This document shows, piece by piece, positions 1 through 64,000 of a DNA stretch of 64,000 nt. Below the pieces are notes generated by a model. That model was not told the DNA's origin. It worked only from the letters and a program-made list of their open reading frames with translations, and ran no database searches. The stretch's first letter is position 1. Each line of letters begins with the position of its first letter. The DNA comes from Microbacterium sp. Root53. GTDB lineage: Bacteria; Actinomycetota; Actinomycetes; Actinomycetales; Microbacteriaceae. The stretch is taken from positions 1,408 through 65,407 of the forward strand of contig NZ_LMFR01000025.1 in NCBI RefSeq assembly GCF_001426925.1, written 5' to 3'. A program made the translations under genes and the position numbers.

Positions 1-220
1 GTCATGGCCCGATTCTCCTCCGGGCCACCGACATTCACCGGGCCGGAAAGCGCAGATCAGCGATTCAAACCGAATCTGTGGAGAAGTCCTCGCGGGCGGT
101 GCCCTGTGGACGAGCGGTGGGTTGGTCGGCAGGGAGGGTTCGGACACGTTTCGACTCCGCTCGCTGGCGCTCGCACCGCTCAACGACCACAGGGTGGGTT
201 CGCGCTGGCACACTGGCGGC
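1..220. other. Left-edge intergenic stretch with one dispersed repeat copy
   Basis: No gene with convincing coding character is seen here; the long open frames crossing it are high-GC artefacts. It holds one copy of the dispersed repeat that reads CAACGACC at one end and CGTTTCGACTC at the other (147-188). A -10-like hexamer CACACT (209-214) lies 6 bp before the start codon of the next gene. Confidence 0.5.
147..188. repeat. Dispersed repeat copy R1 (GGTCGTTGAGCGG... type, inverted)
   Basis: The stretch begins CGTTTCGACTCCGCTCGC and ends CGCTCAACGACC. Related copies are at 14724-14782, 44273-44417 and 49993-50092. It lies just upstream of the promoter of the oxidoreductase at 221. Confidence 0.75.
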
Positions 221-1066
221 ATGGTGAGCACGGCGGGATTCGGGACGTACGGAGTCTGGCGCGGCGCGGCGGCGCTGGACGCGGACTTCGCGCGCGGGGT
301 GGAGCGGCTCGGCTTCGGCACGCTCTGGGTCGGCGGCTCGCCGGGCGGCGACCTCGGGATCGTGGAGGAGCTCCTCGACGCGACGGAGCGGATCGTGGTC
401 GCGACCGGCATCGTGAACATCTGGAAGGACGACGCGCGAAGCATCGCCCGGTCGGCCCGCCGGATCGAGGAGCGCCATCCGGGTCGCTTCGTGCTCGGCA
501 TCGGCTCGGGCCATCGCGAGGCGACACCCCACCGCGTCCGTCCGCTGGCCGCGCTCACGGCGTACCTCGACGTGCTGGACGCCGAGGGCGTCGGGCGCGA
601 CCGGCGTCTCCTGGCCGCGCTGGGCGACCGCACGCTCACGCTCGCCGCGGAGCGCTCGCTGGGCGCTCATCCGTATCTCACGGTCCCGGCGCACACGCGG
701 CACGCGCGCGGCGTCCTCGACGCGGCTCGTCCCGGGGCGCTGCTCGCCCCGGAGCTCAAGGTCGTGATCTCCGACGACCAGGAGCACGCGCGCGCGGTCG
801 CGCGCCGCTACCTGCGCCGCTACTTCTCGCTCGAGAACTACGTCGGCGCGCTGCGGCGCTTCGGCGTCGGCGAGGCCGCGTTCGCCGACGGCGGCTCGGA
901 CGAGCTGATCGACCTGGTCGCCGCGAACCCTACGGCCGGTGCGGCCGTCGCCGGCCTGCGGGCCCATCTGGACGCCGGCGCGGATCACGTCGCCGCGCAG
1001 GCCCTCGGCGACGACCCGCTCGGCGCGCTCGAACAGCTCGCCGAGGCGCTCACCCTCACGCGCTGA
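221..1066 (+). CDS. LLM-class F420-dependent oxidoreductase (TIGR03620-like)
   Basis: The 281-residue product looks like a luciferase-like TIM-barrel flavin/F420 oxidoreductase. It opens with a beta-strand run (FGTYGVWRGAAALD), has the segment RIVVATGIVNIW typical of the family, and then HPGRFVLGIGSGH, the usual cofactor-side motif. The length is normal for the short actinobacterial subgroup. ATG 221 is preferred over the longer frame from 122 because it has a -10-like CACACT 6 bp upstream and matches where the family's first strand starts. The substrate cannot be inferred. A second luciferase-like gene is at 59538 and an F420 ligase gene at 34374, which supports F420 rather than FMN as the cofactor, but this is inference. 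Confidence 0.82.
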   Translation: MVSTAGFGTYGVWRGAAALDADFARGVERLGFGTLWVGGSPGGDLGIVEELLDATERIVVATGIVNIWKDDARSIARSARRIEERHPGRFVLGIGSGHREATPHRVRPLAALTAYLDVLDAEGVGRDRRLLAALGDRTLTLAAERSLGAHPYLTVPAHTRHARGVLDAARPGALLAPELKVVISDDQEHARAVARRYLRRYFSLENYVGALRRFGVGEAAFADGGSDELIDLVAANPTAGAAVAGLRAHLDAGADHVAAQALGDDPLGALEQLAEALTLTR

Positions 1067-1090
1067 GCGCATCCGCCCCCCCGCCCGTGG

Positions 1091-1096
1091 GATTCT
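1091..1096 (+). promoter_or_regulatory. -10 hexamer GATTCT for the gene at 1103
   Basis: The hexamer ends 6 bp before the ATG, so transcription would start at or next to the start codon (leaderless type). No convincing -35 is seen. Confidence 0.4.
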
Positions 1097-1102
1097 GGAC
1101 GC

Positions 1103-1834
1103 ATGCGGATCGGCGTGTTCCATCTGCGGCGCGAGCGGCCGCAGGCCCCGGGCTATCAGGCCCTGCTCGACCACCTCGACAGCGGGCTGCGCGCCGCGAT
1201 CGACGAGCTCGGCTGGGAGGCCGACGTCGTGTACTCGGCCGAGCATCCGGTCGAGGCGAGCCTGGACGCCGTCGAGCGCGCCGACGTCCTGCTGCTGATG
1301 GGCGGCGAGGACGTCGAGCCGTCGCGCTACGGCGGCGCCGCCGAGTACCCCGGCAGCGGCCACCACGTGCCCGCGGCCGACGAGGCGCACATCGCGGTCG
1401 TCCGCGAGGCCATCCGGATCCGCAAGCCCCTGCTGGGCATCTGCCGGGGCCTGCAGGTCATGAACGTCGCGCTCGGCGGCACCCTCATCCAGGACATGGC
1501 GGGCCACCGCCTGCCGGACGCGCCGGATCCGTACGTGCGCACGCGCCTGACGATCGCGAACGCCCTCGCGGGCGACGTGGATCCCGCCGCGCCGGGCCGC
1601 TGCACGCACCACCAGGCGGTGGGCGAGCTCGCGCCCGGCCTCGAGGTCGTCGCCCGCGCGCCCGACGGCGTGGTCGAGGCGGTCGTGCACGCCGCCGCGC
1701 CGGTCACTGGTGTGCAGTGGCATCCCGAGCACCCCGACACCGCGCGCGAGCAGCTCGTGCCGCTGCTGCGCCGGCTCGAGGCGCAGCTCCGGGCACAGGA
1801 CGCGCCCGCCGCGTCCGAGCCCGCACCCGCCTGA
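1103..1834 (+). CDS. Gamma-glutamyl-gamma-aminobutyrate hydrolase family (peptidase C26)
   Basis: A 243-residue class-I glutamine amidotransferase-like hydrolase. The nucleophile elbow reads GICRGLQVMN, with the cysteine at residue 114. The catalytic His-x-Glu reads QWHPEHP, with His207 and Glu209. An upstream GGEDVEPSRYGG segment is characteristic of the PuuD/C26 branch. Family members hydrolyse gamma-glutamyl amides such as gamma-glutamyl-GABA from putrescine breakdown. No puu genes are nearby, so the exact substrate is open. It lies 36 bp after the oxidoreductase and seems to have its own promoter. Confidence 0.85.
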   Translation: MRIGVFHLRRERPQAPGYQALLDHLDSGLRAAIDELGWEADVVYSAEHPVEASLDAVERADVLLLMGGEDVEPSRYGGAAEYPGSGHHVPAADEAHIAVVREAIRIRKPLLGICRGLQVMNVALGGTLIQDMAGHRLPDAPDPYVRTRLTIANALAGDVDPAAPGRCTHHQAVGELAPGLEVVARAPDGVVEAVVHAAAPVTGVQWHPEHPDTAREQLVPLLRRLEAQLRAQDAPAASEPAPA

Positions 1835-1933
1835 GCGAACGATCACCCCGGGGGCGCGGCGCGCGCGACGAGTCCGGAGCCCTGGAGCCCTGGAGCCCGG
1901 CGACATCGTCTCGACGCCCCGGAGGCCCGTCCG

Positions 1934-2196
1934 AGGCCGGAGCGGCCCACGGACTGGGACGCCGAGACCGGTGAGCCGCTGCGCGGCGCGACCGAACAGG
2001 GCGCGTTCGACGAGTCGCGCTGGGCCCGCGGCGAGGCGCGGAGCGTGTACGGCTTCGCGATGAACCACGAGGCGAGTTCCCGCGCGGCATCGGCGCCGAC
2101 GAGGGCTCGCTGTGGGGCGAATACTTCTCCCTCGAGGCGCTCACCCGTCGTGCGCTGCCCGAGTGGGAGCGCCACTGGCAAGTCCCCGCCACCAGC
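1934..2196 (+). pseudogene. Decayed fragment resembling glycoside hydrolase family 88 (unsaturated glucuronyl hydrolase)
   Basis: Two short stretches in different frames look like pieces of one enzyme. Frame one (about 1949-2071) reads TDWDAETGEPLRGATEQG, followed by DESRWARGEARSVYGFA. This resembles the family-88 block with a TxQG turn and the WARGQAWGIYGF motif. The frame then shifts near 2071 and continues as EGSLWGEYFSLEAL, which resembles the family C-terminal LWGDYYFLEALLR block. The catalytic N-terminal part and roughly 100 or more residues between the two blocks are missing, and no start codon fits. I read it as the remnant of a lost polysaccharide-degradation gene, from memory of the family motifs. 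Confidence 0.55.
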
Positions 2197-2199
2197 ACG

Positions 2200-2243
2200 G
2201 GCCCCGGAGAGCCGATCGACTCGGATCTCCGGGGCCTTCTCTA
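2200..2243 (+). terminator. Hairpin with T-rich tail after the GH88-like remnant
   Basis: Arms GGCCCCGGAGA (2200-2210) and TCTCCGGGGCC (2226-2236) pair perfectly over 11 bp and are followed by TTCTCTAT. It looks like the intrinsic terminator of the former gene and insulates the ABC exporter downstream. Confidence 0.7.
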
Positions 2244-2310
2244 TCCCCTCGCGGTCGCGCGCGCATCCGTCGCGCGACGGATTTCCCGGATCGCCGGAAG
2301 TGCGGGATGG

Positions 2311-2340
2311 CCTGGGATTCCGCCGTCAGCGGACAGGGCC
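2311..2340. repeat. 30-bp near-repeat, copy A (CCTGGGATTCCGC...)
   Basis: It matches 13699-13728 at 26 of 30 positions, counted by eye. Here it sits upstream of an ABC exporter gene; the other copy sits directly upstream of the Nramp-family gene. Each contains CCGC-type/AGCGG arms. A shared regulatory site is possible but unproven. Confidence 0.6.
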
Positions 2341-2415
2341 GTCCGCGACTGGAGGATGTCGGAGGTCGGTGGCAGTCTCTATGGGTCCCGTGCGCGCACG
2401 CGCGGGGAGTTCCCC

Positions 2416-4155
2416 GTGGAGGCCCCTGTGCTCGGCAAGCTCCTGTTCCGATATCTCCGGCGATACAGATGGCTGCTCGCCGGCGTGCTGGTGTTCCAGT
2501 TCGCCGCGGCCCTCGCCGCCCTGTACCTTCCGTCCCTCAACGCAGACATCATCGACGAGGGAGTCGCCGAGGGCGACACCGGCTTCATCATCCGCACCGG
2601 CCTGGTGATGCTCGCGGTCTCGCTCGGTCAGATCGTCGCGTCGATCATCGCGACGGCCTGCGCCGCGCGGTCCGCGATGGCGGCCGGCCGCGACATCCGC
2701 CGCGCCGTGTTCGAGCGGGTCAGCTCGTTCTCCGAGCGCGAGGTCTCGCAGTTCGGGTCCGGATCGCTCATCACGCGCAACACCAACGACGTGCAGCAGA
2801 TCCAGATGCTCGCGATGATGGGCGCGACCATGCTCGTGCAGGCGCCGATGCTGGCGATCGGCGGCATCATCATGGCGGTCCGTCAGGACGTCGGCCTCAG
2901 CTGGATCATCGGCGTCGCCGTGCCGGTGCTGCTCGTGCTCATGGGCCTGATCATCTGGCGCATGGTGCCGCTGTTCCGCAGCTACCAGACCAAGCTCGAC
3001 GGCGTGAACCGCGTCATGCGGGAGCAGCTCACGGGCGTGCGCGTCGTGCGCGCGTTCGTGCGCGAGCCGATCGAGGAGGAGCGCTTCGGCGCCGCGAACG
3101 ACGAGATCATGATCGTCGGCCGCAAGGTCGGATCGCTGTTCGTGCTGATGTTCCCGCTCGTCATGCTGGTGCTCAACGTCACGGTGGTCTCGGTCGTGTG
3201 GTTCGGCGCGTTCGAGGTCGACGAGGGCAGCGTCGAGATCGGCACCCTGTTCGCGTTCATGCAGTACGTCGGCCAGATCCTCGGCGGCGTGATGATGGCC
3301 GCGTTCATGACCGTGATGATCCCGCGCGCCGCCGTGTCGGCCGACCGCGTGGGCGAGGTGCTCGCTGTCGACAGCTCGCTGCAGCGGCCGGCCGAGGCGG
3401 TGTCGCACCTGCCGCGGCGCGGCGAGGTCGTGCTCGAGGACGTCGCGTTCACGTACCCGGGCGCGGACGAGCCGGTCATCCAGGGCGTGAGCTTCCGCGC
3501 GGATCCGGGCGAGACCGTCGCGATCGTGGGGTCCACCGGGGTGGGCAAGACCACGCTGATCAACCTCATCCCGCGGCTCTACGACGTCACGGCCGGATCG
3601 GTGAAGGTCGCGGGCGTGGACGTGCGCGAGGCCGACCTGGACGCGCTGTGGGCCGGCATCGGCCTGGTGCCGCAGCGGCCCTTCCTGTTCAACGGCACGA
3701 TCGCGTCCAACCTGCGGTTCGGCCGCGAGGACGCCACCGACGACGAGCTGTGGGCCGCCCTCGAGATCGCACAGGCGGCCGACTTCGTGCGCGAGAAGCC
3801 GCGCGGGCTCGAAGAGCCGATCGCCCAGGGCGGCACCAACGTCTCGGGCGGTCAGCGCCAGCGGCTGGCGATCGCCCGCGCGATCGTGAGCCGGCCCGAC
3901 ATCCTGATCTTCGACGACTCGTTCTCGGCGCTCGACCTCACGACCGACGCGCGCCTGCGCCAGGCGCTGTGGCGGGAGCTGCCCGGCGTGACGAAGATCG
4001 TGGTCGCGCAGCGCGTGTCGACCATCACTGACGCCGACCGCATCGTGGTGCTGGACGGCGGCCGCGTGGCCGGCGTGGGCACGCACGACGAGCTGCTCGA
4101 GAGCAGCGACACGTACCGCGAGATCGTGGACTCGCAGCTGGGGGTCGAGGCATGA
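2416..4155 (+). CDS. ABC exporter half-transporter, degenerate-site subunit
   Basis: A fused membrane domain (about residues 1-330, six predicted helices) and nucleotide-binding domain. Walker A is GSTGVGKTT (about 372), the signature is VSGGQRQRLAIARA (about 476), and Walker B is ILIFDDSFSALD (about 496). The Walker B aspartate is followed by Asp, not the catalytic Glu, and the switch position reads VVAQR with Gln instead of His. This is the pattern of the degenerate ATP site in heterodimeric exporters such as TM287/288. GTG 2416 is chosen because GGGGAG lies 6 bp upstream; ATG 2356 in the same frame is the alternative. It pairs with the gene 67 bp downstream. The substrate is unknown; lipids or drugs are usual for the family. 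Confidence 0.88.
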   Translation: MEAPVLGKLLFRYLRRYRWLLAGVLVFQFAAALAALYLPSLNADIIDEGVAEGDTGFIIRTGLVMLAVSLGQIVASIIATACAARSAMAAGRDIRRAVFERVSSFSEREVSQFGSGSLITRNTNDVQQIQMLAMMGATMLVQAPMLAIGGIIMAVRQDVGLSWIIGVAVPVLLVLMGLIIWRMVPLFRSYQTKLDGVNRVMREQLTGVRVVRAFVREPIEEERFGAANDEIMIVGRKVGSLFVLMFPLVMLVLNVTVVSVVWFGAFEVDEGSVEIGTLFAFMQYVGQILGGVMMAAFMTVMIPRAAVSADRVGEVLAVDSSLQRPAEAVSHLPRRGEVVLEDVAFTYPGADEPVIQGVSFRADPGETVAIVGSTGVGKTTLINLIPRLYDVTAGSVKVAGVDVREADLDALWAGIGLVPQRPFLFNGTIASNLRFGREDATDDELWAALEIAQAADFVREKPRGLEEPIAQGGTNVSGGQRQRLAIARAIVSRPDILIFDDSFSALDLTTDARLRQALWRELPGVTKIVVAQRVSTITDADRIVVLDGGRVAGVGTHDELLESSDTYREIVDSQLGVEA

Positions 4156-4222
4156 GGCGCGTGGTGATGCCGAGGACGTCGGCGCAGTTCTCCGCCCGCA
4201 TCCTCCGAGGGGAGTCGTTCCT

Positions 4223-6310
4223 GTGAGCGCCGTCGAGAACGAGACCGTGAACGAGGAGCAGGCCCGGATCGAGGCCGAGCTCGCCGAGAAGGCGCGCCAG
4301 CAGGGCGGCGGCTGGGACGCCCCGCCGCCCGGCAAGCCCAAGAGCTTCGGGCCCAGCTTCCTCCGCTTCATCGGGCTGCTCGGCCCGTACAAGTGGGTGT
4401 TCGCGCTGGTCATGGTGCTGGGCGCCGCCGGCGTGATCCTGTCGATCGCCGCGCCCAAGGTGCTCGGCGAGGCCACGAACATCGTGTTCGAGGGTTTCAT
4501 GTCGTCGGTGCTCGGGGCGCAGTTCCCGGCCGGGATGACCCAGGAGCAGGTCGTCGAGGCGCTGCGCCAGGCGGGTCAGACCGACTTCGCGAACACGATC
4601 GCGGCCATGGAGCACTTCGAGCTCGGGCGCGGCATCGACTTCGCGGCGCTGGCCGTGGTGATCCGCTGGGTGCTCGCGCTCTACGTGGTCTCGGCGCTGC
4701 TGCAGTGGGTGCAGGGCTACGTGATCAACGTGATCATGGTCAAGACCATGTGGCGCGTGCGTCAGCGCGTCGAGGAGAAGATCAACCGCCTGCCCCTGGC
4801 GTACTTCGACAAGGTGCAGCGCGGCGAGCTCATCTCGCGCGTCACGAACGACATCGACAACATGACGCAGACGCTGCAGCAGTCGCTGTCCGGCGCCGTC
4901 ACGTCGATCCTGACGGTGGTCGGCGTGCTGATCATGATGTTCTCGATCTCGTGGCAGCTGGCGCTGGTCGCGCTCGTGGCGCTGCCGCTGATGGCCGTGA
5001 TCTTCGGCGTCATCGGCCCGCGCTCGCAGAAGGCGTTCCAGGCGCAGTGGGCCAAGGTGGGCCGCCTCAACGCCCGCGTCGAGGAGTCGTTCTCCGGCCA
5101 CGCGCTGGTCAAGGTGTACGGCCGTGAGAAGTCGAACTCCGACGCGTTCGCGAAGGAGAACGACGACCTGTTCGAGTCGGCGTTCCGGGCCCAGTTCTTC
5201 TCGGGCCTCATGATGCCGAGCGTGCAGTTCATCGGCTCGCTCACCTACGCGGGCATCGCGGTGCTCGGCGGCGTCATGGTCGCGAGCGGGCAGCTCCGGA
5301 TCGGTGACGTGCAGGCGTTCGTGCAGTACTCGCAGCAGTTCACCCAGCCGCTCATGGAGCTCGGCGGCATGACCAGCGCGGTCATGTCCGGCACGGCCTC
5401 GGCCGAGCGGGTCTTCGAGCTGCTCGACGAGCCCGAGCAGGAGCCCGACGCCGAGGACGCCCCCGCGGCGCCCGACGGGCGCGGCGTGATCGAGTTCCGC
5501 AACGTGTCGTTCTCGTACACGCCCGAGAGCCCGCTCATCCGGGACCTGTCCTTCCGGGTCGAGCCGGGTCAGACCGTGGCGATCGTGGGGCCGACCGGCG
5601 CCGGCAAGACCACGCTGGTGAACCTGATCATGCGGTTCTACGAGCTCGACGGCGGGGCGATCCTGCTCGACGGCCAGGACACCTCGAAGATGACCCGGCA
5701 CGACGTGCGCGCGCGGGCGGGCATGGTGCTGCAGGACCCGTGGCTGTTCTCGGGGACGATCCGGGAGAACATCCGCTACGGCCGGCAGAGCGCCACGGAT
5801 GACGAGGTGATCGCGGCCGCGAAGGCGACCTACGTCGACCGGTTCGTGCACACCCTGCCCGACGGGTACGACACGGTGCTCGAGGAGGACGCGGCCAACG
5901 TGTCGGCCGGCGAGCGTCAGCTGATCACGATCGCGCGCGCGTTCGTGTCGCAGCCGAGCGTGCTGATCCTGGATGAGGCCACCAGCTCGGTCGACACCCG
6001 CACCGAGCAGCTGCTGCAGCACGCCATGGCGGCGCTGCGGAAGGGCCGCACGTCGTTCGTGATCGCGCACCGCCTGTCGACCATCCGCGACGCCGACCTC
6101 ATCCTCGTGATGGAGCACGGCGACATCGTGGAGCAGGGCACGCACGAGGAGCTGATCGCCCGCGAGGGCGCCTACTGGCGCCTGTACCGGTCGCAGTTCG
6201 AGCATGCCGCGGTCGACCTCGACGCGGTCGAGGCGCAGGAGACGGCCACCGACACCGGCGTGATCGAGGTGCCCGCGGCCGCGGGCGCGCCGGAGGAGCC
6301 CACGGCCTGA
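4223..6310 (+). CDS. ABC exporter half-transporter, catalytic-site subunit
   Basis: A 695-residue partner of the preceding gene. It has an acidic N-terminal extension of about 40 residues, a six-helix membrane domain with a long periplasm-side insertion near residues 90-150, and a nucleotide-binding domain. Walker A is GPTGAGKTT (about 457), the signature is NVSAGERQLITIARA (about 560), Walker B is VLILDEATSSVD with the catalytic Glu, and the switch is IAHRLST with His. All catalytic residues missing from the first subunit are present here, as expected for a heterodimer. GTG 4223 has GAGGGGAG 8 bp upstream. Together they would form one ATP-driven exporter in the cytoplasmic membrane. Confidence 0.9.
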   Translation: MSAVENETVNEEQARIEAELAEKARQQGGGWDAPPPGKPKSFGPSFLRFIGLLGPYKWVFALVMVLGAAGVILSIAAPKVLGEATNIVFEGFMSSVLGAQFPAGMTQEQVVEALRQAGQTDFANTIAAMEHFELGRGIDFAALAVVIRWVLALYVVSALLQWVQGYVINVIMVKTMWRVRQRVEEKINRLPLAYFDKVQRGELISRVTNDIDNMTQTLQQSLSGAVTSILTVVGVLIMMFSISWQLALVALVALPLMAVIFGVIGPRSQKAFQAQWAKVGRLNARVEESFSGHALVKVYGREKSNSDAFAKENDDLFESAFRAQFFSGLMMPSVQFIGSLTYAGIAVLGGVMVASGQLRIGDVQAFVQYSQQFTQPLMELGGMTSAVMSGTASAERVFELLDEPEQEPDAEDAPAAPDGRGVIEFRNVSFSYTPESPLIRDLSFRVEPGQTVAIVGPTGAGKTTLVNLIMRFYELDGGAILLDGQDTSKMTRHDVRARAGMVLQDPWLFSGTIRENIRYGRQSATDDEVIAAAKATYVDRFVHTLPDGYDTVLEEDAANVSAGERQLITIARAFVSQPSVLILDEATSSVDTRTEQLLQHAMAALRKGRTSFVIAHRLSTIRDADLILVMEHGDIVEQGTHEELIAREGAYWRLYRSQFEHAAVDLDAVEAQETATDTGVIEVPAAAGAPEEPTA

Positions 6311-6320
6311 CGCGACCTGA

Positions 6321-6390
6321 GCCGAGGAGAGATCCACCTCCGAGGGCGGAACCCGGCGCTCCGCTCCTCGCAGGTGGATTCCTCCTCGGC
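6321..6390. repeat. Long palindrome E1 (GAGGAGAGATCC stem)
   Basis: Two 24-bp arms (6321-6344 and 6367-6390) pair with few mismatches around a 22-bp loop. The stem core GAGGAGAGATCCACC resembles that of the palindrome at 7351-7421. It may end transcription of the ABC operon, but it lacks a clear T tract. Confidence 0.8.
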
Positions 6391-6492
6391 TGGAGGCGGT
6401 CACCACTCCGGCCGGCGTCGTCCACAGGCCCAGGGATGGCCCGGTTGCTCATCTTGGCGAGTCAGGCCGACCGCGGGACCGGGCCGGGTGGC

Positions 6493-6498
6493 CAGCAT
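6493..6498 (+). promoter_or_regulatory. -10-like hexamer CAGCAT for the gene at 6505
   Basis: It ends 6 bp before ATG 6505, the same leaderless geometry seen at many genes in this window. The hexamer itself is a weak match. Confidence 0.3.
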
Positions 6499-6504
6499 GG
6501 GCGC

Positions 6505-7338
6505 ATGGATCCCGTCACCGCGCTCGCCCGCTTCGGAGGCATCGCGCGCACCCCCGCGCTCCACAGGCTCGGTGTCACGCGGCACGCGCTGCGCGGCGCG
6601 CTGCACAGCGGCGCGGTGCAGCGACCCCGCCACGGCTGGATGTGCCTGCCCTCCGTCGACCCGGCCTGGCGCTCGGCGGTCGAGGTCGGCGTGGTGCTCT
6701 CGTGCGTCACGGTCGCGCAGCGGCGCGGGCTCTGGACCGATACCGTGACGCAACCGCACGTCGCCATCCGCCCGAACGGACAGCTGCAGCGCGAGACGAC
6801 CGCGCACGTGCACTGGGCGACCCCGGTCATCCCGCGCGACCCCGACGCTCTCGAGGATTCGCTGATCAACGCGCTGGTGATCCTCGCGACGTGCCAGCCC
6901 TACGAGGCCGGCCTTGCGGCGTGGGAGGCGGCCATCCGGAGGCACCTCGTCGACCTCGACGTGCTGCGCGGCCTGCCGCTGCCGCCCGACGCCCGACGGC
7001 TGCTCGCGGATGCGCGGCCGCTCGCGGATGAGGGCACCGAGTCGATCGTGTTCTCGCGCCTGCGCCTCCTCCGGCTGGGGCTGCCGATCCGGCGCCAGGT
7101 GGTCATCGCCGCGCGGCCCGTCGATCTCCTCATCGGCGACCGGCTGGTGATCCAGATCGACGGCGGTCATCACGTCGACGCTCAGCGCCTGCGCGACAAC
7201 GAGCACGACGCTCGCCTGCGCCTGATGGGCTACCACGTCATCCGGATCGGCTATTGGCAGATCATGGACGACTGGGCCGCGGTGCAGGACCTCGTGGTGA
7301 CCGCCATCGCGCAGGGGCTGCACCGCATCCGCCGTTGA
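6505..7338 (+). CDS. AbiEi-like N-terminus fused to DUF559/PD-(D/E)XK-type domain
   Basis: A 277-residue protein. Residues 1-60 (ALARFGGIARTPALHRLGV and then RPRHGWMCLP) look like the winged-helix start of AbiEi-type antitoxins. The C-terminal 100 residues (DLLIGDRLVIQIDGGHH, then NEHDARLRLMGYHVIRI) match the DUF559/Vsr-like nuclease fold, with D..D.G and the terminal Y.VIR strand. Such fusions are common single genes in Micrococcales and their role is not established. No AbiEii-type toxin is beside it. ATG 6505 is preferred over ATG 6436 because homologues start at about this point, from memory, and a -10-like element precedes it. It is flanked by two related palindromes. Confidence 0.75.
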   Translation: MDPVTALARFGGIARTPALHRLGVTRHALRGALHSGAVQRPRHGWMCLPSVDPAWRSAVEVGVVLSCVTVAQRRGLWTDTVTQPHVAIRPNGQLQRETTAHVHWATPVIPRDPDALEDSLINALVILATCQPYEAGLAAWEAAIRRHLVDLDVLRGLPLPPDARRLLADARPLADEGTESIVFSRLRLLRLGLPIRRQVVIAARPVDLLIGDRLVIQIDGGHHVDAQRLRDNEHDARLRLMGYHVIRIGYWQIMDDWAAVQDLVVTAIAQGLHRIRR

Positions 7339-7350
7339 ACGCCGACCTCC

Positions 7351-7421
7351 GCGGAGGAGAAATCCACGCGCGAGGCCGATCTCATGGGCATTCGTCCTGG
7401 ATCGGGGATTTCTCCTCGCGC
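7351..7421. repeat. Long palindrome E2 (GAGGAGAAATCC stem)
   Basis: GAGGAGAAATCC (7354-7365) pairs perfectly with GGATTTCTCCTC (7406-7417), with further pairing of GCCGAT and ATCGG inside. It lies between convergent genes and may stop transcription from both sides. The stem is related to palindrome E1 at 6321. Confidence 0.8.
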
Positions 7422-7452
7422 CAGGGCGGGGGCGGGCGCGTGCGGCGGCGCG

Positions 7453-9192
7453 CTACTGCAGGCCGAGCAGGTCGAGCGGGTGCGAGAGCCGCCAGAGCAG
7501 GCTGGGGCCCTCGAGGTCGCCCTCGAGCACCAGGGGGACCGTGGCCGAGTCGAACGGCCCAGTCGCGGTGAGCGTGCCGACCTCCGCGCCCGACGCGGTG
7601 CCGACCTCGACCTCGTAGTCCGACTGGACCTCGGGGGTGCCGCGGTCCCACAGCACGACCTCGGCGTCGTCGCCCGTGACCACCTCGACCGGCTCGCCCC
7701 ACTCGGTCGTGACGTTCGCGACGGTGGTGCCGGATGCGACGGTCGGGGCGGGCTGCAGGGACTGCTCCACCTGCTCGAGCAGCGTGCGGCTGACGCTCGC
7801 GCGGGTCTCCTCGTCGGGCTGGCCGAGCACCGAGGCGTACAGCCGCACGGTGGTCTGGCCGATCGTGACGTCCTTGGCCGTGAGCAGGTTCCACGACTCG
7901 ATCCACCACTCGGACAGGGTGCCGGTCTTGATGCCGACGACGCCGGGGTCCCCGATCAGCGGATTGCTGTTCTCGACCACGCCGGCGCCCGGGAGTTCCG
8001 TCTCGGGCATCGCCACGATCTCCGCGATCACGGGGTTCGCCAGCGCCAGGCTCGCGAGGGTGACCAGCGACGCGGGGGTCGCCGTGTTGTCCGGGTCGAT
8101 GCCGCTCGGGTCGACCATCGTGATGCCCGACAGGCCGTGCGCCTGGAGCCACTCCGGCACGGCGAGGGCGAACGCGTCCTTCGAGCCCCACAGCTCCGTC
8201 GTCAGGCGATCCACGTAGTTGTTGGCCGAGCCGATCAGGATGCCCTCGAGCAGCTGCCGCTGCGTGAGCGTGCCGTCCACGGGCACGTCGAGCGCCGACT
8301 CGTTCGCCACGCGGTACTGCCAGTACTCCTGGCTGTCGGCGTAGTCGAACGCGTAGGACGGCCCCTGCTCGCCCACCGCGAGCGGCGCCTTCTCGAGGAT
8401 CATGAGCGCGGTCACGACCTTGGCGATGCTGGCCATGGGCGCGCGCGCGGCGCTGGAGGCCGGGACCGTGCCGAGGCCCTCGGCGCCGACGGCGGCGGAG
8501 CCGTCCGCGGGCCAGGTCACGGCGAGCGGATGACCGGGCGCCGGGTCGACCGTCGCGGCCGAGACCGCGGGGGCGACGTTCGCGAGCGGCCAGAAGGCGC
8601 AGCCGCCCACGTAGCCGAGCGCGAGGACGCCGGCTGTGATCAGCGGGGCCGCGACGGAGGGGCGCCTCTCGCGGCGGGTGGGGACCAGGTCGAACGCGGG
8701 CGACGGCGCGGGGGCCGCCTCGGGCTTGGGGGCGACGGTGGCCGGGTCGATCCAGGCCAGAGCGGCGGTGTCGGTGCGGGGCGCGTCCGCCACCGCTGCG
8801 TGCGGCGCCTCGACCGCGGCGCCGGCGGCCTCCTCGAGCGACGTCGGGGTCTCCGGTGCGGGCACGGCCAGCGCCTCGGCCCCGGTCGGAGCATCCGCCG
8901 GGGGCGCATCCGTCAGCGCGGCGCCCGCCAGGGCCGTGGCCGCCTCGGTCACGGGCGCATCGGCGGTGCGCTGGTCGAACAGCGAGCCGATGCCGCGACG
9001 GATCGCGGGCTGCTCGGGCACCACGGGCGTCTCGGGCAGGGGGTCGATGTCGTGCGCCGTCACCGCACGGCGCAGGGGCGGCGCCTCGGCGACGGGGGTC
9101 GCTGCCACCGGCACCGTGGCGACGGACGCATCGTCGATCGCGCCGCGGAAACCCTCGCGGAGATCGTCGTGGGGGGAGTCGTCGATTGCCAC
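7453..9192 (-). CDS. D-alanyl-D-alanine carboxypeptidase (peptidase S11 type)
   Basis: About 579 residues. The N-terminal 160 residues are Ala/Pro/Glu-rich and probably cytoplasmic. One membrane anchor (LITAGVLALGYVGGCAFW, about 180-205) is followed by an exported penicillin-binding domain. Its three active-site motifs are SIAK (about 255), SAN (about 321) and KTG (about 421, in GIKTGTLSEW). The enzyme would trim terminal D-Ala from peptidoglycan stem peptides outside the membrane. The long cytoplasmic tail is unusual for DacC-like enzymes and may bind a partner. The start is taken as GTG 9192, where the sequence becomes plausible (VAIDDSPHDDL); the frame stays open to 9399 but then overlaps the TPP riboswitch region. 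Confidence 0.83.
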   Translation of the reverse strand: MAIDDSPHDDLREGFRGAIDDASVATVPVAATPVAEAPPLRRAVTAHDIDPLPETPVVPEQPAIRRGIGSLFDQRTADAPVTEAATALAGAALTDAPPADAPTGAEALAVPAPETPTSLEEAAGAAVEAPHAAVADAPRTDTAALAWIDPATVAPKPEAAPAPSPAFDLVPTRRERRPSVAAPLITAGVLALGYVGGCAFWPLANVAPAVSAATVDPAPGHPLAVTWPADGSAAVGAEGLGTVPASSAARAPMASIAKVVTALMILEKAPLAVGEQGPSYAFDYADSQEYWQYRVANESALDVPVDGTLTQRQLLEGILIGSANNYVDRLTTELWGSKDAFALAVPEWLQAHGLSGITMVDPSGIDPDNTATPASLVTLASLALANPVIAEIVAMPETELPGAGVVENSNPLIGDPGVVGIKTGTLSEWWIESWNLLTAKDVTIGQTTVRLYASVLGQPDEETRASVSRTLLEQVEQSLQPAPTVASGTTVANVTTEWGEPVEVVTGDDAEVVLWDRGTPEVQSDYEVEVGTASGAEVGTLTATGPFDSATVPLVLEGDLEGPSLLWRLSHPLDLLGLQ

Positions 9193-9272
9193 CCGCCTAC
9201 GGTACCCGCGGATGCCGGGAGTCAGCCGGAGATCGCGGGCCCCGGCGGCGAACCTCACCCGCCGGATCGCCC

Positions 9273-9278
9273 TAGAAT
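9273..9278 (+). promoter_or_regulatory. -10 element TAGAAT of the TPP-controlled operon
   Basis: TAGAAT lies about 10 bp before the first conserved riboswitch bases, so the transcript would begin near 9285 and carry the whole aptamer. Confidence 0.55.
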
Positions 9279-9286
9279 GTCCCTCA

Positions 9287-9377
9287 CACACCACGGGAGT
9301 CCGGCGAGCCGGGCTGAGAGGAAGCGACCCGCGCTTCGACCGTCGAACCTGATCCGGATCATGCCGGCGCAGGGAGG
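9287..9377 (+). promoter_or_regulatory. TPP riboswitch (THI element)
   Basis: The conserved aptamer parts are all present in order: CACGGGAGTCCG, GGGCTGAGAGG, GACCGTCGAACCTGATC, and CGGATCATGCCGGCGCAGGGA split over its usual positions. The start codon of ykoE is only a few bases downstream at 9384 and GGAGGAGAGAG lies between, so control by masking the ribosome site is likely. Binding of thiamine pyrophosphate would switch off the ykoEDC transporter. Confidence 0.95.
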
Positions 9378-9383
9378 AGAGAG

Positions 9384-9998
9384 ATGAACACGTCCGCACC
9401 CGCCACCCCGGGCACCCGCCGCTTCACCTGGCGCGTCGTCGACATCGTCGTCGCCAGCGTCATCGCCGTGGCCTGCGCCGTGGTGTTCCTCGTCTGGAAC
9501 GTCGCCTACATCGGCCCGAGCGAGCTGCTCGCGCCGCTGCTGCCCGGTCTGGGCGGCCTGCTCACCGGCCCCTGGCTCATCGCCGGGGTGATCGGCGGCC
9601 TCGTCATCCGCAAGCCGGGCGCCGCGCTCTACACCGAGCTGCTCGCCGCGGTCATCTCCGCGCTCGTCGGCAACCAGTGGGGCGCGCTGACGATCGTGTC
9701 GGGCCTCGTGCAGGGCCTCGGCGCCGAGATCATCCTCGCGATCTTCCTGTACAGGTCGTTCCGCCTGCCGGTCGCGGTGCTGGCGGGCGCCGGCGCGGGC
9801 CTCGCGGCCGGCATCAACGACCGCGTCCTCTGGTACGCGGGCGCCGACGCGCTGTTCACGACCGTGTACATCGCCTCGACCACGGTGTCGGGCGCGGTCA
9901 TCGCGGGGCTCGGCGGCTGGGCGATCGTCCGCGGCCTCGCGGCGACCGGCGCGCTGAACCGGTTCGCGGCCGGGCGCGCGGTCGCCAGGCGCGTCTGA
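9384..9998 (+). CDS. ykoE: ECF transporter substrate-binding (S) component, YkoE family
   Basis: A 204-residue integral membrane protein with about five or six helices. It contains PWLIAGVIGGLVIRKPGAAL and the segment ALVGNQWGALTI, characteristic of the YkoE S component. It would bind thiamine or its hydroxymethylpyrimidine precursor and dock onto the YkoD/YkoC energising module. The assignment rests on the family signature, the TPP riboswitch immediately upstream and the ykoD and ykoC genes immediately downstream. The strong ribosome site GGAGGAGAG precedes ATG 9384. No ykoF (a thiamine-binding accessory gene) is present. Confidence 0.92.
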   Translation: MNTSAPATPGTRRFTWRVVDIVVASVIAVACAVVFLVWNVAYIGPSELLAPLLPGLGGLLTGPWLIAGVIGGLVIRKPGAALYTELLAAVISALVGNQWGALTIVSGLVQGLGAEIILAIFLYRSFRLPVAVLAGAGAGLAAGINDRVLWYAGADALFTTVYIASTTVSGAVIAGLGGWAIVRGLAATGALNRFAAGRAVARRV

Positions 9999-9999
9999 C

Positions 10000-11496
10000 G
10001 TGACGGCCTCTCCGGCGACCGGGGCCGTGTCCCCGGCCGCCGTCGATGCGCGCGGCTGGGGATGGCGCTACGCCAGCCGCCGCGCGTGGGCCGCCTCCGG
10101 CATCGACCTGCGGATCGACGCGGGCGAACGCGTCCTGCTGCTCGGCGCGAGCGGCTCGGGGAAGTCCACGCTGCTGCACGCTCTCGCGGGCGTGCTGGGC
10201 GGCGACGACGAGGGCGAGCACGCCGGCACCCTGACGATCGACGGGCACCCGCCCGCGGCGGTCCGCGGTCGCGCCGGGCTGGTGCAGCAGGATCCCGACA
10301 CCCAGGCCGTCCTGCACCGCGTCGGCGACGACGTCGCGTTCGGCTGCGAGAACCTCGGGGTGCCGCGGCACGACATCTGGCCGCGCGTCGGCGAGGCGCT
10401 GGACCTCGTGGGCCTCGACGTGCCGCTCGACCGGTCCACGACCGCGCTGTCCGGCGGACAGAAGCAGCGCCTCGCGCTCGCCGGGGCGCTCGCCATGCGC
10501 CCCGGGCTGCTGCTGCTCGACGAGCCCACCGCCAACCTCGATCCCGCGGGCGCGATCGCGGTGCGTGACGCCGTGGGCCGCGTACTGGACCGCACGGGCG
10601 CGACCCTCGTCGTGGTGGAGCATCGCGTGGACGTGTGGCTGCCGATCGTCGACCGGATCATCGTGCTGGGAGCGGGGGACGCGGGCGTGATCGCGGACGG
10701 CCCGGTCGCCGACGTGCTGCGCGACCGGGGCGCCGAGCTCGCCGCGCTCGGCGTCTGGGTGCCCGGGATCGCGCCGCGCCACCCGGCGCCGCCGGCCGCG
10801 GCGCCCGGCGAGGTCCTGCTGTCGGGACGCGCGCTCGAGGTCGCGCGCGTACGCGGCCGCCGCGTGGCGGGCCCGCTCGACGTGGACGTGCGCGCCGGCG
10901 AGGTCCTCGGCGTCGTCGGGCCGAACGGCGCGGGCAAGTCGACGCTCGGCCGCACGCTGGCCGGGCTGCTTCCACCGGCGGGAGGCCGGGTCGTCGCCGG
11001 GCCGGCGCTCGCGGGCGGGATCGGCGAGGCGCCGATCCGCTGGTCGTCGCGGCAGCTGCTCACGCGCATCGGGACCGTGCTGCAGTCCCCGGATCACCAG
11101 CTGCTCTCCACCACCGTCCGCCGCGAGCTCGAGGTCGGTCCCCGCGCCCTGCGCCTGCCCGAGGGCGAGATCGCGGCGCGGGTCGACGAGCTGCTCGAGC
11201 GGCTCCGGCTCGCGCATCTCGCCGAGGCCAACCCCCACACGCTCTCCGGCGGCGAGAAGCGGAGGCTGACCGTCGCCGCGATGCTGGCGACGCGTCCGAG
11301 GGTGGTCGTGCTCGACGAGCCGACGTTCGGCCAGGATGCGCGCACGTGGGCCGAGCTGGTCGCGATCATCGCGTCGCTGCGCGACGGCCGCGACGGGGCG
11401 CCCGGGGCGGGCGTCGTCGCGATCACGCACGACGCCGATGTGCTCGAGGCGCTGCACGCGCGCCGCCTCAGCCTCACGGCCGGGGTCGGGACATGA
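10000..11496 (+). CDS. ykoD: ECF transporter dual ATPase, YkoD family
   Basis: A 498-residue protein with two ABC ATPase domains in tandem. The first has Walker A GASGSGKST (about residue 50), signature LSGGQKQRLALAGAL and Walker B LLLLDEPTANLDP. The second has GPNGAGKST (about 308), LSGGEKRRLTVAAML and VVLDEPTFGQD. Fused A1-A2 is the usual YkoD arrangement, so one gene supplies both ATPases. It would drive thiamine or HMP uptake with YkoE and YkoC. The start is GTG 10000, one base after the ykoE stop, so translation is probably coupled. Confidence 0.92.
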   Translation: MTASPATGAVSPAAVDARGWGWRYASRRAWAASGIDLRIDAGERVLLLGASGSGKSTLLHALAGVLGGDDEGEHAGTLTIDGHPPAAVRGRAGLVQQDPDTQAVLHRVGDDVAFGCENLGVPRHDIWPRVGEALDLVGLDVPLDRSTTALSGGQKQRLALAGALAMRPGLLLLDEPTANLDPAGAIAVRDAVGRVLDRTGATLVVVEHRVDVWLPIVDRIIVLGAGDAGVIADGPVADVLRDRGAELAALGVWVPGIAPRHPAPPAAAPGEVLLSGRALEVARVRGRRVAGPLDVDVRAGEVLGVVGPNGAGKSTLGRTLAGLLPPAGGRVVAGPALAGGIGEAPIRWSSRQLLTRIGTVLQSPDHQLLSTTVRRELEVGPRALRLPEGEIAARVDELLERLRLAHLAEANPHTLSGGEKRRLTVAAMLATRPRVVVLDEPTFGQDARTWAELVAIIASLRDGRDGAPGAGVVAITHDADVLEALHARRLSLTAGVGT

Positions 11497-12281
11497 TCCT
11501 TCCGACCCCGCTGGTCCCCGCCGGCCCGCTCGCCCGCGTCAACCCGGTCGCGAAGCTGGGCGCCGCGCTCCTCATGGCCGCCCCGCTGGTGCTCACGATC
11601 GACTGGGTGTCGGCGGCCGTCGCGCTGCTCCTGTCCGTGCCGCTGCTGGCGATGTCGGGTCTCGGATGGCGTCGCTTCTGGGCGCGCACGGCGCCCGTGT
11701 GGATCGCGGCTCCGCTCACCGGGGTGACCATCGCGCTCTACGGCGAGACGTCGGGCACGGTGCACCTGGACTGGCTCTTCGTGCGCATCTCGGACGGCTC
11801 TCTCGCGCTCGCCGCGGCCACCGTCCTGCGCATCCTGGCGCTCGCGCTGCCGAGCGTCGTGCTGTTCGCGACGGTCGATCCGACGGATCTGGCCGACGGC
11901 CTGGCGCAGCGGGCGCGGCTGCCCGCGCGGTTCGTCCTCGGCGCGCTGGGCGGCCTGCGCCTGGTGGGGCTGCTGGTCGACGACTGGCGGGAGCTGGAGG
12001 TCGCGCGCCGCGCGCGCGGGGTCGCGGACACCGGACGGCTGCGCCGCGTGCTGGGAATGGCCTTCGCGCTGATCGTGCTCGCCATCCGGCGCGGCTCGGC
12101 GCTCGCGACGTCCATGGAGGCGCGCGGCTTCGGCGCTCACGGGGAGCGCACCTGGGCGCGGATCTCGCCGTGGGGCGCGCGCGAGTGGCTGCTGCTCGCG
12201 GCCGGCGCCGGGATCGGCCTCACGGCCGTGGCCGTGGCCGTCGCGACGGGCTCGTGGAACTTCATCGTCGGCCCGTCCTGA
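11493..12281 (+). CDS. ykoC: ECF transporter transmembrane (T) component, YkoC family
   Basis: A 262-residue membrane protein with about five helices. Its cytoplasmic coupling helices contain the family motif ARRARGVA (near residue 170) and a second SMEARGFGA (near 210). These Ala-Arg-Gly motifs contact the ATPase subunits. ATG 11493 overlaps the ykoD stop (ATGA), which fixes the start and implies translational coupling. The three genes form a complete group I-like ECF module under TPP control. Confidence 0.9.
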   Translation: MILPTPLVPAGPLARVNPVAKLGAALLMAAPLVLTIDWVSAAVALLLSVPLLAMSGLGWRRFWARTAPVWIAAPLTGVTIALYGETSGTVHLDWLFVRISDGSLALAAATVLRILALALPSVVLFATVDPTDLADGLAQRARLPARFVLGALGGLRLVGLLVDDWRELEVARRARGVADTGRLRRVLGMAFALIVLAIRRGSALATSMEARGFGAHGERTWARISPWGAREWLLLAAGAGIGLTAVAVAVATGSWNFIVGPS

Positions 12282-12363
12282 GGTCGGCTCGGGTCGCGCA
12301 CCCGCGCCGGCCCGGGCGTCTCCTTCGCGGGGACGGGCATGCCCCGTCCATGCCCGAACGCAC

Positions 12364-12394
12364 GCGGGCCCCCGACGGGAGGTCGGGGGCCCGC
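12364..12394. terminator. Bidirectional hairpin terminator between ykoC and the Nramp-type gene
   Basis: GCGGGCCCCCGAC (12364-12376) pairs perfectly with GTCGGGGGCCCGC (12382-12394) around a 5-base loop. It sits between two convergent genes ending at 12281 and 12411. Confidence 0.85.
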
Positions 12395-12410
12395 GCGGCG
12401 AGGACGGCCG

Positions 12411-13679
12411 TCAGCCGCCGAACGCCTTGGTGATCGCCTGCACCGCCTGGTAGACGCCCAGGACGATGAACAGCAGCGCCGTGATGCCGAGCGCGACGTT
12501 CAGGTACCACTTGTTGCGGTACTCGCGCGGGACGCGATCCGTGTTCAGGATCGGCAGCAGCGTGATCGCGAGGAACGGCATGAACAGCGCGCCGAGGAAC
12601 CCGTACAGCAGGACGAGGAAGATCGGCTGGTTCAGGAACAGCATGAGCATCGGCGGGAAGGTCAGCCACAGCAGGTAGACCTTGAACCACTTGCCGTTCA
12701 GGCGCGAGTCGGGGTGGTCCGATCCCTTGCCCGTGACGTTGCCCATGAAGTCGGCGAACATCAGCGAGACGCCGTTCCACACGCCGAGCACGGACGAGAA
12801 GCCGGCGGCCCAGAAGCCGATCAGGAACCAGACGCCGATGAAGTCGCCGTAGCGCTCCCGCAGCACGCCGTCGAGCTCGAGCAGGCCCTGGTCGCCGGCC
12901 GCGAGCGCGACGCCGGCGGCGCGGACGACCTCGGCGCCGACGATCAGCATCGAGATCACGAAGATGCCGGTCATGACGTACGCCATGGTGTTGTCGATGC
13001 GCATCACGCGCAGGAAGCGCGGCTTGTCCCAGCCCTTCTCGCGCAGCCAGTAGCCGTATGCCGCGAGCGTGATGGTGCCGCCGACGCCGCCCGCGAGCGC
13101 GAGCGTGTTGAACACGCCGCCCTCGGGGATCATCGGCACCAGGCCGCCGATCGTCTCGAGGAAGTTCGGTGCGGCGATGACCGCCAGGATGACGATCGTC
13201 ACGAACATGAGGCCGACGAGGAACGCCGTGATGCGCTCGAAGAAGCGGTACCGGCCGAACCACACGAGCACGAAGCCCAGCAGGCCCATCGCGATGGCCC
13301 ACGGCCACACCTGGGCGAAGAACGTCCCCTCGGGGAACAGCGCCGCGATCGGCAGGGCGGTCGAGCTCATGGCCGAGGCGGCGTACACGAAGCCCCAGAT
13401 CACGATGTAGGGCGCGAAGTACCAGACCGGCCAGCGGCCGAGCGACCGCCAGCCCTCGAAGATCGTGTTGCCGGTCGCGACCGTGTAGCGGCCGGCGCCC
13501 TCGACGAGCACGATCTTCAGGATCACGCCCAGGATCACCGCCCACAGCAGCATGTACCCGTAGTTGGAGCCGGCGACCAGCGTGGCCACCATGTCGGCCG
13601 AGCCGACGCCCGTGGCGGCGACGACGAGGCCGGGTCCGATGATCCTCCAGCGAGGCTTCTCTGTCTCCTGCGTGCTCAT
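12411..13679 (-). CDS. Nramp-family membrane protein lacking the canonical metal-site motifs
   Basis: A 422-residue polytopic membrane protein with about eleven helices, recognisable as an Nramp/SLC11 homologue from its opening RIIGPGLVVAATGVGSADM. In true Mn/Fe transporters the first helix carries DPGN and the sixth carries MPH. Here the first helix reads ATGVGSADMVATLV and the sixth, probably GGVGGTITLAAYGYW, has neither Met-Pro nor His. The usual Asp/Asn/Met ligands are therefore missing, although an Asp sits a few residues later. Related non-canonical clades exist in actinobacteria and planctomycetes with unclear substrates. ATG 13679 has GGAGGACGG before it. A 30-bp repeat lies in its leader. 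Confidence 0.8.
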   Translation of the reverse strand: MSTQETEKPRWRIIGPGLVVAATGVGSADMVATLVAGSNYGYMLLWAVILGVILKIVLVEGAGRYTVATGNTIFEGWRSLGRWPVWYFAPYIVIWGFVYAASAMSSTALPIAALFPEGTFFAQVWPWAIAMGLLGFVLVWFGRYRFFERITAFLVGLMFVTIVILAVIAAPNFLETIGGLVPMIPEGGVFNTLALAGGVGGTITLAAYGYWLREKGWDKPRFLRVMRIDNTMAYVMTGIFVISMLIVGAEVVRAAGVALAAGDQGLLELDGVLRERYGDFIGVWFLIGFWAAGFSSVLGVWNGVSLMFADFMGNVTGKGSDHPDSRLNGKWFKVYLLWLTFPPMLMLFLNQPIFLVLLYGFLGALFMPFLAITLLPILNTDRVPREYRNKWYLNVALGITALLFIVLGVYQAVQAITKAFGG

Positions 13680-13698
13680 CCGTCCTCCTCGATCGGAA

Positions 13699-13728
13699 CC
13701 TGGGATTCCGCTGTGAGCGGCCCGGGCC
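13699..13728. repeat. 30-bp near-repeat, copy B, in the leader of the Nramp-type gene
   Basis: It matches 2311-2340 at 26 of 30 positions and contains the inverted arms CCGCT and AGCGG. A minus-strand -10-like TAGACT (13731-13736) lies directly beside it, so the repeat overlaps the predicted transcription start. Confidence 0.6.
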
Positions 13729-13795
13729 CGAGTCTAGGGGCGTGCCCGCGCGCCGGGGCGGAGGACGTGCGGGCAGTGCCCGGGTCGGCCCCGCG

Positions 13796-13801
13796 TAGGC
13801 T
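13796..13801 (+). promoter_or_regulatory. -10 element TAGGCT for the SDR gene
   Basis: TAGGCT is followed by a leader of about 35 bases that carries GCAGGAGGAG before ATG 13844, so this transcript is led, not leaderless. Confidence 0.45.
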
Positions 13802-13843
13802 TTCGAGAGCCCCCGCGATGGCGCGCGGGCAGGAGGAGCACGG

Positions 13844-14710
13844 ATGTCATACCCCGCCCATCGTCCCGTCGACGCGACCCGGCCCCTGGAGGGGCGCACG
13901 ATCCTGATGTCCGGCGGCAGCCGCGGCATCGGCCTGGCGATCGCGATCCGGGCGGCGCGCGACGGCGCCAACATCGCGCTGCTCGCGAAGACCGACACCC
14001 CGCATCCGAAGCTCGAGGGCACGATACACACGGCCGCGGAGTGGATCCGCGAGGCCGGCGGCCGCGCGCTGCCGATCGTGGGCGACGTGCGCGACGACGA
14101 CGCGATCGCACATGCGGTGCTCGCCACCGTGGGGGAGTTCGGCGGCATCGACGCGGTGGTGAACAACGCCAGCGTGATCGATCTGTCCGGCACCGAGGCG
14201 CTCTCGCCCAAGAAGTACGACCTGATGCAGGACGTCAACGTGCGCGGCACGTTCATGCTCAGCCGCGCGGCCATCCCGGTGCTGCGGGAGAGCCCGAACC
14301 CGCACATCCTGTCGCTCGCGCCGCCGCTCAACGTCACGCCGAGGTGGCTCGGCGCCCACCCCGGCTACTCGCTCGCCAAGTTCGGGATGACCATGGCCAC
14401 GCTCGGGATCGCCGCCGAGCTCGCCGGTGACGGGATCGCCGCGAACACGCTCTGGCCGCGCACGCTGATCGCGACCGCGGCGGTGCAGAACGTGATCGGC
14501 GGCGACCGGCTGATGGCCCGCAGCCGCACGCCCGAGATCTACGCGGATGCGGCGCACCTCGTGCTGTCGCGGCCCGCCTCCGAGCGCAGCGGCCAGACCC
14601 TGATCGTCGAGGACGTGCTCGCCGAGGCCGGCGTGACCGACCTGTCGGGCTACGCGGCCGTGCCGGGAACGCCCGACGAGGAGCTGTACCCGGACGTGTT
14701 CCTCGACTGA
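13844..14710 (+). CDS. Short-chain dehydrogenase, HSDL2-like
   Basis: A 288-residue SDR. The NAD(P)-binding motif is SGGSRGIG (near residue 25), followed by NNAS (near 107) and catalytic Tyr-x3-Lys in GYSLAKFG (near 185). The insert LLAKTDTPHPKLEGTI after the second strand is characteristic of the HSDL2 branch, thought to act in fatty acid or branched-chain acyl metabolism. The ribosome site AGGAGGAG precedes ATG 13844. It lies 150 bp before prpD and may act with it, though a repeat element separates them. Confidence 0.87.
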   Translation: MSYPAHRPVDATRPLEGRTILMSGGSRGIGLAIAIRAARDGANIALLAKTDTPHPKLEGTIHTAAEWIREAGGRALPIVGDVRDDDAIAHAVLATVGEFGGIDAVVNNASVIDLSGTEALSPKKYDLMQDVNVRGTFMLSRAAIPVLRESPNPHILSLAPPLNVTPRWLGAHPGYSLAKFGMTMATLGIAAELAGDGIAANTLWPRTLIATAAVQNVIGGDRLMARSRTPEIYADAAHLVLSRPASERSGQTLIVEDVLAEAGVTDLSGYAAVPGTPDEELYPDVFLD

Positions 14711-14723
14711 CCGATGGGGCGAG

Positions 14724-14782
14724 GCTTCGACTCGCTTCGCTCGCTCAGTCCGTTTCGACTCGCTTCGCTCGCTCAACGACCA
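14724..14782. repeat. Dispersed repeat copy R2, tandem double unit
   Basis: Two nearly identical units follow each other, CTTCGACTCGCTTCGCTCGC and CGTTTCGACTCGCTTCGC, and the second ends CAACGACC. This is the same family as 147-188, 44273-44417 and 49993-50092. Confidence 0.8.
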
Positions 14783-14860
14783 CGAGAGAACGACCGTCCC
14801 CACCTCCCTGAAGAAATAGACTCACCGCAGGCCACAAGCCCCCACCCCGGAAGGACCCCG

Positions 14861-16387
14861 ATGACCGTCGTCCACGCCGTCCGCACCTATCGCAGCGACG
14901 AGAACCTCGCCCGCGAGGACCAGCTCGCCTGGAAGATCGCCCAGGTCGCGGCCGACCCGGTCGAGGTCGAGGCCGACGTCGCCGACATGGTGATCAACCG
15001 CGTGATCGACAACGCGGCGGTCGCGGCCGCCTCGCTCACGCGCGCCCCCGTCGTCTCGGCGCGCGCGCAGGCGCTCGACCACCCGGTCTCGCGCGGCGGA
15101 TCCGGCGCCACGGTGTTCGGCTGCGCGCTCGACGCGCACACCAGCCCCGAGTGGGCCGCGTGGGCGAACGGCGTCGCGGTGCGCGAGCTGGACTACCACG
15201 ACACGTTCCTCGCCGCGGAGTACTCCCACCCCGGCGACAACATCCCGGCGGTCACGGCCGTCGCGCAGCACGTCGGCGCCGACGGCCGCGCGCTGCTGCG
15301 CGGCATCGCGACCGGCTACGAGATCCAGATGGACCTCGTGCGCGCGATCAGCCTGCACCGCCACAAGATCGACCACGTGGCGCACCTCGGCCCGAGCGCC
15401 GCGGCCGGCATCGGCACGCTCCTCGGCCTGGAGCCCGAGGTGATCTATCAGGCGGTGTCGCAGGCGCTGCACACCACGACCGCGACGCGGCAGAGCCGCA
15501 AGGGCGAGATCTCGACGTGGAAGGCCCACGCCCCGGCGTTCGCCGGGAAGATGGCGGTCGAGGCGGTGGACCGCGCGATGCGCGGCCAGACCAGCCCGTC
15601 GCCGATCTACGAGGGCGAGGACGGCGTGATCGCCTGGCTGCTCGGCGGCCCCGAGGCCCGCTACGAGGTGCCGCTGCCCGCCGCCGGCGAGCCCAAGCGC
15701 GCCATCCTGGACTCGTACACGAAGGAGCACTCGGCCGAGTACCAGGCGCAGGCCTGGATCGACCTGGCCCGCCGCCTCGGCGCCGAGCGGCCCGAGCTGC
15801 GCGACCCCGCGAACGTCGAGAGCATCGTGCTGCACACGAGCCACCACACGCACTACGTGATCGGCTCCGGCGCGAACGACCCGCAGAAGTACGACCCGAA
15901 CGCGTCGCGCGAGACGCTCGACCACTCGATCCCGTACATCTTCGCGGTCGCGTTGCAGGACGGCGCGTGGCACCACGTCGACTCGTACGCGCCCGAGCGC
16001 GCCGGCCGCACCGACACCGTGGCGCTCTGGCACAAGGTGACGACGGCCGAGGACCCGGAGTGGACGCGCCGCTACCACTCCGAGGACCCCGACGAGAAGG
16101 CGTTCGGCGGCCGCGCCGAGATCACCCTGACCGACGGGACCCGCATCGTCGAGGAGATCGCGGTGGCCGACGCCCACCCGCTGGGCGCGCACCCGTTCGC
16201 GCGCGAGGACTACGTGCGCAAGTTCCGCGTGCTGGCCGAGCCCGTGCTCGAGGCCGCGGAGATCGAGCGGTTCCTCGACCTCGCGCAGCGCCTGCCCGAG
16301 CTCACGGCCGAGGAGGTCGCGGCGCTCACGATCGTCGCGAAGCCCGGCCTGCTCGAGGCGATCCCGGCGCCGCGCGGCCTGTTCTGA
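14861..16387 (+). CDS. prpD: 2-methylcitrate dehydratase (MmgE/PrpD family)
   Basis: A 508-residue MmgE/PrpD protein that would dehydrate 2-methylcitrate to 2-methyl-cis-aconitate in the cytoplasm. Recognisable blocks are [16 protein letters not shown] near the N-terminus, [30 protein letters not shown] and [19 protein letters not shown]. The length is normal. ATG 14861 has GGAAGGA 6 bp upstream; the frame extends to 14714, but that part encodes only the dispersed repeat. prpB starts 15 bp downstream and prpC follows, so the complete methylcitrate branch is present. No prp regulator of the usual kind is adjacent. Confidence 0.93.
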
Positions 16388-16402
16388 CCGAAAGGCGTCC
16401 CG

Positions 16403-17302
16403 ATGCTCTACTCCCAGGTCCCGGCCCACGAGAAGCGCCGCCTGTTCCGCGAACGGCTCGACTCGGGCGACCTGCTCCGGTTCCCCGGAGCGTTCAACCC
16501 GCTCTCGGCGCGGCTGATCGCGCAGAAGGGCTTCGAGGGCGTCTACATCTCGGGCGCCGTGCTGTCGGCCGATCTCGGCCTTCCCGACATCGGCCTCACG
16601 ACGCTCACCGAGGTCGCGGCGCGCGCCCAGCAGATCGCGCGGATGACCGACCTGCCCGCGATCGTCGACGCCGACACGGGCTTCGGAGAGCCCATGAACG
16701 TCGCCCGCACCGTCCAGACGCTCGAGGACGCGGGGCTGGCGGGCCTGCACATCGAGGACCAGGTCAACCCGAAGCGGTGCGGCCACCTGGACGGCAAGCA
16801 GGTGGTCGACGAGGGCACGGCGCTGCAGCGCATCCGGGCCGCGGCCGACGCGCGGCGCGACCCGAACCTGCTGATCATGGCGCGCACCGACATCCGCGCG
16901 GTCGAGGGTCTCGACGCGGCGGTCGATCGCGCCAAGGCGCTGGTCGACGCCGGCGCCGACGCGATCTTCCCCGAGGCCATGGCGGACCTCGCCGAGTTCG
17001 AGGCGGTCGCGAAGGCCGTGGATGTGCCGATCCTGGCCAACATGACCGAGTTCGGCAAGAGCGACCTGTTCACGGTCGACCAGCTGCGCGACGCGGGCGT
17101 GCGGATCGTGATCTGGCCCGTCTCGCTGCTGCGCCTCGCGATGGGGGCGGCCGAGCGCGGGCTCGACGAGCTGATCGGCGAGGGCCGCCTCACGGGCAAG
17201 CTGGGCGAGATGCAGCATCGCGCCGACCTCTACGACCTGATCGACTACTCCGGCTACAGCCGGTTCGACCAGGGCGTCTTCGACTTCACCATCGACCGCT
17301 GA
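16403..17302 (+). CDS. prpB: Methylisocitrate lyase
   Basis: A 299-residue isocitrate lyase/PEP mutase superfamily enzyme that cleaves 2-methylisocitrate to pyruvate and succinate. It shows GVYISGAVLSADLGLPDIG, the Mg-binding DADTGFGEP, and the signature PKRCGH with the catalytic Cys (about residue 130). MARTDIRAVEG and NMTEFGKS are further family blocks. ATG 16403 has GAAAGG upstream and is 15 bp from the prpD stop. Confidence 0.95.
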   Translation: MLYSQVPAHEKRRLFRERLDSGDLLRFPGAFNPLSARLIAQKGFEGVYISGAVLSADLGLPDIGLTTLTEVAARAQQIARMTDLPAIVDADTGFGEPMNVARTVQTLEDAGLAGLHIEDQVNPKRCGHLDGKQVVDEGTALQRIRAAADARRDPNLLIMARTDIRAVEGLDAAVDRAKALVDAGADAIFPEAMADLAEFEAVAKAVDVPILANMTEFGKSDLFTVDQLRDAGVRIVIWPVSLLRLAMGAAERGLDELIGEGRLTGKLGEMQHRADLYDLIDYSGYSRFDQGVFDFTIDR

Positions 17303-17353
17303 TCGGCGGTCGGGCAGGATCGGCCACAAGCCGCACGTCGCGAAGGAGCACGC

Positions 17354-18541
17354 ATGCCGGAGGAGATCCGCAAGGGACTGGCCGGGGTCGTGGTCGACAC
17401 GACCGCGATCTCGAAGGTCAACCCCGAGACCAACAGCCTTCTGTACCGCGGCTACCCGGTGCAGGAGCTCGCCGCGACCCAGCCGTTCGAGGCGGTCGCG
17501 CACCTGCTGTGGCACGGGGAGCTGCCGGATGACGCGCAGCTCGCCGAGCTGCGCGAGACCGAGCGCGCGCACCGTGCCCTCGCCCCGGAGGTGAAGGCCG
17601 CGATCGACCTCATGCCGGTGGAGGCGCATCCGATGGACGAGGTGCGCACGGCCGTCAGCGTGATCGGCGCGATCGAGACCGCCGGCATCGACAACGTGCT
17701 CGACGCGGTCGGCACGCCCGAGCAGAACCTCGAGCGCAGCGTCCGCCTGTTCGCGCAGCTGCCGGCGATCGTCGCGTACGGCCAGCGCCGCCGCCGCGGC
17801 CAGGAGCCCGTCCCGCCGCGCGACGACCTCGACTACTCGGCCAACTTCCTCTGGATGACGTTCGGCGAGGAGGCGCATGAGGTCGTGGTCGACGCGTTCA
17901 ATCGGTCGATGATCCTGTACGCCGAGCACTCGTTCAACGCCTCGACCTTCACGGCGCGCGTGATCACCTCGACCCTCAGCGACCTGTATTCGGCGGTCGT
18001 CGGCGCGATCGGGGCGCTCAAGGGGCCGCTGCACGGCGGCGCGAACGAGGCCGTCATGCACATCCTCGACGAGATCGGCGACGCCGCGCACGTCGTGCCG
18101 TGGCTCGACGCGGCCCTCGCCGAGAAGCGCAAGATCATGGGCTTCGGGCACCGTGTGTACAAGCGCGGCGACTCGCGCGTGCCCACCATGAAGGCCGCGC
18201 TCGACACGCTCGTCGAGCACTACGACCGCCCCGACCTCGCCGAGCTGTACGACACGCTCGAGCGCGAGTTCGTGGGCCGCAAGGGCATCTACCCGAACCT
18301 GGACTACCCGTCGGGCCCCGCGTACAGCCTGATCGGGTTCGACACGCTCACGTTCACGCCGCTGTTCGTGGCGTCGCGCGTGACCGGATGGACCGCGCAC
18401 GTCATGGAGCAGCTCTCGTCGAACGCGCTCATCCGCCCGCTGTCGGCGTACGGTGGGCCCGACGAGCGGCACATCCCCGGCTACGTGCCCGACGCCGCGC
18501 ACGACGAGACGATCGACCGGCCGGAGGAGGCCGCGGGCTGA
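17354..18541 (+). CDS. prpC: 2-methylcitrate synthase / citrate synthase
   Basis: A 395-residue citrate synthase-type enzyme condensing propionyl-CoA with oxaloacetate. It contains LYRGYPVQELA at the N-terminus, GPLHGGANEAVM with the first catalytic His (about residue 227), GFGHRVYK with the second His (about 268) and FVASRVTGW. The small monomer length and position after prpD and prpB favour methylcitrate synthase, although such enzymes usually also use acetyl-CoA. GAAGGAG precedes ATG 17354. The Nudix gene begins two bases after its stop. Confidence 0.93.
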   Translation: MPEEIRKGLAGVVVDTTAISKVNPETNSLLYRGYPVQELAATQPFEAVAHLLWHGELPDDAQLAELRETERAHRALAPEVKAAIDLMPVEAHPMDEVRTAVSVIGAIETAGIDNVLDAVGTPEQNLERSVRLFAQLPAIVAYGQRRRRGQEPVPPRDDLDYSANFLWMTFGEEAHEVVVDAFNRSMILYAEHSFNASTFTARVITSTLSDLYSAVVGAIGALKGPLHGGANEAVMHILDEIGDAAHVVPWLDAALAEKRKIMGFGHRVYKRGDSRVPTMKAALDTLVEHYDRPDLAELYDTLEREFVGRKGIYPNLDYPSGPAYSLIGFDTLTFTPLFVASRVTGWTAHVMEQLSSNALIRPLSAYGGPDERHIPGYVPDAAHDETIDRPEEAAG

Positions 18542-18542
18542 C

Positions 18543-19004
18543 ATGCCGGTCCTCAGCGCGGGGATCCTGCTGCACCGGGCGTCGCCCGGTGGCGTCGAGG
18601 TGTTCATCGCGCACATGGGCGGGCCGTTCTGGGCGCGCCGCGTCGAGGGCGCCTGGTCGATCCCGAAGGGCGAGTGCGACCCGGCGACCGAGGAGCCGCT
18701 CGCGGCCGCGCGCCGCGAGTTCGTGGAGGAGCTGGGCGTCGACCCGCCTCGGGGAGACGTGGCGGATCTCGGCGAGTTCGCGTACGCGTCGGGCAAGCGC
18801 ATCCGCGTGTTCGCGCTCGACGGCGCCGGGTGGGAGCCGGGCCCGCTGTCGTTCGGCACGTTCGCGCTCGAGTGGCCGCCGCGATCCGGGCGCATGCAGG
18901 AGTTCCCCGAGGTGGACGAGGCCCGCTGGGTCGCCGTCGGCGCGGCGCGCACGCTGCTCGTGAAGGGGCAGCGCCCGGTGCTCGACGCGCTCGCGCGCGC
19001 CTGA
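18543..19004 (+). CDS. NUDIX hydrolase
   Basis: A 153-residue Nudix protein. The Nudix box GX5EX7REUXEEXGU is intact, running from GECDPATEEPLAAA through RREFVEELGVD (about residues 41-65). The flanking AGILLHR and GAWSIPKGE are typical of the small MutT-like group that hydrolyses nucleoside diphosphates linked to another moiety. The substrate is not predictable. ATG 18543 starts one base after the prpC stop, so it is probably co-transcribed with prp. Its last codons and stop are part of a 26-bp sequence repeated beyond the Fic gene. Confidence 0.9.
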   Translation: MPVLSAGILLHRASPGGVEVFIAHMGGPFWARRVEGAWSIPKGECDPATEEPLAAARREFVEELGVDPPRGDVADLGEFAYASGKRIRVFALDGAGWEPGPLSFGTFALEWPPRSGRMQEFPEVDEARWVAVGAARTLLVKGQRPVLDALARA

Positions 19005-19014
19005 CCCGCGGGCG
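18989..19014. repeat. 26-bp direct repeat, left copy (Nudix 3' end)
   Basis: The copy covers the last four codons and stop of the Nudix gene plus following bases. It is identical to 20400-20425. The two copies enclose the Fic gene, as expected for an insertion that duplicated or recreated its target. Confidence 0.9.
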
Positions 19015-19046
19015 GTCGGGCAGGAGTTGCGCACCACCACCCTTCG

Positions 19047-20195
19047 CTAGAGCTCGATGCCTTCCTTGAGAAGCGGAGGGAGGAACCCCAGTGCGTCCAA
19101 CTGTGCAATGAGGTGAGGGGCGAAGACGTCGCCGAGCAGGGGGACTCGGTAGAACCGTGGGCCCCGTCGGTCTACCTCAAGGAGCCCGCGACTCAGCATG
19201 CCTCGGATCTCCTGGGACCGATGCGAGGCGCTGCCAGGTAACGAGTCCGCGAGGTCGCCGGCCTTGACGACGCCCCTTACCAAGGCCGTTTTCAGCGCTC
19301 CCCTCTCGGCTGCGCTGATCACGCCTCGCTCTTGCATCCGGCCGAGAGTGGGATCGAGCAGCTCATCGAAGAGATAGTCGGCGCTCTGCAGCTTCGTCAG
19401 CCGCTCGAGGTCGGAGTGGATGCCCCGAGCGAAGAACGTGCACCAGGCGACCGTTCCCTCATTGCTCAGCGAGTCGGCCGATTCGAGTGCCGCGTAATAC
19501 TCGTCTCGGTCGTTTCCGAAGACCGCCGTGGGGTTGACCGTCCGAAAGCCGATCGGGCTGACGAACCCGTTCCGTCGGATCATGGCGTAGCTGAGCAGTC
19601 GGGATACGCGCCCGTTGCCGTTTCGGAAGGGGTGAATCCACAAGAAGCGGTGGTGCGCGAGCGCGACATGGATCATCTGCTGCGACGTCGGAACCTCGCG
19701 GTTCGCGAAGTCCAGGAACTCGTCCATCTCCGCCTGGAGAAGCACGTGGCTCGGGGGGATGTGCGATGCGCGACTGATCTGCACGTCGACGTTGCGATAG
19801 CTTCCAGGCCGCTCGTCGCCCTCCCGTGTCAGCTCCTCGACGGTCAGGCGATGGAGTTCCCGAACGAACACATGGGTCAGCGGCTGATCTGGTGGAGTCG
19901 ACTCGATGAAGGCGATGGCGCCGAGGAGGTTCGTGATCTCGCGCTGCTGCTCGGACGCTCCGCCGGTCGTGGCGTTCGCGTCGCGGATGGCATCGAAGAT
20001 CGTCGTCCTGTTGCCTTCGATGCGTGCCGAGATGACGCTCGACATGAGTTGGAACAGCGCGTGCAATTCCCCGAGGAGCTCGGTGCGCGTCGTTCCGTAC
20101 CCCAGGTTCCCTCGTAGACGCTCGAGATCGACGATCAGCTGTACGAGCGGAGAGTCGAAGTCGACGCTCGGCAGTCGGTACTTGCCGGGTGTCAT
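19047..20195 (-). CDS. Fic family protein with N-terminal inhibitory helix (probable AMP transferase)
   Basis: A 382-residue Fic/DOC protein. The active-site loop reads HPFRNGNGR (about residues 188-196); the consensus HPFxDGNGR Asp/Glu is Asn here. An SxxxE(G/N) inhibitory motif, SARIEGN, lies at about 55-61, before the Fic core, which is the class II auto-inhibited arrangement. A winged-helix region (AGDLADSLPGSASHRSQEI) occupies the C-terminal 90 residues. Such proteins usually transfer AMP to a target hydroxyl, and the Asn at the metal-binding position could weaken that. Base composition is visibly less GC-rich than neighbours, with codons such as ATA, TTC/TTG and AGT. It lies between 26-bp direct repeats and is probably acquired. 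ATG 20195 fits a class II N-terminus. Confidence 0.88.
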   Translation of the reverse strand: MTPGKYRLPSVDFDSPLVQLIVDLERLRGNLGYGTTRTELLGELHALFQLMSSVISARIEGNRTTIFDAIRDANATTGGASEQQREITNLLGAIAFIESTPPDQPLTHVFVRELHRLTVEELTREGDERPGSYRNVDVQISRASHIPPSHVLLQAEMDEFLDFANREVPTSQQMIHVALAHHRFLWIHPFRNGNGRVSRLLSYAMIRRNGFVSPIGFRTVNPTAVFGNDRDEYYAALESADSLSNEGTVAWCTFFARGIHSDLERLTKLQSADYLFDELLDPTLGRMQERGVISAAERGALKTALVRGVVKAGDLADSLPGSASHRSQEIRGMLSRGLLEVDRRGPRFYRVPLLGDVFAPHLIAQLDALGFLPPLLKEGIEL

Positions 20196-20214
20196 AGGAC
20201 TACTTTGAGCATAC

Positions 20215-20241
20215 TGCGGAACTAATTGCAATGCTTCCGCA
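20215..20241. promoter_or_regulatory. Inverted repeat TGCGGAA...TTCCGCA upstream of the Fic gene
   Basis: TGCGGAA (20215-20221) and TTCCGCA (20235-20241) are perfect inverted arms 13 bp apart, about 20 bp upstream of the Fic start, inside an AT-rich stretch unlike the rest of the window. The protein's own winged-helix domain makes self-regulation possible, but this is inference. Confidence 0.55.
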
Positions 20242-20369
20242 TAAAGCCCAGATCAACCAATCATAATCCTGTCGCACAGTCGGACATCTATTTCCGTGTG
20301 CGTGAAGTGCTTCTTGCGGATGCCGCTCCATTGAATCCCCCTTGCCCGAAGATGACGGCGAGCGACGGC

Positions 20370-20389
20370 GCGCTCGCGCGCGCCTGACC
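20370..20389. repeat. Partial third copy of the Nudix-end repeat
   Basis: Twenty bases match 18987-19006, then diverge. It lies 11 bp before the complete right copy, so the right boundary of the insert contains a partial plus a full copy. Confidence 0.7.
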
Positions 20390-20399
20390 GCGCGCACCT

Positions 20400-20425
20400 G
20401 CTCGCGCGCGCCTGACCCGCGGGCG
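20400..20425. repeat. 26-bp direct repeat, right copy
   Basis: Identical to 18989-19014, including the bases that encode the Nudix stop codon there. The rlmN promoter lies 25 bp to the right, so this side looks like the undisturbed ancestral junction. Confidence 0.9.
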
Positions 20426-20450
20426 CAGGCGCTTCGCAGGGGCGTCGCTC

Positions 20451-20456
20451 TACGCT
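20451..20456 (+). promoter_or_regulatory. -10 element TACGCT of rlmN
   Basis: It ends 6 bp before ATG 20463, which implies a leaderless rlmN transcript. Confidence 0.55.
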
Positions 20457-20462
20457 GGACGC

Positions 20463-21713
20463 ATGAGCGACGCCCCCATCCGCCCCGCGAACACGGCCGT
20501 GCGCGCCACGGGCGTCCGTCAGGTCCGGCCGCAGACGGAGGGCTGGCAGCAGAAGAAGGACGAGACCGGCCGCCCGCTGCTGCAGTTCGCGAGCCCCAAG
20601 CGCGGCAAGCCGCCCGTGCACCTCGCCGACCTCACGCCCGAGGCCCGCGTCGAGAAGGTGAAGGAGCTCGGCCTGCCCGGCTTCCGCGCCAAGCAGCTGG
20701 CGAAGCACTACTTCCAGCACTGGACGAGCGACCCGGCCGACATGACCGACCTGCCGGCCGCGGGCCGCGAGGAGTTCGTCGCCGGGATGCTGCCGAACCT
20801 GCTCACCGAGGTGCGCCGGCTCGAGACCGACAAGGGCGACACGATCAAGTTCCTGTGGCGCCTGCACGACGGCGCGCTGGTCGAGTCCGTTCTCATGCGC
20901 TATCCCGGCCGCATCACGCTGTGCGTGTCGTCGCAGGCCGGATGCGGCATGAACTGCCCGTTCTGCGCCACCGGCCAGGCGGGGCTGACGCGCAACATGT
21001 CGTCGGCCGAGATCATCGAGCAGATCGTGCGCGCCAACCGCGCGATCGCGAACGACGAGCTCGGGCGCCGCGAGCACGCGGACGAGCGCGTCACCAACAT
21101 CGTGTTCATGGGCATGGGCGAGCCGCTGGCCAACTACGCGCGCGTGATGCACGCCGTGCGGGTCATGGTCGACAAGAAGGACGGGCTCGGGATGAGCGCC
21201 CGCGGCATCACGGTGTCGACCGTGGGCCTGGCCCCGGCCATCCGGAAGCTCTCGGACGAGCAGATCCCCGTGACGTTCGCGCTGTCGCTGCACGCGCCCG
21301 ACGACGAGCTGCGCGACGAGCTGATCCCGGTGAACTCGCGCTGGAAGGTCGACGAGGTGCTGGACGCCGCGCGCGAGTACTTCGACAAGACCGGGCGCCG
21401 CGTCTCGATCGAGTACGCGCTGATCCGCGACATGAACGACCACGCGTGGCGCGCCGACCTGCTCGCCGAGAAGCTCAACGCGCGCGGCCGCGGCTGGGTG
21501 CACGTCAACCCGATCCCGCTGAACCCGACGCCGGGCTCGGTGTGGGACGCGTCGGAGCGCTCGGTGCAGCAGGAGTTCGTGCGCCGCCTCAACGACGCCG
21601 GCGTGCCCACCACGATCCGCGACACCCGCGGCAAGGAGATCGACGGCGCCTGCGGCCAGCTGGTCGCCACGGAGGAGGACCAGGCCGCCGCCGCGGCCGC
21701 CACCACGGCCTGA
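20463..21713 (+). CDS. rlmN: 23S rRNA (adenine-2503-C2)-methyltransferase RlmN
   Basis: A 416-residue radical-SAM enzyme that methylates A2503 of 23S rRNA and often A37 of some tRNAs. The iron-sulfur cluster motif CGMNCPFC is at about residue 160 ([19 protein letters not shown]). GMGEPLANY, the SAM-binding GGE-like motif, and [17 protein letters not shown] are diagnostic. The C-terminus carries the methyl-carrier Cys region, [11 protein letters not shown]. The N-terminal 45 residues are an extension common in actinobacteria. The length is normal. Confidence 0.96.
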
Positions 21714-21783
21714 GCCCCCGCGGTGTGTCGTCCTGTGTCGCGGTCGCACCGTGCTCACGGGCGCGGCTTGGCATGATGCTCTG

Positions 21784-22698
21784 GTGACCCTCGCCCGCCT
21801 TCCGATGCCGCTGCGTGTCGTCTACGGGCTCTTCGGGGCCGCGACGCTCGCGCTCGGCGCCTTCGTCGTCGTGTTCCTCACCCGCTGGATCGCCTCGCTC
21901 GAGCCGGTCGAGGCGTTCCTCGCCGCGTACCCCGGCACGGCGCCGATGCCCGAGGGGATGGGCGTCGGCATCCCGGCCTGGCTGTCGTGGACGCACTTCC
22001 TGAACGGGTTCTTCCTGCTGCTGATCATCCGGTCCGGCATCCGGATCCGCGGCGAGAAGACCCCGAGCGGGCTGTGGACGTCTCGCCGCGTGAAGAAGCG
22101 CCGGATGAGCCTGACGATGTGGTTCCACATCATGATCGACCTGCTCTGGATCGCCAACGGGCTCTTGTACGTCGTGCTGCTGTTCGCGACCGGGGCCTGG
22201 GTGCGCGTGATCCCGACCAGCTGGGACGTCTTCCCGCACGCGCTGTCGGCGCTCATCCAGTACACGTCGCTGGACTGGCCGACGCACAGCGGATGGACCG
22301 GCTACAACGGCCTGCAGCAGCTCTTCTACTTCGCGATCGTGTTCGTGGCGTCGCCGCTCGCGATCGTCACGGGCTTGCGACTCAGCGCGTTCTGGCCGCG
22401 CGATGCCGAGAGGCTCAACCGGGCGATCCCGTTCGACCTCGCCAAGGCGCTGCACTTCCCGGTGATGCTGTTCTTCGTCGGTTTCGTGATCGTGCACGTC
22501 GGGCTGGTGCTCGCGACCGACGCGCTGCGCAACCTCAACACCATGTACGGCGGCCAGGACGCCGTGAACTGGACCGGCTTCTGGATCTTCGTGCTGTCGC
22601 TGCTCGCGATGGCCGCCGGATGGATCGCCGCGCGGGACCGGCTGATCGCTCCGATCGCGCAGCGCTTTGGCGACGTCCGGATGCGCCCGACCCGCTGA
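21784..22698 (+). CDS. Cytochrome b561-like (PF01292-type) membrane protein
   Basis: About 304 residues with five to six hydrophobic helices. Histidines sit inside or at the ends of helices (SWTHFLNGFF, MWFHIMIDLLW, LHFPVMLFFVGFVIVHVGL), as expected for di-heme b-type cytochromes of the hydrogenase/formate dehydrogenase B-subunit fold. A charged loop GEKTPSGLWTSRRVKKRR follows helix two. It could pass electrons between quinone and a partner, but no oxidoreductase partner gene is adjacent. GTG 21784 is preferred; ATG 21751 and ATG 21805 are possible. No clear ribosome site separates these options. Confidence 0.72.
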   Translation: MTLARLPMPLRVVYGLFGAATLALGAFVVVFLTRWIASLEPVEAFLAAYPGTAPMPEGMGVGIPAWLSWTHFLNGFFLLLIIRSGIRIRGEKTPSGLWTSRRVKKRRMSLTMWFHIMIDLLWIANGLLYVVLLFATGAWVRVIPTSWDVFPHALSALIQYTSLDWPTHSGWTGYNGLQQLFYFAIVFVASPLAIVTGLRLSAFWPRDAERLNRAIPFDLAKALHFPVMLFFVGFVIVHVGLVLATDALRNLNTMYGGQDAVNWTGFWIFVLSLLAMAAGWIAARDRLIAPIAQRFGDVRMRPTR

Positions 22699-22751
22699 CG
22701 CCGGCGCACGAGCACCGCAGGAGCGGCGCCGGCGCACCGCAAGACAGGGAA

Positions 22752-22786
22752 AGGCCCCCGCCGTCACCCGAAAACGGCGGGGGCCT
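22752..22786 (+). terminator. Intrinsic terminator after the cytochrome b-like gene
   Basis: AGGCCCCCGCCGT (22752-22764) pairs perfectly with ACGGCGGGGGCCT (22774-22786) around CACCCGAAA, followed by CATC. It could act on both strands. Confidence 0.85.
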
Positions 22787-22816
22787 CATCGTCCGGGGAG
22801 TGCCTCACCCGGACCA

Positions 22817-22863
22817 CTGCGTCGTCAGCGCGCCGAAGGCGCGACCCCCTGTCGACGACGCAG
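22817..22863. repeat. Second palindrome between convergent genes
   Basis: CTGCGTCGTC (22817-22826) pairs with GACGACGCAG (22854-22863), with an inner GCGCGCC/GGCGCG pairing. It is probably the terminator of the 5'-nucleotidase gene, which ends at 22872 on the other strand. Confidence 0.65.
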
Positions 22864-22871
22864 GAGCGGTG

Positions 22872-24542
22872 TCACGGTGCGGTGGTCCCGCTGACGATCG
22901 CGCGACCGAGCGGCGCCGGGTCGACGACCTGCTTCGCCTCGAAGTAGTCGACCGTGGCCGACAGGTCGACCAGGCCCGAGTCGGCCGTGCCGGCGCCGTC
23001 CGCGAGGGTCGCGAAGCCGTCGCCGCCCGCCGCGAGGAACGAGTTGGTGACGATCACGAACTCGTCGGTCGGCGCGATCGGCGCACCCTGGTAGCTCATC
23101 GACACGATGTGCTCGCCCGCGGGCGCGTCCTCGACGTACTCGTAGGAGAAGCCCTCGGAGACGCCCAGGTGCAGCTTCGGCCGCTCGCTGCCCGGCTGCC
23201 ACTGCTCCTCGAGCACCTGCTCGAGCTGCGCGCCCGTGAGGGTGAGCGTCACGAGCGTGTTGCCGAACGGCTGCACGGCCGCGACGTCCGCGTAGGTGAC
23301 GGTCCCGTCGCCCTCGAACCGCAGGTCGTCGCGCAGGCCGCCCGGGTTCATGAGCGCGATCTGCGCGGGCACGGTGCCGCCGTAGTTCTCGTACTCGCTC
23401 GTAGCCCACAGGTAGATGTCGGCGACCAGGTTGCCCATGGTCGACTCGACGCCGCGGTCCGAGCCGGCGGGGTCGCCGCCGCGCAGGATGTCCGCCGAGA
23501 TCTTCCCGACCTCGACCGAGCCGAGCACCTCGGCCTCGGCCACGGCCGCGTCGACGATCGCCTGCACCTCGGGGTCGGCCGGGTACACGGTGCCGCCGCC
23601 GACCAGATCGATCGTCGATCCCGTGATCGAGACGAGCTTGTTCTTGTTCTTCTTCGCGTCCACGACGATGTCGAGAGCGCCGAGCGTCGTGCCGTACTGG
23701 TGCGCCTGGATGACCGGGCGGTCGCCGATCTCGCACGCGTACAGCTGGTGCGTGTGGCCCGACACGATCGCGTCGATGCGGTGCGACGCCTCGCGCACCA
23801 GGTCGCCGTAATCCGACTGCTCGGTCGCGATGCCCGCGCAGTCCGTGCTCTCGGCGCCCGAGTGCGACAGCAGCACGATGACGTCGGTCTGCTTGTCGAT
23901 CTCCTTGGCGACGCGGTTCGCCGCCTCCAGCTGGCTGCCGAACTCGATGTCGGCGACCCCGGCGGGGCTCACCAGCGTGCCGGTGTCGGACGTGACGGTG
24001 CCGATGAATCCGATCCGCACGCCGTCGACCTCGCGGATCGCGTACTCGGGCAGCGCCGGGTCGGTCGTGCCGCGGTGGTACACGTTCGCGCCGAGCGCGT
24101 AGTCCCCGCCGCCGTAGCTCGGGATGACCCGGTCGATCAGGTCGTCGTAGCCCTGGTCGAACTCGTGGTTGCCCACCGCGCTGAGGTCGAGCCCCGCGGC
24201 CGACAGCGCGTCGATCGTGGGCTCGTCGTCGGCGATGAACGACGTGAACGTCGAGGCGCCGATGTTGTCGCCCGCCGACACGAACAGCGTGTTCGGGTTC
24301 GCGGCGCGGTACTGGGCGACCGCGCCGGCGAGCACGGCGGCGCCGGCCTCGTCGCGGTTGGCCTGGATGCGGCCGTGGAAGTCGTTGATGGTGAGGACCT
24401 TCACCTCGGTGATGTCGTCCTCGCCGGTCGCACCGTGCGCGGCGAACGGCACGAGCGCAAGGGCGCCGGCGGTCGCGGCGGCGGCCGTGGTGGCGAGCAG
24501 GCGGCGGCCGAGAGGCGATCGGCGGCTGAGGGAAGATGGCAT
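22872..24542 (-). CDS. Secreted 5'-nucleotidase / 2',3'-cyclic phosphodiesterase family (UshA-like)
   Basis: A 556-residue protein with a twin-arginine-like or Sec signal (SRRSPLGRRLLATTAAAA, then a hydrophobic stretch to about residue 38). The metallophosphatase motifs are in order: NDFHGRI, SAGDNIG, GNHEFDQGY and SGHTHQLYA. The C-terminal nucleotide-binding half contains NPGGLRDD and the adenine-stacking region EGFSYEY. It would release phosphate and nucleoside from extracellular nucleotides. No LPxTG anchor is present, so release to the medium is likely. ATG 24542 is chosen because the signal peptide begins there; the frame stays open far upstream only by GC bias. Confidence 0.9.
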   Translation of the reverse strand: MPSSLSRRSPLGRRLLATTAAAATAGALALVPFAAHGATGEDDITEVKVLTINDFHGRIQANRDEAGAAVLAGAVAQYRAANPNTLFVSAGDNIGASTFTSFIADDEPTIDALSAAGLDLSAVGNHEFDQGYDDLIDRVIPSYGGGDYALGANVYHRGTTDPALPEYAIREVDGVRIGFIGTVTSDTGTLVSPAGVADIEFGSQLEAANRVAKEIDKQTDVIVLLSHSGAESTDCAGIATEQSDYGDLVREASHRIDAIVSGHTHQLYACEIGDRPVIQAHQYGTTLGALDIVVDAKKNKNKLVSITGSTIDLVGGGTVYPADPEVQAIVDAAVAEAEVLGSVEVGKISADILRGGDPAGSDRGVESTMGNLVADIYLWATSEYENYGGTVPAQIALMNPGGLRDDLRFEGDGTVTYADVAAVQPFGNTLVTLTLTGAQLEQVLEEQWQPGSERPKLHLGVSEGFSYEYVEDAPAGEHIVSMSYQGAPIAPTDEFVIVTNSFLAAGGDGFATLADGAGTADSGLVDLSATVDYFEAKQVVDPAPLGRAIVSGTTAP

Positions 24543-24594
24543 CGCGGTCCTCCGGGGGTGGGGTGACGCGCGACCGATCGGACGCGCGTGTCCA

Positions 24595-24600
24595 GTCTTA
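24595..24600 (-). promoter_or_regulatory. -10-like TAAGAC for the 5'-nucleotidase gene
   Basis: On the minus strand TAAGAC lies about 52 bp before ATG 24542, leaving a normal leader containing GGAGGACC near the start codon. Confidence 0.4.
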
Positions 24601-24701
24601 CGTCCCGGAGGTTTCGTCGAGGTGAACGACGCGACACGGCACGGATCCGGGCGGGCGGTCCGTGGGGCATGCTGGACTCGCACACTCAGCGAGGAGGCAC
24701 G

Positions 24702-25484
24702 ATGACCGACACCCCGTACGAGACCATCCGGGTCGAGACGCGCGGCCGCGTCGGATGGATCACGGTCCACCGTCCCGAGGCCCTGAACGCCCTGAACGCG
24801 CAGGTGATGCGCGACATCGTGCACGCGTCGCTCGCGTTCGACGCCGACGAGGGCATCGGCGCGATCGTCGTGACCGGCTCCGAGCGCGCGTTCGCCGCCG
24901 GCGCCGACATCAAGGAGATGGAGGGCCTGCACGGCCGGGACGTCGCCGTGGGCCATCACTTCCAGGGCTGGCAGACGTTCGCCGACGTCCGCACGCCCGT
25001 GATCGCCGCCGTCTCCGGCTACGCGCTCGGCGGCGGGTGCGAGCTCGCCATGATGTGCGACGTCATCCTCGCGGCCGACACCGCGAAGTTCGGCCAGCCG
25101 GAGATCACGCTGGGCGTCATCCCGGGCATGGGCGGCACGCAGCGCCTCGTGCGCGCGGTCGGCTACTTCAAGGCGGCGGAGCTCGTGCTGTCGGGGCGCA
25201 TCATCGACGCGACCGAGGCCGAGCGCATCGGCCTGGTGTCGCGCATCGTGCCGGCCGCGGAGCTGCTCGCCGAGGCCGGGAAGCTCGCCGAGGCGATCGC
25301 CGGCAAGCCGCTGCCCGCGGTCTACGCGGCGAAGGAGGCGCTCGACGGAGCTCTCGAGGTGCCGCTGCGCGAGGGGCTGCGGCTCGAGAAGCACCTGTTC
25401 GCGGCGATGTTCGACACGGAGGACCAGAAGGAGGGCATGGCCGCCTTCCGCGAGAAGCGCGCTCCCGAGTTCAGGCACCGCTGA
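24702..25484 (+). CDS. Enoyl-CoA hydratase/isomerase (crotonase family)
   Basis: A 260-residue crotonase-fold enzyme. [10 protein letters not shown] starts the CoA-binding region, [11 protein letters not shown] gives the first oxyanion-hole residue, and [12 protein letters not shown] gives the second. Both catalytic glutamates are present: [15 protein letters not shown] (Glu about 114) and [15 protein letters not shown] (Glu about 134). This matches hydratases of the short-chain EchA8/FadB type, adding water to trans-2-enoyl-CoA in fatty acid breakdown. GAGGAGG lies 7 bp before ATG 24702. It appears to be a single-gene unit, divergent from the 5'-nucleotidase. Confidence 0.92.
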
Positions 25485-25520
25485 GGTCCGGAGCGCGCGG
25501 TCGCTCGGCGCACGTGCGTT

Positions 25521-25581
25521 GACTGGTCCCGGGGCCCGAGACTGGTGTCGCCGACACCAGTCTCGTCGCCCGGGACCAGTC
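25521..25581. repeat. 61-bp palindrome E3 (GACTGGTCCCGGG stem)
   Basis: GACTGGTCCCGGG (25521-25533) and CCCGGGACCAGTC (25569-25581) are perfect outer arms; CGAGACTGGTGTCG and CGACACCAGTCTCG are perfect inner arms. It lies between convergent genes. A copy with the same outer arms and the same total length is at 57420-57480. Confidence 0.92.
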
Positions 25582-25658
25582 TCGTTCGGGGGCGCCGACG
25601 CCGCCCGGGGACGACGGAGGGGCCGGGCATCGCGCGCCCGGCGCCTCCGCAGCGGGGA

Positions 25659-27107
25659 TCAGTCGACGACCGCGAGGGCGTCGACGTTGCCGGCTCCGTA
25701 GAAGCCGTTGCGGGCCCCGCCCTGGCACTCGGCCTGGTACTGCGGCAGGCCCGGGCGCGGGTCGTACACGCCCTCGGGGCACGGCAGCGGCGTCGCCTGG
25801 CTCTCCACCAGCGCGCTGAGCTGTCCGGCCGACAGCCCGGGGTTCGCCGACAGCGCGAGCGCCGCGACGCCGGCGGCGTGCGGGCTCGCCATCGACGTGC
25901 CCTGCTTGTAGCCCCAGCCGTTGACGCCGGTCGCCGCGTTGTACGTGGTCGACAGGATGGCGTCCGCCGGGTTCGACACCGCCGGGTTGCGCCAGCGGCT
26001 GTCGCCGCCGGGCGCGGCCACGTCGACCACGCCGATGCCGTACGACGAGTAGTAGCTCTTCAGCTCGGCGGGTCCGACGGCCGACACCGTCATGACGCCG
26101 GGCGCCTCGGCGGGGAGGTCGCGGCACGCGCCGGTGATGGTGCGGTCCTCGACGGGGTAGCTGCCGTCGTTCGGGCTGTGCGAGTCGGTGAACGTGTGCG
26201 CGAGGTCGACGTTGCTGTTGCCGGCCGACGCGATCGTCAGCGTGCCCTTCGCGGTCGAGTACGCGATCGCGCGCTGCACCGCGAGCCACACCGGGCGCTG
26301 GCGCGGGTCGTTCACGCAGTTGAACTCCCACGGATCGATGAAGTAGCTGTTGTTGGTGATCGGCATGCCGTGGTCGGCCGCCCACAGGAACCCGCAGATC
26401 GCGGCCTCCGGGTAGATGAAGCCGTCGTCGTTCACGACCTTCACCGACGCGACCTTCACGCCGGGCGCGACGCCCGCCATCCCGACGCCGTTGATCGCGG
26501 CCGCGATGGTGCCGGCGACGTGCGTGCCGTGATCCGAGGTCGTCGGGCTCCACGCGGCGACGCTCGTGTCGACCACGCCGCCCAGGCAGGAGGCGCTCTG
26601 GTCGGCCGCGATCTGCGAGGCGAGGTCCGGGTGCGTGGGCGAGATGCCCGAGTCGAGCACGCCCACCACGATCGACGAGTCGCCGGTGGTCACGGCGTGC
26701 GCGTCGTCGACGTCGATCTGGGTCATGTCCCACTGCAGGCCCCACAGCGGCTCGGCCGTCGGGTCGCCGGGCGTGAGCGCCGCCGGGTCGACCGCCGTGG
26801 TCTCCTCGTCGTCGAGCGGGGTGCCGAGCCCCTCGGTCGACGCGACCTGGAGGCCTCCGCCGACGCGCGACGCGAAGTCCGGCGCGGTGGACGTCGCCAC
26901 GACGACGCCGATCTGGTCGTAGGCGGCCACGACGGTGCCGCCGGCGGCCTTGACGTGGGCCTGGGCCGAGGCGGTGCCGCCGCTCTGCGGACCGACCACG
27001 AGGTAGTTCTGCTCCGGTCCCGCGGCGCTCGCCGGGGCTCCGGCCAGGCCGAGCAGTCCGGCTGCGAGCGCGGTGGCGCACGCAGCTCCGATCACCTCGC
27101 GATTCAT
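25659..27107 (-). CDS. Secreted subtilisin-like serine protease (S8)
   Basis: A 482-residue S8 protease with a Sec signal peptide (residues 1-29, ending ASA). A propeptide-like region contains YLVVGPQSGGTASAQAHVKAAG. The catalytic triad lies in VGVLDSGIS (Asp about 151), DHGTHVAGTI (His about 193) and GTSMASPHAAG (Ser about 404). It has no C-terminal membrane anchor or sorting signal, so it is probably released. The length is typical of small actinobacterial subtilases. It sits on the minus strand, separated from the next minus-strand gene by 181 bp. Confidence 0.93.
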   Translation of the reverse strand: MNREVIGAACATALAAGLLGLAGAPASAAGPEQNYLVVGPQSGGTASAQAHVKAAGGTVVAAYDQIGVVVATSTAPDFASRVGGGLQVASTEGLGTPLDDEETTAVDPAALTPGDPTAEPLWGLQWDMTQIDVDDAHAVTTGDSSIVVGVLDSGISPTHPDLASQIAADQSASCLGGVVDTSVAAWSPTTSDHGTHVAGTIAAAINGVGMAGVAPGVKVASVKVVNDDGFIYPEAAICGFLWAADHGMPITNNSYFIDPWEFNCVNDPRQRPVWLAVQRAIAYSTAKGTLTIASAGNSNVDLAHTFTDSHSPNDGSYPVEDRTITGACRDLPAEAPGVMTVSAVGPAELKSYYSSYGIGVVDVAAPGGDSRWRNPAVSNPADAILSTTYNAATGVNGWGYKQGTSMASPHAAGVAALALSANPGLSAGQLSALVESQATPLPCPEGVYDPRPGLPQYQAECQGGARNGFYGAGNVDALAVVD

Positions 27108-27288
27108 CCCTGTCTCCGTTCGAAGGGCGAAGCCGGCCGGGTTCGACCGGCTCGGCCGGGCCCGCTCTTCGCGGGAGGACGCCTCGTCGCGCCGCCGGCC
27201 GATGGCGGCGAGCGTATCCAGCGCGATGCGCGCGCGGGAAGGTGCTCCGTGCGGTGCCCGGACACCCGCCGCCGCCCGCCCGGGCAGC

Positions 27289-28314
27289 TCAGCCGCGGAC
27301 GACCGCGGGCGACCAGGCGTGCGGCAGGAAGAGCCGCGGCTCCGCCGACGGATCCACGCGGATCGACCAGACGTCGGCGGCGCCCGGCTCGTCGGGCCGC
27401 GGCAGGCCGTAGAGGAGGGTCTCGTCGTCCAGCCACTCGAGCTGATCGTCGACGGACCGGGCCTCCGGCAGGATGAGCTCCTCGCCGGTCTCCAGGTCGA
27501 GCACCGCGATGCCCCAGTCGCGCTCGCCGCGGTCCTTCTTGTACGCGAGCCGGGTCCCGTCCGGCGAGATCGAGGGGCACTCCGCGTCCGGGCGCACGGC
27601 CGTGAGGGTGCGCTCCGCGAGGTCGCCGCGGACCAGCCAGGTCCGCCCGCCCGAGGCCGCGGTCGCGTAGAACGCGTCGCCGCCCGCGAAGGTCACGCCC
27701 CACAGGTTGCGGTCGGCCGCCGTGAGCGGACGCCCGTCGACGAGCAGCGCGAGCTCCTCGAGATCGCCGGCCACGACCTCGCCGTCCCTCGCCGAGCGGA
27801 TCTCCGTGCGCGTCGAGAACCCGGATCCGGCGTACGAGTGGCCCGTCACGAAGGTCGTCGTCGCGACGAGCGCGCCGTCGTCCGACAGGCGGGTGCGGCT
27901 GGGCAGGCCGGCGAGCGGCCAGGATCCCGCGACCCGCCACCCCTCGTCCAGCAGCTGCGCCGCGAACGTCGTCACGACGCCGCGCTCGGTGCGCAGGCAG
28001 GCGACGCGGTCGCCGCCGACGTCGACGCGTTCGCACGTCACGTCGGTGAATGCGCGGGGCCCGACCGGATCGGCGAGCGGCACCATGGCGACCCTGCCGT
28101 ACTCCGCCCCCGGCGCCGTGCTGCGGAACACCACGCGCGGACCGTCCTCGACGTCCGCGACCTCCATCCGCGGGACCGGCGCCGCCGTGTCGCGGACCGC
28201 GACGTGGTCGGCGTAGGCGCCGAGGCCGACCGCCACGACGCCGGCCGTGGCCGCGACGACGACCGCCGCCACGAGCAGGCCGCGGACCCGGTCGCCCGGC
28301 GTCCGCGCGCTCAC
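27289..28314 (-). CDS. Membrane-anchored beta-propeller-like protein (TolB/WD40-like)
   Basis: About 341 residues. One N-terminal membrane helix (GLLVAAVVVAATAGVVAVGLGAY is its core, residues 15-37) is followed by an exported domain with repeated blade-like units. The clearest unit is PSISPDGTRLAYKKDRG with LDLETGEEL, typical of TolB/PD40 repeats. No enzymatic residues are recognised. GTG 28314 overlaps the stop of the MFS gene (GTGA), which fixes the start and indicates co-translation. A sensor or scaffold role for the transporter is only a guess. Confidence 0.7.
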   Translation of the reverse strand: MSARTPGDRVRGLLVAAVVVAATAGVVAVGLGAYADHVAVRDTAAPVPRMEVADVEDGPRVVFRSTAPGAEYGRVAMVPLADPVGPRAFTDVTCERVDVGGDRVACLRTERGVVTTFAAQLLDEGWRVAGSWPLAGLPSRTRLSDDGALVATTTFVTGHSYAGSGFSTRTEIRSARDGEVVAGDLEELALLVDGRPLTAADRNLWGVTFAGGDAFYATAASGGRTWLVRGDLAERTLTAVRPDAECPSISPDGTRLAYKKDRGERDWGIAVLDLETGEELILPEARSVDDQLEWLDDETLLYGLPRPDEPGAADVWSIRVDPSAEPRLFLPHAWSPAVVRG

Positions 28315-29573
28315 GGAGCCGCCTCCGCGGGGCGGCTCCGCCTGGCGCGGCGGGAGAGCGCGATCAGGTAGCACGGCACGGCGAGCGCCATCAGGATCGC
28401 GACCACGAGCAGGGATTCCGTGCGCCCCAGCGCGAACCAGAGCGCGCCGAACGCCGTGGCGGCGACCATCCGGCACACCGCGACGACGGTCTGCGCGGCG
28501 CCGATCGCGCTCGCCCGCGCGGCCGGGTCCACGAGCGAGCCCGCCACGGCGGCCAGCACGCCGTCGGTGGCGGCGTAGAAGGCCCCGAGCAGCGCGAGGC
28601 ACGCCAGCGTCGGGCCGGCGCCCTGGGCAGGCACGAGCGCGCACGCGTACGCGCCGAGCAGGCCGAGGTGGCCGAGCACGAGCACGCGGGTGCGGCCCCA
28701 CCGGTCGGCAAGCCGCCCGAGGGGGACCGCGAGCGCGATGTACACGGCGTTCGTCCCGACGTAGAGCAGGGGGAACCAGTGCGCGGCGAAGTCGTCGCGG
28801 TCCTGCAGGGACAGGTACAGGAACCCGTCGCCGATCGTCAGCAGGCTGAGCGCGCCCACGACCACGAGCAGCCGGCGCAGGCGCGGCTCGGCCAGGTGCC
28901 GCCAGCGGAACGGCGCGGGCCGCGTGCCGGTCGCCGCGCGCTCCCGTCGCGGCCGGCGATCCGGGACGAGCAGCCCCAGGATCGTCACGCCGACGACCGC
29001 GGACCCCAGCGACAGCACGAAAACGACCGTGTATCCGCCCGGGACGACCGCGAGGATCACGAACGCGAGCAGCGGGCCCAGGGCCGCCCCGACCGTGTCG
29101 AGGGCGCGGTGCACGCCGAACGCGCGCGCCTGGTCGTCGGGATCGGCGCTCGCCGCGATGATCGCGTCGCGGGGCGCGGTGCGGATGCCCTTGCCGATCC
29201 GGTCGATCGTGACGAGAGCGGCCACCGCCGCGAAGCCCTGCGCCGCGACGAGCCAGCCGCGGCTGAACGCCGACAGCAGGTAGCCGCAGAACGCCACCCA
29301 CTTCGGCCGGTCGGTGCGGTCGGAGACCCAGCCGCCGCCGATGCGCACCACCGCGCTCGCCCCCTGGAAGATCCCGTCCACGACGCCGTAGGCCAGCAGT
29401 GAAAGCCCCATGGCGCTCGTGAGGTACAGCGGCAGGACGGCCGCCACCGACTCGGACGAGATGTCCGTGAGCAGCGACACGACCCCGAGCGTGACGACGG
29501 TGGACGAGACGCGCCCGCGGCGGGCGCGCCCGACGGGCTCCGCCTTCGGGCGGTCGCGCAGGCTGATGTACAT
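28311..29573 (-). CDS. MFS transporter (12 helices)
   Basis: A 420-residue major facilitator. VVSLLTDISSESVAAVLPLYL marks helix one, and GGGWVSDRTDRPKW and DRIGKGIRTAPRD carry the motif A-like loop. The second half repeats VPLGRLADRWGRTRVL. The DISSE and GKGIR segments are characteristic of a subgroup often annotated as multidrug/metabolite exporters. The substrate is unknown. It is the middle gene of a three-gene minus-strand operon: 5 bp from the gene before it and overlapping the gene after it. Confidence 0.88.
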   Translation of the reverse strand: MYISLRDRPKAEPVGRARRGRVSSTVVTLGVVSLLTDISSESVAAVLPLYLTSAMGLSLLAYGVVDGIFQGASAVVRIGGGWVSDRTDRPKWVAFCGYLLSAFSRGWLVAAQGFAAVAALVTIDRIGKGIRTAPRDAIIAASADPDDQARAFGVHRALDTVGAALGPLLAFVILAVVPGGYTVVFVLSLGSAVVGVTILGLLVPDRRPRRERAATGTRPAPFRWRHLAEPRLRRLLVVVGALSLLTIGDGFLYLSLQDRDDFAAHWFPLLYVGTNAVYIALAVPLGRLADRWGRTRVLVLGHLGLLGAYACALVPAQGAGPTLACLALLGAFYAATDGVLAAVAGSLVDPAARASAIGAAQTVVAVCRMVAATAFGALWFALGRTESLLVVAILMALAVPCYLIALSRRARRSRPAEAAP

Positions 29574-29578
29574 GCGGG

Positions 29579-30346
29579 TCAGCCCGCCTCGTCCAGGATG
29601 CCCAGGACGGTGAACAGCGAGCCCTCGGCCTCGGGCCGCGCGCTGACCACGACCACGTGGCCCTCGCGGGTGAAGGAGATCGCGGTGCCGCCGTCGGTCG
29701 CGCCGATCGTGGTCCAGGTGAAGCCCAGCTCTCCCAGCAGGCCGGTGTACCCGTCCATCACCTCCGCGACCGAGCGCGAGTCGGTCGCCTCGACCGAGGC
29801 GTGCAGCCGGCTCCCGTCGCTCGACACCGACGACGACAGGACCGTGGCGGTGCGGGCGACCGCGATGACCTCGACCGGGAAGCCGTCCACCAGGCCGTCG
29901 ACCTCCGACACCGGCGCGTCCGGTCCGGCGGGGATCTCGAGGTCCGGGCGCGGCGGCAGCTCGCCGACGCTGCCGGGCGGGGACGCGGACGGATCCGGCT
30001 CGGGCGCCATCTCGATGCCCGGGCTGTTCGCGCCCGGCTCGTCCCTGTCCGAGTCCCCGGGATCGCCTCCATCCGCGGAGCCGTCGTCCGGCGAGGGGCC
30101 GTCGGCGTCGTCGTCCGGAGCCTCGTCGGCAGGCCGGCCCTCGTCCGCGGGGGCCTCCGTGCGCGTCGCGTCGCCGCCGGTCCCCTCGACCGCGGGGCGA
30201 TCATCGCCGCCGCCGGGCGAGCCGGCCCAGACGAAGAGCCCCACGCCGATCGCGGCGCCGATCGCCACGGCCGCCGCCAGCCGGATCAGGGCGGCGCGGC
30301 GCGGGTGCGCCTCGCCGCGCGCCGTGCCGTCGTCCGCCTCTGGCAT
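29579..30346 (-). CDS. Membrane-anchored protein with acidic Pro/Asp-rich linker, function unknown
   Basis: About 255 residues, not recognised. There is one N-terminal helix (LIRLAAAVAIGAAIGVGLFVW), then about 95 residues very rich in Asp, Gly, Pro and Glu that are probably disordered. A C-terminal domain of about 100 residues contains FPVEVIAVARTATVLSSSV, DGYTGLLGELGFTW and FTREGHVVVVS, which looks like a small alpha/beta fold outside the membrane. ATG 30346 is chosen, with GGAGGGG about 10 bp upstream; ATG 30355 is also possible. It is first in the operon with the MFS transporter and the beta-propeller protein. Confidence 0.65.
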   Translation of the reverse strand: MPEADDGTARGEAHPRRAALIRLAAAVAIGAAIGVGLFVWAGSPGGGDDRPAVEGTGGDATRTEAPADEGRPADEAPDDDADGPSPDDGSADGGDPGDSDRDEPGANSPGIEMAPEPDPSASPPGSVGELPPRPDLEIPAGPDAPVSEVDGLVDGFPVEVIAVARTATVLSSSVSSDGSRLHASVEATDSRSVAEVMDGYTGLLGELGFTWTTIGATDGGTAISFTREGHVVVVSARPEAEGSLFTVLGILDEAG

Positions 30347-30399
30347 CCCGGTCATCCCCTCCGCGCGGCCCGCGGGCGCGGGCTCGTCTGCGCATGTCG

Positions 30400-30435
30400 G
30401 TGTATCAGGAGCCGCCGCGGCCGCTCCTGATACAC
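30400..30435. promoter_or_regulatory. Perfect 13-bp inverted repeat between divergent genes
   Basis: GTGTATCAGGAGC (30400-30412) and GCTCCTGATACAC (30423-30435) are exact inverted arms 10 bp apart, located between two divergent genes (starts 30346 and 30487). It may be an operator serving both, or another member of the window's palindrome set. Confidence 0.6.
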
Positions 30436-30486
30436 GCCGCGCACGGCGGCCGGGCCCCATCGCGGCCCCTCGACAGCGGAGGAACG

Positions 30487-33400
30487 ATGACGAGACCAGC
30501 GCAGACACGGCGGCTCATGGCGATCCTGGCGGTCGGCCTGCTCCTGGGGCCGCTCGCGCTGCCGTTCGCATCGCCCGCCGCGGCCGCATCGGGGCCGTGC
30601 GGGCCCGAGGGCAACGAGATCGCATGCGAGAACTCCAAGCCCGGCACCGACCCCGAGGTCTGGGACATCTCCGGCGCGGGCTCGGACGACATCCAGGGGT
30701 TCGCCACCGACATCAGCGTGAACGTCGGCGGGAGCATCGACTTCAAGATCGACACCACCGCGCGCGACTACTCGATCACGATCTACCGGACCGGGTGGTA
30801 CCAGGGCAGGGGCGCGCGCGAGATCGCGACGGTCGAGCCGTCGGCCGCGCTGCCCCAGCGGCAGCCCGACTGCGCGCCGGACGAGACCACCGACCTCTAC
30901 GACTGCGGCACATGGGCGGTCTCCGCCAGGTGGCAGGTCCCCGCGACCGCGGTGTCGGGGGTGTACGTCGCGAAGCTCCATCGCCCCGACACGGACGGGG
31001 CGAGCCACATCACGTTCGTCGTGCGCGACGACGCGAGCGACTCGGACATCCTGTTCCAGACCTCCGACACCACGTGGCACGCCTACAACACCTACGGCGG
31101 GCGCAGCTTCTACCAGGGCGGCATGGACGGCCGGGCGTACCAGGTCAGCTACAACCGCCCGTTCGCGACGCGGGGCGTGATGTCCGGCCGCGACTTCTAC
31201 TTCTCCTCCGAGTACGCGATGGTCCGCTTCCTTGAACGCAACGGCTACGACGTGAGCTACACGACCGGGGTCGACTCGGATCGGCGGGGCGAGCTCATCC
31301 GCAACCACAGGATCTTCACCTCGACCGGGCACGACGAGTACTGGTCCGGGCCGCAGCGCGCGAACATCGAGGCCGCGCGGGACGCCGGGGTCCACCTCGC
31401 GTTCTTCACCGGCAACGAGGCCTACTGGCGCATCCGCTGGGAGAGCGCGGCGCCCGGCGGCGCGCCGCCGTACCGCACCATGACCTCGTACAAGGAGACG
31501 TGGAGCGGCGGCAAGATCGACCCCTCGCCGGAGTGGACGGGGACCTGGCGCGATCCCCGGTTCGCGCCGCCCGAGCGCGGCGGCGGGCTGCCGGAGAACG
31601 CCCTGACCGGCACGGCCTACATGGTCAACTACTCCGACCTGCCGGTGACGGTGTCGGCGGAGGAGGGGCGCCTGCGGCTGTGGCGCCACACGCCGCTGGC
31701 CGACCTGCCGCCCGGGACGAGCGCCCAGCTGGCGCCGCACACGGTCGGGTACGAGTCGAACGAGGACCTGGACAACGGGTTCCGGCCCGAGGGGCTCATC
31801 CGCCTGTCGACCACGGTCGGCGATGTGCCGGAGTACCTGCAGGACTTCGGCAGCCGGGTGGCGCCCGGATCCACGACGCATCACACGACCCTGTACCGCG
31901 CGCCCTCCGGCGCCCTGGTGTTCTCGTCCGCGAGCGTGCAGTGGGCATGGGGACTGGATCAGACGCACGACGGCGCCGGGGCGCCCGCCGATCCGCGCAT
32001 GCAGCAGGCGACCGTGAATCTGCTCGCCGACATGGGCGCCCAGCCCGTCACGCTCCAGGACGGCCTGGTCCGGACCGCCGCGTCCGCGGACACGACCGCC
32101 CCGACGGTCGCGATCGCCGCGCCCGCGCCGGGGGAGGACGTCGCGAACGGCGCCGCCGTGGTCGCGACGGGCACCGCTGCCGACGCGGGCGGCGGGCGCG
32201 TCGCCGGCGTCGAGGTGTCGACCGACGGCGGCGCGACCTGGCACCCGGCGGACGGCCGCGACCGGTGGACCTACGAGTACATCCAGCAGGGCGCCGGAGT
32301 CGTCCCGCTGCTCGCCCGCGCGATCGACGACAGCGCGAACATCGGCGAGCCCGCCCGCGTCGACGTGGACGTGCGCTGCCCGTGCAGCGTCTTCGGCTCC
32401 GCGGTGCCGGCGCAGCCCGCGCTGGACGACAGCTCCGGCGTCGAGCTGGGTCTCCGCTTCTCGCCGCGCATCGACGGGTACGCGTCCGGCGTGCGGTTCT
32501 ACAAGGGCCCGGGCAACACCGGAAGCCACGTCGGCTCGCTCTGGTCGGCCGACGGGGAGCGGCTGAGCGCCGTCACCTTCCGCGACGAGACGGCCACCGG
32601 ATGGCAGACCGCGACCTTCGCGACGCCCGTCCCGCTGACCGCCGGGGCCGCGTACGTCGTGTCGTACACCGCGCCCGTCGGCCGCTACTCGGCCGCCGCC
32701 GACGTGTTCTGGTCGCGCGGGCTCGAGGCGCCCCCGCTCACCGTCGCGGGCGGGTTCGGGGTCCCCGCCGCCGGCGTGTACGCGTGGCCGGGCGCGTACC
32801 CGTCGCTCCGCTACGGATCGAGCCACTACTTCGTGGACGTGCTGTTCAGCACCCCCGAGGACCTGCCGCTGACCCTCGGCTCCCGCACCCCGCCGCCGGG
32901 CTCGAGCAGCGTGGCGGTGAGCGCCGAGATCGGCGCGACGCTGTCGAAGCCGGTGGATCCGGCGACCCTTCGGATCGCCGTGACGGCCGAGGACGGCACC
33001 GCGGTGGCCGGGCAGGTCGCGTACGACGCGACCGCCCGCCGGGCGACCTTCGCCCCGGCCCAGCCGCTCGCACACGGCACCCGGTACACGATCGCCCTCG
33101 AGGCCGTGGACTCGCGCGGCGAGGGCATCCAGGGGGAGGCCGGGTGGTCGTTCACGACGGCGCCCGCGGACCGGCCCGAGGGGGAGTGCCCGTGCTCGCT
33201 CTTCGCCGAGAGCGCGCAGCCGACGATCCTCGAGGTGCCCGACCCCGGTCCCGTCACGCTGGGGGTGCGGTTCACGGTCCGGGATCCGGGGCGGATCAGC
33301 GCGGTCCGGTTCTACAAGGGGCCCGGGAACACGGGCGCGCACACGGGGGCGCTGTGGGCGGCGGACGGCACGCGACTCGCGGAGGCGGCCTTTGCGGACG

Positions 33401-34434
33401 AGAGCACGCAGGGCTGGCAGACCGTGACGTTCGCGCAGCCGGTCGCCGTCCAGCCGGGCGTCGAGTACATCGCGTCCTACCGCGCGCCCGCGGGACGGTA
33501 CGCGTACACGGCCGGCACCTTCGCGTCCGGATACGCGCGCGGACCCCTCAGCGTGCCGGCGAACGGCGGGGCCTACACGTACGGCAGCGGGTTCCCGGGC
33601 GATCGCGGCGCGGGCCAGTACCTGGTCGACGTGCTGTTCCACCCGGACGACCCCGTCCCGGCGCTGCTCGAGGCGACGCCCGAGTCCGGCGCGCTGGGGG
33701 CGGCCGCCGACGCGGTCGTGACGGCGCGCTTCGACATCCCCGTCGCGGCGGGAGCGACCCTGACCGTGACCTCCGCCGCCGGAGCGGTGCCCGGCGCGAC
33801 CTCGGTCTCGGCGGACGGCCGCGTGCTCGCGTTCGACCCGGACGGCCCCCTCGCGGCCAAGACCCGGTACACGGTCGACGTCACGGGCACCGGCGGGCCG
33901 CCGGCGACCTGGACGTTCGAGACCGCGGCCCCGGACGGGTGCCCGTGCACGCTGTTCGCGGGGCAGAGGCCGGCGACGGCCTCGGCGGGCGACCGCTCGC
34001 GCGTCGAGCTCGGGCTCGAGTTCACGCCCGGAGAGGCGGGGCTCGTGACCGGCGTGCGGTTCTACCGGGGCGAGGCCAACACCGGACCCCACACCGGCAC
34101 GCTGTGGAGCGCGGGCGGCGAGGCGCTGGCCACCGTCACGTTCCCGGCCGACGCGGGGATCGGGTGGCAGACCGCGTACTTCGACACGCCCGTGGCCGTG
34201 TCCGCCGGGACGTCGTACGTCGTCTCCTACCTCGCCCCGTCGGGCGGGTACGCGGTCACGACCGACTACTTCGCGGGCGGTGCCGTGTCCGCGGGCCCGC
34301 TGACGGCGGGCGCCGCGAACGGGCGGTACGTGTACGGCGGCGGCTTCCCGCAGAGCTCGTACCGTGCGAGCAGCTACTTCGTCGACGTGGTGTTCGAGCG
34401 ACCGCCCGCGGCGGCGGCCGAGCCGGCGGCGTAG
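30487..34434 (+). CDS. Large secreted DMFA2-like / DUF4082 multidomain protein
   Basis: A 1315-residue protein with a signal peptide (to about residue 35). Residues 60-520 resemble the C-terminal region of the N,N-dimethylformamidase beta subunit ([44 protein letters not shown]). An Ig-like module at about 530-625 ([16 protein letters not shown]) follows. Then come three DUF4082 units starting at about 631, 900 and 1151, each opening CPCS/CPCT and containing [11 protein letters not shown] or [11 protein letters not shown]. Two Big_5-like modules lie between them. Related proteins are often found with exopolysaccharide genes. No active site can be asserted. GGAGG lies before ATG 30487. Its last 61 bp overlap the convergent cofE-like gene. 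Confidence 0.82.
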
Positions 34435-35171
34435 CCCTCCGCGTAGGCCTCGTCGGCCCCGAGCCGGAACATGTCCCGCGGGCCCGTGCGCGGGATGATG
34501 CGCGCGCCGGGCAGGTCGAGGGGGCCGACCAGGTCGCCGCGTCCGCGGACGACCGCGACCGGCAGGCCCGTGGCCTTGCCCTTGACGAGGTCCGCCGCGG
34601 CGCACAGCTCGTCCGCCACGCAGGGGAGCGTGACGTGCAGCGGCCGGCCCTGCGCGTCGGTCGTGCCGCGCAGGTCCTCGAACACGTGAACGCCGCCGGC
34701 CCCGATGGCGTGATCCGTCTGGCCGTCGCGCCAGGCGCGGCCGAGCGTGTCGGAGACGAGCACGCCCACTCCCACACCGAGCCGCTCGCGCAGGCCCTCC
34801 GCCATCGCCCGCGCCGACGCATCCGGATCCACGGGGAGCAGCAGCACCGTGCCCTCGGGGGTGTTCGACGCGTCCACGCCGGCGGCGGCCGACACGATGC
34901 CGAGGCGGTTCTCCACGATCCGCGTCACGTGCCCGGACTCCGACGCGCGGGTCGCGACGACGCGCACGGTCTCGGCCGTGATCGCGTCCTCGCGATCGTC
35001 GGCCTCGACGAAGCGGCCTTCCGCCTTGGAGACGATCTTGCTGGTCACGACGAGGATGTCGCCGTCCCGCAGCGGCTCAGCCGAGCCGTCGAGTGCGGCC
35101 GCGATGACCTCGACCAGGTCCGTGCCGGCGGTGATCTCGGGGATCCCTGAGATCGGCCAGACCGTGAGCAC
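34374..35171 (-). CDS. cofE: Coenzyme F420-0:L-glutamate ligase (CofE)
   Basis: A 265-residue CofE-type ligase that adds glutamate residues to F420-0 using GTP. Diagnostic blocks are [17 protein letters not shown], the [18 protein letters not shown] segment, [13 protein letters not shown] and [19 protein letters not shown]. It stands alone, without the nitroreductase-like half found in mycobacterial FbiB. The last 20 codons overlap the end of the DMFA2/DUF4082 gene on the opposite strand. It starts 2 bp after the GNAT gene stop, so the two share a transcript. Confidence 0.92.
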
Positions 35172-35173
35172 GG

Positions 35174-35683
35174 TCAGGGACGCACGTACCGCACCTCGGT
35201 GAGCGTCTCACCGAGGAACGGCTCGTCGCGCCGGGCGCCGTCGAGGCGGAAACCTCGCTTCTCGTAGAAGTCGCGGGCGCCGGGGTACCGCTCCGCCAGC
35301 CACAGGTACAGCGGCTCGCCGTCGTCCACGACCGCGTCGAAGAGCGCGCGGCCGATGCCCTTCCGGTGCCACGAGTCCAGCAGGTAGACGAAGTAGAACT
35401 CGCGCGGAGCCGGGGCGTCCTGATCGCGCGCGGGACCGGAGGCCGCGAAGCCCACGATCTCGCCGTTCACGAGCGCTGCGGCGTGCCGGATCTCGTCGCT
35501 CTGGGAGGTGTAGTGCGTCCACAGCTCCGCCATGCGGCGGGGTGAGACGTTCTCGAGGGTCGCGCTCGAGATGAGGCCGTCGTAGGTCTCGTGCCAGACC
35601 TTGGCGTGCACGCGGCCCATGGCCTCGGCGTCCACGTCGCGGATCGGTCGGATCAGCAGATCGGTGGGGGTGATGGTCGCCAT
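35174..35683 (-). CDS. GNAT-family N-acetyltransferase
   Basis: A 169-residue acetyltransferase. The acyl-CoA binding loop is [14 protein letters not shown] (Q/RxxGxG/A form, about residue 112), preceded by FYFVYLLD and followed by [20 protein letters not shown], the usual beta-alpha end of the fold. [13 protein letters not shown]-like start ([11 protein letters not shown]) is typical of a large uncharacterised branch. The substrate is unknown. TAGAGT (35690-35695, minus strand) ends 6 bp before the ATG, suggesting a leaderless message for this gene and cofE. Confidence 0.87.
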
Positions 35684-35689
35684 GGCCAG

Positions 35690-35695
35690 ACTCTA
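35690..35695 (-). promoter_or_regulatory. -10 element TAGAGT of the GNAT-cofE unit
   Basis: It ends 6 bp upstream of the ATG at 35683 on the minus strand, giving leaderless geometry. Confidence 0.55.
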
Positions 35696-35828
35696 CGCAT
35701 GGTCCGCCCCGGCCGGAAATCGGCGCCGTCGAGCGGAGACATGCGCCCACCGGATCGGGCTGGGGCGCTTGTCGGAGCCGGACAACGGACGCCCCGGATC
35801 CGGGTCGGATGTGCCAGCATCGCGACCT

Positions 35829-36389
35829 GTGAACGTGATCTGGCGGACCCTCATCGTCATGCTCCGCGCGCGGCTGCGCCGCCGACGCGAGGGGCCCCTT
35901 CCGATGACCGCGGTGGGACGCGTGCGTCTCACCACCCTGCCGACCGACATCGACGTGCTGCGTCACATGAACAACGGCCGCTACCTGTCGCTGTTCGACC
36001 TCGGCCGCTGGGACCTGATGATCCGCACCGACCTCATGGCGACCATGGACGAGCGCGGCTGGTACCCGGTCGTCAGCAGCGAGACGGTCACCTTCCGCAA
36101 GTCGCTCAACCTGTGGCAGCGGTTCGAGGTGCAGACCCGCTGGATCGGCCACGACGACCGCGCCCTCTACCTCGAGCACCGCGCCGTCGTGCGCGGCGAG
36201 ATCTACGCCAGCGCGGTCATCCGGGCTCGGATGCTGCGGCGCACCGGCGGGACCGTCCCGCTCGAGGAGGTCCTCGCGGCGGTCGACCTGCCCGACGAGC
36301 TGCCCGAGGTGCCCGCGTGGCTGCACGAGTGGGCGGAGCACGCGGCGCTGCCATCGACGCGCCGACCGGCGCCCAGCGACTGGCGCTGA
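35829..36389 (+). CDS. Acyl-CoA thioesterase, hotdog fold
   Basis: A 186-residue protein of the thioesterase-like 4HBT group. The N-terminus is basic and Arg-rich (VIWRTLIVMLRARLRRRRE) and may bind membrane. The hotdog core begins TDIDVLRHMNNGRYLSLFD, with the catalytic Asp and the HMNNGRY helix. FRKSLNLWQRFEVQTRWIGHD is the following strand pair. It would release CoA from acyl thioesters; chain preference is unknown. GTG 35829 is chosen, with a weak CAGCAT 8 bp upstream. Confidence 0.82.
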   Translation: MNVIWRTLIVMLRARLRRRREGPLPMTAVGRVRLTTLPTDIDVLRHMNNGRYLSLFDLGRWDLMIRTDLMATMDERGWYPVVSSETVTFRKSLNLWQRFEVQTRWIGHDDRALYLEHRAVVRGEIYASAVIRARMLRRTGGTVPLEEVLAAVDLPDELPEVPAWLHEWAEHAALPSTRRPAPSDWR

Positions 36390-36442
36390 CCCCCTTCCGG
36401 AAGGCCGGGCCCGGGGTGGTGCGCCGTCGCCCGGCACGCGGG

Positions 36443-36448
36443 TAGTTT
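36443..36448 (+). promoter_or_regulatory. -10 element TAGTTT of the CHAD gene
   Basis: It ends 7 bp before ATG 36456. Confidence 0.5.
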
Positions 36449-36455
36449 CGGGCCC

Positions 36456-37328
36456 ATGGCGAGCACGCTGACCGCGGGCGAGGCCTTCGCGGACGTCCTG
36501 GCGGGGCTGCACGACACCGTGGCCGACCTCGCCGAGCGCGTCTGCCGCTCGGGGGATCCCGAGCTGCTGCACGACCTGCGGGTCGCCGTGCGCCAGGCCC
36601 GCGCGGTGGTCCGGGCCGGGCGCCGCGTGCTGACGCCGGAGGCGCGCGATCGCTGCCGGGCCGAGCTGGGCAGGCTCGCCGACCGGACCTCGCTGCTGCG
36701 CGACCTCGACGTGCTGCTCGCCGGGTTCGACGACCTGGAGACCGAGGACGCCGCCGCGCTCGCCGCCGTGCGGGCCCGGCTGGTGCGGCGCCGAGCGAGC
36801 GCGAGGGGCGCGCTCGTGCGGACCCTGCGCTCGGAGCGCTTCGCCGCGCTGATGGCCGGATGGCGGCGCGATCTGGCCGTGCCCGGCGGCGGCCCGGACG
36901 CCGTGCGGTCCGCGCGCCGGGTGGCGGGACGCCGCATCGCCACCGCGTGGAAGCGCGTCGCGCGCGCCGGCCGCGCGATCGACGACGCCTCGCCGGCCGA
37001 GCACTTCCACACCCTCCGCAAGCGCGCGAAGGAGCTGCGCTACCTGCTCGACCGGCTCGGTGGGCTGACCGACCCCGAGGCGCGCGACGCCCTGATCGAG
37101 ATGCTCAAGCGCCTGCAGGACGTGCTCGGCGCGCACCAGGACGCGGTGGCGCAGCGGGCCCTGGTGCGCGAGGCCGCCGATCACGCGGGCGCCGCGGCGG
37201 CCGGCACGGAGCTCGATCGCGCGCTCGCGCAGCGGCAGGCGGCCGCCCGGGCCGGCTTCGCCGACGCGTGGGCCGAGCTCGACGGGTCGCGCAGCCGCCG
37301 CCTCGTCGCCGAGGTCACGGGAGACTGA
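36456..37328 (+). CDS. CHAD domain protein (polyphosphate-associated)
   Basis: A 290-residue all-helical protein with the conserved histidine signature twice: LLHDLRVAVRQARAVVR (about residue 38) and FHTLRKRAKELRYLLD (about 185). Both face the basic pore that binds polyphosphate in known CHAD structures. No CYTH triphosphatase domain is fused or adjacent. It probably localises to polyphosphate granules. The membrane protein that follows starts 82 bp downstream with its own promoter. Confidence 0.9.
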   Translation: MASTLTAGEAFADVLAGLHDTVADLAERVCRSGDPELLHDLRVAVRQARAVVRAGRRVLTPEARDRCRAELGRLADRTSLLRDLDVLLAGFDDLETEDAAALAAVRARLVRRRASARGALVRTLRSERFAALMAGWRRDLAVPGGGPDAVRSARRVAGRRIATAWKRVARAGRAIDDASPAEHFHTLRKRAKELRYLLDRLGGLTDPEARDALIEMLKRLQDVLGAHQDAVAQRALVREAADHAGAAAAGTELDRALAQRQAAARAGFADAWAELDGSRSRRLVAEVTGD

Positions 37329-37398
37329 GCACGCCTCGTGGTCCTCGCGACGCAGAGGTGCCCATGCGCGGTCCTCGGTCCATCCGGATCCCGCGCGG

Positions 37399-37404
37399 TA
37401 CCGT
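37399..37404 (+). promoter_or_regulatory. -10 element TACCGT of the membrane-protein gene
   Basis: It ends 6 bp before GTG 37411. Confidence 0.45.
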
Positions 37405-37410
37405 GATCCC

Positions 37411-38949
37411 GTGCTCGGGATCCTCGCCACCACGGGGCGGCTGCTCGCGGCCCACTGGCCCGCGCTGCTCGCGTGGTACCTCGCGGGCACGATCGGGCAC
37501 TATGCTGCGATCCAGCTCGCGGGCTGGGTAGGGGCCTTCAGCGACCTCGGCGGCGCGCTGCTGCTGCCGCTCGCCCCCATCGCACGCCTCGTCGCGTACG
37601 TGGCGATGTTCGCGGTCGTCCGCGACGGGCTGCGCCATCTCGACGCGCTCGTGCCGCGGTCCGTCGACCGCGCCGAGCGCCGGCGCGAGTTCGGGCGGAT
37701 GATGCTCGGCGGCATGCTGCCGTTCATCGCGCTGTACACGGCGTACAGCTACATGACCGACGACATGTGGGCGTTCATCCTCCGTGCGCTGGAGGTGCGC
37801 ACGGAGATCACGGCCGTCGAGGCCTTCGCGCCGCCGGAGGCCGGCGTGGCGCCGCGCGAGTGGGACTACGTCCCCGGCGAGATGGTGCTCTCCCCGGTGT
37901 CGATCGCGATCGTCGCGGCGGCGTTCGCGGTGCGGTGGCTGCTCGGGCGCGAGTGGGCGAAGAAGCGCCGCTGGCTGGTCCCCGTCACGGTGTACCTCGA
38001 GGGCCTCTGGGTCACGTTCACCTTCATGCTGCTGATCGACATCCTGAACGCGGTGCGCGGGTGGATCGCCGGACGCGTCGCGATGGTGTGGCTGGCCGAC
38101 CTGCGCGAGTGGCTGGCCGAGGCGCTGTTCCCGGTCGTGTGGGTGTGGGACGGGCTGGTCTGGCTGGTCGGCGAGACGGGCGGCGTCGTGCTGTTGCCGA
38201 TCGCCTGGCTGACCGTCGCGGGCACGATCTACGGCCACGCCGTCGCCGCGAAGGCCCCCGAGCTCTCGGGCATGGGGTTCGACCGCGTGAAGCGACGCTA
38301 CGCATCACTGCGGGCGCCGTTCCGGCGCGTGGTGCGTGACGCGTCGAAGCTCACGACCTCGCGCTTCGAGCCGATCTGGAAGGCGATCGTGCTGATGTGG
38401 CGCGCGGGCCCCGTGCTCGTCGGCGGATACGTCCTGCTGTTCACGATCGTCGGGGCGCTCGAGGTGCCGGTGTGGTGGGCGATCACGCGCCTCATCGGGC
38501 CGCAGGACTTCGCGACGTTCTGGCTGGCGATCGGCAACTCGCTGGGCGAGATCCCGGAGATCCTGCTCCAGCCGATCGTGGTCGCCCTGGTCGCGGCCGC
38601 CTACGACGCCACGCTGCAGCGGCTGACGCCTGCGGCGCCGTCGGCGCCGAGCTCGGATGCGCCGGTTCCGCCCGCTGCGGGTGCGCCGCCGGTCCCGGGC
38701 ACACCGCCGGTGCCCGGTGCGCCGCCCGTTCCAGGGGCGCCGCCGATCCCGCGCGCCGGGAGCGCGGGCCTAGTCGCCGACCTCGAGGCGCAGGAACCGC
38801 GGCAGCTCGTCCGCGACCACGAGCTCCGCGACGAACGGGCCCTCGGCATCCTCCGGGAGGAGGAACGGCGCCTCGATGAGGTACGGCGCGGTGCTGTCCG
38901 ACGGGCAGTAGTCGGTTCCGTCCCAGTCGAGCGGTCCCGACGGCGATGA
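37411..38949 (+). CDS. Polytopic membrane protein with Pro-rich repeat tail, function unknown
   Basis: A 512-residue protein, not recognised. It has about eight hydrophobic helices between residues 5 and 400. A basic cytoplasmic loop at about 290-325 contains FDRVKRRYASLRAPFRR. The tail from about residue 410 has a short repeat, PPVPGTPPVPGAPPVPGAPP, made of five-residue units. The last 60 residues (RQLVRDHELRDERALGILRE) are encoded on the strand opposite the end of the next gene and may be an incidental extension after loss of an earlier stop. The start is GTG 37411, leaderless-type. Confidence 0.72.
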   Translation: MLGILATTGRLLAAHWPALLAWYLAGTIGHYAAIQLAGWVGAFSDLGGALLLPLAPIARLVAYVAMFAVVRDGLRHLDALVPRSVDRAERRREFGRMMLGGMLPFIALYTAYSYMTDDMWAFILRALEVRTEITAVEAFAPPEAGVAPREWDYVPGEMVLSPVSIAIVAAAFAVRWLLGREWAKKRRWLVPVTVYLEGLWVTFTFMLLIDILNAVRGWIAGRVAMVWLADLREWLAEALFPVVWVWDGLVWLVGETGGVVLLPIAWLTVAGTIYGHAVAAKAPELSGMGFDRVKRRYASLRAPFRRVVRDASKLTTSRFEPIWKAIVLMWRAGPVLVGGYVLLFTIVGALEVPVWWAITRLIGPQDFATFWLAIGNSLGEIPEILLQPIVVALVAAAYDATLQRLTPAAPSAPSSDAPVPPAAGAPPVPGTPPVPGAPPVPGAPPIPRAGSAGLVADLEAQEPRQLVRDHELRDERALGILREEERRLDEVRRGAVRRAVVGSVPVERSRRR

Positions 38950-39282
38950 CGCGCGCTCCCAGTGGCGAGCGCCGGAGGCCTCGCGCAGCGTGAGGTCGCA
39001 CATCGGCGGCTCCGCGCCCGGCCGCACCGCGATCTCGACGACGACCACTTTCGCGTCAGCCGGGATCTGGTCGGTCAGCTCCGCCGTCGCGTCCGTCAGC
39101 CGGGCGTCGCCGAACGTGGCGCCGGCGAACTCGACCGACTCGCCCTCGGGCACCTCGATCGGCGAGATCGGCCGGTAGCCGTAGTACGTGATCCACTCCT
39201 GCCCGCCGATCACGACCACCGCGGCGGGGATCAGCGCGGCGAGCGCGCCCAGCGCGAGCCCGTTGCGACGCCACCAGCTCAT
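38770..39282 (-). CDS. Small membrane-anchored protein, third gene of a paralogue-like operon
   Basis: A 170-residue protein, not recognised. One N-terminal helix (GLALGALAALIPAAVVVIG) is followed by an exported domain with LTDATAELTDQIPADAKVVVVEIAV and a Cys pair (MCDLTLRE, DYCPSD) that could form a disulfide. The layout resembles its two operon neighbours: anchor, short linker, then a beta-sandwich-like domain with a VVVVEI-type strand. ATG 39282 overlaps the preceding stop (ATGA). Its last 180 bp overlap the convergent membrane-protein gene. Confidence 0.7.
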   Translation of the reverse strand: MSWWRRNGLALGALAALIPAAVVVIGGQEWITYYGYRPISPIEVPEGESVEFAGATFGDARLTDATAELTDQIPADAKVVVVEIAVRPGAEPPMCDLTLREASGARHWERASSPSGPLDWDGTDYCPSDSTAPYLIEAPFLLPEDAEGPFVAELVVADELPRFLRLEVGD

Positions 39283-39869
39283 CGCGACCACTCCCGGTCG
39301 GGGATCTCCGCGGGCGCGGCGAACGAGATCTGCGTCAGGTCGACCTCGTGCGTGACGACCGAGTCGAGCTGCCTGTTGATGTCGTCGTAGGCGAAGCTCA
39401 CGACCGCGCGGCGATTCTGCGCGCTGTCCTCGAGAGCGTCGATGGGCAGCTCGAACGCGGCGGTCGCGGTGGCCGGCAGGCCGATCCGGAGGCGCTCTCG
39501 CGGCGCCGCGAACAGCGGGCGGTCGGTCGCGCGGTACGTGCGGTCGCCGATCCGCAGCTCGATGCGCTGCAGCGAGGCCGTGGCCTCCTCCGACACCGCC
39601 TCGGCCTCGAACTCCACGAGCAGCCACGGGCCCGGGCCGCTCCAGCCGTGCGCGTCGGACAGCTCGGACGCGCCCGACACGTCCAGGACCGTCAGGCGCA
39701 GGTTGCGCGCCTCGGCCGGCTCGCCGAGCGTCGCCGCCACGGGGAACGGCTGCTTGGGGAAGTCGGTGTCCGGAGTCAGGGCCATGACGCCCCAGGCCGC
39801 GGCCACCAGGCCGACGCCGATGGCCCAGCGCCCGGCCGAGTGCAGGTGCGTCGCGCTCAGGGGGCTCAT
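39279..39869 (-). CDS. Small membrane-anchored protein, second gene of the operon
   Basis: A 196-residue protein, not recognised. The anchor AIGVGLVAAAWGVMAL is followed by ARNLRLTVLDVSGASEL and PWLLVEFEAEAV, a pattern similar to DUF4352/Telomeric-repeat-like immunoglobulin folds in which a strand describing a modulated trait follows a Gly-rich turn. LQRIELRIGDRTYRATDRP continues the sheet. It overlaps both neighbours by 4 bp, so the three proteins are probably made in fixed ratio. Comparison with the neighbours is structural in style; sequence identity is low. Confidence 0.7.
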   Translation of the reverse strand: MSPLSATHLHSAGRWAIGVGLVAAAWGVMALTPDTDFPKQPFPVAATLGEPAEARNLRLTVLDVSGASELSDAHGWSGPGPWLLVEFEAEAVSEEATASLQRIELRIGDRTYRATDRPLFAAPRERLRIGLPATATAAFELPIDALEDSAQNRRAVVSFAYDDINRQLDSVVTHEVDLTQISFAAPAEIPDREWSR

Positions 39870-40615
39870 CCGCCGTCCTCCTCGCTGTCCGCGCCCGCTC
39901 CGACATCCTCGATCTCGAGGTCGACGTACGCGGCCGGGGCGGGATCGACCCAGCTGTGGTCGTCCTCGCTGCCGCCGAGCCGGTGCCAGTCGTACCGCTC
40001 GTAGTCGGACAGCGTGAGGCGCACGAGGTCGCCCGCGCGGAGCAGGTCGCCCGGGACGGGCCAGCTGACCACGACCTGCACGGGGACGTCCGGCTGCAGC
40101 CAGGGCGCGAGAGTCGAGTCGTCGACACGGGCGATCGAGCTGGTCGCCTCGTCGCCGGAGGGGCGCTGGGCGGGCAGCTCCTCGATCGTGAAGGTGGCCT
40201 CGCTGAACTGCGAGCTGAGCAGCGGGTTGTCCGTGATGTTCTGCAGGGTCGCGACGACCGCCAGGACGCGCTCGCCCTCCTCCGGATAGGTGCCCGAGCC
40301 GGGGAGCTCGTCGATCAGCACCGCCCGCTCGACCGTGATGTCGAACTGCTGGTTCGTGTGGGTCTCGCCCGCTGCGAGCACCGGCAGCGGCTCCGGCTCC
40401 GGACCGGGGGCGTCCGCGAGCCCGCCGAAGCCGGCCGTGGCACCCAGGAACACGGCCGTCGCGGCGACCGTGATCCACGTCGCGGGGACCTTTCCGGCCG
40501 CGACCTTGATCCACTGCCGCGGCGTCGTGCGCTTCTGCGCCGATGCGGGGTCTTCGGGCGCCGACGCGGGTGCGGCGACGTCGGCCGCCTGCGTGAACGC
40601 CTCCCCCTCGCGCAT
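39866..40615 (-). CDS. Membrane-anchored DUF4352-like protein, first gene of the operon
   Basis: A 249-residue protein, not recognised. It has a cytoplasmic N-terminus of about 40 residues, one helix (ATWITVAATAVFLGATAGFGGL), then an extracellular domain with TNQQFDITVERAVLIDEL, RVLAVVATLQNITDNPL and LVRLTLSDYERYD. This order (ligand strand, VxATLxN strand, closing strand) resembles DUF4352 Ig-like domains. The tail is acidic (VGAGADSEEDGG). It leads the three-gene operon and is divergent from putA, with 116 bp between them. Function unknown. Confidence 0.7.
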   Translation of the reverse strand: MREGEAFTQAADVAAPASAPEDPASAQKRTTPRQWIKVAAGKVPATWITVAATAVFLGATAGFGGLADAPGPEPEPLPVLAAGETHTNQQFDITVERAVLIDELPGSGTYPEEGERVLAVVATLQNITDNPLLSSQFSEATFTIEELPAQRPSGDEATSSIARVDDSTLAPWLQPDVPVQVVVSWPVPGDLLRAGDLVRLTLSDYERYDWHRLGGSEDDHSWVDPAPAAYVDLEIEDVGAGADSEEDGG

Positions 40616-40719
40616 GTGGTCAGTATGCCCGTGCGCGCGCCCGCGCGCCCGTGACAGAGGTGCCCACCGCCGTCCGCGGCACGGCGGTGGAGAACCCTGC
40701 GCGGCGCCGCGGGCCGACC

Positions 40720-40725
40720 TAGGCT
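40720..40725 (+). promoter_or_regulatory. -10 element TAGGCT of putA
   Basis: It ends 6 bp before ATG 40732, the standard leaderless geometry of this window. Confidence 0.6.
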
Positions 40726-40731
40726 GATCGC

Positions 40732-43700
40732 ATGGCCGACGTCCTCGACCCGTCCTCGGGATCCGGCGCCCCGGATCCGGGCCCGCCCGAGCCTGCTCCC
40801 GCCGGATCCGGCGATCTCGTGGCGGACGCCGTCGCCCTGGCGCAGCGCTGGGTCAGCGAGGCCGCGCAGACCGAGACCGACGCCTCGGCGCGCCGGCTGG
40901 CCGGCGTGCTGCAGGACCCGAACGGCCTGCCGTTCACGCTCGGCTTCGTCGACGGCGTGATGCGTCCCGAGAGCCTCACGGCCGCGGCGGCGAACCTCAA
41001 CCGGATCGCCCCGCTCGTGCCGGACTTCCTGCCCTGGTACCTGCGCGGCGCCGTGCGCGCGGGGGGCGCGGTCGCGCCGGTGCTGCCCGTGGCGGTCGTG
41101 CCGGCCGCGCGCCGCATCCTGCGCGAGATGGTCGGCCACCTGATCGTCGACGCGCGCCCCGAGAAGCTCGGCCCGGCGATCGAGCGCATCCGGGAGAGCG
41201 GGGCGCGCCTCAACCTCAACCTGCTCGGCGAGGCGGTGCTCGGGGAGCAGGAGGCGATGCGGCGCCTCGCGGGGATCCACGAGCTGGTGCGGCGCCCCGA
41301 CGTCGACTACGTGTCGGTCAAGGTGTCCGCCATCGCGAGCCACCTGTCGATGTGGGCGTTCGACGAGACGGTCGATCTCGTGGTCGAGCGGCTCCGCCCG
41401 CTGTACCTCACGGCGGCTGACCACGGCACGTTCCTCAACCTCGACATGGAGGAGTATCGCGACCTCGACCTGACGATCGCGGTGTTCCGGCGCCTGCTCG
41501 AGGATCCGGACCTCATGGACTACCGCGCCGGCATCGTGCTGCAGGCGTACCTGCCCGATGCCCTCCCCGCCCTGGAGAGCCTGACCGCCTGGGCGAACGA
41601 GCGGGTCGACGCGGGCGGCGCTCCGGTCAAGATCCGCCTGGTGAAGGGCGCGAACCTGCCGATGGAGCGCGTCGACGCGATCATGCACGGCTGGTCGCTC
41701 GCGACCCACGACTCGAAGCTCGACACGGACGCGTCCTACCTGCGGTGCCTCGACTTCGCCCTCCGGCCCGAGCACACGCGCGGGGTCCACGTGGGCGTCG
41801 CCGGGCACAACCTCTTCGACATCGCCTACGCGTGGCTGCTCGCGGGCGAGCGCGGGGTGAGGGACGACGTCGAGTTCGAGATGCTGCTCGGCATGGCGCA
41901 GGCGCAGGTCGCGGCCGTGTCCCGCGAGGTCGGCCACGTGCTCCTCTACGTCCCGGTCGTCCGGCCCGACGAGTTCGACGTCGCGGTCAGCTACCTGGTG
42001 CGGCGCCTGGACGAGGCCGCGTCGGGCGAGAACTTCCTGTCCGCCGCGTTCGGCATGCACGAGGACCGCGCCCTGTTCATCCGGGAGCGGGACCGCTTCG
42101 TCGCCTCCGTGCGCCGCGCGGCCGAGCCGACGCTGCCGACCGGGCCGAACCGGGCGCAGGACCGGGCCGAGGCGCAAGCCACGAACGCGGATGCCGCGGA
42201 GCGCGCGGACGAGGATCTCACGCAGGCCGTGCTCGACATCGCGCGCGGATCCGGATCGCCCGCGCTCGGCGACGAGGAGATCGACGACCCGACCGTGGAG
42301 TTCCGTGGCCTCGGCGACGACTGGGTCGAGACGGCCGTGTTCGCGCGCCGCGAGAGCGCCCGCGCCGAGGGGGCGCCGGGCTTCCGCAACGCGCCCGACT
42401 CGGACCCCGCGCTGCCGGCGAACCGGGCCTGGGCCCGCGAGATCCTGGCGCGCATCCCCGGGTCGACCGCGGGCGATGCCACGATCGCGGCGGCGCGCGT
42501 GACCGACGCGGAGGCGCTCGAGGACCTCGTGGCCCGCGTGCGCGCCGCGGGGGAGGACTGGGGCCGGCGTCCGGCCGCCGAGCGCGGCGAGGTGCTGCGG
42601 CGCGCCGCCCGCGCGCTGGAGGCCCGGCGCGGCGAGCTGATCGAGGTCGCCGCGTCGGAGACCGGCAAGGTCTTCGCCGAGGCCGACACCGAGGTGAGCG
42701 AGGCCGTGGACTTCGCGAACTACTACGCCGCGACCGCGCGGGAGCTCGACCGGGTGCCCGGCGCGGTGTTCGAGCCGTCGCGCCTGACCGTCGTGACGCC
42801 GCCGTGGAACTTCCCGATCGCGATCCCCGCGGGCGGGGTGCTGGCCGCGCTCGCCGCGGGATCGGGCGTCGTGTTCAAGCCCGCCCATCAGGCCCGCCGC
42901 TGCGCGGCCGTGGTCGCCGAGGCGCTGTGGGACGCCGGCGTGCCGCGCGACGTCCTGGCGCTCGTGCACCTCTCCGAGGGCGATCGCGGCTCGGGCGACC
43001 TGGGCCGCCGGCTCATCGGGCACGAGGCGGTCGACCGGGTCATCCTGACCGGCTCGTGGGACACCGCGAAGCTCTTCCGCGGCTGGCGTCCCGACTTGCC
43101 GCTGCTGGCCGAGACCAGCGGCAAGAACGCCATCGTCGTCACGCCGTCGGCCGACCTCGACCTGGCCGTGGCCGATCTGGTCAAGAGCGCGTTCGGCCAC
43201 GCGGGCCAGAAGTGCTCGGCCGCGTCGCTCGCGATCCTGGTCGGCCCGGTCGCGCGGTCCAAGCGGTTCGCGCGGCAACTGGTCGACGCGACCCGCTCCC
43301 TGCGCGTGGGCCCGCCGTCGGATCCGCTGTCGGAGATCGGACCGGTCATCGAGGAGCCGACCGGCAAGCTCGAGTGGGCGCTCACCACGCTGGACGAGGG
43401 CGAGCGCTGGCTCGTGCAGCCGCATCGCGTGCGCGACACCGGATGGGAGGGCGAGGGCCGCTACTGGACGCCCGGCATCCGCACGGGCGTGCAGCCCGGA
43501 TCCCGCTTCCACCGGGAGGAGTTCTTCGGCCCCGTGCTCGGCATCATGCACGCGCCGACCCTCGCGCGCGCGATCGAGCTGCAGAACGCCGTGGACTACG
43601 GCCTCACCGCCGGGCTCCACACGCAGGATCCGCACGAGCTGGCCCTGTGGCTCGAGACGGTCGAGGCGGGCAACCTGTACGTCAACCGCGGCATCACGGG

Positions 43701-44718
43701 GGCGATCGTGCAGCGCCAGCCGTTCGGCGGCTGGAAGCGCTCGTCGGTCGGCGCCGGGGCGAAGGCGGGTGGCCCGAACTACCTGATCGGCCTCGGATCG
43801 TGGCGCCCCTCGTCGGGCGGGCCGTCGGGTCGCTCGCTGCACCTGCGCGGGCTCGACACCCGGATCGCAGCCGTGATCGAGGCCGCCCAGCCGTCGCTGA
43901 GCTACGAGGAGTTCGACTGGCTGCGCCGCGCCGCGCTCTCGGATGCCGTCGCCTGGGACCGCGAGTTCGGTCGCGTCAAGGACGTCTCGCGGCTGGGCGT
44001 CGAGCGCAACCTGTTCCGCTACCGGCCCGTGCCGGTCGCCGTGCGGGCCACGGCGGACGCCACGTGGCAGGCGGTGCTGCGCGTCGTCATCGCCGGAGTC
44101 CGCACCGGGGGCGACTTCGTCCTGTCGACCCCGGTGGGGCTCCCGGCGGCGGTGCGCCGCGTGCTCGGCCAGCTCGACGTCTCCGTGCACGTCGAGACCG
44201 ACGACCAGTGGATCGAGCGCATGCGCGGCGTCGCCTCCGAGTCGCCGGTGACCGAAGACGACGTCCATACCCCCCGGTCGTTGAGCGGAGCTGAGCCGGC
44301 CACGTCCCCCCGGTCGTTGAGCGGAGCGGAGCCGGTCCCCTCCCCCCGGTCGTTGAGCGGAGCGAGCGCCAGCGAGCGGAGTCGAAACGGGCTGAGCGAG
44401 CGAAGCGAGCCGAAGCCGGCTCCCGACGAGCTCGAGCCCGGCGAGGGCGAGAGCGCCTCCGACGAGGACATGACCGACCTCCTCTCCGACCGCCCGCGCC
44501 CGTCCCGGGTGCGCCTGGTCGGCTCGCCCGAGTCGGTCGCCCGGCTCCACGCCGCGCTGGCCGAGGCGGTCGCCGGGGACCCGGATCTCGCGATCTACGC
44601 GGGCGAGGTCACCACGGCGGGCCGGATCGAGCTGCTGCCGTTCCTGCGCGAGCAGTCCGTGACGATCACCGCGCACCGCTTCGGCAACCCCGACCGCCTC
44701 AGCGCCGACGTCATCTGA
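40732..44718 (+). CDS. putA: Bifunctional proline dehydrogenase / glutamate-semialdehyde dehydrogenase (PutA)
   Basis: A 1328-residue fusion oxidising proline to glutamate. The FAD-linked proline dehydrogenase half occupies about residues 50-470: KIRLVKGANLPMER, YLRCLDFALRPEH, GVAGHNLFDIAYAW. The aldehyde dehydrogenase half covers about 540-1080: TPPWNFPIAIPAGG, ILTGSWDTAKLF, general base Glu794 in LLAETSGKNA, nucleophile Cys828 in GHAGQKCSAAS. No ribbon-helix-helix DNA-binding domain is present. The C-terminal 240 residues contain a linker (about 1181-1229) encoded by three copies of a dispersed repeat, giving the thrice-repeated PRSLSGAE/A motif. The far C-terminus resumes normal sequence. 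The length is above the usual 1150-1250. Confidence 0.94.
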   Translation: MADVLDPSSGSGAPDPGPPEPAPAGSGDLVADAVALAQRWVSEAAQTETDASARRLAGVLQDPNGLPFTLGFVDGVMRPESLTAAAANLNRIAPLVPDFLPWYLRGAVRAGGAVAPVLPVAVVPAARRILREMVGHLIVDARPEKLGPAIERIRESGARLNLNLLGEAVLGEQEAMRRLAGIHELVRRPDVDYVSVKVSAIASHLSMWAFDETVDLVVERLRPLYLTAADHGTFLNLDMEEYRDLDLTIAVFRRLLEDPDLMDYRAGIVLQAYLPDALPALESLTAWANERVDAGGAPVKIRLVKGANLPMERVDAIMHGWSLATHDSKLDTDASYLRCLDFALRPEHTRGVHVGVAGHNLFDIAYAWLLAGERGVRDDVEFEMLLGMAQAQVAAVSREVGHVLLYVPVVRPDEFDVAVSYLVRRLDEAASGENFLSAAFGMHEDRALFIRERDRFVASVRRAAEPTLPTGPNRAQDRAEAQATNADAAERADEDLTQAVLDIARGSGSPALGDEEIDDPTVEFRGLGDDWVETAVFARRESARAEGAPGFRNAPDSDPALPANRAWAREILARIPGSTAGDATIAAARVTDAEALEDLVARVRAAGEDWGRRPAAERGEVLRRAARALEARRGELIEVAASETGKVFAEADTEVSEAVDFANYYAATARELDRVPGAVFEPSRLTVVTPPWNFPIAIPAGGVLAALAAGSGVVFKPAHQARRCAAVVAEALWDAGVPRDVLALVHLSEGDRGSGDLGRRLIGHEAVDRVILTGSWDTAKLFRGWRPDLPLLAETSGKNAIVVTPSADLDLAVADLVKSAFGHAGQKCSAASLAILVGPVARSKRFARQLVDATRSLRVGPPSDPLSEIGPVIEEPTGKLEWALTTLDEGERWLVQPHRVRDTGWEGEGRYWTPGIRTGVQPGSRFHREEFFGPVLGIMHAPTLARAIELQNAVDYGLTAGLHTQDPHELALWLETVEAGNLYVNRGITGAIVQRQPFGGWKRSSVGAGAKAGGPNYLIGLGSWRPSSGGPSGRSLHLRGLDTRIAAVIEAAQPSLSYEEFDWLRRAALSDAVAWDREFGRVKDVSRLGVERNLFRYRPVPVAVRATADATWQAVLRVVIAGVRTGGDFVLSTPVGLPAAVRRVLGQLDVSVHVETDDQWIERMRGVASESPVTEDDVHTPRSLSGAEPATSPRSLSGAEPVPSPRSLSGASASERSRNGLSERSEPKPAPDELEPGEGESASDEDMTDLLSDRPRPSRVRLVGSPESVARLHAALAEAVAGDPDLAIYAGEVTTAGRIELLPFLREQSVTITAHRFGNPDRLSADVI
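44273..44417. repeat. Dispersed repeat cluster R3 inside putA
   Basis: Three units each begin CCCCGGTCGTTGAGCGGAGC, at about 44273, 44309 and 44345. The third continues through GCGGAGTCGAAACGGGCTG and GAGCGAAGCGAGCC. The cluster keeps the putA reading frame open. It is the same family as 147-188, 14724-14782 and 49993-50092. Confidence 0.9.
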
Positions 44719-44766
44719 CCACCCGGGCACCTCGGCGGCATCCTTCCCCGGTGCGGTCGGCGCCGG

Positions 44767-44772
44767 TACTTT
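44767..44772 (+). promoter_or_regulatory. -10 element TACTTT of the small membrane-protein gene
   Basis: It ends 6 bp before ATG 44779. Confidence 0.5.
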
Positions 44773-44778
44773 GGCGCC

Positions 44779-44982
44779 ATGGAGATCCTGACCCTGAGCG
44801 GGGCGGCGCTGCTGGCGGCCATCCTGGGCGGCGCGGTGATGTGGCGGCTGCGTGAGCGTCGCCGGGCGCGCGACGCCGTGCGCGACGACACGCTGCGCGC
44901 CGGCACGGCCCCCGAGCAGTCGCCCGAGGCGGCGGCGCTGCGTGCCGAGGGCCGCTCGAGCTGGATGCGCCCGACGTTCTGA
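44779..44982 (+). CDS. Small single-helix membrane protein (67 aa)
   Basis: A 67-residue protein, not recognised. One N-terminal helix (LTLSGAALLAAILGGAVMW) is followed by a basic patch (RLRERRRARD) that would stay in the cytoplasm, then an acidic/neutral tail ending SSWMRPTF. The coding potential is supported by a -10 element at the standard spacing and by the positive-inside pattern. Function unknown. Confidence 0.6.
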   Translation: MEILTLSGAALLAAILGGAVMWRLRERRRARDAVRDDTLRAGTAPEQSPEAAALRAEGRSSWMRPTF

Positions 44983-45122
44983 CCCTCGCGATCCGTCGCG
45001 CGGACATCCGGCGCGGATCCGGGCGTGCGTGCGAGAATGATCCCGGCGTGCCCGTGCCGTTGGCTTCTCACAGCTCCGCCGGGCCTCTGGACAGCGTCCG
45101 CCGCTATCTGCAGAGGAGCACC

Positions 45123-45989
45123 ATGTCCGAAACCGCGACCGCGTCGATCACGGCCCCGCAGCGCACGCAGCACAAGCGTCGCTACCTGATGTGCCGGCCC
45201 GAGCACTTCACGGTGAGCTACTCCATCAACCCGTGGATGGAGCCCGCGAACCCCACCGACACCGCGCTGGCCGTGTCGCAGTGGCAGAAGCTGTACGACA
45301 CGTACCTCGAGCTGGGCCACGACGTCGAGCTGATCGACCCCGTGCCGGGCTACCCCGACATGGTGTACACCGCCAACGGCGGCTTCCTGATCGACGGCAT
45401 CGCCTACGGCCCGAAGTTCCGCTACGAGGAGCGCCAGGGCGAGGCCCCCGCGTTCATCGAGTGGTTCCGCGCGAACGGCTTCGACACGCGCGAGCCCGAG
45501 GAGGTCAACGAGGGCGAGGGCGACTTCCTGCTCGCCGGCGACGTGATCCTGGCCGGCACCGGCTTCCGCTCGACGGGCGACAGCCACGCCGAGGTCGCGC
45601 GCGTCTTCGGCCGCGAGGTCGTGAGCCTCACGCTGGTCGACCCGCGGTTCTACCACCTCGACACCGCCCTGGCCGTGCTCGACCCGATCGTCGAGGACGG
45701 CGCGGAGCCCGGCATCGCCTACCTGCCCCACGCCTTCGACGAGGCGAGCCAGGCCGAGCTGGAGCGCCGCTTCCCGAACGCGATCCGCGTGTCCGACGAG
45801 GACGGCGCCGTGTTCGGCCTGAACTCGGCGAGCGACGGGTACAACGTGATCATCTCGCCGCGCGCCAAGGGTTTCGAGCAGCAGCTGCGCGAGCGCGGCT
45901 ACAACCCGGTGCTGGTCGACCTGTCCGAGCTGCTGCTCGGCGGCGGCGGCATCAAGTGCTGCACGCTCGAGCTCCGGGGTCGCAAGTGA
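45123..45989 (+). CDS. ddaH: Dimethylargininase / amidinotransferase-family hydrolase
   Basis: A 288-residue beta/alpha-propeller guanidine-modifying enzyme. The catalytic Cys is Cys279 in GGGGIKCCTLE, the catalytic His is in DPRFYHLDTALAVL (about residue 178), and the substrate acid lies in NEGEGDFLLAG. DMVYTANGGFLIDG is the family's N-terminal block. It would hydrolyse methylated arginines to citrulline and methylamines, although arginine or ornithine-type activities in this family are hard to exclude. ATG 45123 has AGAGGAGC upstream. It overlaps rocD by 4 bp (GTGA), a pairing common in actinobacteria. Confidence 0.88.
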   Translation: MSETATASITAPQRTQHKRRYLMCRPEHFTVSYSINPWMEPANPTDTALAVSQWQKLYDTYLELGHDVELIDPVPGYPDMVYTANGGFLIDGIAYGPKFRYEERQGEAPAFIEWFRANGFDTREPEEVNEGEGDFLLAGDVILAGTGFRSTGDSHAEVARVFGREVVSLTLVDPRFYHLDTALAVLDPIVEDGAEPGIAYLPHAFDEASQAELERRFPNAIRVSDEDGAVFGLNSASDGYNVIISPRAKGFEQQLRERGYNPVLVDLSELLLGGGGIKCCTLELRGRK

Positions 45990-47164
45990 CCGCGGCGCTC
46001 GAGCCGAACGTCGCACACAACTACCACCCGCTTCCGGTCACCGTCTCGCACGGTGAGGGCGCGTGGGTGACCGACGTCGACGGCAAGCGCTACCTCGACA
46101 TGCTGTCCGGCTACTCGGCGCTCAACTTCGGGCACCGGCATCCGGAGCTCGTGAAGGCCGCGCAGGATCAGCTGGGCCGGCTCACGCTGACCAGCCGCGC
46201 GTTCTTCAACGACCAGCTCGGCCCGTTCGCCACCGCGCTCGCGGAGCTGTGCGGCAAGGACCTCGTGCTGCCCATGAACACGGGCGCCGAGGCCGTGGAG
46301 ACCGGCATCAAGGTCGCGCGCGCCTGGGGCTACCGGGTCAAGGGCATCCCGGCCGAGCAGGCGAAGATCATCGTCGCGCTCGGCAACTTCCACGGCCGCA
46401 CCACGACGATCGTGGGCTTCAGCGACGACCCGACCGCGCACGACGACTTCGGCCCGTACGCGCCGGGCTTCGTCGCGGTGCCGTTCGGCGACGCGGACGC
46501 GCTCGAGGCCGCGATCGACGAGAACACGGCCGCCGTGCTGATCGAGCCGATCCAGGGCGAGGGCGGCGTCGTGCTGCCGCCCGACGGCTACCTGCGCCGC
46601 GTGCGCGAGGTCACGAAGGCCCGGAACGTGCTGTTCATCGCCGACGAGATCCAGTCGGGCCTCGGCCGCGTGGGCGAGACGTTCGCGTGCGACCGCGAAG
46701 GCGTCGTGCCGGACGTCTACCTGCTCGGCAAGGCGCTGGGCGGCGGCATCCTGCCGGTGTCGGCGGTCGTGGCGGACGAGGACGTGCTCGGGGTCATCCG
46801 GCCCGGCGAGCACGGCTCGACGTTCGGCGGCAACCCGCTCGCGGCCGCCGTGGGGCTGAAGGTCGTGGAGCTGCTGAAGACCGGCCGCTTCCAGGAGCGC
46901 TCGCGTCAGCTCGGCGACCACCTGCGCGCCGGGCTCGAGAAGCTCGAGGGCGTCACCGCGGTGCGTTCGGCCGGCCTGTGGGCGGGCATCGACATCGATC
47001 CGGCCGCCGGCACGGGCCGCGAGGTGGCCGAGCGCCTGCTCGCCCGCGGCGTGCTCGCGAAGGACACGCACGGCCAGACGCTGCGCATGGCGCCGCCCCT
47101 GGTGATCCGCGCGACCGAGATCGACTGGGCGCTCGAGCAGCTGGCGTTCGCCCTGAAGGGCTGA
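45986..47164 (+). CDS. rocD: Ornithine--oxo-acid transaminase
   Basis: A 392-residue class III aminotransferase converting ornithine and 2-oxoglutarate to glutamate-5-semialdehyde and glutamate. The PLP lysine is Lys249 in YLLGKALGGG. FIADEIQSGLGRVGETFA, LGNFHGRTTTIVG and EPIQGEGGVVLP are diagnostic for RocD. GTG 45986 overlaps the ddaH stop. Its product, glutamate semialdehyde, is also the substrate of the PutA aldehyde dehydrogenase upstream, so the two loci converge on glutamate. Confidence 0.93.
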   Translation: MTAALEPNVAHNYHPLPVTVSHGEGAWVTDVDGKRYLDMLSGYSALNFGHRHPELVKAAQDQLGRLTLTSRAFFNDQLGPFATALAELCGKDLVLPMNTGAEAVETGIKVARAWGYRVKGIPAEQAKIIVALGNFHGRTTTIVGFSDDPTAHDDFGPYAPGFVAVPFGDADALEAAIDENTAAVLIEPIQGEGGVVLPPDGYLRRVREVTKARNVLFIADEIQSGLGRVGETFACDREGVVPDVYLLGKALGGGILPVSAVVADEDVLGVIRPGEHGSTFGGNPLAAAVGLKVVELLKTGRFQERSRQLGDHLRAGLEKLEGVTAVRSAGLWAGIDIDPAAGTGREVAERLLARGVLAKDTHGQTLRMAPPLVIRATEIDWALEQLAFALKG

Positions 47165-47177
47165 CACCGCCCGCGTT

Positions 47178-47227
47178 CCGGTGCGGATGCGCCCTTATCG
47201 AGTCTCGTCAGGGCGCATCCGCACCGG
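47178..47227. terminator. Palindrome E5 between rocD and the hydrolase gene
   Basis: CCGGTGCGGATGCGCCC (47178-47194) pairs perfectly with GGGCGCATCCGCACCGG (47211-47227). It lies between convergent genes. A related element is at 62030-62087, sharing CGTTCCGGTGCG. Confidence 0.85.
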
Positions 47228-47228
47228 A

Positions 47229-48095
47229 TCACGCCGGGAAGCGCCGGTCCAGCCAGGCGAGCAGGTCGGCGCGCACCTGGGCCTGCTGCACCTCGTTGAA
47301 GATCTCGTGGCGCGCGCCCGGGTAGACGAGCGTGGTGATGTCCTCGAGGCCCGCGCGATCGCGGTAGGCCCGCGCGAGCCGGTGCACCGAGAGCGGCCCC
47401 GCCACCGGATCGTCGCTCCCCACCATCAGCAGCACGGGGACGTCGTGCCCGGCGGCCGCCCGCAGGCCGCGCCGCGGCAGTCCGTAGATGCGCGCGCCCT
47501 CCACGACCCCGAAGAGCTTCTGGATCGGCACGTCCGTCGCCAGCGGGTCCTCCAGGAACGCGCGCCCGACCTCGGGGTCCGTCGCGAGCCACTCCACGCC
47601 CGTCGCATCCGGGCCCTTCCACCGTGCGTTGAGGGGCAGGAAGTTCAGGGACGTCGGCGTCCGCAGGCCCGACCCGCTCAGGATGACCGCGTCGTACGCG
47701 GCCGGGTCGAGGTTCAGCAGGATCTGGGCCAGGAACGACCCCCACGAGTGGCCCAGCAGGATGAGCGGCAGGCCCGGATTCGCGTCCCGGATGATCCGCG
47801 TCAGCTGCGCGCACGCCGCGACCGCGGCGCGGTGGCCGCCGACGCCGAGGCGCCCGAGCTTCGCGGCATCGCCGTGCTGGCGCATGCCGGTGCGCCCGTG
47901 GCCGCGGTGGTCGTCGGCGTAGACCGTGAAGCCCGCCCCCACGAGGGCGTCGATGAGCGCGGCGTAGCGCCCCGCGTGCTCGCCCACCCCGTGCAGCAGC
48001 TGCACGACCCCGCGCGGGGTGTCGGCGCGGTGGACGTCATAGACGATCTCGACGCCGTGGTCGTCGACGAAGTGCAGGTCCCGTTCTGACGGCAT
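47229..48095 (-). CDS. Alpha/beta hydrolase (monoacylglycerol lipase-like)
   Basis: A 288-residue serine hydrolase of the lysophospholipase/monoglyceride lipase branch. The oxyanion region is LLHGVGEHAGRYAA, ADDHRGHGRTG is the second conserved block, and the nucleophile elbow is GHSWGS (about residue 120). The acid lies in MVGSDDPVAGP and the His in YPGARHEIFNE. It probably acts on monoacylglycerols or short esters in the cytoplasm. It ends 2 bp from palindrome E5. Confidence 0.88.
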   Translation of the reverse strand: MPSERDLHFVDDHGVEIVYDVHRADTPRGVVQLLHGVGEHAGRYAALIDALVGAGFTVYADDHRGHGRTGMRQHGDAAKLGRLGVGGHRAAVAACAQLTRIIRDANPGLPLILLGHSWGSFLAQILLNLDPAAYDAVILSGSGLRTPTSLNFLPLNARWKGPDATGVEWLATDPEVGRAFLEDPLATDVPIQKLFGVVEGARIYGLPRRGLRAAAGHDVPVLLMVGSDDPVAGPLSVHRLARAYRDRAGLEDITTLVYPGARHEIFNEVQQAQVRADLLAWLDRRFPA

Positions 48096-48136
48096 GGCCC
48101 GATCCTGCCACTCCCGCTGAGCGGAGCCCGCCAGAT

Positions 48137-48166
48137 CCTTAACCTAACTAATGAGTTAGGCTAAGG
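48137..48166. promoter_or_regulatory. MarR-type operator
   Basis: CCTTAACCTAACT (48137-48149) and AGTTAGGCTAAGG (48154-48166) are nearly perfect inverted arms around AATG. The -10 candidate TAGGCT (48157-48162) lies inside, so binding would block transcription of the MarR gene downstream and of the MFS gene coupled to it. Confidence 0.8.
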
Positions 48167-48172
48167 AACACG

Positions 48173-48595
48173 ATGCCAGATCTCTCCTCCGACGCCTCCG
48201 AGATCCGCGCCGCCACCTTCCGCCTCGCCCGCCGACTGCGGCAGCAGCGCGCGGTCACGACGATGTCGGACGGTCAGTTCGCGGTGCTCGTCGCGCTCAA
48301 GCTGCACGGCCCCCACACGCTGACGGCGCTCGCCGAGCGCGAGGGCGTGACCGCGCCGTCGATGAACCGCACCGTCAACTGCCTCGAGGAGGAGGGGTAC
48401 CTCACCCGCGAGCCCGACGCCGACGACCGTCGCAAGGTCAACATCGCGATCACCCCGACCGGCCTGGAGGTCGTCGAGGAGACCGTCCACCGGCGCGACG
48501 AATGGCTCGCCCGGGTGCTGGCCGACCTGCCCGACGGCGACCGCGAGACGCTCCGCGCGGCCGCGAAGATCATCCTGAAGGTCATCGAGCGATGA
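48173..48595 (+). CDS. MarR-family transcriptional regulator
   Basis: A 140-residue winged-helix protein. LSDGQFAVLVALKLHG-like core (SDGQFAVLVALKLHG), recognition region EREGVTAPSMNRTVNCLEEEG and wing TREPDADDRRKVNIAITPTG are all present. It is preceded by a strong palindromic operator and overlaps the MFS gene by 4 bp, so self-regulation and control of that exporter are likely. The ligand is unknown. Confidence 0.92.
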   Translation: MPDLSSDASEIRAATFRLARRLRQQRAVTTMSDGQFAVLVALKLHGPHTLTALAEREGVTAPSMNRTVNCLEEEGYLTREPDADDRRKVNIAITPTGLEVVEETVHRRDEWLARVLADLPDGDRETLRAAAKIILKVIER

Positions 48596-49974
48596 GTGCC
48601 ATGTTCCGATCCTTCGCCTCCTTCAACTACCGCGTCTGGTTCATCGGCGCGCTCGTGTCCAACATCGGCGCATGGATGCAGTCCACCGCCCAGAGCTGGG
48701 TCGTGCTGACGCAGCTGACCGACAACGACGCGGGCGCCATGGGCGTCACGATGGCGCTCCAGTTCGGCCCGCCGCTGCTCCTCGTGGGCCTGTCGGGTCT
48801 GGTCACCGACCGCTTCGACCGGCGCCGCATCCTGCTGATCACGCAGTGCGTGCTGCTGCTGTTCTCGCTCGCGATCGGCATCCTGCTGCTCGCCGGGCTC
48901 ATGACGCTGCCGCTCATGTACGCGTTCGCGCTCGCGACCGGCGTGGTGCTCGCGTTCGACAACCCCGCGCGCCAGGCGTTCGTGTCCGACCTCGTGCACC
49001 GCGAGAACGCGTCCAACGCGGTCGCGCTCAACGCGGCGTCGTTCAACGGCGCCCGGATGATCGGCCCGGCCGTCGCGGGCCTGCTGATCGTGGCCGTCGG
49101 CACCGGATGGGTGTTCCTGATCAACGTGATCGCCTACGCGGGAATGCTGATCGCGCTGGCGGTCATCCGGACCGGAGAGCTGATCCCCCGCAAGCGGGCG
49201 GACGCCTCGGCGCGCCTCGCCGACGGCTTCCGCTACGTCGCGCGCCGCCCCGACCTGCTCGTGATCTTCGCGATGGTCTTCCTGATGGGCGCGCTCGGCA
49301 TGAACTTCCCGATCTTCGCCTCGACCATGGCGCTCGAGTTCGGGGAGGAGGCCGACGGCTTCGGCCTGCTCAGCTCGATCCTCGCGATCGGGTCGCTCGC
49401 CGGCGCCCTGCTGGCGGCCCGCCGCGCCCGCGCCCGCCTGCGCGTGGCCATCCTGGCGACCGGCGGCTTCGGCGTCGTGTCGATCGTGTCGGCGTTCATG
49501 CCGCTCTACTGGCTCTACGCCCTCTGCCTCGTGTTCGTCGGGTTCACGGTCGTGACGACCCTGACCACGGCGAACGGGTACGTCCAGACCACGACGGACG
49601 CGTCGCTGCGCGGCCGCGTGCTCGCGCTCTACGTCGCGATCCTGATGGGCGGCACCCCGCTCGGCGCCCCGCTGGTGGGCTGGGTCGCGGCCGAGTTCGG
49701 CCCGCGCGTCGCGATCCTGGTCGGCGCGGCGGGAGGCCTGGCCGCGTGCGCGATCGGCCTCACGTGGGTCATCGCGTCGGGCCGCCTGCACCGCCGCCCC
49801 GAGGACGAGGGCTTCGGGCTCGTGCTCGACGAGACGCGCCCGATCTCGGTCATCACGCGCCCGCAGCCGACGGTCGCGCCCGAGGAGTTCAGCAACGAGG
49901 GCGCGCAGACCACGCCCATCCGCCTGGGCGAGCGCGACGACCTCGACACCGGCTCCGTGCCCGTCCGTCGCTGA
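48592..49974 (+). CDS. MFS transporter, enterobactin/drug exporter-like (EntS/MFS_3)
   Basis: A 460-residue major facilitator with twelve helices. FASFNYRVWFIGALVSNIG starts helix one, GLVTDRFDRRRILL is motif A, and DNPARQAFVSDLVHRENASNA is the segment typical of the MFS_3/EntS branch. The last 55 residues form a cytoplasmic tail. ATG 48592 overlaps the MarR stop (ATGA). Its regulation by MarR and the family suggest export of a toxic compound or siderophore. Confidence 0.9.
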   Translation: MSAMFRSFASFNYRVWFIGALVSNIGAWMQSTAQSWVVLTQLTDNDAGAMGVTMALQFGPPLLLVGLSGLVTDRFDRRRILLITQCVLLLFSLAIGILLLAGLMTLPLMYAFALATGVVLAFDNPARQAFVSDLVHRENASNAVALNAASFNGARMIGPAVAGLLIVAVGTGWVFLINVIAYAGMLIALAVIRTGELIPRKRADASARLADGFRYVARRPDLLVIFAMVFLMGALGMNFPIFASTMALEFGEEADGFGLLSSILAIGSLAGALLAARRARARLRVAILATGGFGVVSIVSAFMPLYWLYALCLVFVGFTVVTTLTTANGYVQTTTDASLRGRVLALYVAILMGGTPLGAPLVGWVAAEFGPRVAILVGAAGGLAACAIGLTWVIASGRLHRRPEDEGFGLVLDETRPISVITRPQPTVAPEEFSNEGAQTTPIRLGERDDLDTGSVPVRR

Positions 49975-49992
49975 GGCCCGCGGCGGGCTTGG

Positions 49993-50092
49993 GTCGTTTC
50001 GACTCCGGCTCGTTCCTCGCCTCCGCTCAACGACCGGGGTCCGGAGCCGCCGGTCGTTGAGCGGAGCGACGAAGGAGCGGAGACGAAACGGC
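49993..50092. repeat. Dispersed repeat R4 as an inverted pair
   Basis: One unit runs TCGTTTCGACTCC to CCGCTCAACGACC; the next is in opposite orientation, CCGGTCGTTGAGCGGAGC to GGAGACGAAACG. They face each other between convergent genes and could form a long hairpin that ends both transcripts. Confidence 0.85.
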
Positions 50093-50109
50093 CGAAGCCG
50101 CTTCCCACC

Positions 50110-50955
50110 TCACGCCTCGCGGGTGATGGTCACCGTGACGTAGAGCTCGCTCTTGTGCGGGCCGGCGTAGACGCCGCGCAGCGGCGGAACGTCGTTGTAG
50201 TCGCGGCCGCGGCCGACGAGCACGTGGCGGTCGCCGATCTCGATGCCGTTGGTCGGGTCGTAGGCCTGCCAGTCGCCGGCCCACCACTCGATCCATGCGT
50301 GGGATTCGCCGCGGACGGGCTCGCCCACCTCGGCGTTCGGCCGCGGGTGCAGGTACCCCGACACGTAGCGCGCGGGGATGCCCACCGACCGCAGCGCCCC
50401 GAGCGCGATGTGCGTGATGTCCTGGCACACGCCCTTGCGGGCCTCCCACGCCTCGGCGCCGGTCGAGTGCACCTCGGTGACGCCGGGCATGTACTCGACG
50501 GCCTCGCCGATCGCGGTCGCGATGGCGTGCGCCGCCTCGCTCGGGTTGTCGTGGCGATCCGCGATCGTGCGCGCGATCTCGGCGACCTCCGGATGCGGCG
50601 CCGTGCGGGTCGTCTGCACGAGCATCTCGACGGTGTCGATCGACCGCTCGGCGTCGCGCGCGAGGCGCTCCCACGTGATGTCCGGGTGCTCGATCGGCCG
50701 CGGCCGCACCTCGACCAGGCTGCGCGAGGTGATCTTCAGCTCGTCGTGCGACGACAGCACGTCGAACGACGTCACGCGCGTGCCGAAGTAGTCCACGTAC
50801 GAGTTGACCGCCGCGGTCGGATGGATGTCGAGGCCCGACGACAGCACGAACTGGCTGTCGGTCGTGCCCGGCAGCATCCGCGCCTCGTTGTACGACGCGG
50901 CGACCTTGCCCGCGTAGCGGAACCCGGTCTCGTGCTCGATGCGCAGCCGCTTCAT
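50110..50955 (-). CDS. Transglutaminase-like cysteine peptidase-fold protein
   Basis: A 281-residue protein with the bacterial transglutaminase N-terminal domain (LRIEHETGFRYAGKVAASYNE) and the catalytic core. The core has Cys in RKGVCQDITHIALGALRSVGI (about residue 175), His in GESHAWIEWWAG (about 220) and Asp in YDPTNG. It is the third gene of an ATP-grasp/alpha-E/transglutaminase operon predicted in the literature to build or process peptide-like tags. ATG 50955 overlaps the alpha-E stop. Confidence 0.9.
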   Translation of the reverse strand: MKRLRIEHETGFRYAGKVAASYNEARMLPGTTDSQFVLSSGLDIHPTAAVNSYVDYFGTRVTSFDVLSSHDELKITSRSLVEVRPRPIEHPDITWERLARDAERSIDTVEMLVQTTRTAPHPEVAEIARTIADRHDNPSEAAHAIATAIGEAVEYMPGVTEVHSTGAEAWEARKGVCQDITHIALGALRSVGIPARYVSGYLHPRPNAEVGEPVRGESHAWIEWWAGDWQAYDPTNGIEIGDRHVLVGRGRDYNDVPPLRGVYAGPHKSELYVTVTITREA

Positions 50956-51884
50956 GAGCTCTCTCCGATCCACGTCGGCTCGGTCTGCGTCGGGAAGAAG
51001 CGCTGCCGGATGGCGTCCGACGCCTCGCGCGTGACGTGCTGCACGCGATCCATGTGCTCGGGGAGCTCGCTGAGGATCTCGCCGATGGGGCGGTACTCGA
51101 GGTCGTTGCGGATGCGTCCGAGCGCCCGCAGCACGGCGTTCGAGTGGCCCACGCGGTCGGCGACCGGGTCGATCGCCTGCATGCACTGCTCGGCCTGCGA
51201 GATCGCGAAGATGATCGACCGCGGGAACAGCCGGTCGAGCAGCAGGAACTCCGCAGCGTTCTTGGCGCTCGGCATGCCGCGATAGGTGCGCAGGTAGGGC
51301 TCGTACGCGCCGCAGGAGCGGAGGATGGTCGTCCACGACGGCCCGGACGCCTGCGTCAGCGACCGGGTCGCGAGCAGGCGCGCGGTCATGTCGGCCCGCT
51401 CGATGCTGCGGCCCAGCGTGAAGAACTGCCACGACTCGTCGCGGCTCGTGGAGGAGTCCGCGATGCCGACTGCGAGCGCCGCCCGCTCGCGCACCCACTG
51501 GAAGAACTCGTGCGCCTTCTCGGACTGCAGGCGGCGCGGCATCCGGGCCCGGGTCGTGTTGAGGCACTCCCACAGCTCGGTCGAGACGATCTCGCGCGCG
51601 CGGCGGGCGTTCTCGCGCGCGGCCGTGAGCGAGTAGGCGATGCTCGACGGCGTGCCGCGGCTGACCGCGAGGTACTCGAGGACGTGTTCGCGGCGCACCT
51701 GGTCGACCTCGCCGGGAGCGATGGCACCCATCACGGCGAGGAGCGAGCGGCACGCGGTGTCCTCGTCGATCCACGGGTCCTCGAGCAGGAGCTGGAGGTG
51801 CACGTCGAGGATGCGCGCCGTGCCGTCGCTGCGCTCGATGTAGCGCCCGATCCAGAACAGCGACTCGGCGATGCGGCTCAGCAT
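50952..51884 (-). CDS. Alpha-E domain protein
   Basis: A 310-residue all-helical protein. LSRIAESLFWIGRYIERSDG at the N-terminus is diagnostic, and SIERADMTARLLATRSL and VNVIHAHLEEP-like spacing (QCMQAIDPVADRVGH) follow. It is always found between circularly permuted ATP-grasp and transglutaminase genes. The biochemical role is unknown. ATG 51884 overlaps the ATP-grasp stop by 7 bp. Confidence 0.92.
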   Translation of the reverse strand: MLSRIAESLFWIGRYIERSDGTARILDVHLQLLLEDPWIDEDTACRSLLAVMGAIAPGEVDQVRREHVLEYLAVSRGTPSSIAYSLTAARENARRAREIVSTELWECLNTTRARMPRRLQSEKAHEFFQWVRERAALAVGIADSSTSRDESWQFFTLGRSIERADMTARLLATRSLTQASGPSWTTILRSCGAYEPYLRTYRGMPSAKNAAEFLLLDRLFPRSIIFAISQAEQCMQAIDPVADRVGHSNAVLRALGRIRNDLEYRPIGEILSELPEHMDRVQHVTREASDAIRQRFFPTQTEPTWIGESS

Positions 51885-53632
51885 GATCCCTCCCCCGCCC
51901 TGGATCCATGTCTCACTTCGGGCCGGAATAAGGGGCGTTCAGCGGCCGAAAGTGAGACATGGGAACCGGGCAGGGAGCGGCCCTGCTGCTGCTGTTCGCT
52001 CTGGGCCATGGATCCCGGATCGTCGTGCGGCGAGTGCGCGACCTCGTCCTGCGGGTCGTAGATGATCGGGATGGCCTGCGTGACCGTCGCGGCCTGGTCG
52101 GCCACGAGGCCGGCGAGCCCCGTGCCCTGGCCGTACTCGACGTGCTCGGGCGCGGTGCCGCCGACGACCCACGTGTCCTTGGACCCGCCGCCCTGGCTCG
52201 AGTTCACGACCAGCTGCCCCTCGGGCAGAGCCACGCGGGTCAGGCCGCCGGGCAGCACCCACACGTCGCTGCCGTCGTTCACGGCGAACGGCCGCAGGTC
52301 GGCGTGGCGCGGGCGCATCCCGTCCTCCACCAGCGTGGGGATCGTGGACAGCATCACGACGGGCTGCGCGATCCATCCGCGCGGGTCGGCGATCAGGCGC
52401 CTGCGCAGCTTCTCGAGCTCGGCGGGCGAGGCATCCGGCCCGACGACCAGGCCCTTGCCGCCCGATCCGTCGACCGGCTTCACGACCAGCTCGTGGAGGC
52501 GGTCGAGCACCTCTTCGAGCGCGCCCGGGTCCTCCAGGCGCCACGTGTCGACGTTCTTCAGGATGGGCTCCTCGCCCAGGTAGTACCGGATGAGGTCGGG
52601 CACGTACGTGTACAGCAGCTTGTCGTCGGCGACGCCGTTGCCGACCGCGTTCGCGATCGCGACGTTGCCCAGGCGTGCGGCGAGGAGCAGGCCCGGCGCG
52701 CCCAGCATCGAGTCCGCGCGGAACTGCAGCGGATCGAGGAAGTCGTCGTCGACGCGGCGGTAGATCACGTCCACGCGGCGCAGGCCCCGGGTGGTGCGCA
52801 TGTACACGCGGCCGCCCGTGCACACCAGGTCGCGACCCTCGACCAGCTCGACGCCCATGAGGCGCGCGAGCAGCGTGTGCTCGAAGTACGCCGAGTTGTA
52901 CACGCCCGGCGTCAGCACGACCACATTGGGCTCGTCGATGCCCGGGGGAGCGGCCGCCTTGAGCGCCGCCAGCAGCTTGTTCGGGTAGTCGCCCACCGGC
53001 CGCACCTGCATCGAGACGAACAGCTCGGGAAGGGTCTGCGCCATGACCCGGCGGTTCGAGATGACGTAGCTCACGCCGCTGGGCACGCGCACGTTGTCCT
53101 CGAGCACGCGCATCTCGCCGTGCTCGTCGCGGATCAGATCGATCCCCGCCACCTGGATGCGCACGCCGTTGGCCGGATGGATGCCCGCCGCCTGGCGATA
53201 GAAGTACTGCGACGAGGCGATCAGCGCGGCAGGAAGCACGCCGTCGCGCACGCAGTAGCGGCGACCGTACGCGTCCTCCAGGAACGCCTCGAGCGCCTTC
53301 ACGCGCTGCTTCACGCCCGCCTCGACGCGCGCCCACTCGTCGTACGCGATGACGCGCGGCACGGGATCGATCGGGAACGGCCGCTCCTCGCCCGCGAAGT
53401 CGAACGTGACGCCCTGCGCGAGGTAGCTGGAGGCGAGCGACTCGGTGCGCCCGCGGAGCTCGTCCTGCGTCATGCGGGCGAGCGCGTGGTAGAGCTCGCG
53501 GTAGGCCGCGCGGGCCTCGGCCGTGTCGCCCGAGCCGGCCGGCTGGCCGAACATCTCGTCGAACGCGGGCAGGCCCTGAGGCGTCTTGCGCGGAGCGAGC
53601 GTCGATCCGTAGCCGTCGAACAGGTCCCCCAT
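51878..53632 (-). CDS. Circularly permuted type 2 ATP-grasp protein
   Basis: A 584-residue protein of the circularly permuted ATP-grasp family. Family blocks seen are LEDNVRVPSGVSYVISNRR, VVVLTPGVYNSAYFEH, RRVDVIYRRVDDDFLDPL, ELVVKPVDGSGGKGLVVG and LVVNSSQGGGSKDTWV. It would activate a carboxylate with ATP and join it to an amine, but the substrate is unknown. The last 30 residues (HVSLSAAERPLFRPEVRHG) are encoded by palindrome E7, so the native C-terminus probably lay near the Gln-rich stretch before it. First gene of a three-gene operon. Confidence 0.92.
   Translation of the reverse strand: MGDLFDGYGSTLAPRKTPQGLPAFDEMFGQPAGSGDTAEARAAYRELYHALARMTQDELRGRTESLASSYLAQGVTFDFAGEERPFPIDPVPRVIAYDEWARVEAGVKQRVKALEAFLEDAYGRRYCVRDGVLPAALIASSQYFYRQAAGIHPANGVRIQVAGIDLIRDEHGEMRVLEDNVRVPSGVSYVISNRRVMAQTLPELFVSMQVRPVGDYPNKLLAALKAAAPPGIDEPNVVVLTPGVYNSAYFEHTLLARLMGVELVEGRDLVCTGGRVYMRTTRGLRRVDVIYRRVDDDFLDPLQFRADSMLGAPGLLLAARLGNVAIANAVGNGVADDKLLYTYVPDLIRYYLGEEPILKNVDTWRLEDPGALEEVLDRLHELVVKPVDGSGGKGLVVGPDASPAELEKLRRRLIADPRGWIAQPVVMLSTIPTLVEDGMRPRHADLRPFAVNDGSDVWVLPGGLTRVALPEGQLVVNSSQGGGSKDTWVVGGTAPEHVEYGQGTGLAGLVADQAATVTQAIPIIYDPQDEVAHSPHDDPGSMAQSEQQQQGRSLPGSHVSLSAAERPLFRPEVRHGSRAGEGSC
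51908..51960. repeat. Palindrome E7 at the 3' end of the ATP-grasp gene
   Basis: Arms 51908-51925 (ATGTCTCACTTCGGGCCG) and 51943-51960 (CGGCCGAAAGTGAGACAT) pair over 18 bp with two mismatches. It lies inside the reading frame, 28 bp before the stop. Confidence 0.85.
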
Positions 53633-53730
53633 GGGGCGAGCGTACCGGGGAGTCAGGTTGCGGCGATGTTTCGGGTGTGGGGCACACTGAAGTGCGCGTC
53701 GCGCGGGCGCGCCGGACGTCGGGAGGACGC

Positions 53731-54702
53731 ATGCTCGAGGCCCTCGGTTTCGGCAGAGCGGAGGCCGAGCTCTACGAGCTGCTGGTGACGCGCGGCCGGC
53801 TCGCGCTCGAAGACGTGCTGGCGCTGGGCGAGCGCGAGGCCCAGCGGATCGCGCTCGAGACGCTGGAGAGCCGGGGCCTGGTCCGCCGGGCGGCGGGGCC
53901 CGAGCCCGTGTACGTCGTGGCGCCGCCCGAGTACGCGATCGACGTCCTGGTCGCCGAGCAGATGGCCGCGCTGCGCCAGGTGCGGGCGCGCGCCACAGAG
54001 CTCGCGGCCCGGGTCCGCGCGGCGGATCGCGGCGACGACGCCGCGTCGCTGATCGAGGTCGTGTCGGGGCCGGGATCGGCGCGGCAGCTGTTCCGGCAGG
54101 TCGTGCGCAGCGCCCGCGAGGAGATCGCGGTGTTCGACCGGCCTCCGTACGCCACTCCGCCGGAGGAGATCGAGGAGGTCCGCGAGGAGCAGGCGCGCCG
54201 GTTCCAGACCGACGGCGTGCGGATCCGGACCGTGTTCGACCGCGGGCTGCTGGACGACCCCGTCGAGGTGCGGCGGATCATGAACGGCGTGCGCGGCGGC
54301 GAGCAGGCGCGCGTCGCGCCGGTGCCGCTCAAGCTCGCCATCATCGACCGGGAGTGGGGGATGCTCCCGCTGCTGCAGTCCGACGCGGGGGCGGCCGAGG
54401 CGGTCGTGATCGTGCGGCGCTCGGTGCTGCTGGACTCGATGATCGCCCTCTTCGAGTCCGTGTGGGCGCAGGCATCCGAGATCCGGCCCGGTGACGACGA
54501 CGCGGTGCGGGAGTCCGACGAGGCCGACCTGCGCGAGCTCGCGCGGCTGCTCGTCGCGGGCATGACCGACCTCTCCATCGCCCACCACCTGGGGCTCAGC
54601 GAGAGGACCGTGCGCCGCCGCACGAAGGAGCTGCTGGACGAGCTCGGGGCGCAGTCGCGGTTCCAGGCGGGAGCGATCGCGGCGAAGCGCGGCTGGATCT
54701 GA
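53731..54702 (+). CDS. TrmB-type N-terminus / LuxR-type C-terminus transcriptional regulator
   Basis: A 323-residue regulator. Residues 1-95 form a TrmB-like winged helix (FGRAEAELYELLVTRGRLA, ALETLESRGLVRR). A middle domain (GSARQLFRQVVRSAREEIAVFD to LLDSMIALFESVWAQA) resembles the phospholipase D-like effector part of TrmB proteins. A C-terminal LuxR-type helix-turn-helix contains LLVAGMTDLSIAHHLGLSER. GGGAGG lies before ATG 53731. It is directly upstream of, and codirectional with, the secreted metzincin-like protease gene. Similar pairs of such regulators with secreted proteases occur in actinobacteria. Confidence 0.85.
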   Translation: MLEALGFGRAEAELYELLVTRGRLALEDVLALGEREAQRIALETLESRGLVRRAAGPEPVYVVAPPEYAIDVLVAEQMAALRQVRARATELAARVRAADRGDDAASLIEVVSGPGSARQLFRQVVRSAREEIAVFDRPPYATPPEEIEEVREEQARRFQTDGVRIRTVFDRGLLDDPVEVRRIMNGVRGGEQARVAPVPLKLAIIDREWGMLPLLQSDAGAAEAVVIVRRSVLLDSMIALFESVWAQASEIRPGDDDAVRESDEADLRELARLLVAGMTDLSIAHHLGLSERTVRRRTKELLDELGAQSRFQAGAIAAKRGWI

Positions 54703-54713
54703 TCGTTCGACCG

Positions 54714-54760
54714 AAAACTGGCCGCCAGCGGACATTGGCCGGATCCGGTCACGAGGTCGG
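54714..54760 (+). promoter_or_regulatory. Possible operator with repeated TGGCCG before the protease gene
   Basis: CTGGCCG and TTGGCCG lie about 17 bp apart (54718-54743), two half-sites in direct orientation. They sit between the regulator and the protease it may control. Weak evidence. Confidence 0.3.
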
Positions 54761-54840
54761 GAGTAGCGTGCCCACCACCTGGCCGAGCGTCGGGCCCGCC
54801 CCGATGCGACGCCGCCCCTTCTCAGTGAAGAGAGCGTCCT

Positions 54841-57390
54841 ATGCGCCGTCGTCTGCCCCGCGTCATCCTGGTCCTCCTCGCCGCCCTCGCCTTCGGGGCC
54901 GCGTCCTGGGTCGCCCCCGTCGCGGCGACCGCGGCGCCCTCCGAGGACTACGTCGGCCCCTACTACGGCGACGGGAACCTGCCGCCGGGCTGCATCAAGG
55001 ACTACAGCCGCGACAACCCGGACAACATCTGCTTCCACGGCAAGACCGGCCTGAACACGCTGGACAGCCCGAAGATCGACGTGGCGGTGCTCGTGCCCGC
55101 CTCGCCCACGGCCGAGCGCGACCTGCGCATCATGCGCCAGGCCGCCGAGGCCTGGGAGGGCGGCATCGAGTACCTCGCCGACCAGATGGGGCTGGACTGG
55201 CTGCGCGACGGCGTCGAGTGGACCATCAGCACCGACATCGTCGGCCTGACCGACGGCGCGGTGCCGAGCACCTACCCGCTGTACGACCCGGAGATCGTGA
55301 TCATCGCCACCAACCCGGTCGGCGGCATCGGCATCGGCATCGACCCGACGACGTACCTGACCGACTCGATCGGCGTCATGGACGAGAACGGCGTGCCGTG
55401 CCACAGCATCCCGAACCCGTTCTCGCTCGACACGTGGGAGGGCATGCCGGGCTACGACGGCCATCACGGCGACGGCGGCGGCTACTACGTCGAGGACTGC
55501 GGCGGCGCCGGCGGCAACGTCTGCTTCTCGGTCAACGGGGCGATCGACCCCGTCCCCGGCACCACGGACACCTTCTCGCTGTTCGACCTCGTGCTGCACG
55601 AGACGGGCCACTGCCTCACGCTCGGCCACGTCGGCGACGGCGCCGAGGGCGAGTGGGGCCCCGTGCCCACGACCGACATCATGGCCTACAGCGCCGACCC
55701 GGCCGGGCAGAGCAAGTGCGTCTCGACCCTGAACGTCGAGGGCTTCGCGGCGCGGATGAGCCGCTACCTCGACGTGAACGGCGACCAGGCGGTCGACGAG
55801 CACGACCACCTGCACGTCAACGACCAGCAGGGCGACGGCAACCCGTTCCAGGTGCAGCACCCGGACAACCACCTGTACGCGTCGAGCACCGGATCGGTGT
55901 GGGACTGCCCGCAGCCCGACCTCGGCCTGGTCCCGGCGGCGGAGCCGGTGGACTGGACGCCCGAGCCCGTGAGCTCGTACGAGAACGTGCTCACGGTCGA
56001 CTCGCCCGAGCACGGGCACGAGACCGCCGACGGCCACGTGCACGTCGCGGGCACGGTCGAGCGCCTGCCGCTGGGTGACGAGCCCGTCGCCACGTCGGTC
56101 GCGATCGACGACCCCTCGGGCGACGCCAGCTCGGACCTCACCGACATCGAGCGCGTCGACGTCGAGGTGACGCCTCTCACGGTGGACGTCGTGATCCAGG
56201 CGGCCGAGCTCTGGCCGGCCGACTCGACGAGCCTGACCAAGTTCGGCGTCGCGATCGACGGGCGCGAGATCGAGTCGTGGCTCGCCGAGCCGGGCGCCTC
56301 GAGCGACGTCGTCACGTACGACCACTCGATGGAGCGCACGCTCCCCAGCGAGTGGTCGCAGTGGGACGCCGTGAGTGACACCGTGACGTTCCGGATCCCG
56401 CGCAGCTACCTCGCCGCGGCATCCGTGACCGCGCCGTACGACGTGTTCGCCCTCTCGGGGCTGAAGGCGCCGACCCGCGCCTGGACCGTCGTGCAGGACG
56501 ACCGCGCTCCGGACGCCGGCCAGGTCGGCGTCGCGGCTCCGGAGGGAACCGAGCCGGCCGCGTCGGCGGGCGACGGCGGCGCGGGCGGCGGCTCGGAGGT
56601 CGGCAGCCTGATCGACACGATCGTGCTGGAGCACCCGGACGGCAACACCTTCACGGTGACGGATTCGACGCTCGGCGAGCTGGACGCGACCATCCAGCAC
56701 CACACCCTCACCGTGCCCGAGCGGAGCGACGTCGAGGTGCGGCTCGAGTGGGCCGACGCGAGCGACCTCGACATGTTCATCACCGGAGCGGCATCCGGTC
56801 GCTCGGCGAGCTCCTCCCAGCCCGAGGCCGTGCTGCTCGAGGGCGTCACGGGCACGCTCGACATCGCGGTCGACCCGTACCTCATCGTGGGCGTGCCGGA
56901 GACGGCATACACGCTGACGGCCACGGTCGTGCCGGCGCCCGGCGATCCGGGCGGCGAGCCCGAGCCCGGCACCGGAGCCTCGCTGGCGAACGAGCATGTG
57001 CGGATCTCCGTCGACGGCGCCGAGGTCGCGGTGATCGACGTCGACACCACCGGAGGCGACCGGGCGGAGGTGTTCGCTGCGGACGTGCACGTCCCGGTCG
57101 GCGTCCACGAGATCGGGATCGTGTGGGAGCGCGACGGAGGGGTCTTCCAGACCGCGACCCGCACGGTCGTGCACACCGCCCCGGGCGTCGACCGCGACGG
57201 CGACGGCATCGCGGACGCGTCGGACAACTGCGAGCGCCAGCCCAACGCCTCGCAGGCCGACCTGGACGGCGACGGCGCGGGCGACGCGTGCGACGGCGAC
57301 ATCGACGGCGACGGGCACAGCAACGCCAAGGAGCGCGCGCACGGCACCGACCCGTACGACCCGGCCTCGCAGCCCACGCGCCGGGTCTGA
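54841..57390 (+). CDS. Secreted metzincin-like metalloprotease with thrombospondin type 3 repeats
   Basis: An 849-residue protein. The signal peptide ends near residue 32. A zinc site HETGHCLTLGH starts at about residue 253, with a Met-turn-like IMAYS at about 281; the metzincin Gly is displaced (HExxHxxTxGH instead of HExxHxxGxxH). Two beta-sandwich-like regions follow (about 370-600 and 600-780). The C-terminus (about 783-845) has calcium-binding thrombospondin type 3 repeats: DRDGDGIADASDNC, DLDGDGAGDAC, DIDGDGHSN. A loop HDGHHGDGGGYY-like stretch (DGHHGDGGGYY) is near residue 205. It would be exported and Ca-dependent. The substrate is unknown. Confidence 0.82.
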   Translation: MRRRLPRVILVLLAALAFGAASWVAPVAATAAPSEDYVGPYYGDGNLPPGCIKDYSRDNPDNICFHGKTGLNTLDSPKIDVAVLVPASPTAERDLRIMRQAAEAWEGGIEYLADQMGLDWLRDGVEWTISTDIVGLTDGAVPSTYPLYDPEIVIIATNPVGGIGIGIDPTTYLTDSIGVMDENGVPCHSIPNPFSLDTWEGMPGYDGHHGDGGGYYVEDCGGAGGNVCFSVNGAIDPVPGTTDTFSLFDLVLHETGHCLTLGHVGDGAEGEWGPVPTTDIMAYSADPAGQSKCVSTLNVEGFAARMSRYLDVNGDQAVDEHDHLHVNDQQGDGNPFQVQHPDNHLYASSTGSVWDCPQPDLGLVPAAEPVDWTPEPVSSYENVLTVDSPEHGHETADGHVHVAGTVERLPLGDEPVATSVAIDDPSGDASSDLTDIERVDVEVTPLTVDVVIQAAELWPADSTSLTKFGVAIDGREIESWLAEPGASSDVVTYDHSMERTLPSEWSQWDAVSDTVTFRIPRSYLAAASVTAPYDVFALSGLKAPTRAWTVVQDDRAPDAGQVGVAAPEGTEPAASAGDGGAGGGSEVGSLIDTIVLEHPDGNTFTVTDSTLGELDATIQHHTLTVPERSDVEVRLEWADASDLDMFITGAASGRSASSSQPEAVLLEGVTGTLDIAVDPYLIVGVPETAYTLTATVVPAPGDPGGEPEPGTGASLANEHVRISVDGAEVAVIDVDTTGGDRAEVFAADVHVPVGVHEIGIVWERDGGVFQTATRTVVHTAPGVDRDGDGIADASDNCERQPNASQADLDGDGAGDACDGDIDGDGHSNAKERAHGTDPYDPASQPTRRV

Positions 57391-57419
57391 CCCCGGGGTC
57401 GCGGCGGCCCCCTGCCTTC

Positions 57420-57480
57420 GACTGGTCCCGGGAGGCGAGACTGGCGTCGGGACGACCAGTCTCGTCGCCCGGGACCAGTC
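57420..57480. repeat. 61-bp palindrome E4 (GACTGGTCCCGGG stem)
   Basis: Outer arms 57420-57432 and 57468-57480 are identical to those of E3 (25521-25581), at the same spacing. The inner stem has changed by a small deletion/bulge (CGAGACTG...CAGTCTCG retained). It follows the protease gene. Confidence 0.92.
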
Positions 57481-57533
57481 TCGTGGCCCGGGCCAGGCGG
57501 CGGGGCCCTGGCCGGGCGGCGCGGGCCCGACCG

Positions 57534-57539
57534 TAGGCT
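57534..57539 (+). promoter_or_regulatory. -10 element TAGGCT of the lipoate ligase gene
   Basis: It ends 6 bp before ATG 57546. Confidence 0.6.
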
Positions 57540-57545
57540 GGAGCC

Positions 57546-58595
57546 ATGCACGGCGAATACAAGGTGCCCGGGGGCAAGCTCGTGGTCGTCGACCTCGAGG
57601 TCGTGGACGGACGCATCGCCGACTTCCACCTCGCGGGCGACTTCTTCCTCGAGCCCGACGACGCGCTGCTCGACATCAACGCGGCCGTGAACGGGCTTCC
57701 CGAGACGGCGGACGTAGCCGCCATCGCCGCAGCCGTGCGCGGGGCGCTGCCCGAGGGCGCGCAGCTGCTCGGCTTCACGCCCGAGTCGGTCGGCACCGCC
57801 GTGCGCCGGGCCCTCGTCACGGCGTCGGCGTGGACCGACTTCGAGTGGGAGATCGTGGACGACCCCGCGGTCTCCCCGCACATGAACCTGGCCCTCGACG
57901 AGGTGCTCACCGGTCGCGTGGGCGACGGGCGCCGCAAGCCGACGCTGCGCATCTGGGAGTGGGACCAGTCGGCCGTCGTGATCGGGTCGTTCCAGTCGTA
58001 CCGCAACGAGGTCGACCCCGAGGGCGCCGCCCGGCACGGCTTCGACGTGGTGCGCCGCATCTCGGGCGGCGGCGCGATGCTCATGGGGGCGGGCCAGATC
58101 ATCACGTACTCGCTGTATGTGCCGGCGTCGCTCGTCGCCGGGCTGACGTTCGCCGACTCGTACGCGTTCCTCGACGACTGGGTGCTGCAGGCGCTGCGCG
58201 CGCTCGGGATCGACGCGACCTACCAGCCGCTCAACGACATCGCGAGCCCGAGCGGCAAGATCGGCGGCGCCGCGCAGAAGCGCCTGGCGGGCGGCGGCGT
58301 GCTGCACCACGCCACGCTGAGCTACGACATCGACGGCCAGGTCATGACCGAGGTGCTGCGCATCGGCCGCGAGAAGCTCAGCGACAAGGGCACCGCCTCG
58401 GCCGCCAAGCGGGTCGACCCGCTCCGCAGCCAGACCGGCATGAGCCGCCGCGAGATCATCGACAGCCTGATCAGGACCTTCCAGGGCTTCACGGGCGCGA
58501 CGATGGGATCGATCGCCCCCGACGAGTACGCCGAGGCCGAGGCCCTGGTCGCCTCCAAGTTCGCGACCGACGCGTGGCTGCACCGGGTCCCTTGA
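57546..58595 (+). CDS. lplA: Lipoate--protein ligase A with N-terminal accessory domain
   Basis: A 349-residue protein. Residues 1-90 (GEYKVPGGKLVVVDLEVVDG, GDFFLEPDDALLDIN) form the small accessory domain usually found at the C-terminus of LplA, here placed first. The catalytic domain begins NLALDEVLTGRVG and has RRISGGGAMLMGAGQ and GKIGGAAQKRLAGGGVLHHA, the lipoyl-AMP site with the catalytic Lys in GKIGG. It would attach scavenged lipoate to 2-oxoacid dehydrogenase and GcvH domains in the cytoplasm. The methyltransferase gene starts 11 bp after it. Confidence 0.92.
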   Translation: MHGEYKVPGGKLVVVDLEVVDGRIADFHLAGDFFLEPDDALLDINAAVNGLPETADVAAIAAAVRGALPEGAQLLGFTPESVGTAVRRALVTASAWTDFEWEIVDDPAVSPHMNLALDEVLTGRVGDGRRKPTLRIWEWDQSAVVIGSFQSYRNEVDPEGAARHGFDVVRRISGGGAMLMGAGQIITYSLYVPASLVAGLTFADSYAFLDDWVLQALRALGIDATYQPLNDIASPSGKIGGAAQKRLAGGGVLHHATLSYDIDGQVMTEVLRIGREKLSDKGTASAAKRVDPLRSQTGMSRREIIDSLIRTFQGFTGATMGSIAPDEYAEAEALVASKFATDAWLHRVP

Positions 58596-58606
58596 GCCAG
58601 GGATCC

Positions 58607-59527
58607 GTGACTCGCGGATCCGTCACCGTCCACCACGGCGACAACCTCGAGGTCGCCCGCACCCTGCCCGACGGCGCGTTCACGCTGATCTACCTCGACC
58701 CGCCGTTCAACACGGGCCGCGCCCGCGAGCACCGCACGCAGACCGCCCGGCGTTCGGACACAACGCAGGACCTCAGCGCCGCCGACGGCGTGTCGGAGCC
58801 ACGACACGCCGATCCGGCCTCAGAAGTCCTGCGTTCTGTCGGACCCGTCCGGGTCTGGGCGGGCTACCGCGGCGGCGGATACGAGCGCATCCGGGGCGCG
58901 CTGCGCACGTACGACGACCGGTTCGACGACTACTGGGCGTTCCTCGAGCCGCGGGTGCTCGAGGCGTGGCGGCTGCTGGCCGACGACGGCACGCTCTACC
59001 TGCACCTGGACTATCGCGAGGCGCACTACGCCAAGGTGATGCTCGACGCGGTGTTCGGGCGCGAGTGCTTCCTCAACGAGCTGATCTGGGCGTACGACTA
59101 CGGCGCCAAGTCGCGCAGCCGCTGGCCCACGAAGCACGACACGATCCTGGTCTACGTGAAGGATCCGGATCGCTACTGGTTCGATTCCGATGCGGTCGAC
59201 CGTGAGCCGTACATGGCACCGGGCCTGGTCACGGCCGAGAAGGCCGCGCGCGGCAAGCTGCCCACCGACGTGTGGTGGCACACGATCGTCACGACGAGCG
59301 GGCGCGAGCGCACGGGCTACCCCACTCAGAAGCCCGAGGGGATCCTGCGGCGCATCGTGCAGGCGTCGTCGCGCCCCGGCGACCGCGTGCTGGACCTGTT
59401 CGCGGGCAGCGGCACGACCGGAGCGGTCGCGTCGGCGCTCGGCCGCGACGCGGTCCTGGTCGACGAGAGCCCCGAGGCCATCCGGATCATCCGGGAAAGG
59501 ATTCCCCACGCGCTCCTGCATCCCTAG
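58607..59527 (+). CDS. Site-specific DNA methyltransferase, orphan
   Basis: A 306-residue N4/N6 amino-methyltransferase. Catalytic DPPF (YLDPPFNTG) is at residues 31-34 and the SAM-binding FAGSGTTGA is at about 265, so motif IV comes before motif I (beta-class order). HLDYREAHYAKVMLD and KHDTILVYVKDPDRYW are further family blocks, with TGYPTQKPEGIL near the end. Residues about 49-79 are encoded by an 88-bp palindrome that keeps frame. GTG 58607 is chosen; TTG 58592, overlapping the lplA stop, is possible. No restriction gene is adjacent. Confidence 0.88.
   Translation: MTRGSVTVHHGDNLEVARTLPDGAFTLIYLDPPFNTGRAREHRTQTARRSDTTQDLSAADGVSEPRHADPASEVLRSVGPVRVWAGYRGGGYERIRGALRTYDDRFDDYWAFLEPRVLEAWRLLADDGTLYLHLDYREAHYAKVMLDAVFGRECFLNELIWAYDYGAKSRSRWPTKHDTILVYVKDPDRYWFDSDAVDREPYMAPGLVTAEKAARGKLPTDVWWHTIVTTSGRERTGYPTQKPEGILRRIVQASSRPGDRVLDLFAGSGTTGAVASALGRDAVLVDESPEAIRIIRERIPHALLHP
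58755..58842. repeat. Palindrome E8 inside the methyltransferase gene
   Basis: Outer arms CGGACACAACGCAGGACCT (58755-58773) and AGTCCTGCGTTCTGTCGG (58825-58842) pair with two mismatches. Inner arms GGCGTGTCG (58787-58795) and CGACACGCC (58802-58810) pair exactly. It adds about 29 codons without a stop. Confidence 0.9.
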
Positions 59528-59530
59528 GGT
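59525..59530 (+). promoter_or_regulatory. -10 element TAGGGT of the F420 oxidoreductase gene
   Basis: It overlaps the end of the methyltransferase gene and ends 7 bp before ATG 59538. Confidence 0.5.
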
Positions 59531-59537
59531 GAGAGGT

Positions 59538-60524
59538 ATGCGATTCGGAATCTTCATCCCGCAGGGCTGGCGCTTCGACCTGGTCGACATCGACCCCGCT
59601 GCGCACTGGAGCACGATGCAGTCGCTCGCGCTGACCGCCGATGCGGGTCCGTGGGAGTCGCTGTGGGTCTACGACCACTTCCACACCACGCCGGTGCCGA
59701 GCGACGAGGCCACGCACGAGGCCTGGACGCTCATGTCGGCTTTCGCGGCGTCGACGTCGCGCATCCGCCTCGGGCAGATGTGCACGTGCATGGGCTACCG
59801 CAACCCCGCGTACCTCGCGAAGGTCGCCGCGACGGTCGACCACGTCTCGGCCGGCCGCGTCGAGATGGGCATCGGCGGCGGCTGGTACGAGCACGAGTGG
59901 CGCGCGTACGGCTACGGCTTCCCCGAGATCCCGGACCGCCTCAGGATGCTCGGCGAGGGCGTCGAGATCATGAAGCAGGCCTGGGAGACCGGCTCGGCCA
60001 CCCTCGACGGGACGTACTACCAGGTCGACGGCGCGATCGTCCGGCCGCTGCCCCTGCAGGAGGGCGGCATCCCGATGTGGATCGCCGGCGGCGGCGAGAA
60101 GGTGACGCTGAAGATCGCGGCCAAGTACGCGAGCTACACGAACTTCAACGGCGGCGTCAAGGTGTTCCGCCAGAAGAGCGAGATCCTGCGCGGGCACACC
60201 GACCGCCTCGGGCGCGACTTCGCGGAGATCACGCGCTCGGCCAACTTCAACACCGTGATCGGCGAGACGGAGGCCGAGGTGAAGGACCGTCTCGCGGCCA
60301 TCCGGGCGCGGGTCGAGCCGTACCTCGGCGACGGCATCGAGCGGTTCATGCACAACTACTCGGCGGGCGAGAGCCTGGTCGGAACCGTCGAGCAGGTCAC
60401 CGAGAAGCTCGCCGGCATGCGGGACGCGGGTATGGGCTACGCGATCCACTACTTCCCCGAGTCGGCGTACGACCGCTCCGGCGTCGAGCTGTTCGAGCAG
60501 AAGGTGATCCCCGCGCTCGGCTGA
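59538..60524 (+). CDS. LLM-class F420-dependent oxidoreductase (TIGR03560-like)
   Basis: A 328-residue luciferase-like protein. FGIFIPQGWRFDL opens the barrel, then SLWVYDHFHTTPVPSDEATHE, IRLGQMCTCMGYRNPAYLAK and VEMGIGGGWYEHEW follow. The GGGWYEHEW block is a hallmark of the F420-dependent branch. It closes with MRDAGMGYAIHYFPE. The substrate is unknown. It may share the palindrome/terminator at 60531-60561 as its 3' end. Confidence 0.9.
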   Translation: MRFGIFIPQGWRFDLVDIDPAAHWSTMQSLALTADAGPWESLWVYDHFHTTPVPSDEATHEAWTLMSAFAASTSRIRLGQMCTCMGYRNPAYLAKVAATVDHVSAGRVEMGIGGGWYEHEWRAYGYGFPEIPDRLRMLGEGVEIMKQAWETGSATLDGTYYQVDGAIVRPLPLQEGGIPMWIAGGGEKVTLKIAAKYASYTNFNGGVKVFRQKSEILRGHTDRLGRDFAEITRSANFNTVIGETEAEVKDRLAAIRARVEPYLGDGIERFMHNYSAGESLVGTVEQVTEKLAGMRDAGMGYAIHYFPESAYDRSGVELFEQKVIPALG

Positions 60525-60530
60525 CCGGCT

Positions 60531-60561
60531 CGGAAGACCGGCCGCGCTGACCGGTCTTCCG
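60531..60561. terminator. Hairpin between the oxidoreductase and MFS genes
   Basis: CGGAAGACCGG (60531-60541) pairs perfectly with CCGGTCTTCCG (60551-60561), loop of 9 bp. It could also be an operator, because the MFS promoter element lies 19 bp further on. Confidence 0.65.
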
Positions 60562-60579
60562 GATGTCGGTGGCCGGTCC

Positions 60580-60585
60580 TAGCGT
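60580..60585 (+). promoter_or_regulatory. -10 element TAGCGT of the MFS gene
   Basis: It ends 7 bp before ATG 60593. Confidence 0.55.
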
Positions 60586-60592
60586 GGGGGAC

Positions 60593-62023
60593 ATGGCCAC
60601 GGATGCCTCCATCGCGCCCCCCGAGAACGGGATGCGCACCTTCCTGCATGTCCTCGTCAACACGGCCGTCGCGAACATCACGACGAGCTTCCTGTGGTTC
60701 GGGCTGACGTTCTGGATCTACGCCGAGACGCGCAACGTGATCGCCACCGGCGTGATCGGCGGCGCCTACATGCTGTTCATCTCGGTGTTCAGCATGTTCT
60801 TCGGCACCATGGTCGACCGGTTCCGCAAGAAGCCCGTGATGCTGTGGGCGACCATGGCGGCGTTCGTCGTGTTCTGCCTCGACACCGCGCTGTTCTTCTG
60901 GGTGGGCGAGGCCGCCATCGTCGACCTGACCACGCCCTGGTTCTGGATCTTCGCGGTCGTGATGCTCGCGGGCGCGGTCGTCGAGCAGCTCCGGAGCATC
61001 GCGCTGTCGACCACGGTCACCCTGCTCGTCCCGGACGAGCGGCACGCGAACGCCAACGGCATGGTCGGCACCGTGCAGGGCGTCTCGATGCTCGTGACGA
61101 GCGTCCTGAGCGGCCTGTCGGTCGGCTACCTCGGCATGGGGTGGACGCTCGTGATCGGCCTCGCCGCCATGCTGCTCGCGATGCTGCACCTGGCGGCGCT
61201 GCGCATCCCCGAGCGCGAGATCGTGCACGTGGAGGGGACGACGAAGTGGGTCGACATCCGCGGCGGCTGGCAGGCGGTGCTGGCGGCGCGGGGCCTGCTC
61301 GCCCTCGTGCTGTTCTCGACCATCAACAACCTGGTCGGCGGCGTGTACATGGCGCTGATGGACCCGTACGGCATCGACCTGTTCGAGGTGCAGGGCTGGG
61401 GCATCTGGTTCGCCGTGGCCTCGACCGGCTTCATCGCGGGCGGCGCGGTGATCGCGGCGACGGGCCTCGGCAAGCGGCCCATGCGGACGATGCTGCTGAT
61501 CGCGGCCTTCATCGGCCTGGTCGGCGCGGTGTTCACGCTGCGCGAGTGGGGGTGGCTGTTCATCCTCGGCTGCTGGGTCTACATGGCGTTCATCCCCGCG
61601 GTCGAGGCGGCCGAGCAGACGGTCATCCAGCGCGTGGTCCCCTACGAGAAGCAGGGCCGCGTGTTCGGCTTCGCGATGACGTTCGAGGCCGCGGCCGCGC
61701 CGATCACCTCGCTGCTGATCGCGCCGATCGCACAGGTGTGGGTCATCCCGTACATGCGCGAGGAGGGCGAGGCGCAGTGGTCGTGGCTCCTCGGCGAGGG
61801 CGTGAACCGCGGCATCGCGCTGATCTTCCTCGTCGCCGGACTCATCTGCACGCTGATCGCAGTGCTCGCGTTCCTCACGCCGCAGTACCGCGAGCTGTCG
61901 GCGCAGTACGAGGAGGCCGCCCCCGCGCCGGAGGAGAGCGAGGCCGCCGCGGGCGAGACCCCCTCGGGCGACGCGATCGCCTCGAAGGCGGGCGGCCTCC
62001 CGGAGCAGCCCGACCCGTCCTGA
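60593..62023 (+). CDS. MFS transporter (MFS_3-like)
   Basis: A 476-residue major facilitator with twelve helices. FGTMVDRFRKKPVMLW is motif A, and LLVPDERHANANGMVGTVQG is the segment following helix four in the MFS_3 group. A long extracytoplasmic loop with WGIWFAVASTGF follows helix seven. The tail of 35 residues is acidic and Ala/Pro-rich. The TetR gene 238 bp downstream may control it, but the palindromic operator lies at the TetR gene. The substrate is unknown. Confidence 0.88.
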   Translation: MATDASIAPPENGMRTFLHVLVNTAVANITTSFLWFGLTFWIYAETRNVIATGVIGGAYMLFISVFSMFFGTMVDRFRKKPVMLWATMAAFVVFCLDTALFFWVGEAAIVDLTTPWFWIFAVVMLAGAVVEQLRSIALSTTVTLLVPDERHANANGMVGTVQGVSMLVTSVLSGLSVGYLGMGWTLVIGLAAMLLAMLHLAALRIPEREIVHVEGTTKWVDIRGGWQAVLAARGLLALVLFSTINNLVGGVYMALMDPYGIDLFEVQGWGIWFAVASTGFIAGGAVIAATGLGKRPMRTMLLIAAFIGLVGAVFTLREWGWLFILGCWVYMAFIPAVEAAEQTVIQRVVPYEKQGRVFGFAMTFEAAAAPITSLLIAPIAQVWVIPYMREEGEAQWSWLLGEGVNRGIALIFLVAGLICTLIAVLAFLTPQYRELSAQYEEAAPAPEESEAAAGETPSGDAIASKAGGLPEQPDPS

Positions 62024-62029
62024 CCCGGT

Positions 62030-62087
62030 CGTTCCGGTGCGTTTCGGCCCATATCCCGTGGCATGAGGGCGCGAAGGCACCGGAACG
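62030..62087. repeat. Palindrome E6 after the MFS gene
   Basis: CGTTCCGGTGC (62030-62040) pairs exactly with GCACCGGAACG (62077-62087), with imperfect inner pairing. It is related to E5 (47178-47227) by the outer stem. The rest of this 238-bp gap (62088-62223) shows nothing I can name. Confidence 0.8.
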
Positions 62088-62223
62088 GCAGGCGGATGCG
62101 CCTGACCGTCCTGCCGACGAAACGGCCCTCGGTGATCCTCTCGTCCCAGCTCTGGACCTGCGGTCCCTGGGCGGCTGCAGCATCGCTCACGATCACGTCC
62201 GCTCTCGTGGATCGCACGTTCGC

Positions 62224-62247
62224 CTACCGGACGCTATTGTCCGGTAG
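62224..62247. promoter_or_regulatory. TetR-type operator
   Basis: CTACCGGAC (62224-62232) and GTCCGGTAG (62239-62247) are exact inverted arms around GCTATT. It abuts a -10-like TAGGCT (62249-62254), so the TetR gene downstream probably represses itself. Confidence 0.85.
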
Positions 62248-62261
62248 CTAGGCTACACCCG

Positions 62262-62828
62262 ATGACTGCTTCCGAGACCCCGCCCCGGCGGCCCAACCGC
62301 GGCCCCGCCGCCGCTGCCGGCAACCGCCGCGCGCTGATCGCCGCCGCGCGCGAGATCTTCGCCGCCGAGGGGCCGGCCGTGCCGTTCACCGCGATCGCCA
62401 AGCGCGCCGGGGTCGGACAGGGCACGCTGTACCGGCACTTCCCCGACCGCGTCTCGCTCGCGGTCGCGGTGTTCGAGGAGAACGTCGTCGCGCTCGAGGA
62501 CGAGCTCCGCGACGACGGCACCATCGCCGACCTGCTCGACCGCATCGTCGAGCAGGCGACCGCGTCGACGGCGCTCGTCCAGCTGCTGCTCGGGCGCGAG
62601 ACCGACCCGCGCACGGTCGAGCTCGCGTCGCGCTTCGAGGGGCTCGTCGCGACCCTGATCGAGCGCGACCGCGCGGCCGGCCGGATCGGCGCCCACGTCG
62701 AGCCCGCGGACGTCGCGATCGCCGTGAGCATGCTCGCCCACGAGCTCGCCGCCACGCCCGAGCCCGACCGCGAGCCCGCCGCGCACCGCGCCCGCCGCCT
62801 CTTCGACGTCGCGTTCGCCCCGCGCTGA
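62262..62828 (+). CDS. TetR-family transcriptional regulator
   Basis: A 188-residue TetR protein. The DNA-binding region has ALIAAAREIFAAEGPAVPFT, then IAKRAGVGQGTLYRHF and RVSLAVAVFEE. The ligand-binding half is short. It is preceded by a near-perfect palindromic operator. The ligand and targets are unknown; the MFS gene upstream and the AI-2E family gene downstream are candidates. Confidence 0.93.
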   Translation: MTASETPPRRPNRGPAAAAGNRRALIAAAREIFAAEGPAVPFTAIAKRAGVGQGTLYRHFPDRVSLAVAVFEENVVALEDELRDDGTIADLLDRIVEQATASTALVQLLLGRETDPRTVELASRFEGLVATLIERDRAAGRIGAHVEPADVAIAVSMLAHELAATPEPDREPAAHRARRLFDVAFAPR

Positions 62829-62934
62829 CCCGCGTGGACCCGTCCGGAGCGACGGCGCGCCCGTCAAGCACTGGGCGGCATCCGCTCGGGACGGTCAGTA
62901 TGGGAGCACCTGCCGCCGACGAGGGGACGACGAC

Positions 62935-64000
62935 ATGACGTGGGGACGCCGCAAGTCCGTGAAGATGCAGAACACCCGGCCCGACGCCCCGCCGGTGCCC
63001 GCCGTGCGGCGGCTGTGGACCGACGGCCTCGGCACGCTCGCGACGCGCTCCATCCAGATCATCGCCGTGGTGCTGCTCGCCGCGGGCATCATCTGGGGGC
63101 TGAGGTCGCTGACCCTGGTGGTGATCCCGGTGCTGCTCGCGCTCATCCTCGCGAGCGCGTTCGAGCCCCTCATGGCGGCGCTGCGCCGGCGCGGGATCGG
63201 CTCGATGCCCGCGACGCTCCTGGTGCTGCTCGCGATCCTGCTCGCGCTCGGCGCGGTGGGGTGGATCATCGTCAGCGCCGTGAGCAGCCAGTGGCGCGAG
63301 CTCTACGACCAGGCCCGTCGCGGCATCGACCAGGTGCTCGCGTGGGCCGGCACGCTGCCGTTCGACATCGACCAGCAGCAGATCCAGGAGTGGCTGGATC
63401 AGCTCACGGCGTTCGTGACGAGCGCCCAGTTCGGCAGCGGCGCGCTCGCCGGGGTCGGCGCCGTGGCCGACTTCGTGACCGGGCTCGTGCTGATGGTGGT
63501 CGTGCTGTTCTTCCTGTTGAAGGACGGCCCGGAGATCTGGGAGTTCCTGCGCCGGCCGTTCACGGGTGAGTGGCACGACCGGGCCAAGCGCGCCGGCCGC
63601 GTCACGGTCGACACCCTCGGCGCGTACGCGCGCGGGACGGCGACCGTCGCGGCCGTCGACGCCGTCGGCATCGGCATCGGCCTGGCGATCCTGCAGGTGC
63701 CGCTGTGGCCGGCCCTGGCGGTGCTCGTGTTCGTGCTGGCGTTCATCCCGATCGTGGGCGCGGTGCTCGCCGGCATCATCGCGGCGCTGGTGGCGCTCGT
63801 CGCCAACGGCCTGGTCGCCGCGCTGATCGTGGTCGGCATCGTGATCGTCGTCAACCAGCTCGAGGGCAACTTCCTGCAGCCCGTGCTGATGGGCCGGGCC
63901 CTCAAGCTGCACGAGCTGGTCATCCTGATCGCGCTGACGATCGGCACGGTCCTGAGCGGCATCATCGGCGCGGTCCTCGCCGTGCCGCTCACGGCGGTCG
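62935..64000 (+). CDS. AI-2E family transporter, truncated at the window edge
   Basis: The frame is open from ATG 62935 to the end of the window, giving 355 residues so far. It has a cytoplasmic N-terminus (TWGRRKSVKMQNTRP), two helices (IIAVVLLAAGIIWGL and LVVIPVLLALILASAF), then a long extracytoplasmic region. AFIPIVGAVLAGIIAALVAL and NQLEGNFLQPVLMGRAL are the signature helices of the AI-2E/TqsA group (PF01594). The C-terminal end is outside the window. The family exports various small compounds or ions, so quorum-signal transport should not be assumed. A CAGTAT element (62895-62900) could be its promoter. Confidence 0.9.
   Translation, partial: MTWGRRKSVKMQNTRPDAPPVPAVRRLWTDGLGTLATRSIQIIAVVLLAAGIIWGLRSLTLVVIPVLLALILASAFEPLMAALRRRGIGSMPATLLVLLAILLALGAVGWIIVSAVSSQWRELYDQARRGIDQVLAWAGTLPFDIDQQQIQEWLDQLTAFVTSAQFGSGALAGVGAVADFVTGLVLMVVVLFFLLKDGPEIWEFLRRPFTGEWHDRAKRAGRVTVDTLGAYARGTATVAAVDAVGIGIGLAILQVPLWPALAVLVFVLAFIPIVGAVLAGIIAALVALVANGLVAALIVVGIVIVVNQLEGNFLQPVLMGRALKLHELVILIALTIGTVLSGIIGAVLAVPLTAV

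What the first reader, a model, noticed from the sequence alone, without database searches (positions are those of the whole stretch)
18989..20425. Fic gene inserted at the 3' end of a Nudix gene, bounded by perfect 26-bp direct repeats
The 26 bases covering the end and stop codon of the Nudix gene recur exactly at 20400-20425, with a further 20-bp partial copy at 20370-20389. Between them lies a single Fic gene with lower GC and an AT-rich promoter region. A chance match of this length is very unlikely. It suggests a small mobile or recombinable unit that restores the host gene end, with no integrase or transposase inside. The mechanism (target duplication or homologous exchange) is unknown.
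Basis: seen in the sequence. Interest (0 to 1): 0.78.

Follow-up and report, generated by a model that had tools for sequence, protein, structure and literature searches.

The report
Imported Fic gene with duplicated junction
A single foreign toxin-like Fic gene, carrying its own control region, sits between two housekeeping genes, and the end of the neighbouring gene is present again on its far side, which looks like a scar of how the gene was inserted.

Summary
The 26-bp repeat is exact (18989-19014, 20400-20425), with a 21-bp partial copy at 20369-20389. At up to 2 mismatches the 26-mer occurs twice in this genome and in none of the 365 other genus genomes searched.

Between the copies lies one Fic gene (19047-20195, minus strand). 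It resembles CccR, a Fic-HTH protein reported to repress its own promoter. The gene is patchy (20 of 366 genus genomes) and sits at different loci. At one, acetyltransferase-menC, four relatives without fic have the two neighbours side by side. Acquisition is well supported.

"A recombinable unit bounded by repeats" is only partly supported. Two of 28 examined fic loci have long flanking repeats, of unrelated sequence, and no near relative with an empty nudix-rlmN site is held. The repeats are best read as a scar of this integration event (host recombination or end-joining; Ku is encoded), not as ends used by a recombinase.

Further find: many fic genes carry an operator-like array upstream: GCAARTARTC-like direct repeats 22-23 bp apart with a 65-66 bp gap. 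Its strict form is absent from 457 kb of non-fic DNA. Self-repression through it is inferred, not tested.

The parts
18543..19004 (+). Nudix hydrolase gene, intact, last gene after prpD-prpB-prpC
   Evidence: PF00293 E 6.5e-12; prp genes by NCBIfam
18989..19014 (+). left copy of the 26-bp direct repeat (nudix end, stop and 10 bases)
   Evidence: exact match; genus search
19015..19046 (+). possible remnant of the rlmN upstream promoter region, between the left repeat and the fic stop codon
   Evidence: resembles the GCACCAGC-N4-TCGCAGG block before rlmN in relatives. Weak: best score reached by 9 of 500 shuffles and 50 of 1561 window stretches; mean score by 4 of 500 and 12 of 1561 (29 of 1561 on the other strand)
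19047..20195 (-). fic gene, 382 aa: class II-type motif SARIEGN, HPFRNGNGRVSR, C-terminal winged helix
20198..20207 (-). operator-like site 4 (CAAAGTAGTC, weak)
20220..20229 (-). operator-like site 3 (GCAATTAGTT); contains the only strict-motif match in the window
20286..20295 (-). operator-like site 2 (GGAAATAGAT), 66 bp from site 3
20308..20317 (-). operator-like site 1 (GCAAGAAGCA, weak), 22 bp from site 2
20369..20389 (+). middle, 21-bp partial copy of the nudix end
20400..20425 (+). right copy of the 26-bp direct repeat, joined to the rlmN promoter region
20463..21713 (+). rlmN
   Evidence: TIGR00048, 331.8 bits against cut-off 290
13844..14710 (+). SDR oxidoreductase gene found upstream of rlmN in 8 of 18 relatives' neighbourhoods; everything from here to rlmN varies between species

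Best explanation
This is a horizontally acquired single-gene unit: a Fic-winged-helix gene plus its own promoter with an operator-like array (about 19047-20317). It landed between the Nudix gene and rlmN. The second nudix end on the far side is a by-product of how this copy was integrated. Either host recombination with homology on one side only left a truncated second nudix end, or a staggered break was filled in and closed by Ku-dependent end joining, duplicating the target. The unit has no recombinase and needs none. The Fic protein most likely holds its own expression low by binding the array through its C-terminal winged helix, and when released or activated it AMPylates a cell target, plausibly as an anti-phage or stress toxin. 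Shown: the repeats and their uniqueness, the patchy distribution, fic-free relatives at another locus, the array, the fold, Ku. Inferred: the route of integration, self-repression, the toxin or defence role.
For: Repeats exact and confined to this genome in the genus. fic in 20 of 366 genus genomes and in 10 of 398 family genomes drawn, this one included. Nearest proteins come from other genomes (65% in Labedella populi and in G578, which hold the same sequence; 59% in G317 and G747). At the acetyltransferase-menC locus three genomes carry fic between the two genes, and four of five fic-free loci have the neighbours side by side, 21 to 163 bp apart. Array: pair distances 22 (20 pairs), 23 (12), 65 (15), 87 (12), 88 (13), 110 (7) against at most 0.16 in shuffles; the strict motif occurs 23 times in 8,680 upstream bp, 0 times in 42,000 downstream bp, 31,136 gene-body bp and 457,298 bp of 76 non-fic loci. 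Winged helix in the model (mean pLDDT 91, pTM 0.88) and 7XUX as best fold match, TM 0.84, 37% identity. Ku present, E 1.1e-52.
Against: No near relative with the empty nudix-rlmN site is held, so insertion here rests on the repeat and on other loci. The right copy lacks the roughly 27 bases that follow the left copy up to CTTCG, so it is not a clean target duplication. In G317 the two copies differ mostly at synonymous positions, as if each had once been the end of a separate working gene, which fits recombination between relatives better than duplication. The strict operator motif is missing in 9 of 28 fic loci, and the motif was derived from these same regions. The window's array has only one strict site. 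The rlmN-promoter remnant is weak.
Confidence: 0.58

Rival explanations
1. The 26-bp repeats are attachment sites of a small integrative element that used a site-specific recombinase at the 3' end of the Nudix gene; the recombinase gene has been lost.
For: Direct repeats at the 3' end of a gene that restore the gene are the usual mark of such elements (recalled). G317 also has fic between two copies of a gene end plus terminator.
Against: No recombinase seen in the interval. The repeated sequence differs entirely between G000 and G317, and 26 of 28 fic loci have no repeats above the control level. The 26-mer bounds nothing else in 366 genomes.
Confidence: 0.13
2. The nudix end was first duplicated at this site by slippage or unequal exchange, as the 28-bp-period second and third copies suggest, and fic came in later between copies already there.
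For: Copies 2 and 3 form a short tandem (18 bp, period 28), so this GC-rich stretch does duplicate locally.
Against: The two 26-bp copies lie exactly at the two borders of the foreign segment, and copy 1 is followed by sequence that copy 3 lacks. The fic-free relatives with nudix before rlmN show no second copy, though they are distant (nudix about 65% identical).
Confidence: 0.17
3. A larger donor segment (prpDBC, nudix and fic together) replaced part of an older SDR-nudix-rlmN locus; the right-hand copy is the remaining end of the resident Nudix gene.
For: The whole stretch from the SDR gene to rlmN is variable: about 60 bp in G119, 0.8 kb in G118 and G021, 7.5 kb in G022, 5.75 kb here, and SDR-nudix-rlmN in G092 and G089. 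In G317 the two repeat copies look like ends of two diverged genes.
Against: Here the copies are identical over 26 bp including 10 non-coding bases, so donor and resident would have had to be very close. fic moves without prp or nudix at the other loci looked at in detail.
Confidence: 0.12

Closest known systems
CccR (Fic-HTH effector and autorepressor, Y. pseudotuberculosis; PDB 7XUX)
   Same: Full-length sequence match (E 5.1e-75, query 10-373 on chain 13-378) and best fold match (TM 0.84, 37% identity); Fic domain plus C-terminal HTH. CccR represses its own promoter (passages of PMC9755527).
   Different: CccR binds palindromes near the -35 and -10 boxes; here the sites are direct repeats in helical phase (22-23 bp) with a 65-66 bp gap. 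Secretion and a cell target are not testable here. That 7XUX is CccR is my inference: the code occurs once in that paper (passage not displayed) and both have 380 residues.
SoFic single-gene defence system
   Same: PADLOC SoFic model matches residues 44-350 (E 3.7e-41); class II Fic acting alone (passages of PMC12249575).
   Different: NCBIfam SoFic equivalog scores 28 bits against a cut-off of 550. No defence activity tested. SO_4266 (3EQX) is a much weaker fold match, TM about 0.6.
Integrative elements that use the 3' end of a gene
   Same: Direct repeat made of a gene end; host gene restored; foreign, lower-GC content.
   Different: One gene only, no recombinase seen, repeats not shared by other copies of the cargo.
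Target duplication by a transposon
   Same: Insert flanked by direct repeats of target sequence.
   Different: 26 bp or more is longer than usual transposon duplications (recalled), and no transposase was seen.

Membership tests
Fic/Fido proteins, class II | Catalytic motif HPFxxGNGRxxR | tested here: met
   HPFRNGNGRVSR at 188-199; H188, P189, F190, N192-R196, R199 invariant in 28 homologues; Pfam Fic above cut-off. Motif definition recalled.
Fic/Fido proteins, class II | N-terminal inhibitory motif (S/T)xxxE(G/N) | tested here: met
   SARIEGN at 56-62, invariant in 28 homologues. Inhibition itself not tested; definition recalled.
CccR-like Fic-HTH autorepressors | C-terminal helix-turn-helix DNA-binding domain | tested here: met
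   Helices 295-307, 312-315, 323-335 and a short hairpin in the model; full-length fold match to 7XUX.
CccR-like Fic-HTH autorepressors | Palindromic operator in its own promoter | tested here: not met
   The sites found are direct repeats in one orientation; the first scan found reverse-orientation sites in only 2 of 28 upstream regions, L105 and L110. No search for other palindromes was made.
CccR-like Fic-HTH autorepressors | Binding to and repression of its own promoter | not testable with these tools
   Needs gel shift and reporter assays.
SoFic defence system | Curated family score | tested here: not met
   NCBIfam NF046030 28 bits, cut-off 550; PADLOC model, without a stated cut-off, E 3.7e-41.
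SoFic defence system | Protection against phage | not testable with these tools
   None.
Site-specific integrative element | Integrase gene inside the repeats | tested here: not met
   No such frame seen among those of 80 aa or more between the repeats; other frames not scanned against a library.
Site-specific integrative element | Same end sequence at other copies of the element | tested here: not met
   26-mer at up to 2 mismatches in 0 of 365 other genus genomes; 26 of 28 fic loci without repeats above control.
Insertion by acquisition | Empty site in near relatives | tested here: inconclusive
   Not held for nudix-rlmN; found for another fic locus in four of five fic-free loci.

The most novel reading that the evidence does not exclude
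Fic-winged-helix genes of this family are self-contained, self-silencing single-gene mobile modules. The enzyme is its own repressor and works on a phased direct-repeat operator that travels with it, so the toxin arrives switched off and can settle next to ordinary genes without an antitoxin or a recombinase; fresh arrivals are still framed by duplicated gene ends left by host repair or recombination.
Probability: 0.2. Interest if true: 0.7.

Novelty: new variant of a known kind. Interest (0 to 1): 0.42.

Why it matters
Single-gene toxins that move without an antitoxin or recombinase raise two questions: how they enter a chromosome, and how they stay silent on arrival. The repeat here is a fairly fresh scar that makes the first question testable in one strain collection. 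The operator-like array travelling with the gene makes the second testable with one purified protein and one promoter fragment. The array also gives a DNA signature for finding further members.

Tried and rejected
Chance or low complexity of the repeat: rejected.

Other cargo between copies of the repeat: none found in 366 genus genomes.

Repeats as a constant feature of fic units: rejected, 2 of 28 loci. Dropped before that count: L083 (partial gene) and L084 (the same sequence as L105); both had only 12-13 bp matches.

Phage carriage: no phage record encodes a close relative (17 records, all under 60% identity, none covering 80% of the query). Viral contigs gave 48 relatives, best 43%. The G317 copy lies beside genes like those of phage Min1. 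Its right flank matches Min1 about 6 kb from the holin, so the region looks rearranged, and Min1 gave no empty site.

Operator-like array in viral relatives: eight looked at, no clear 22/65 array.

rlmN promoter remnant to the left of fic: kept only as a weak suggestion.

Wrong name corrected: in notes and scripts I called the gene upstream of fic in G124, G157 and G193 menB, from memory. Searches show a GNAT-type acetyltransferase; only menC was right. The first checkpoint note keeps the wrong name.

Literature. No listed paper describes this array or this locus, but only open papers are held and most lists were cut (77 papers, 8 listed; 17, 6 listed; 32, 15 listed). I saw passages of PMC10628234, PMC12249575 and PMC9755527; no whole paper was read.

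Full report
What is there. The core 18-mer occurs three times in the 2.91-Mb genome, all here. The 26-mer, at up to two mismatches, occurs twice in this genome and in none of the 365 other genomes of the genus. In 57 non-fic control loci the longest exact match between the two 1.5-kb flanks was 15 bp. The repeat is real and not chance.

The locus. In order: an SDR gene (13844-14710), prpD, prpB, prpC, nudix, then fic on the minus strand, then rlmN (names by NCBIfam or Pfam; the PrpD match, 858.7 bits, is below its own cut-off of 950). The SDR-rlmN interval is variable. In 18 neighbourhoods of rlmN taken from relatives, SDR lies upstream of rlmN in 8, at distances from about 60 bp (G119) to 7.5 kb (G022); two of these, G092 and G089, have nudix between them, without prp and without fic. 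In G092 only about 30 bp separate the nudix stop from the rlmN start. These two are the nearest thing to an empty site, but their Nudix proteins are only about 65% identical to this one. The genomes closest at rlmN (91%) have other genes there.

The cargo. The Fic protein (382 aa) has the Fic motif and the class II inhibitory motif, both invariant in an alignment of 28 homologues. Its predicted fold (mean pLDDT 91, pTM 0.88) ends in a winged helix and matches PDB 7XUX best (TM 0.84, 37% identity; sequence E 5.1e-75). The PADLOC SoFic model matches at E 3.7e-41, but the NCBIfam SoFic equivalog is far below its cut-off (28 against 550 bits). Passages of PMC9755527 describe CccR, a Fic protein with a C-terminal HTH that represses its own promoter through palindromes; I infer that 7XUX is its structure. 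In contrast, the authors of PMC10628234 discuss that CbFic2 binds random DNA and may be nonspecific (passages).

Mobility. Relatives of the protein occur in 20 of 366 genus genomes (one of them a partial gene, G018) and in 10 of 398 genomes drawn from the family, this genome included. The best are 65% (Labedella populi, and G578 with the same sequence) and 59% (G317, G747). They sit in different places. In G124, G157 and G193 fic lies between an acetyltransferase gene and menC. Of five fic-free loci with that acetyltransferase gene, four (G100, G030, G263, G181) have menC 40, 163, 93 and 21 bp downstream of it, and in the fifth (G173) menC was not in the fetched stretch. The fic stop lies one base before the menC start. 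Here is a clean gain or loss of the single gene, with no flanking repeats.

The repeats. Among 28 fic loci, two have long exact matches across the gene, 26 bp (this window) and 28 bp (G317); the other 26 have at most 15 bp, the control level. In G317 the repeat is 111 bp long and 86% identical. It consists of the end of a gene like the holin of phage Min1 plus a terminator-like hairpin. The two G317 gene ends encode TLNAGPIGPDTLRRDLR and TLNPGPIGPDTLRRDLR, and most codon differences are silent. That suggests two once-working genes brought together by recombination between relatives, rather than a duplication made at insertion. The short stretch makes this a hint only.

Reading of the repeats. 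Since the repeated sequences are unrelated and mostly absent, they are not ends that belong to the unit. They fit a by-product of the integration event. In this genome the left copy is followed by about 32 bases that faintly resemble the rlmN promoter region of relatives (GCACCAGC-N4-TCGCAGG), the right copy by the working rlmN promoter. The resemblance is weak: its best score is reached by 9 of 500 shuffles and by 50 of 1561 stretches of the window. Ku is encoded, so end joining is available; one-sided homologous recombination is equally open. I could not decide between the two.

The operator-like array. In 28 upstream regions the pair distances pile up at 22 (20 pairs), 23 (12), 65 (15), 87 (12), 88 (13) and 110 (7), against at most 0.16 expected from shuffles. 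The strict motif occurs 23 times in 8,680 upstream bases (19 of 28 loci) and never in 42,000 downstream bases, 31,136 gene-body bases or 457,298 bases of 76 non-fic loci. A 65/66-bp pair occurs in 15 of 28 fic loci and in none of the 76. Caveats: the motif was taken from these same regions, several of them are related by descent, and 9 of 28 lack the strict motif. The window has four sites spaced 22, 66 and 22 bp, one of them strict. Because the array accompanies the gene at different loci, the simplest binder is the Fic protein's own winged helix. That is an inference; CccR is the precedent, though with palindromes.

Verdict. The repeats are better seen as a scar of this event than as borders that a recombinase would use. 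Gene acquisition is the firmest part, the scar reading is likely, and the exact route is open.

Noticed in passing
window 20198-20317 (minus strand) and upstream of fic homologues L064-L082, L105-L113: Phased direct-repeat array before fic genes (22-23 bp steps, 65-66 bp gap), absent in its strict form from 457 kb of non-fic DNA.
   Followed up: yes
window 14711-20462; L087-L104: The interval between the SDR gene and rlmN holds different genes in different species (about 60 bp to 7.5 kb), so it is a hotspot of gene exchange.
   Followed up: partly
L085 6213-6323 and 8013-8123: In G317 a fic homologue sits between two 86%-identical copies of a phage holin gene end plus terminator, in what looks like a rearranged Min1-like prophage remnant.
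   Followed up: partly
window 25556-25585 and 57455-57484: An exact 30-bp repeat 31.9 kb apart; part of a similar sequence also appears in L040.
   Followed up: no
window 44270-44365 and 50050: 36-bp tandem repeat with CCGGTCGTTGAGCGGAGCG, a further copy at 50050.
   Followed up: no
window 14726-14775: A 22-bp repeat (TTCGACTCGCTTCGCTCGCTCA) twice, 28 bp apart, at the left border of the prp block.
   Followed up: no
L078, L079, L082: fic stop codon lies one base before the menC start, so menC may be read from the fic promoter there.
   Followed up: no
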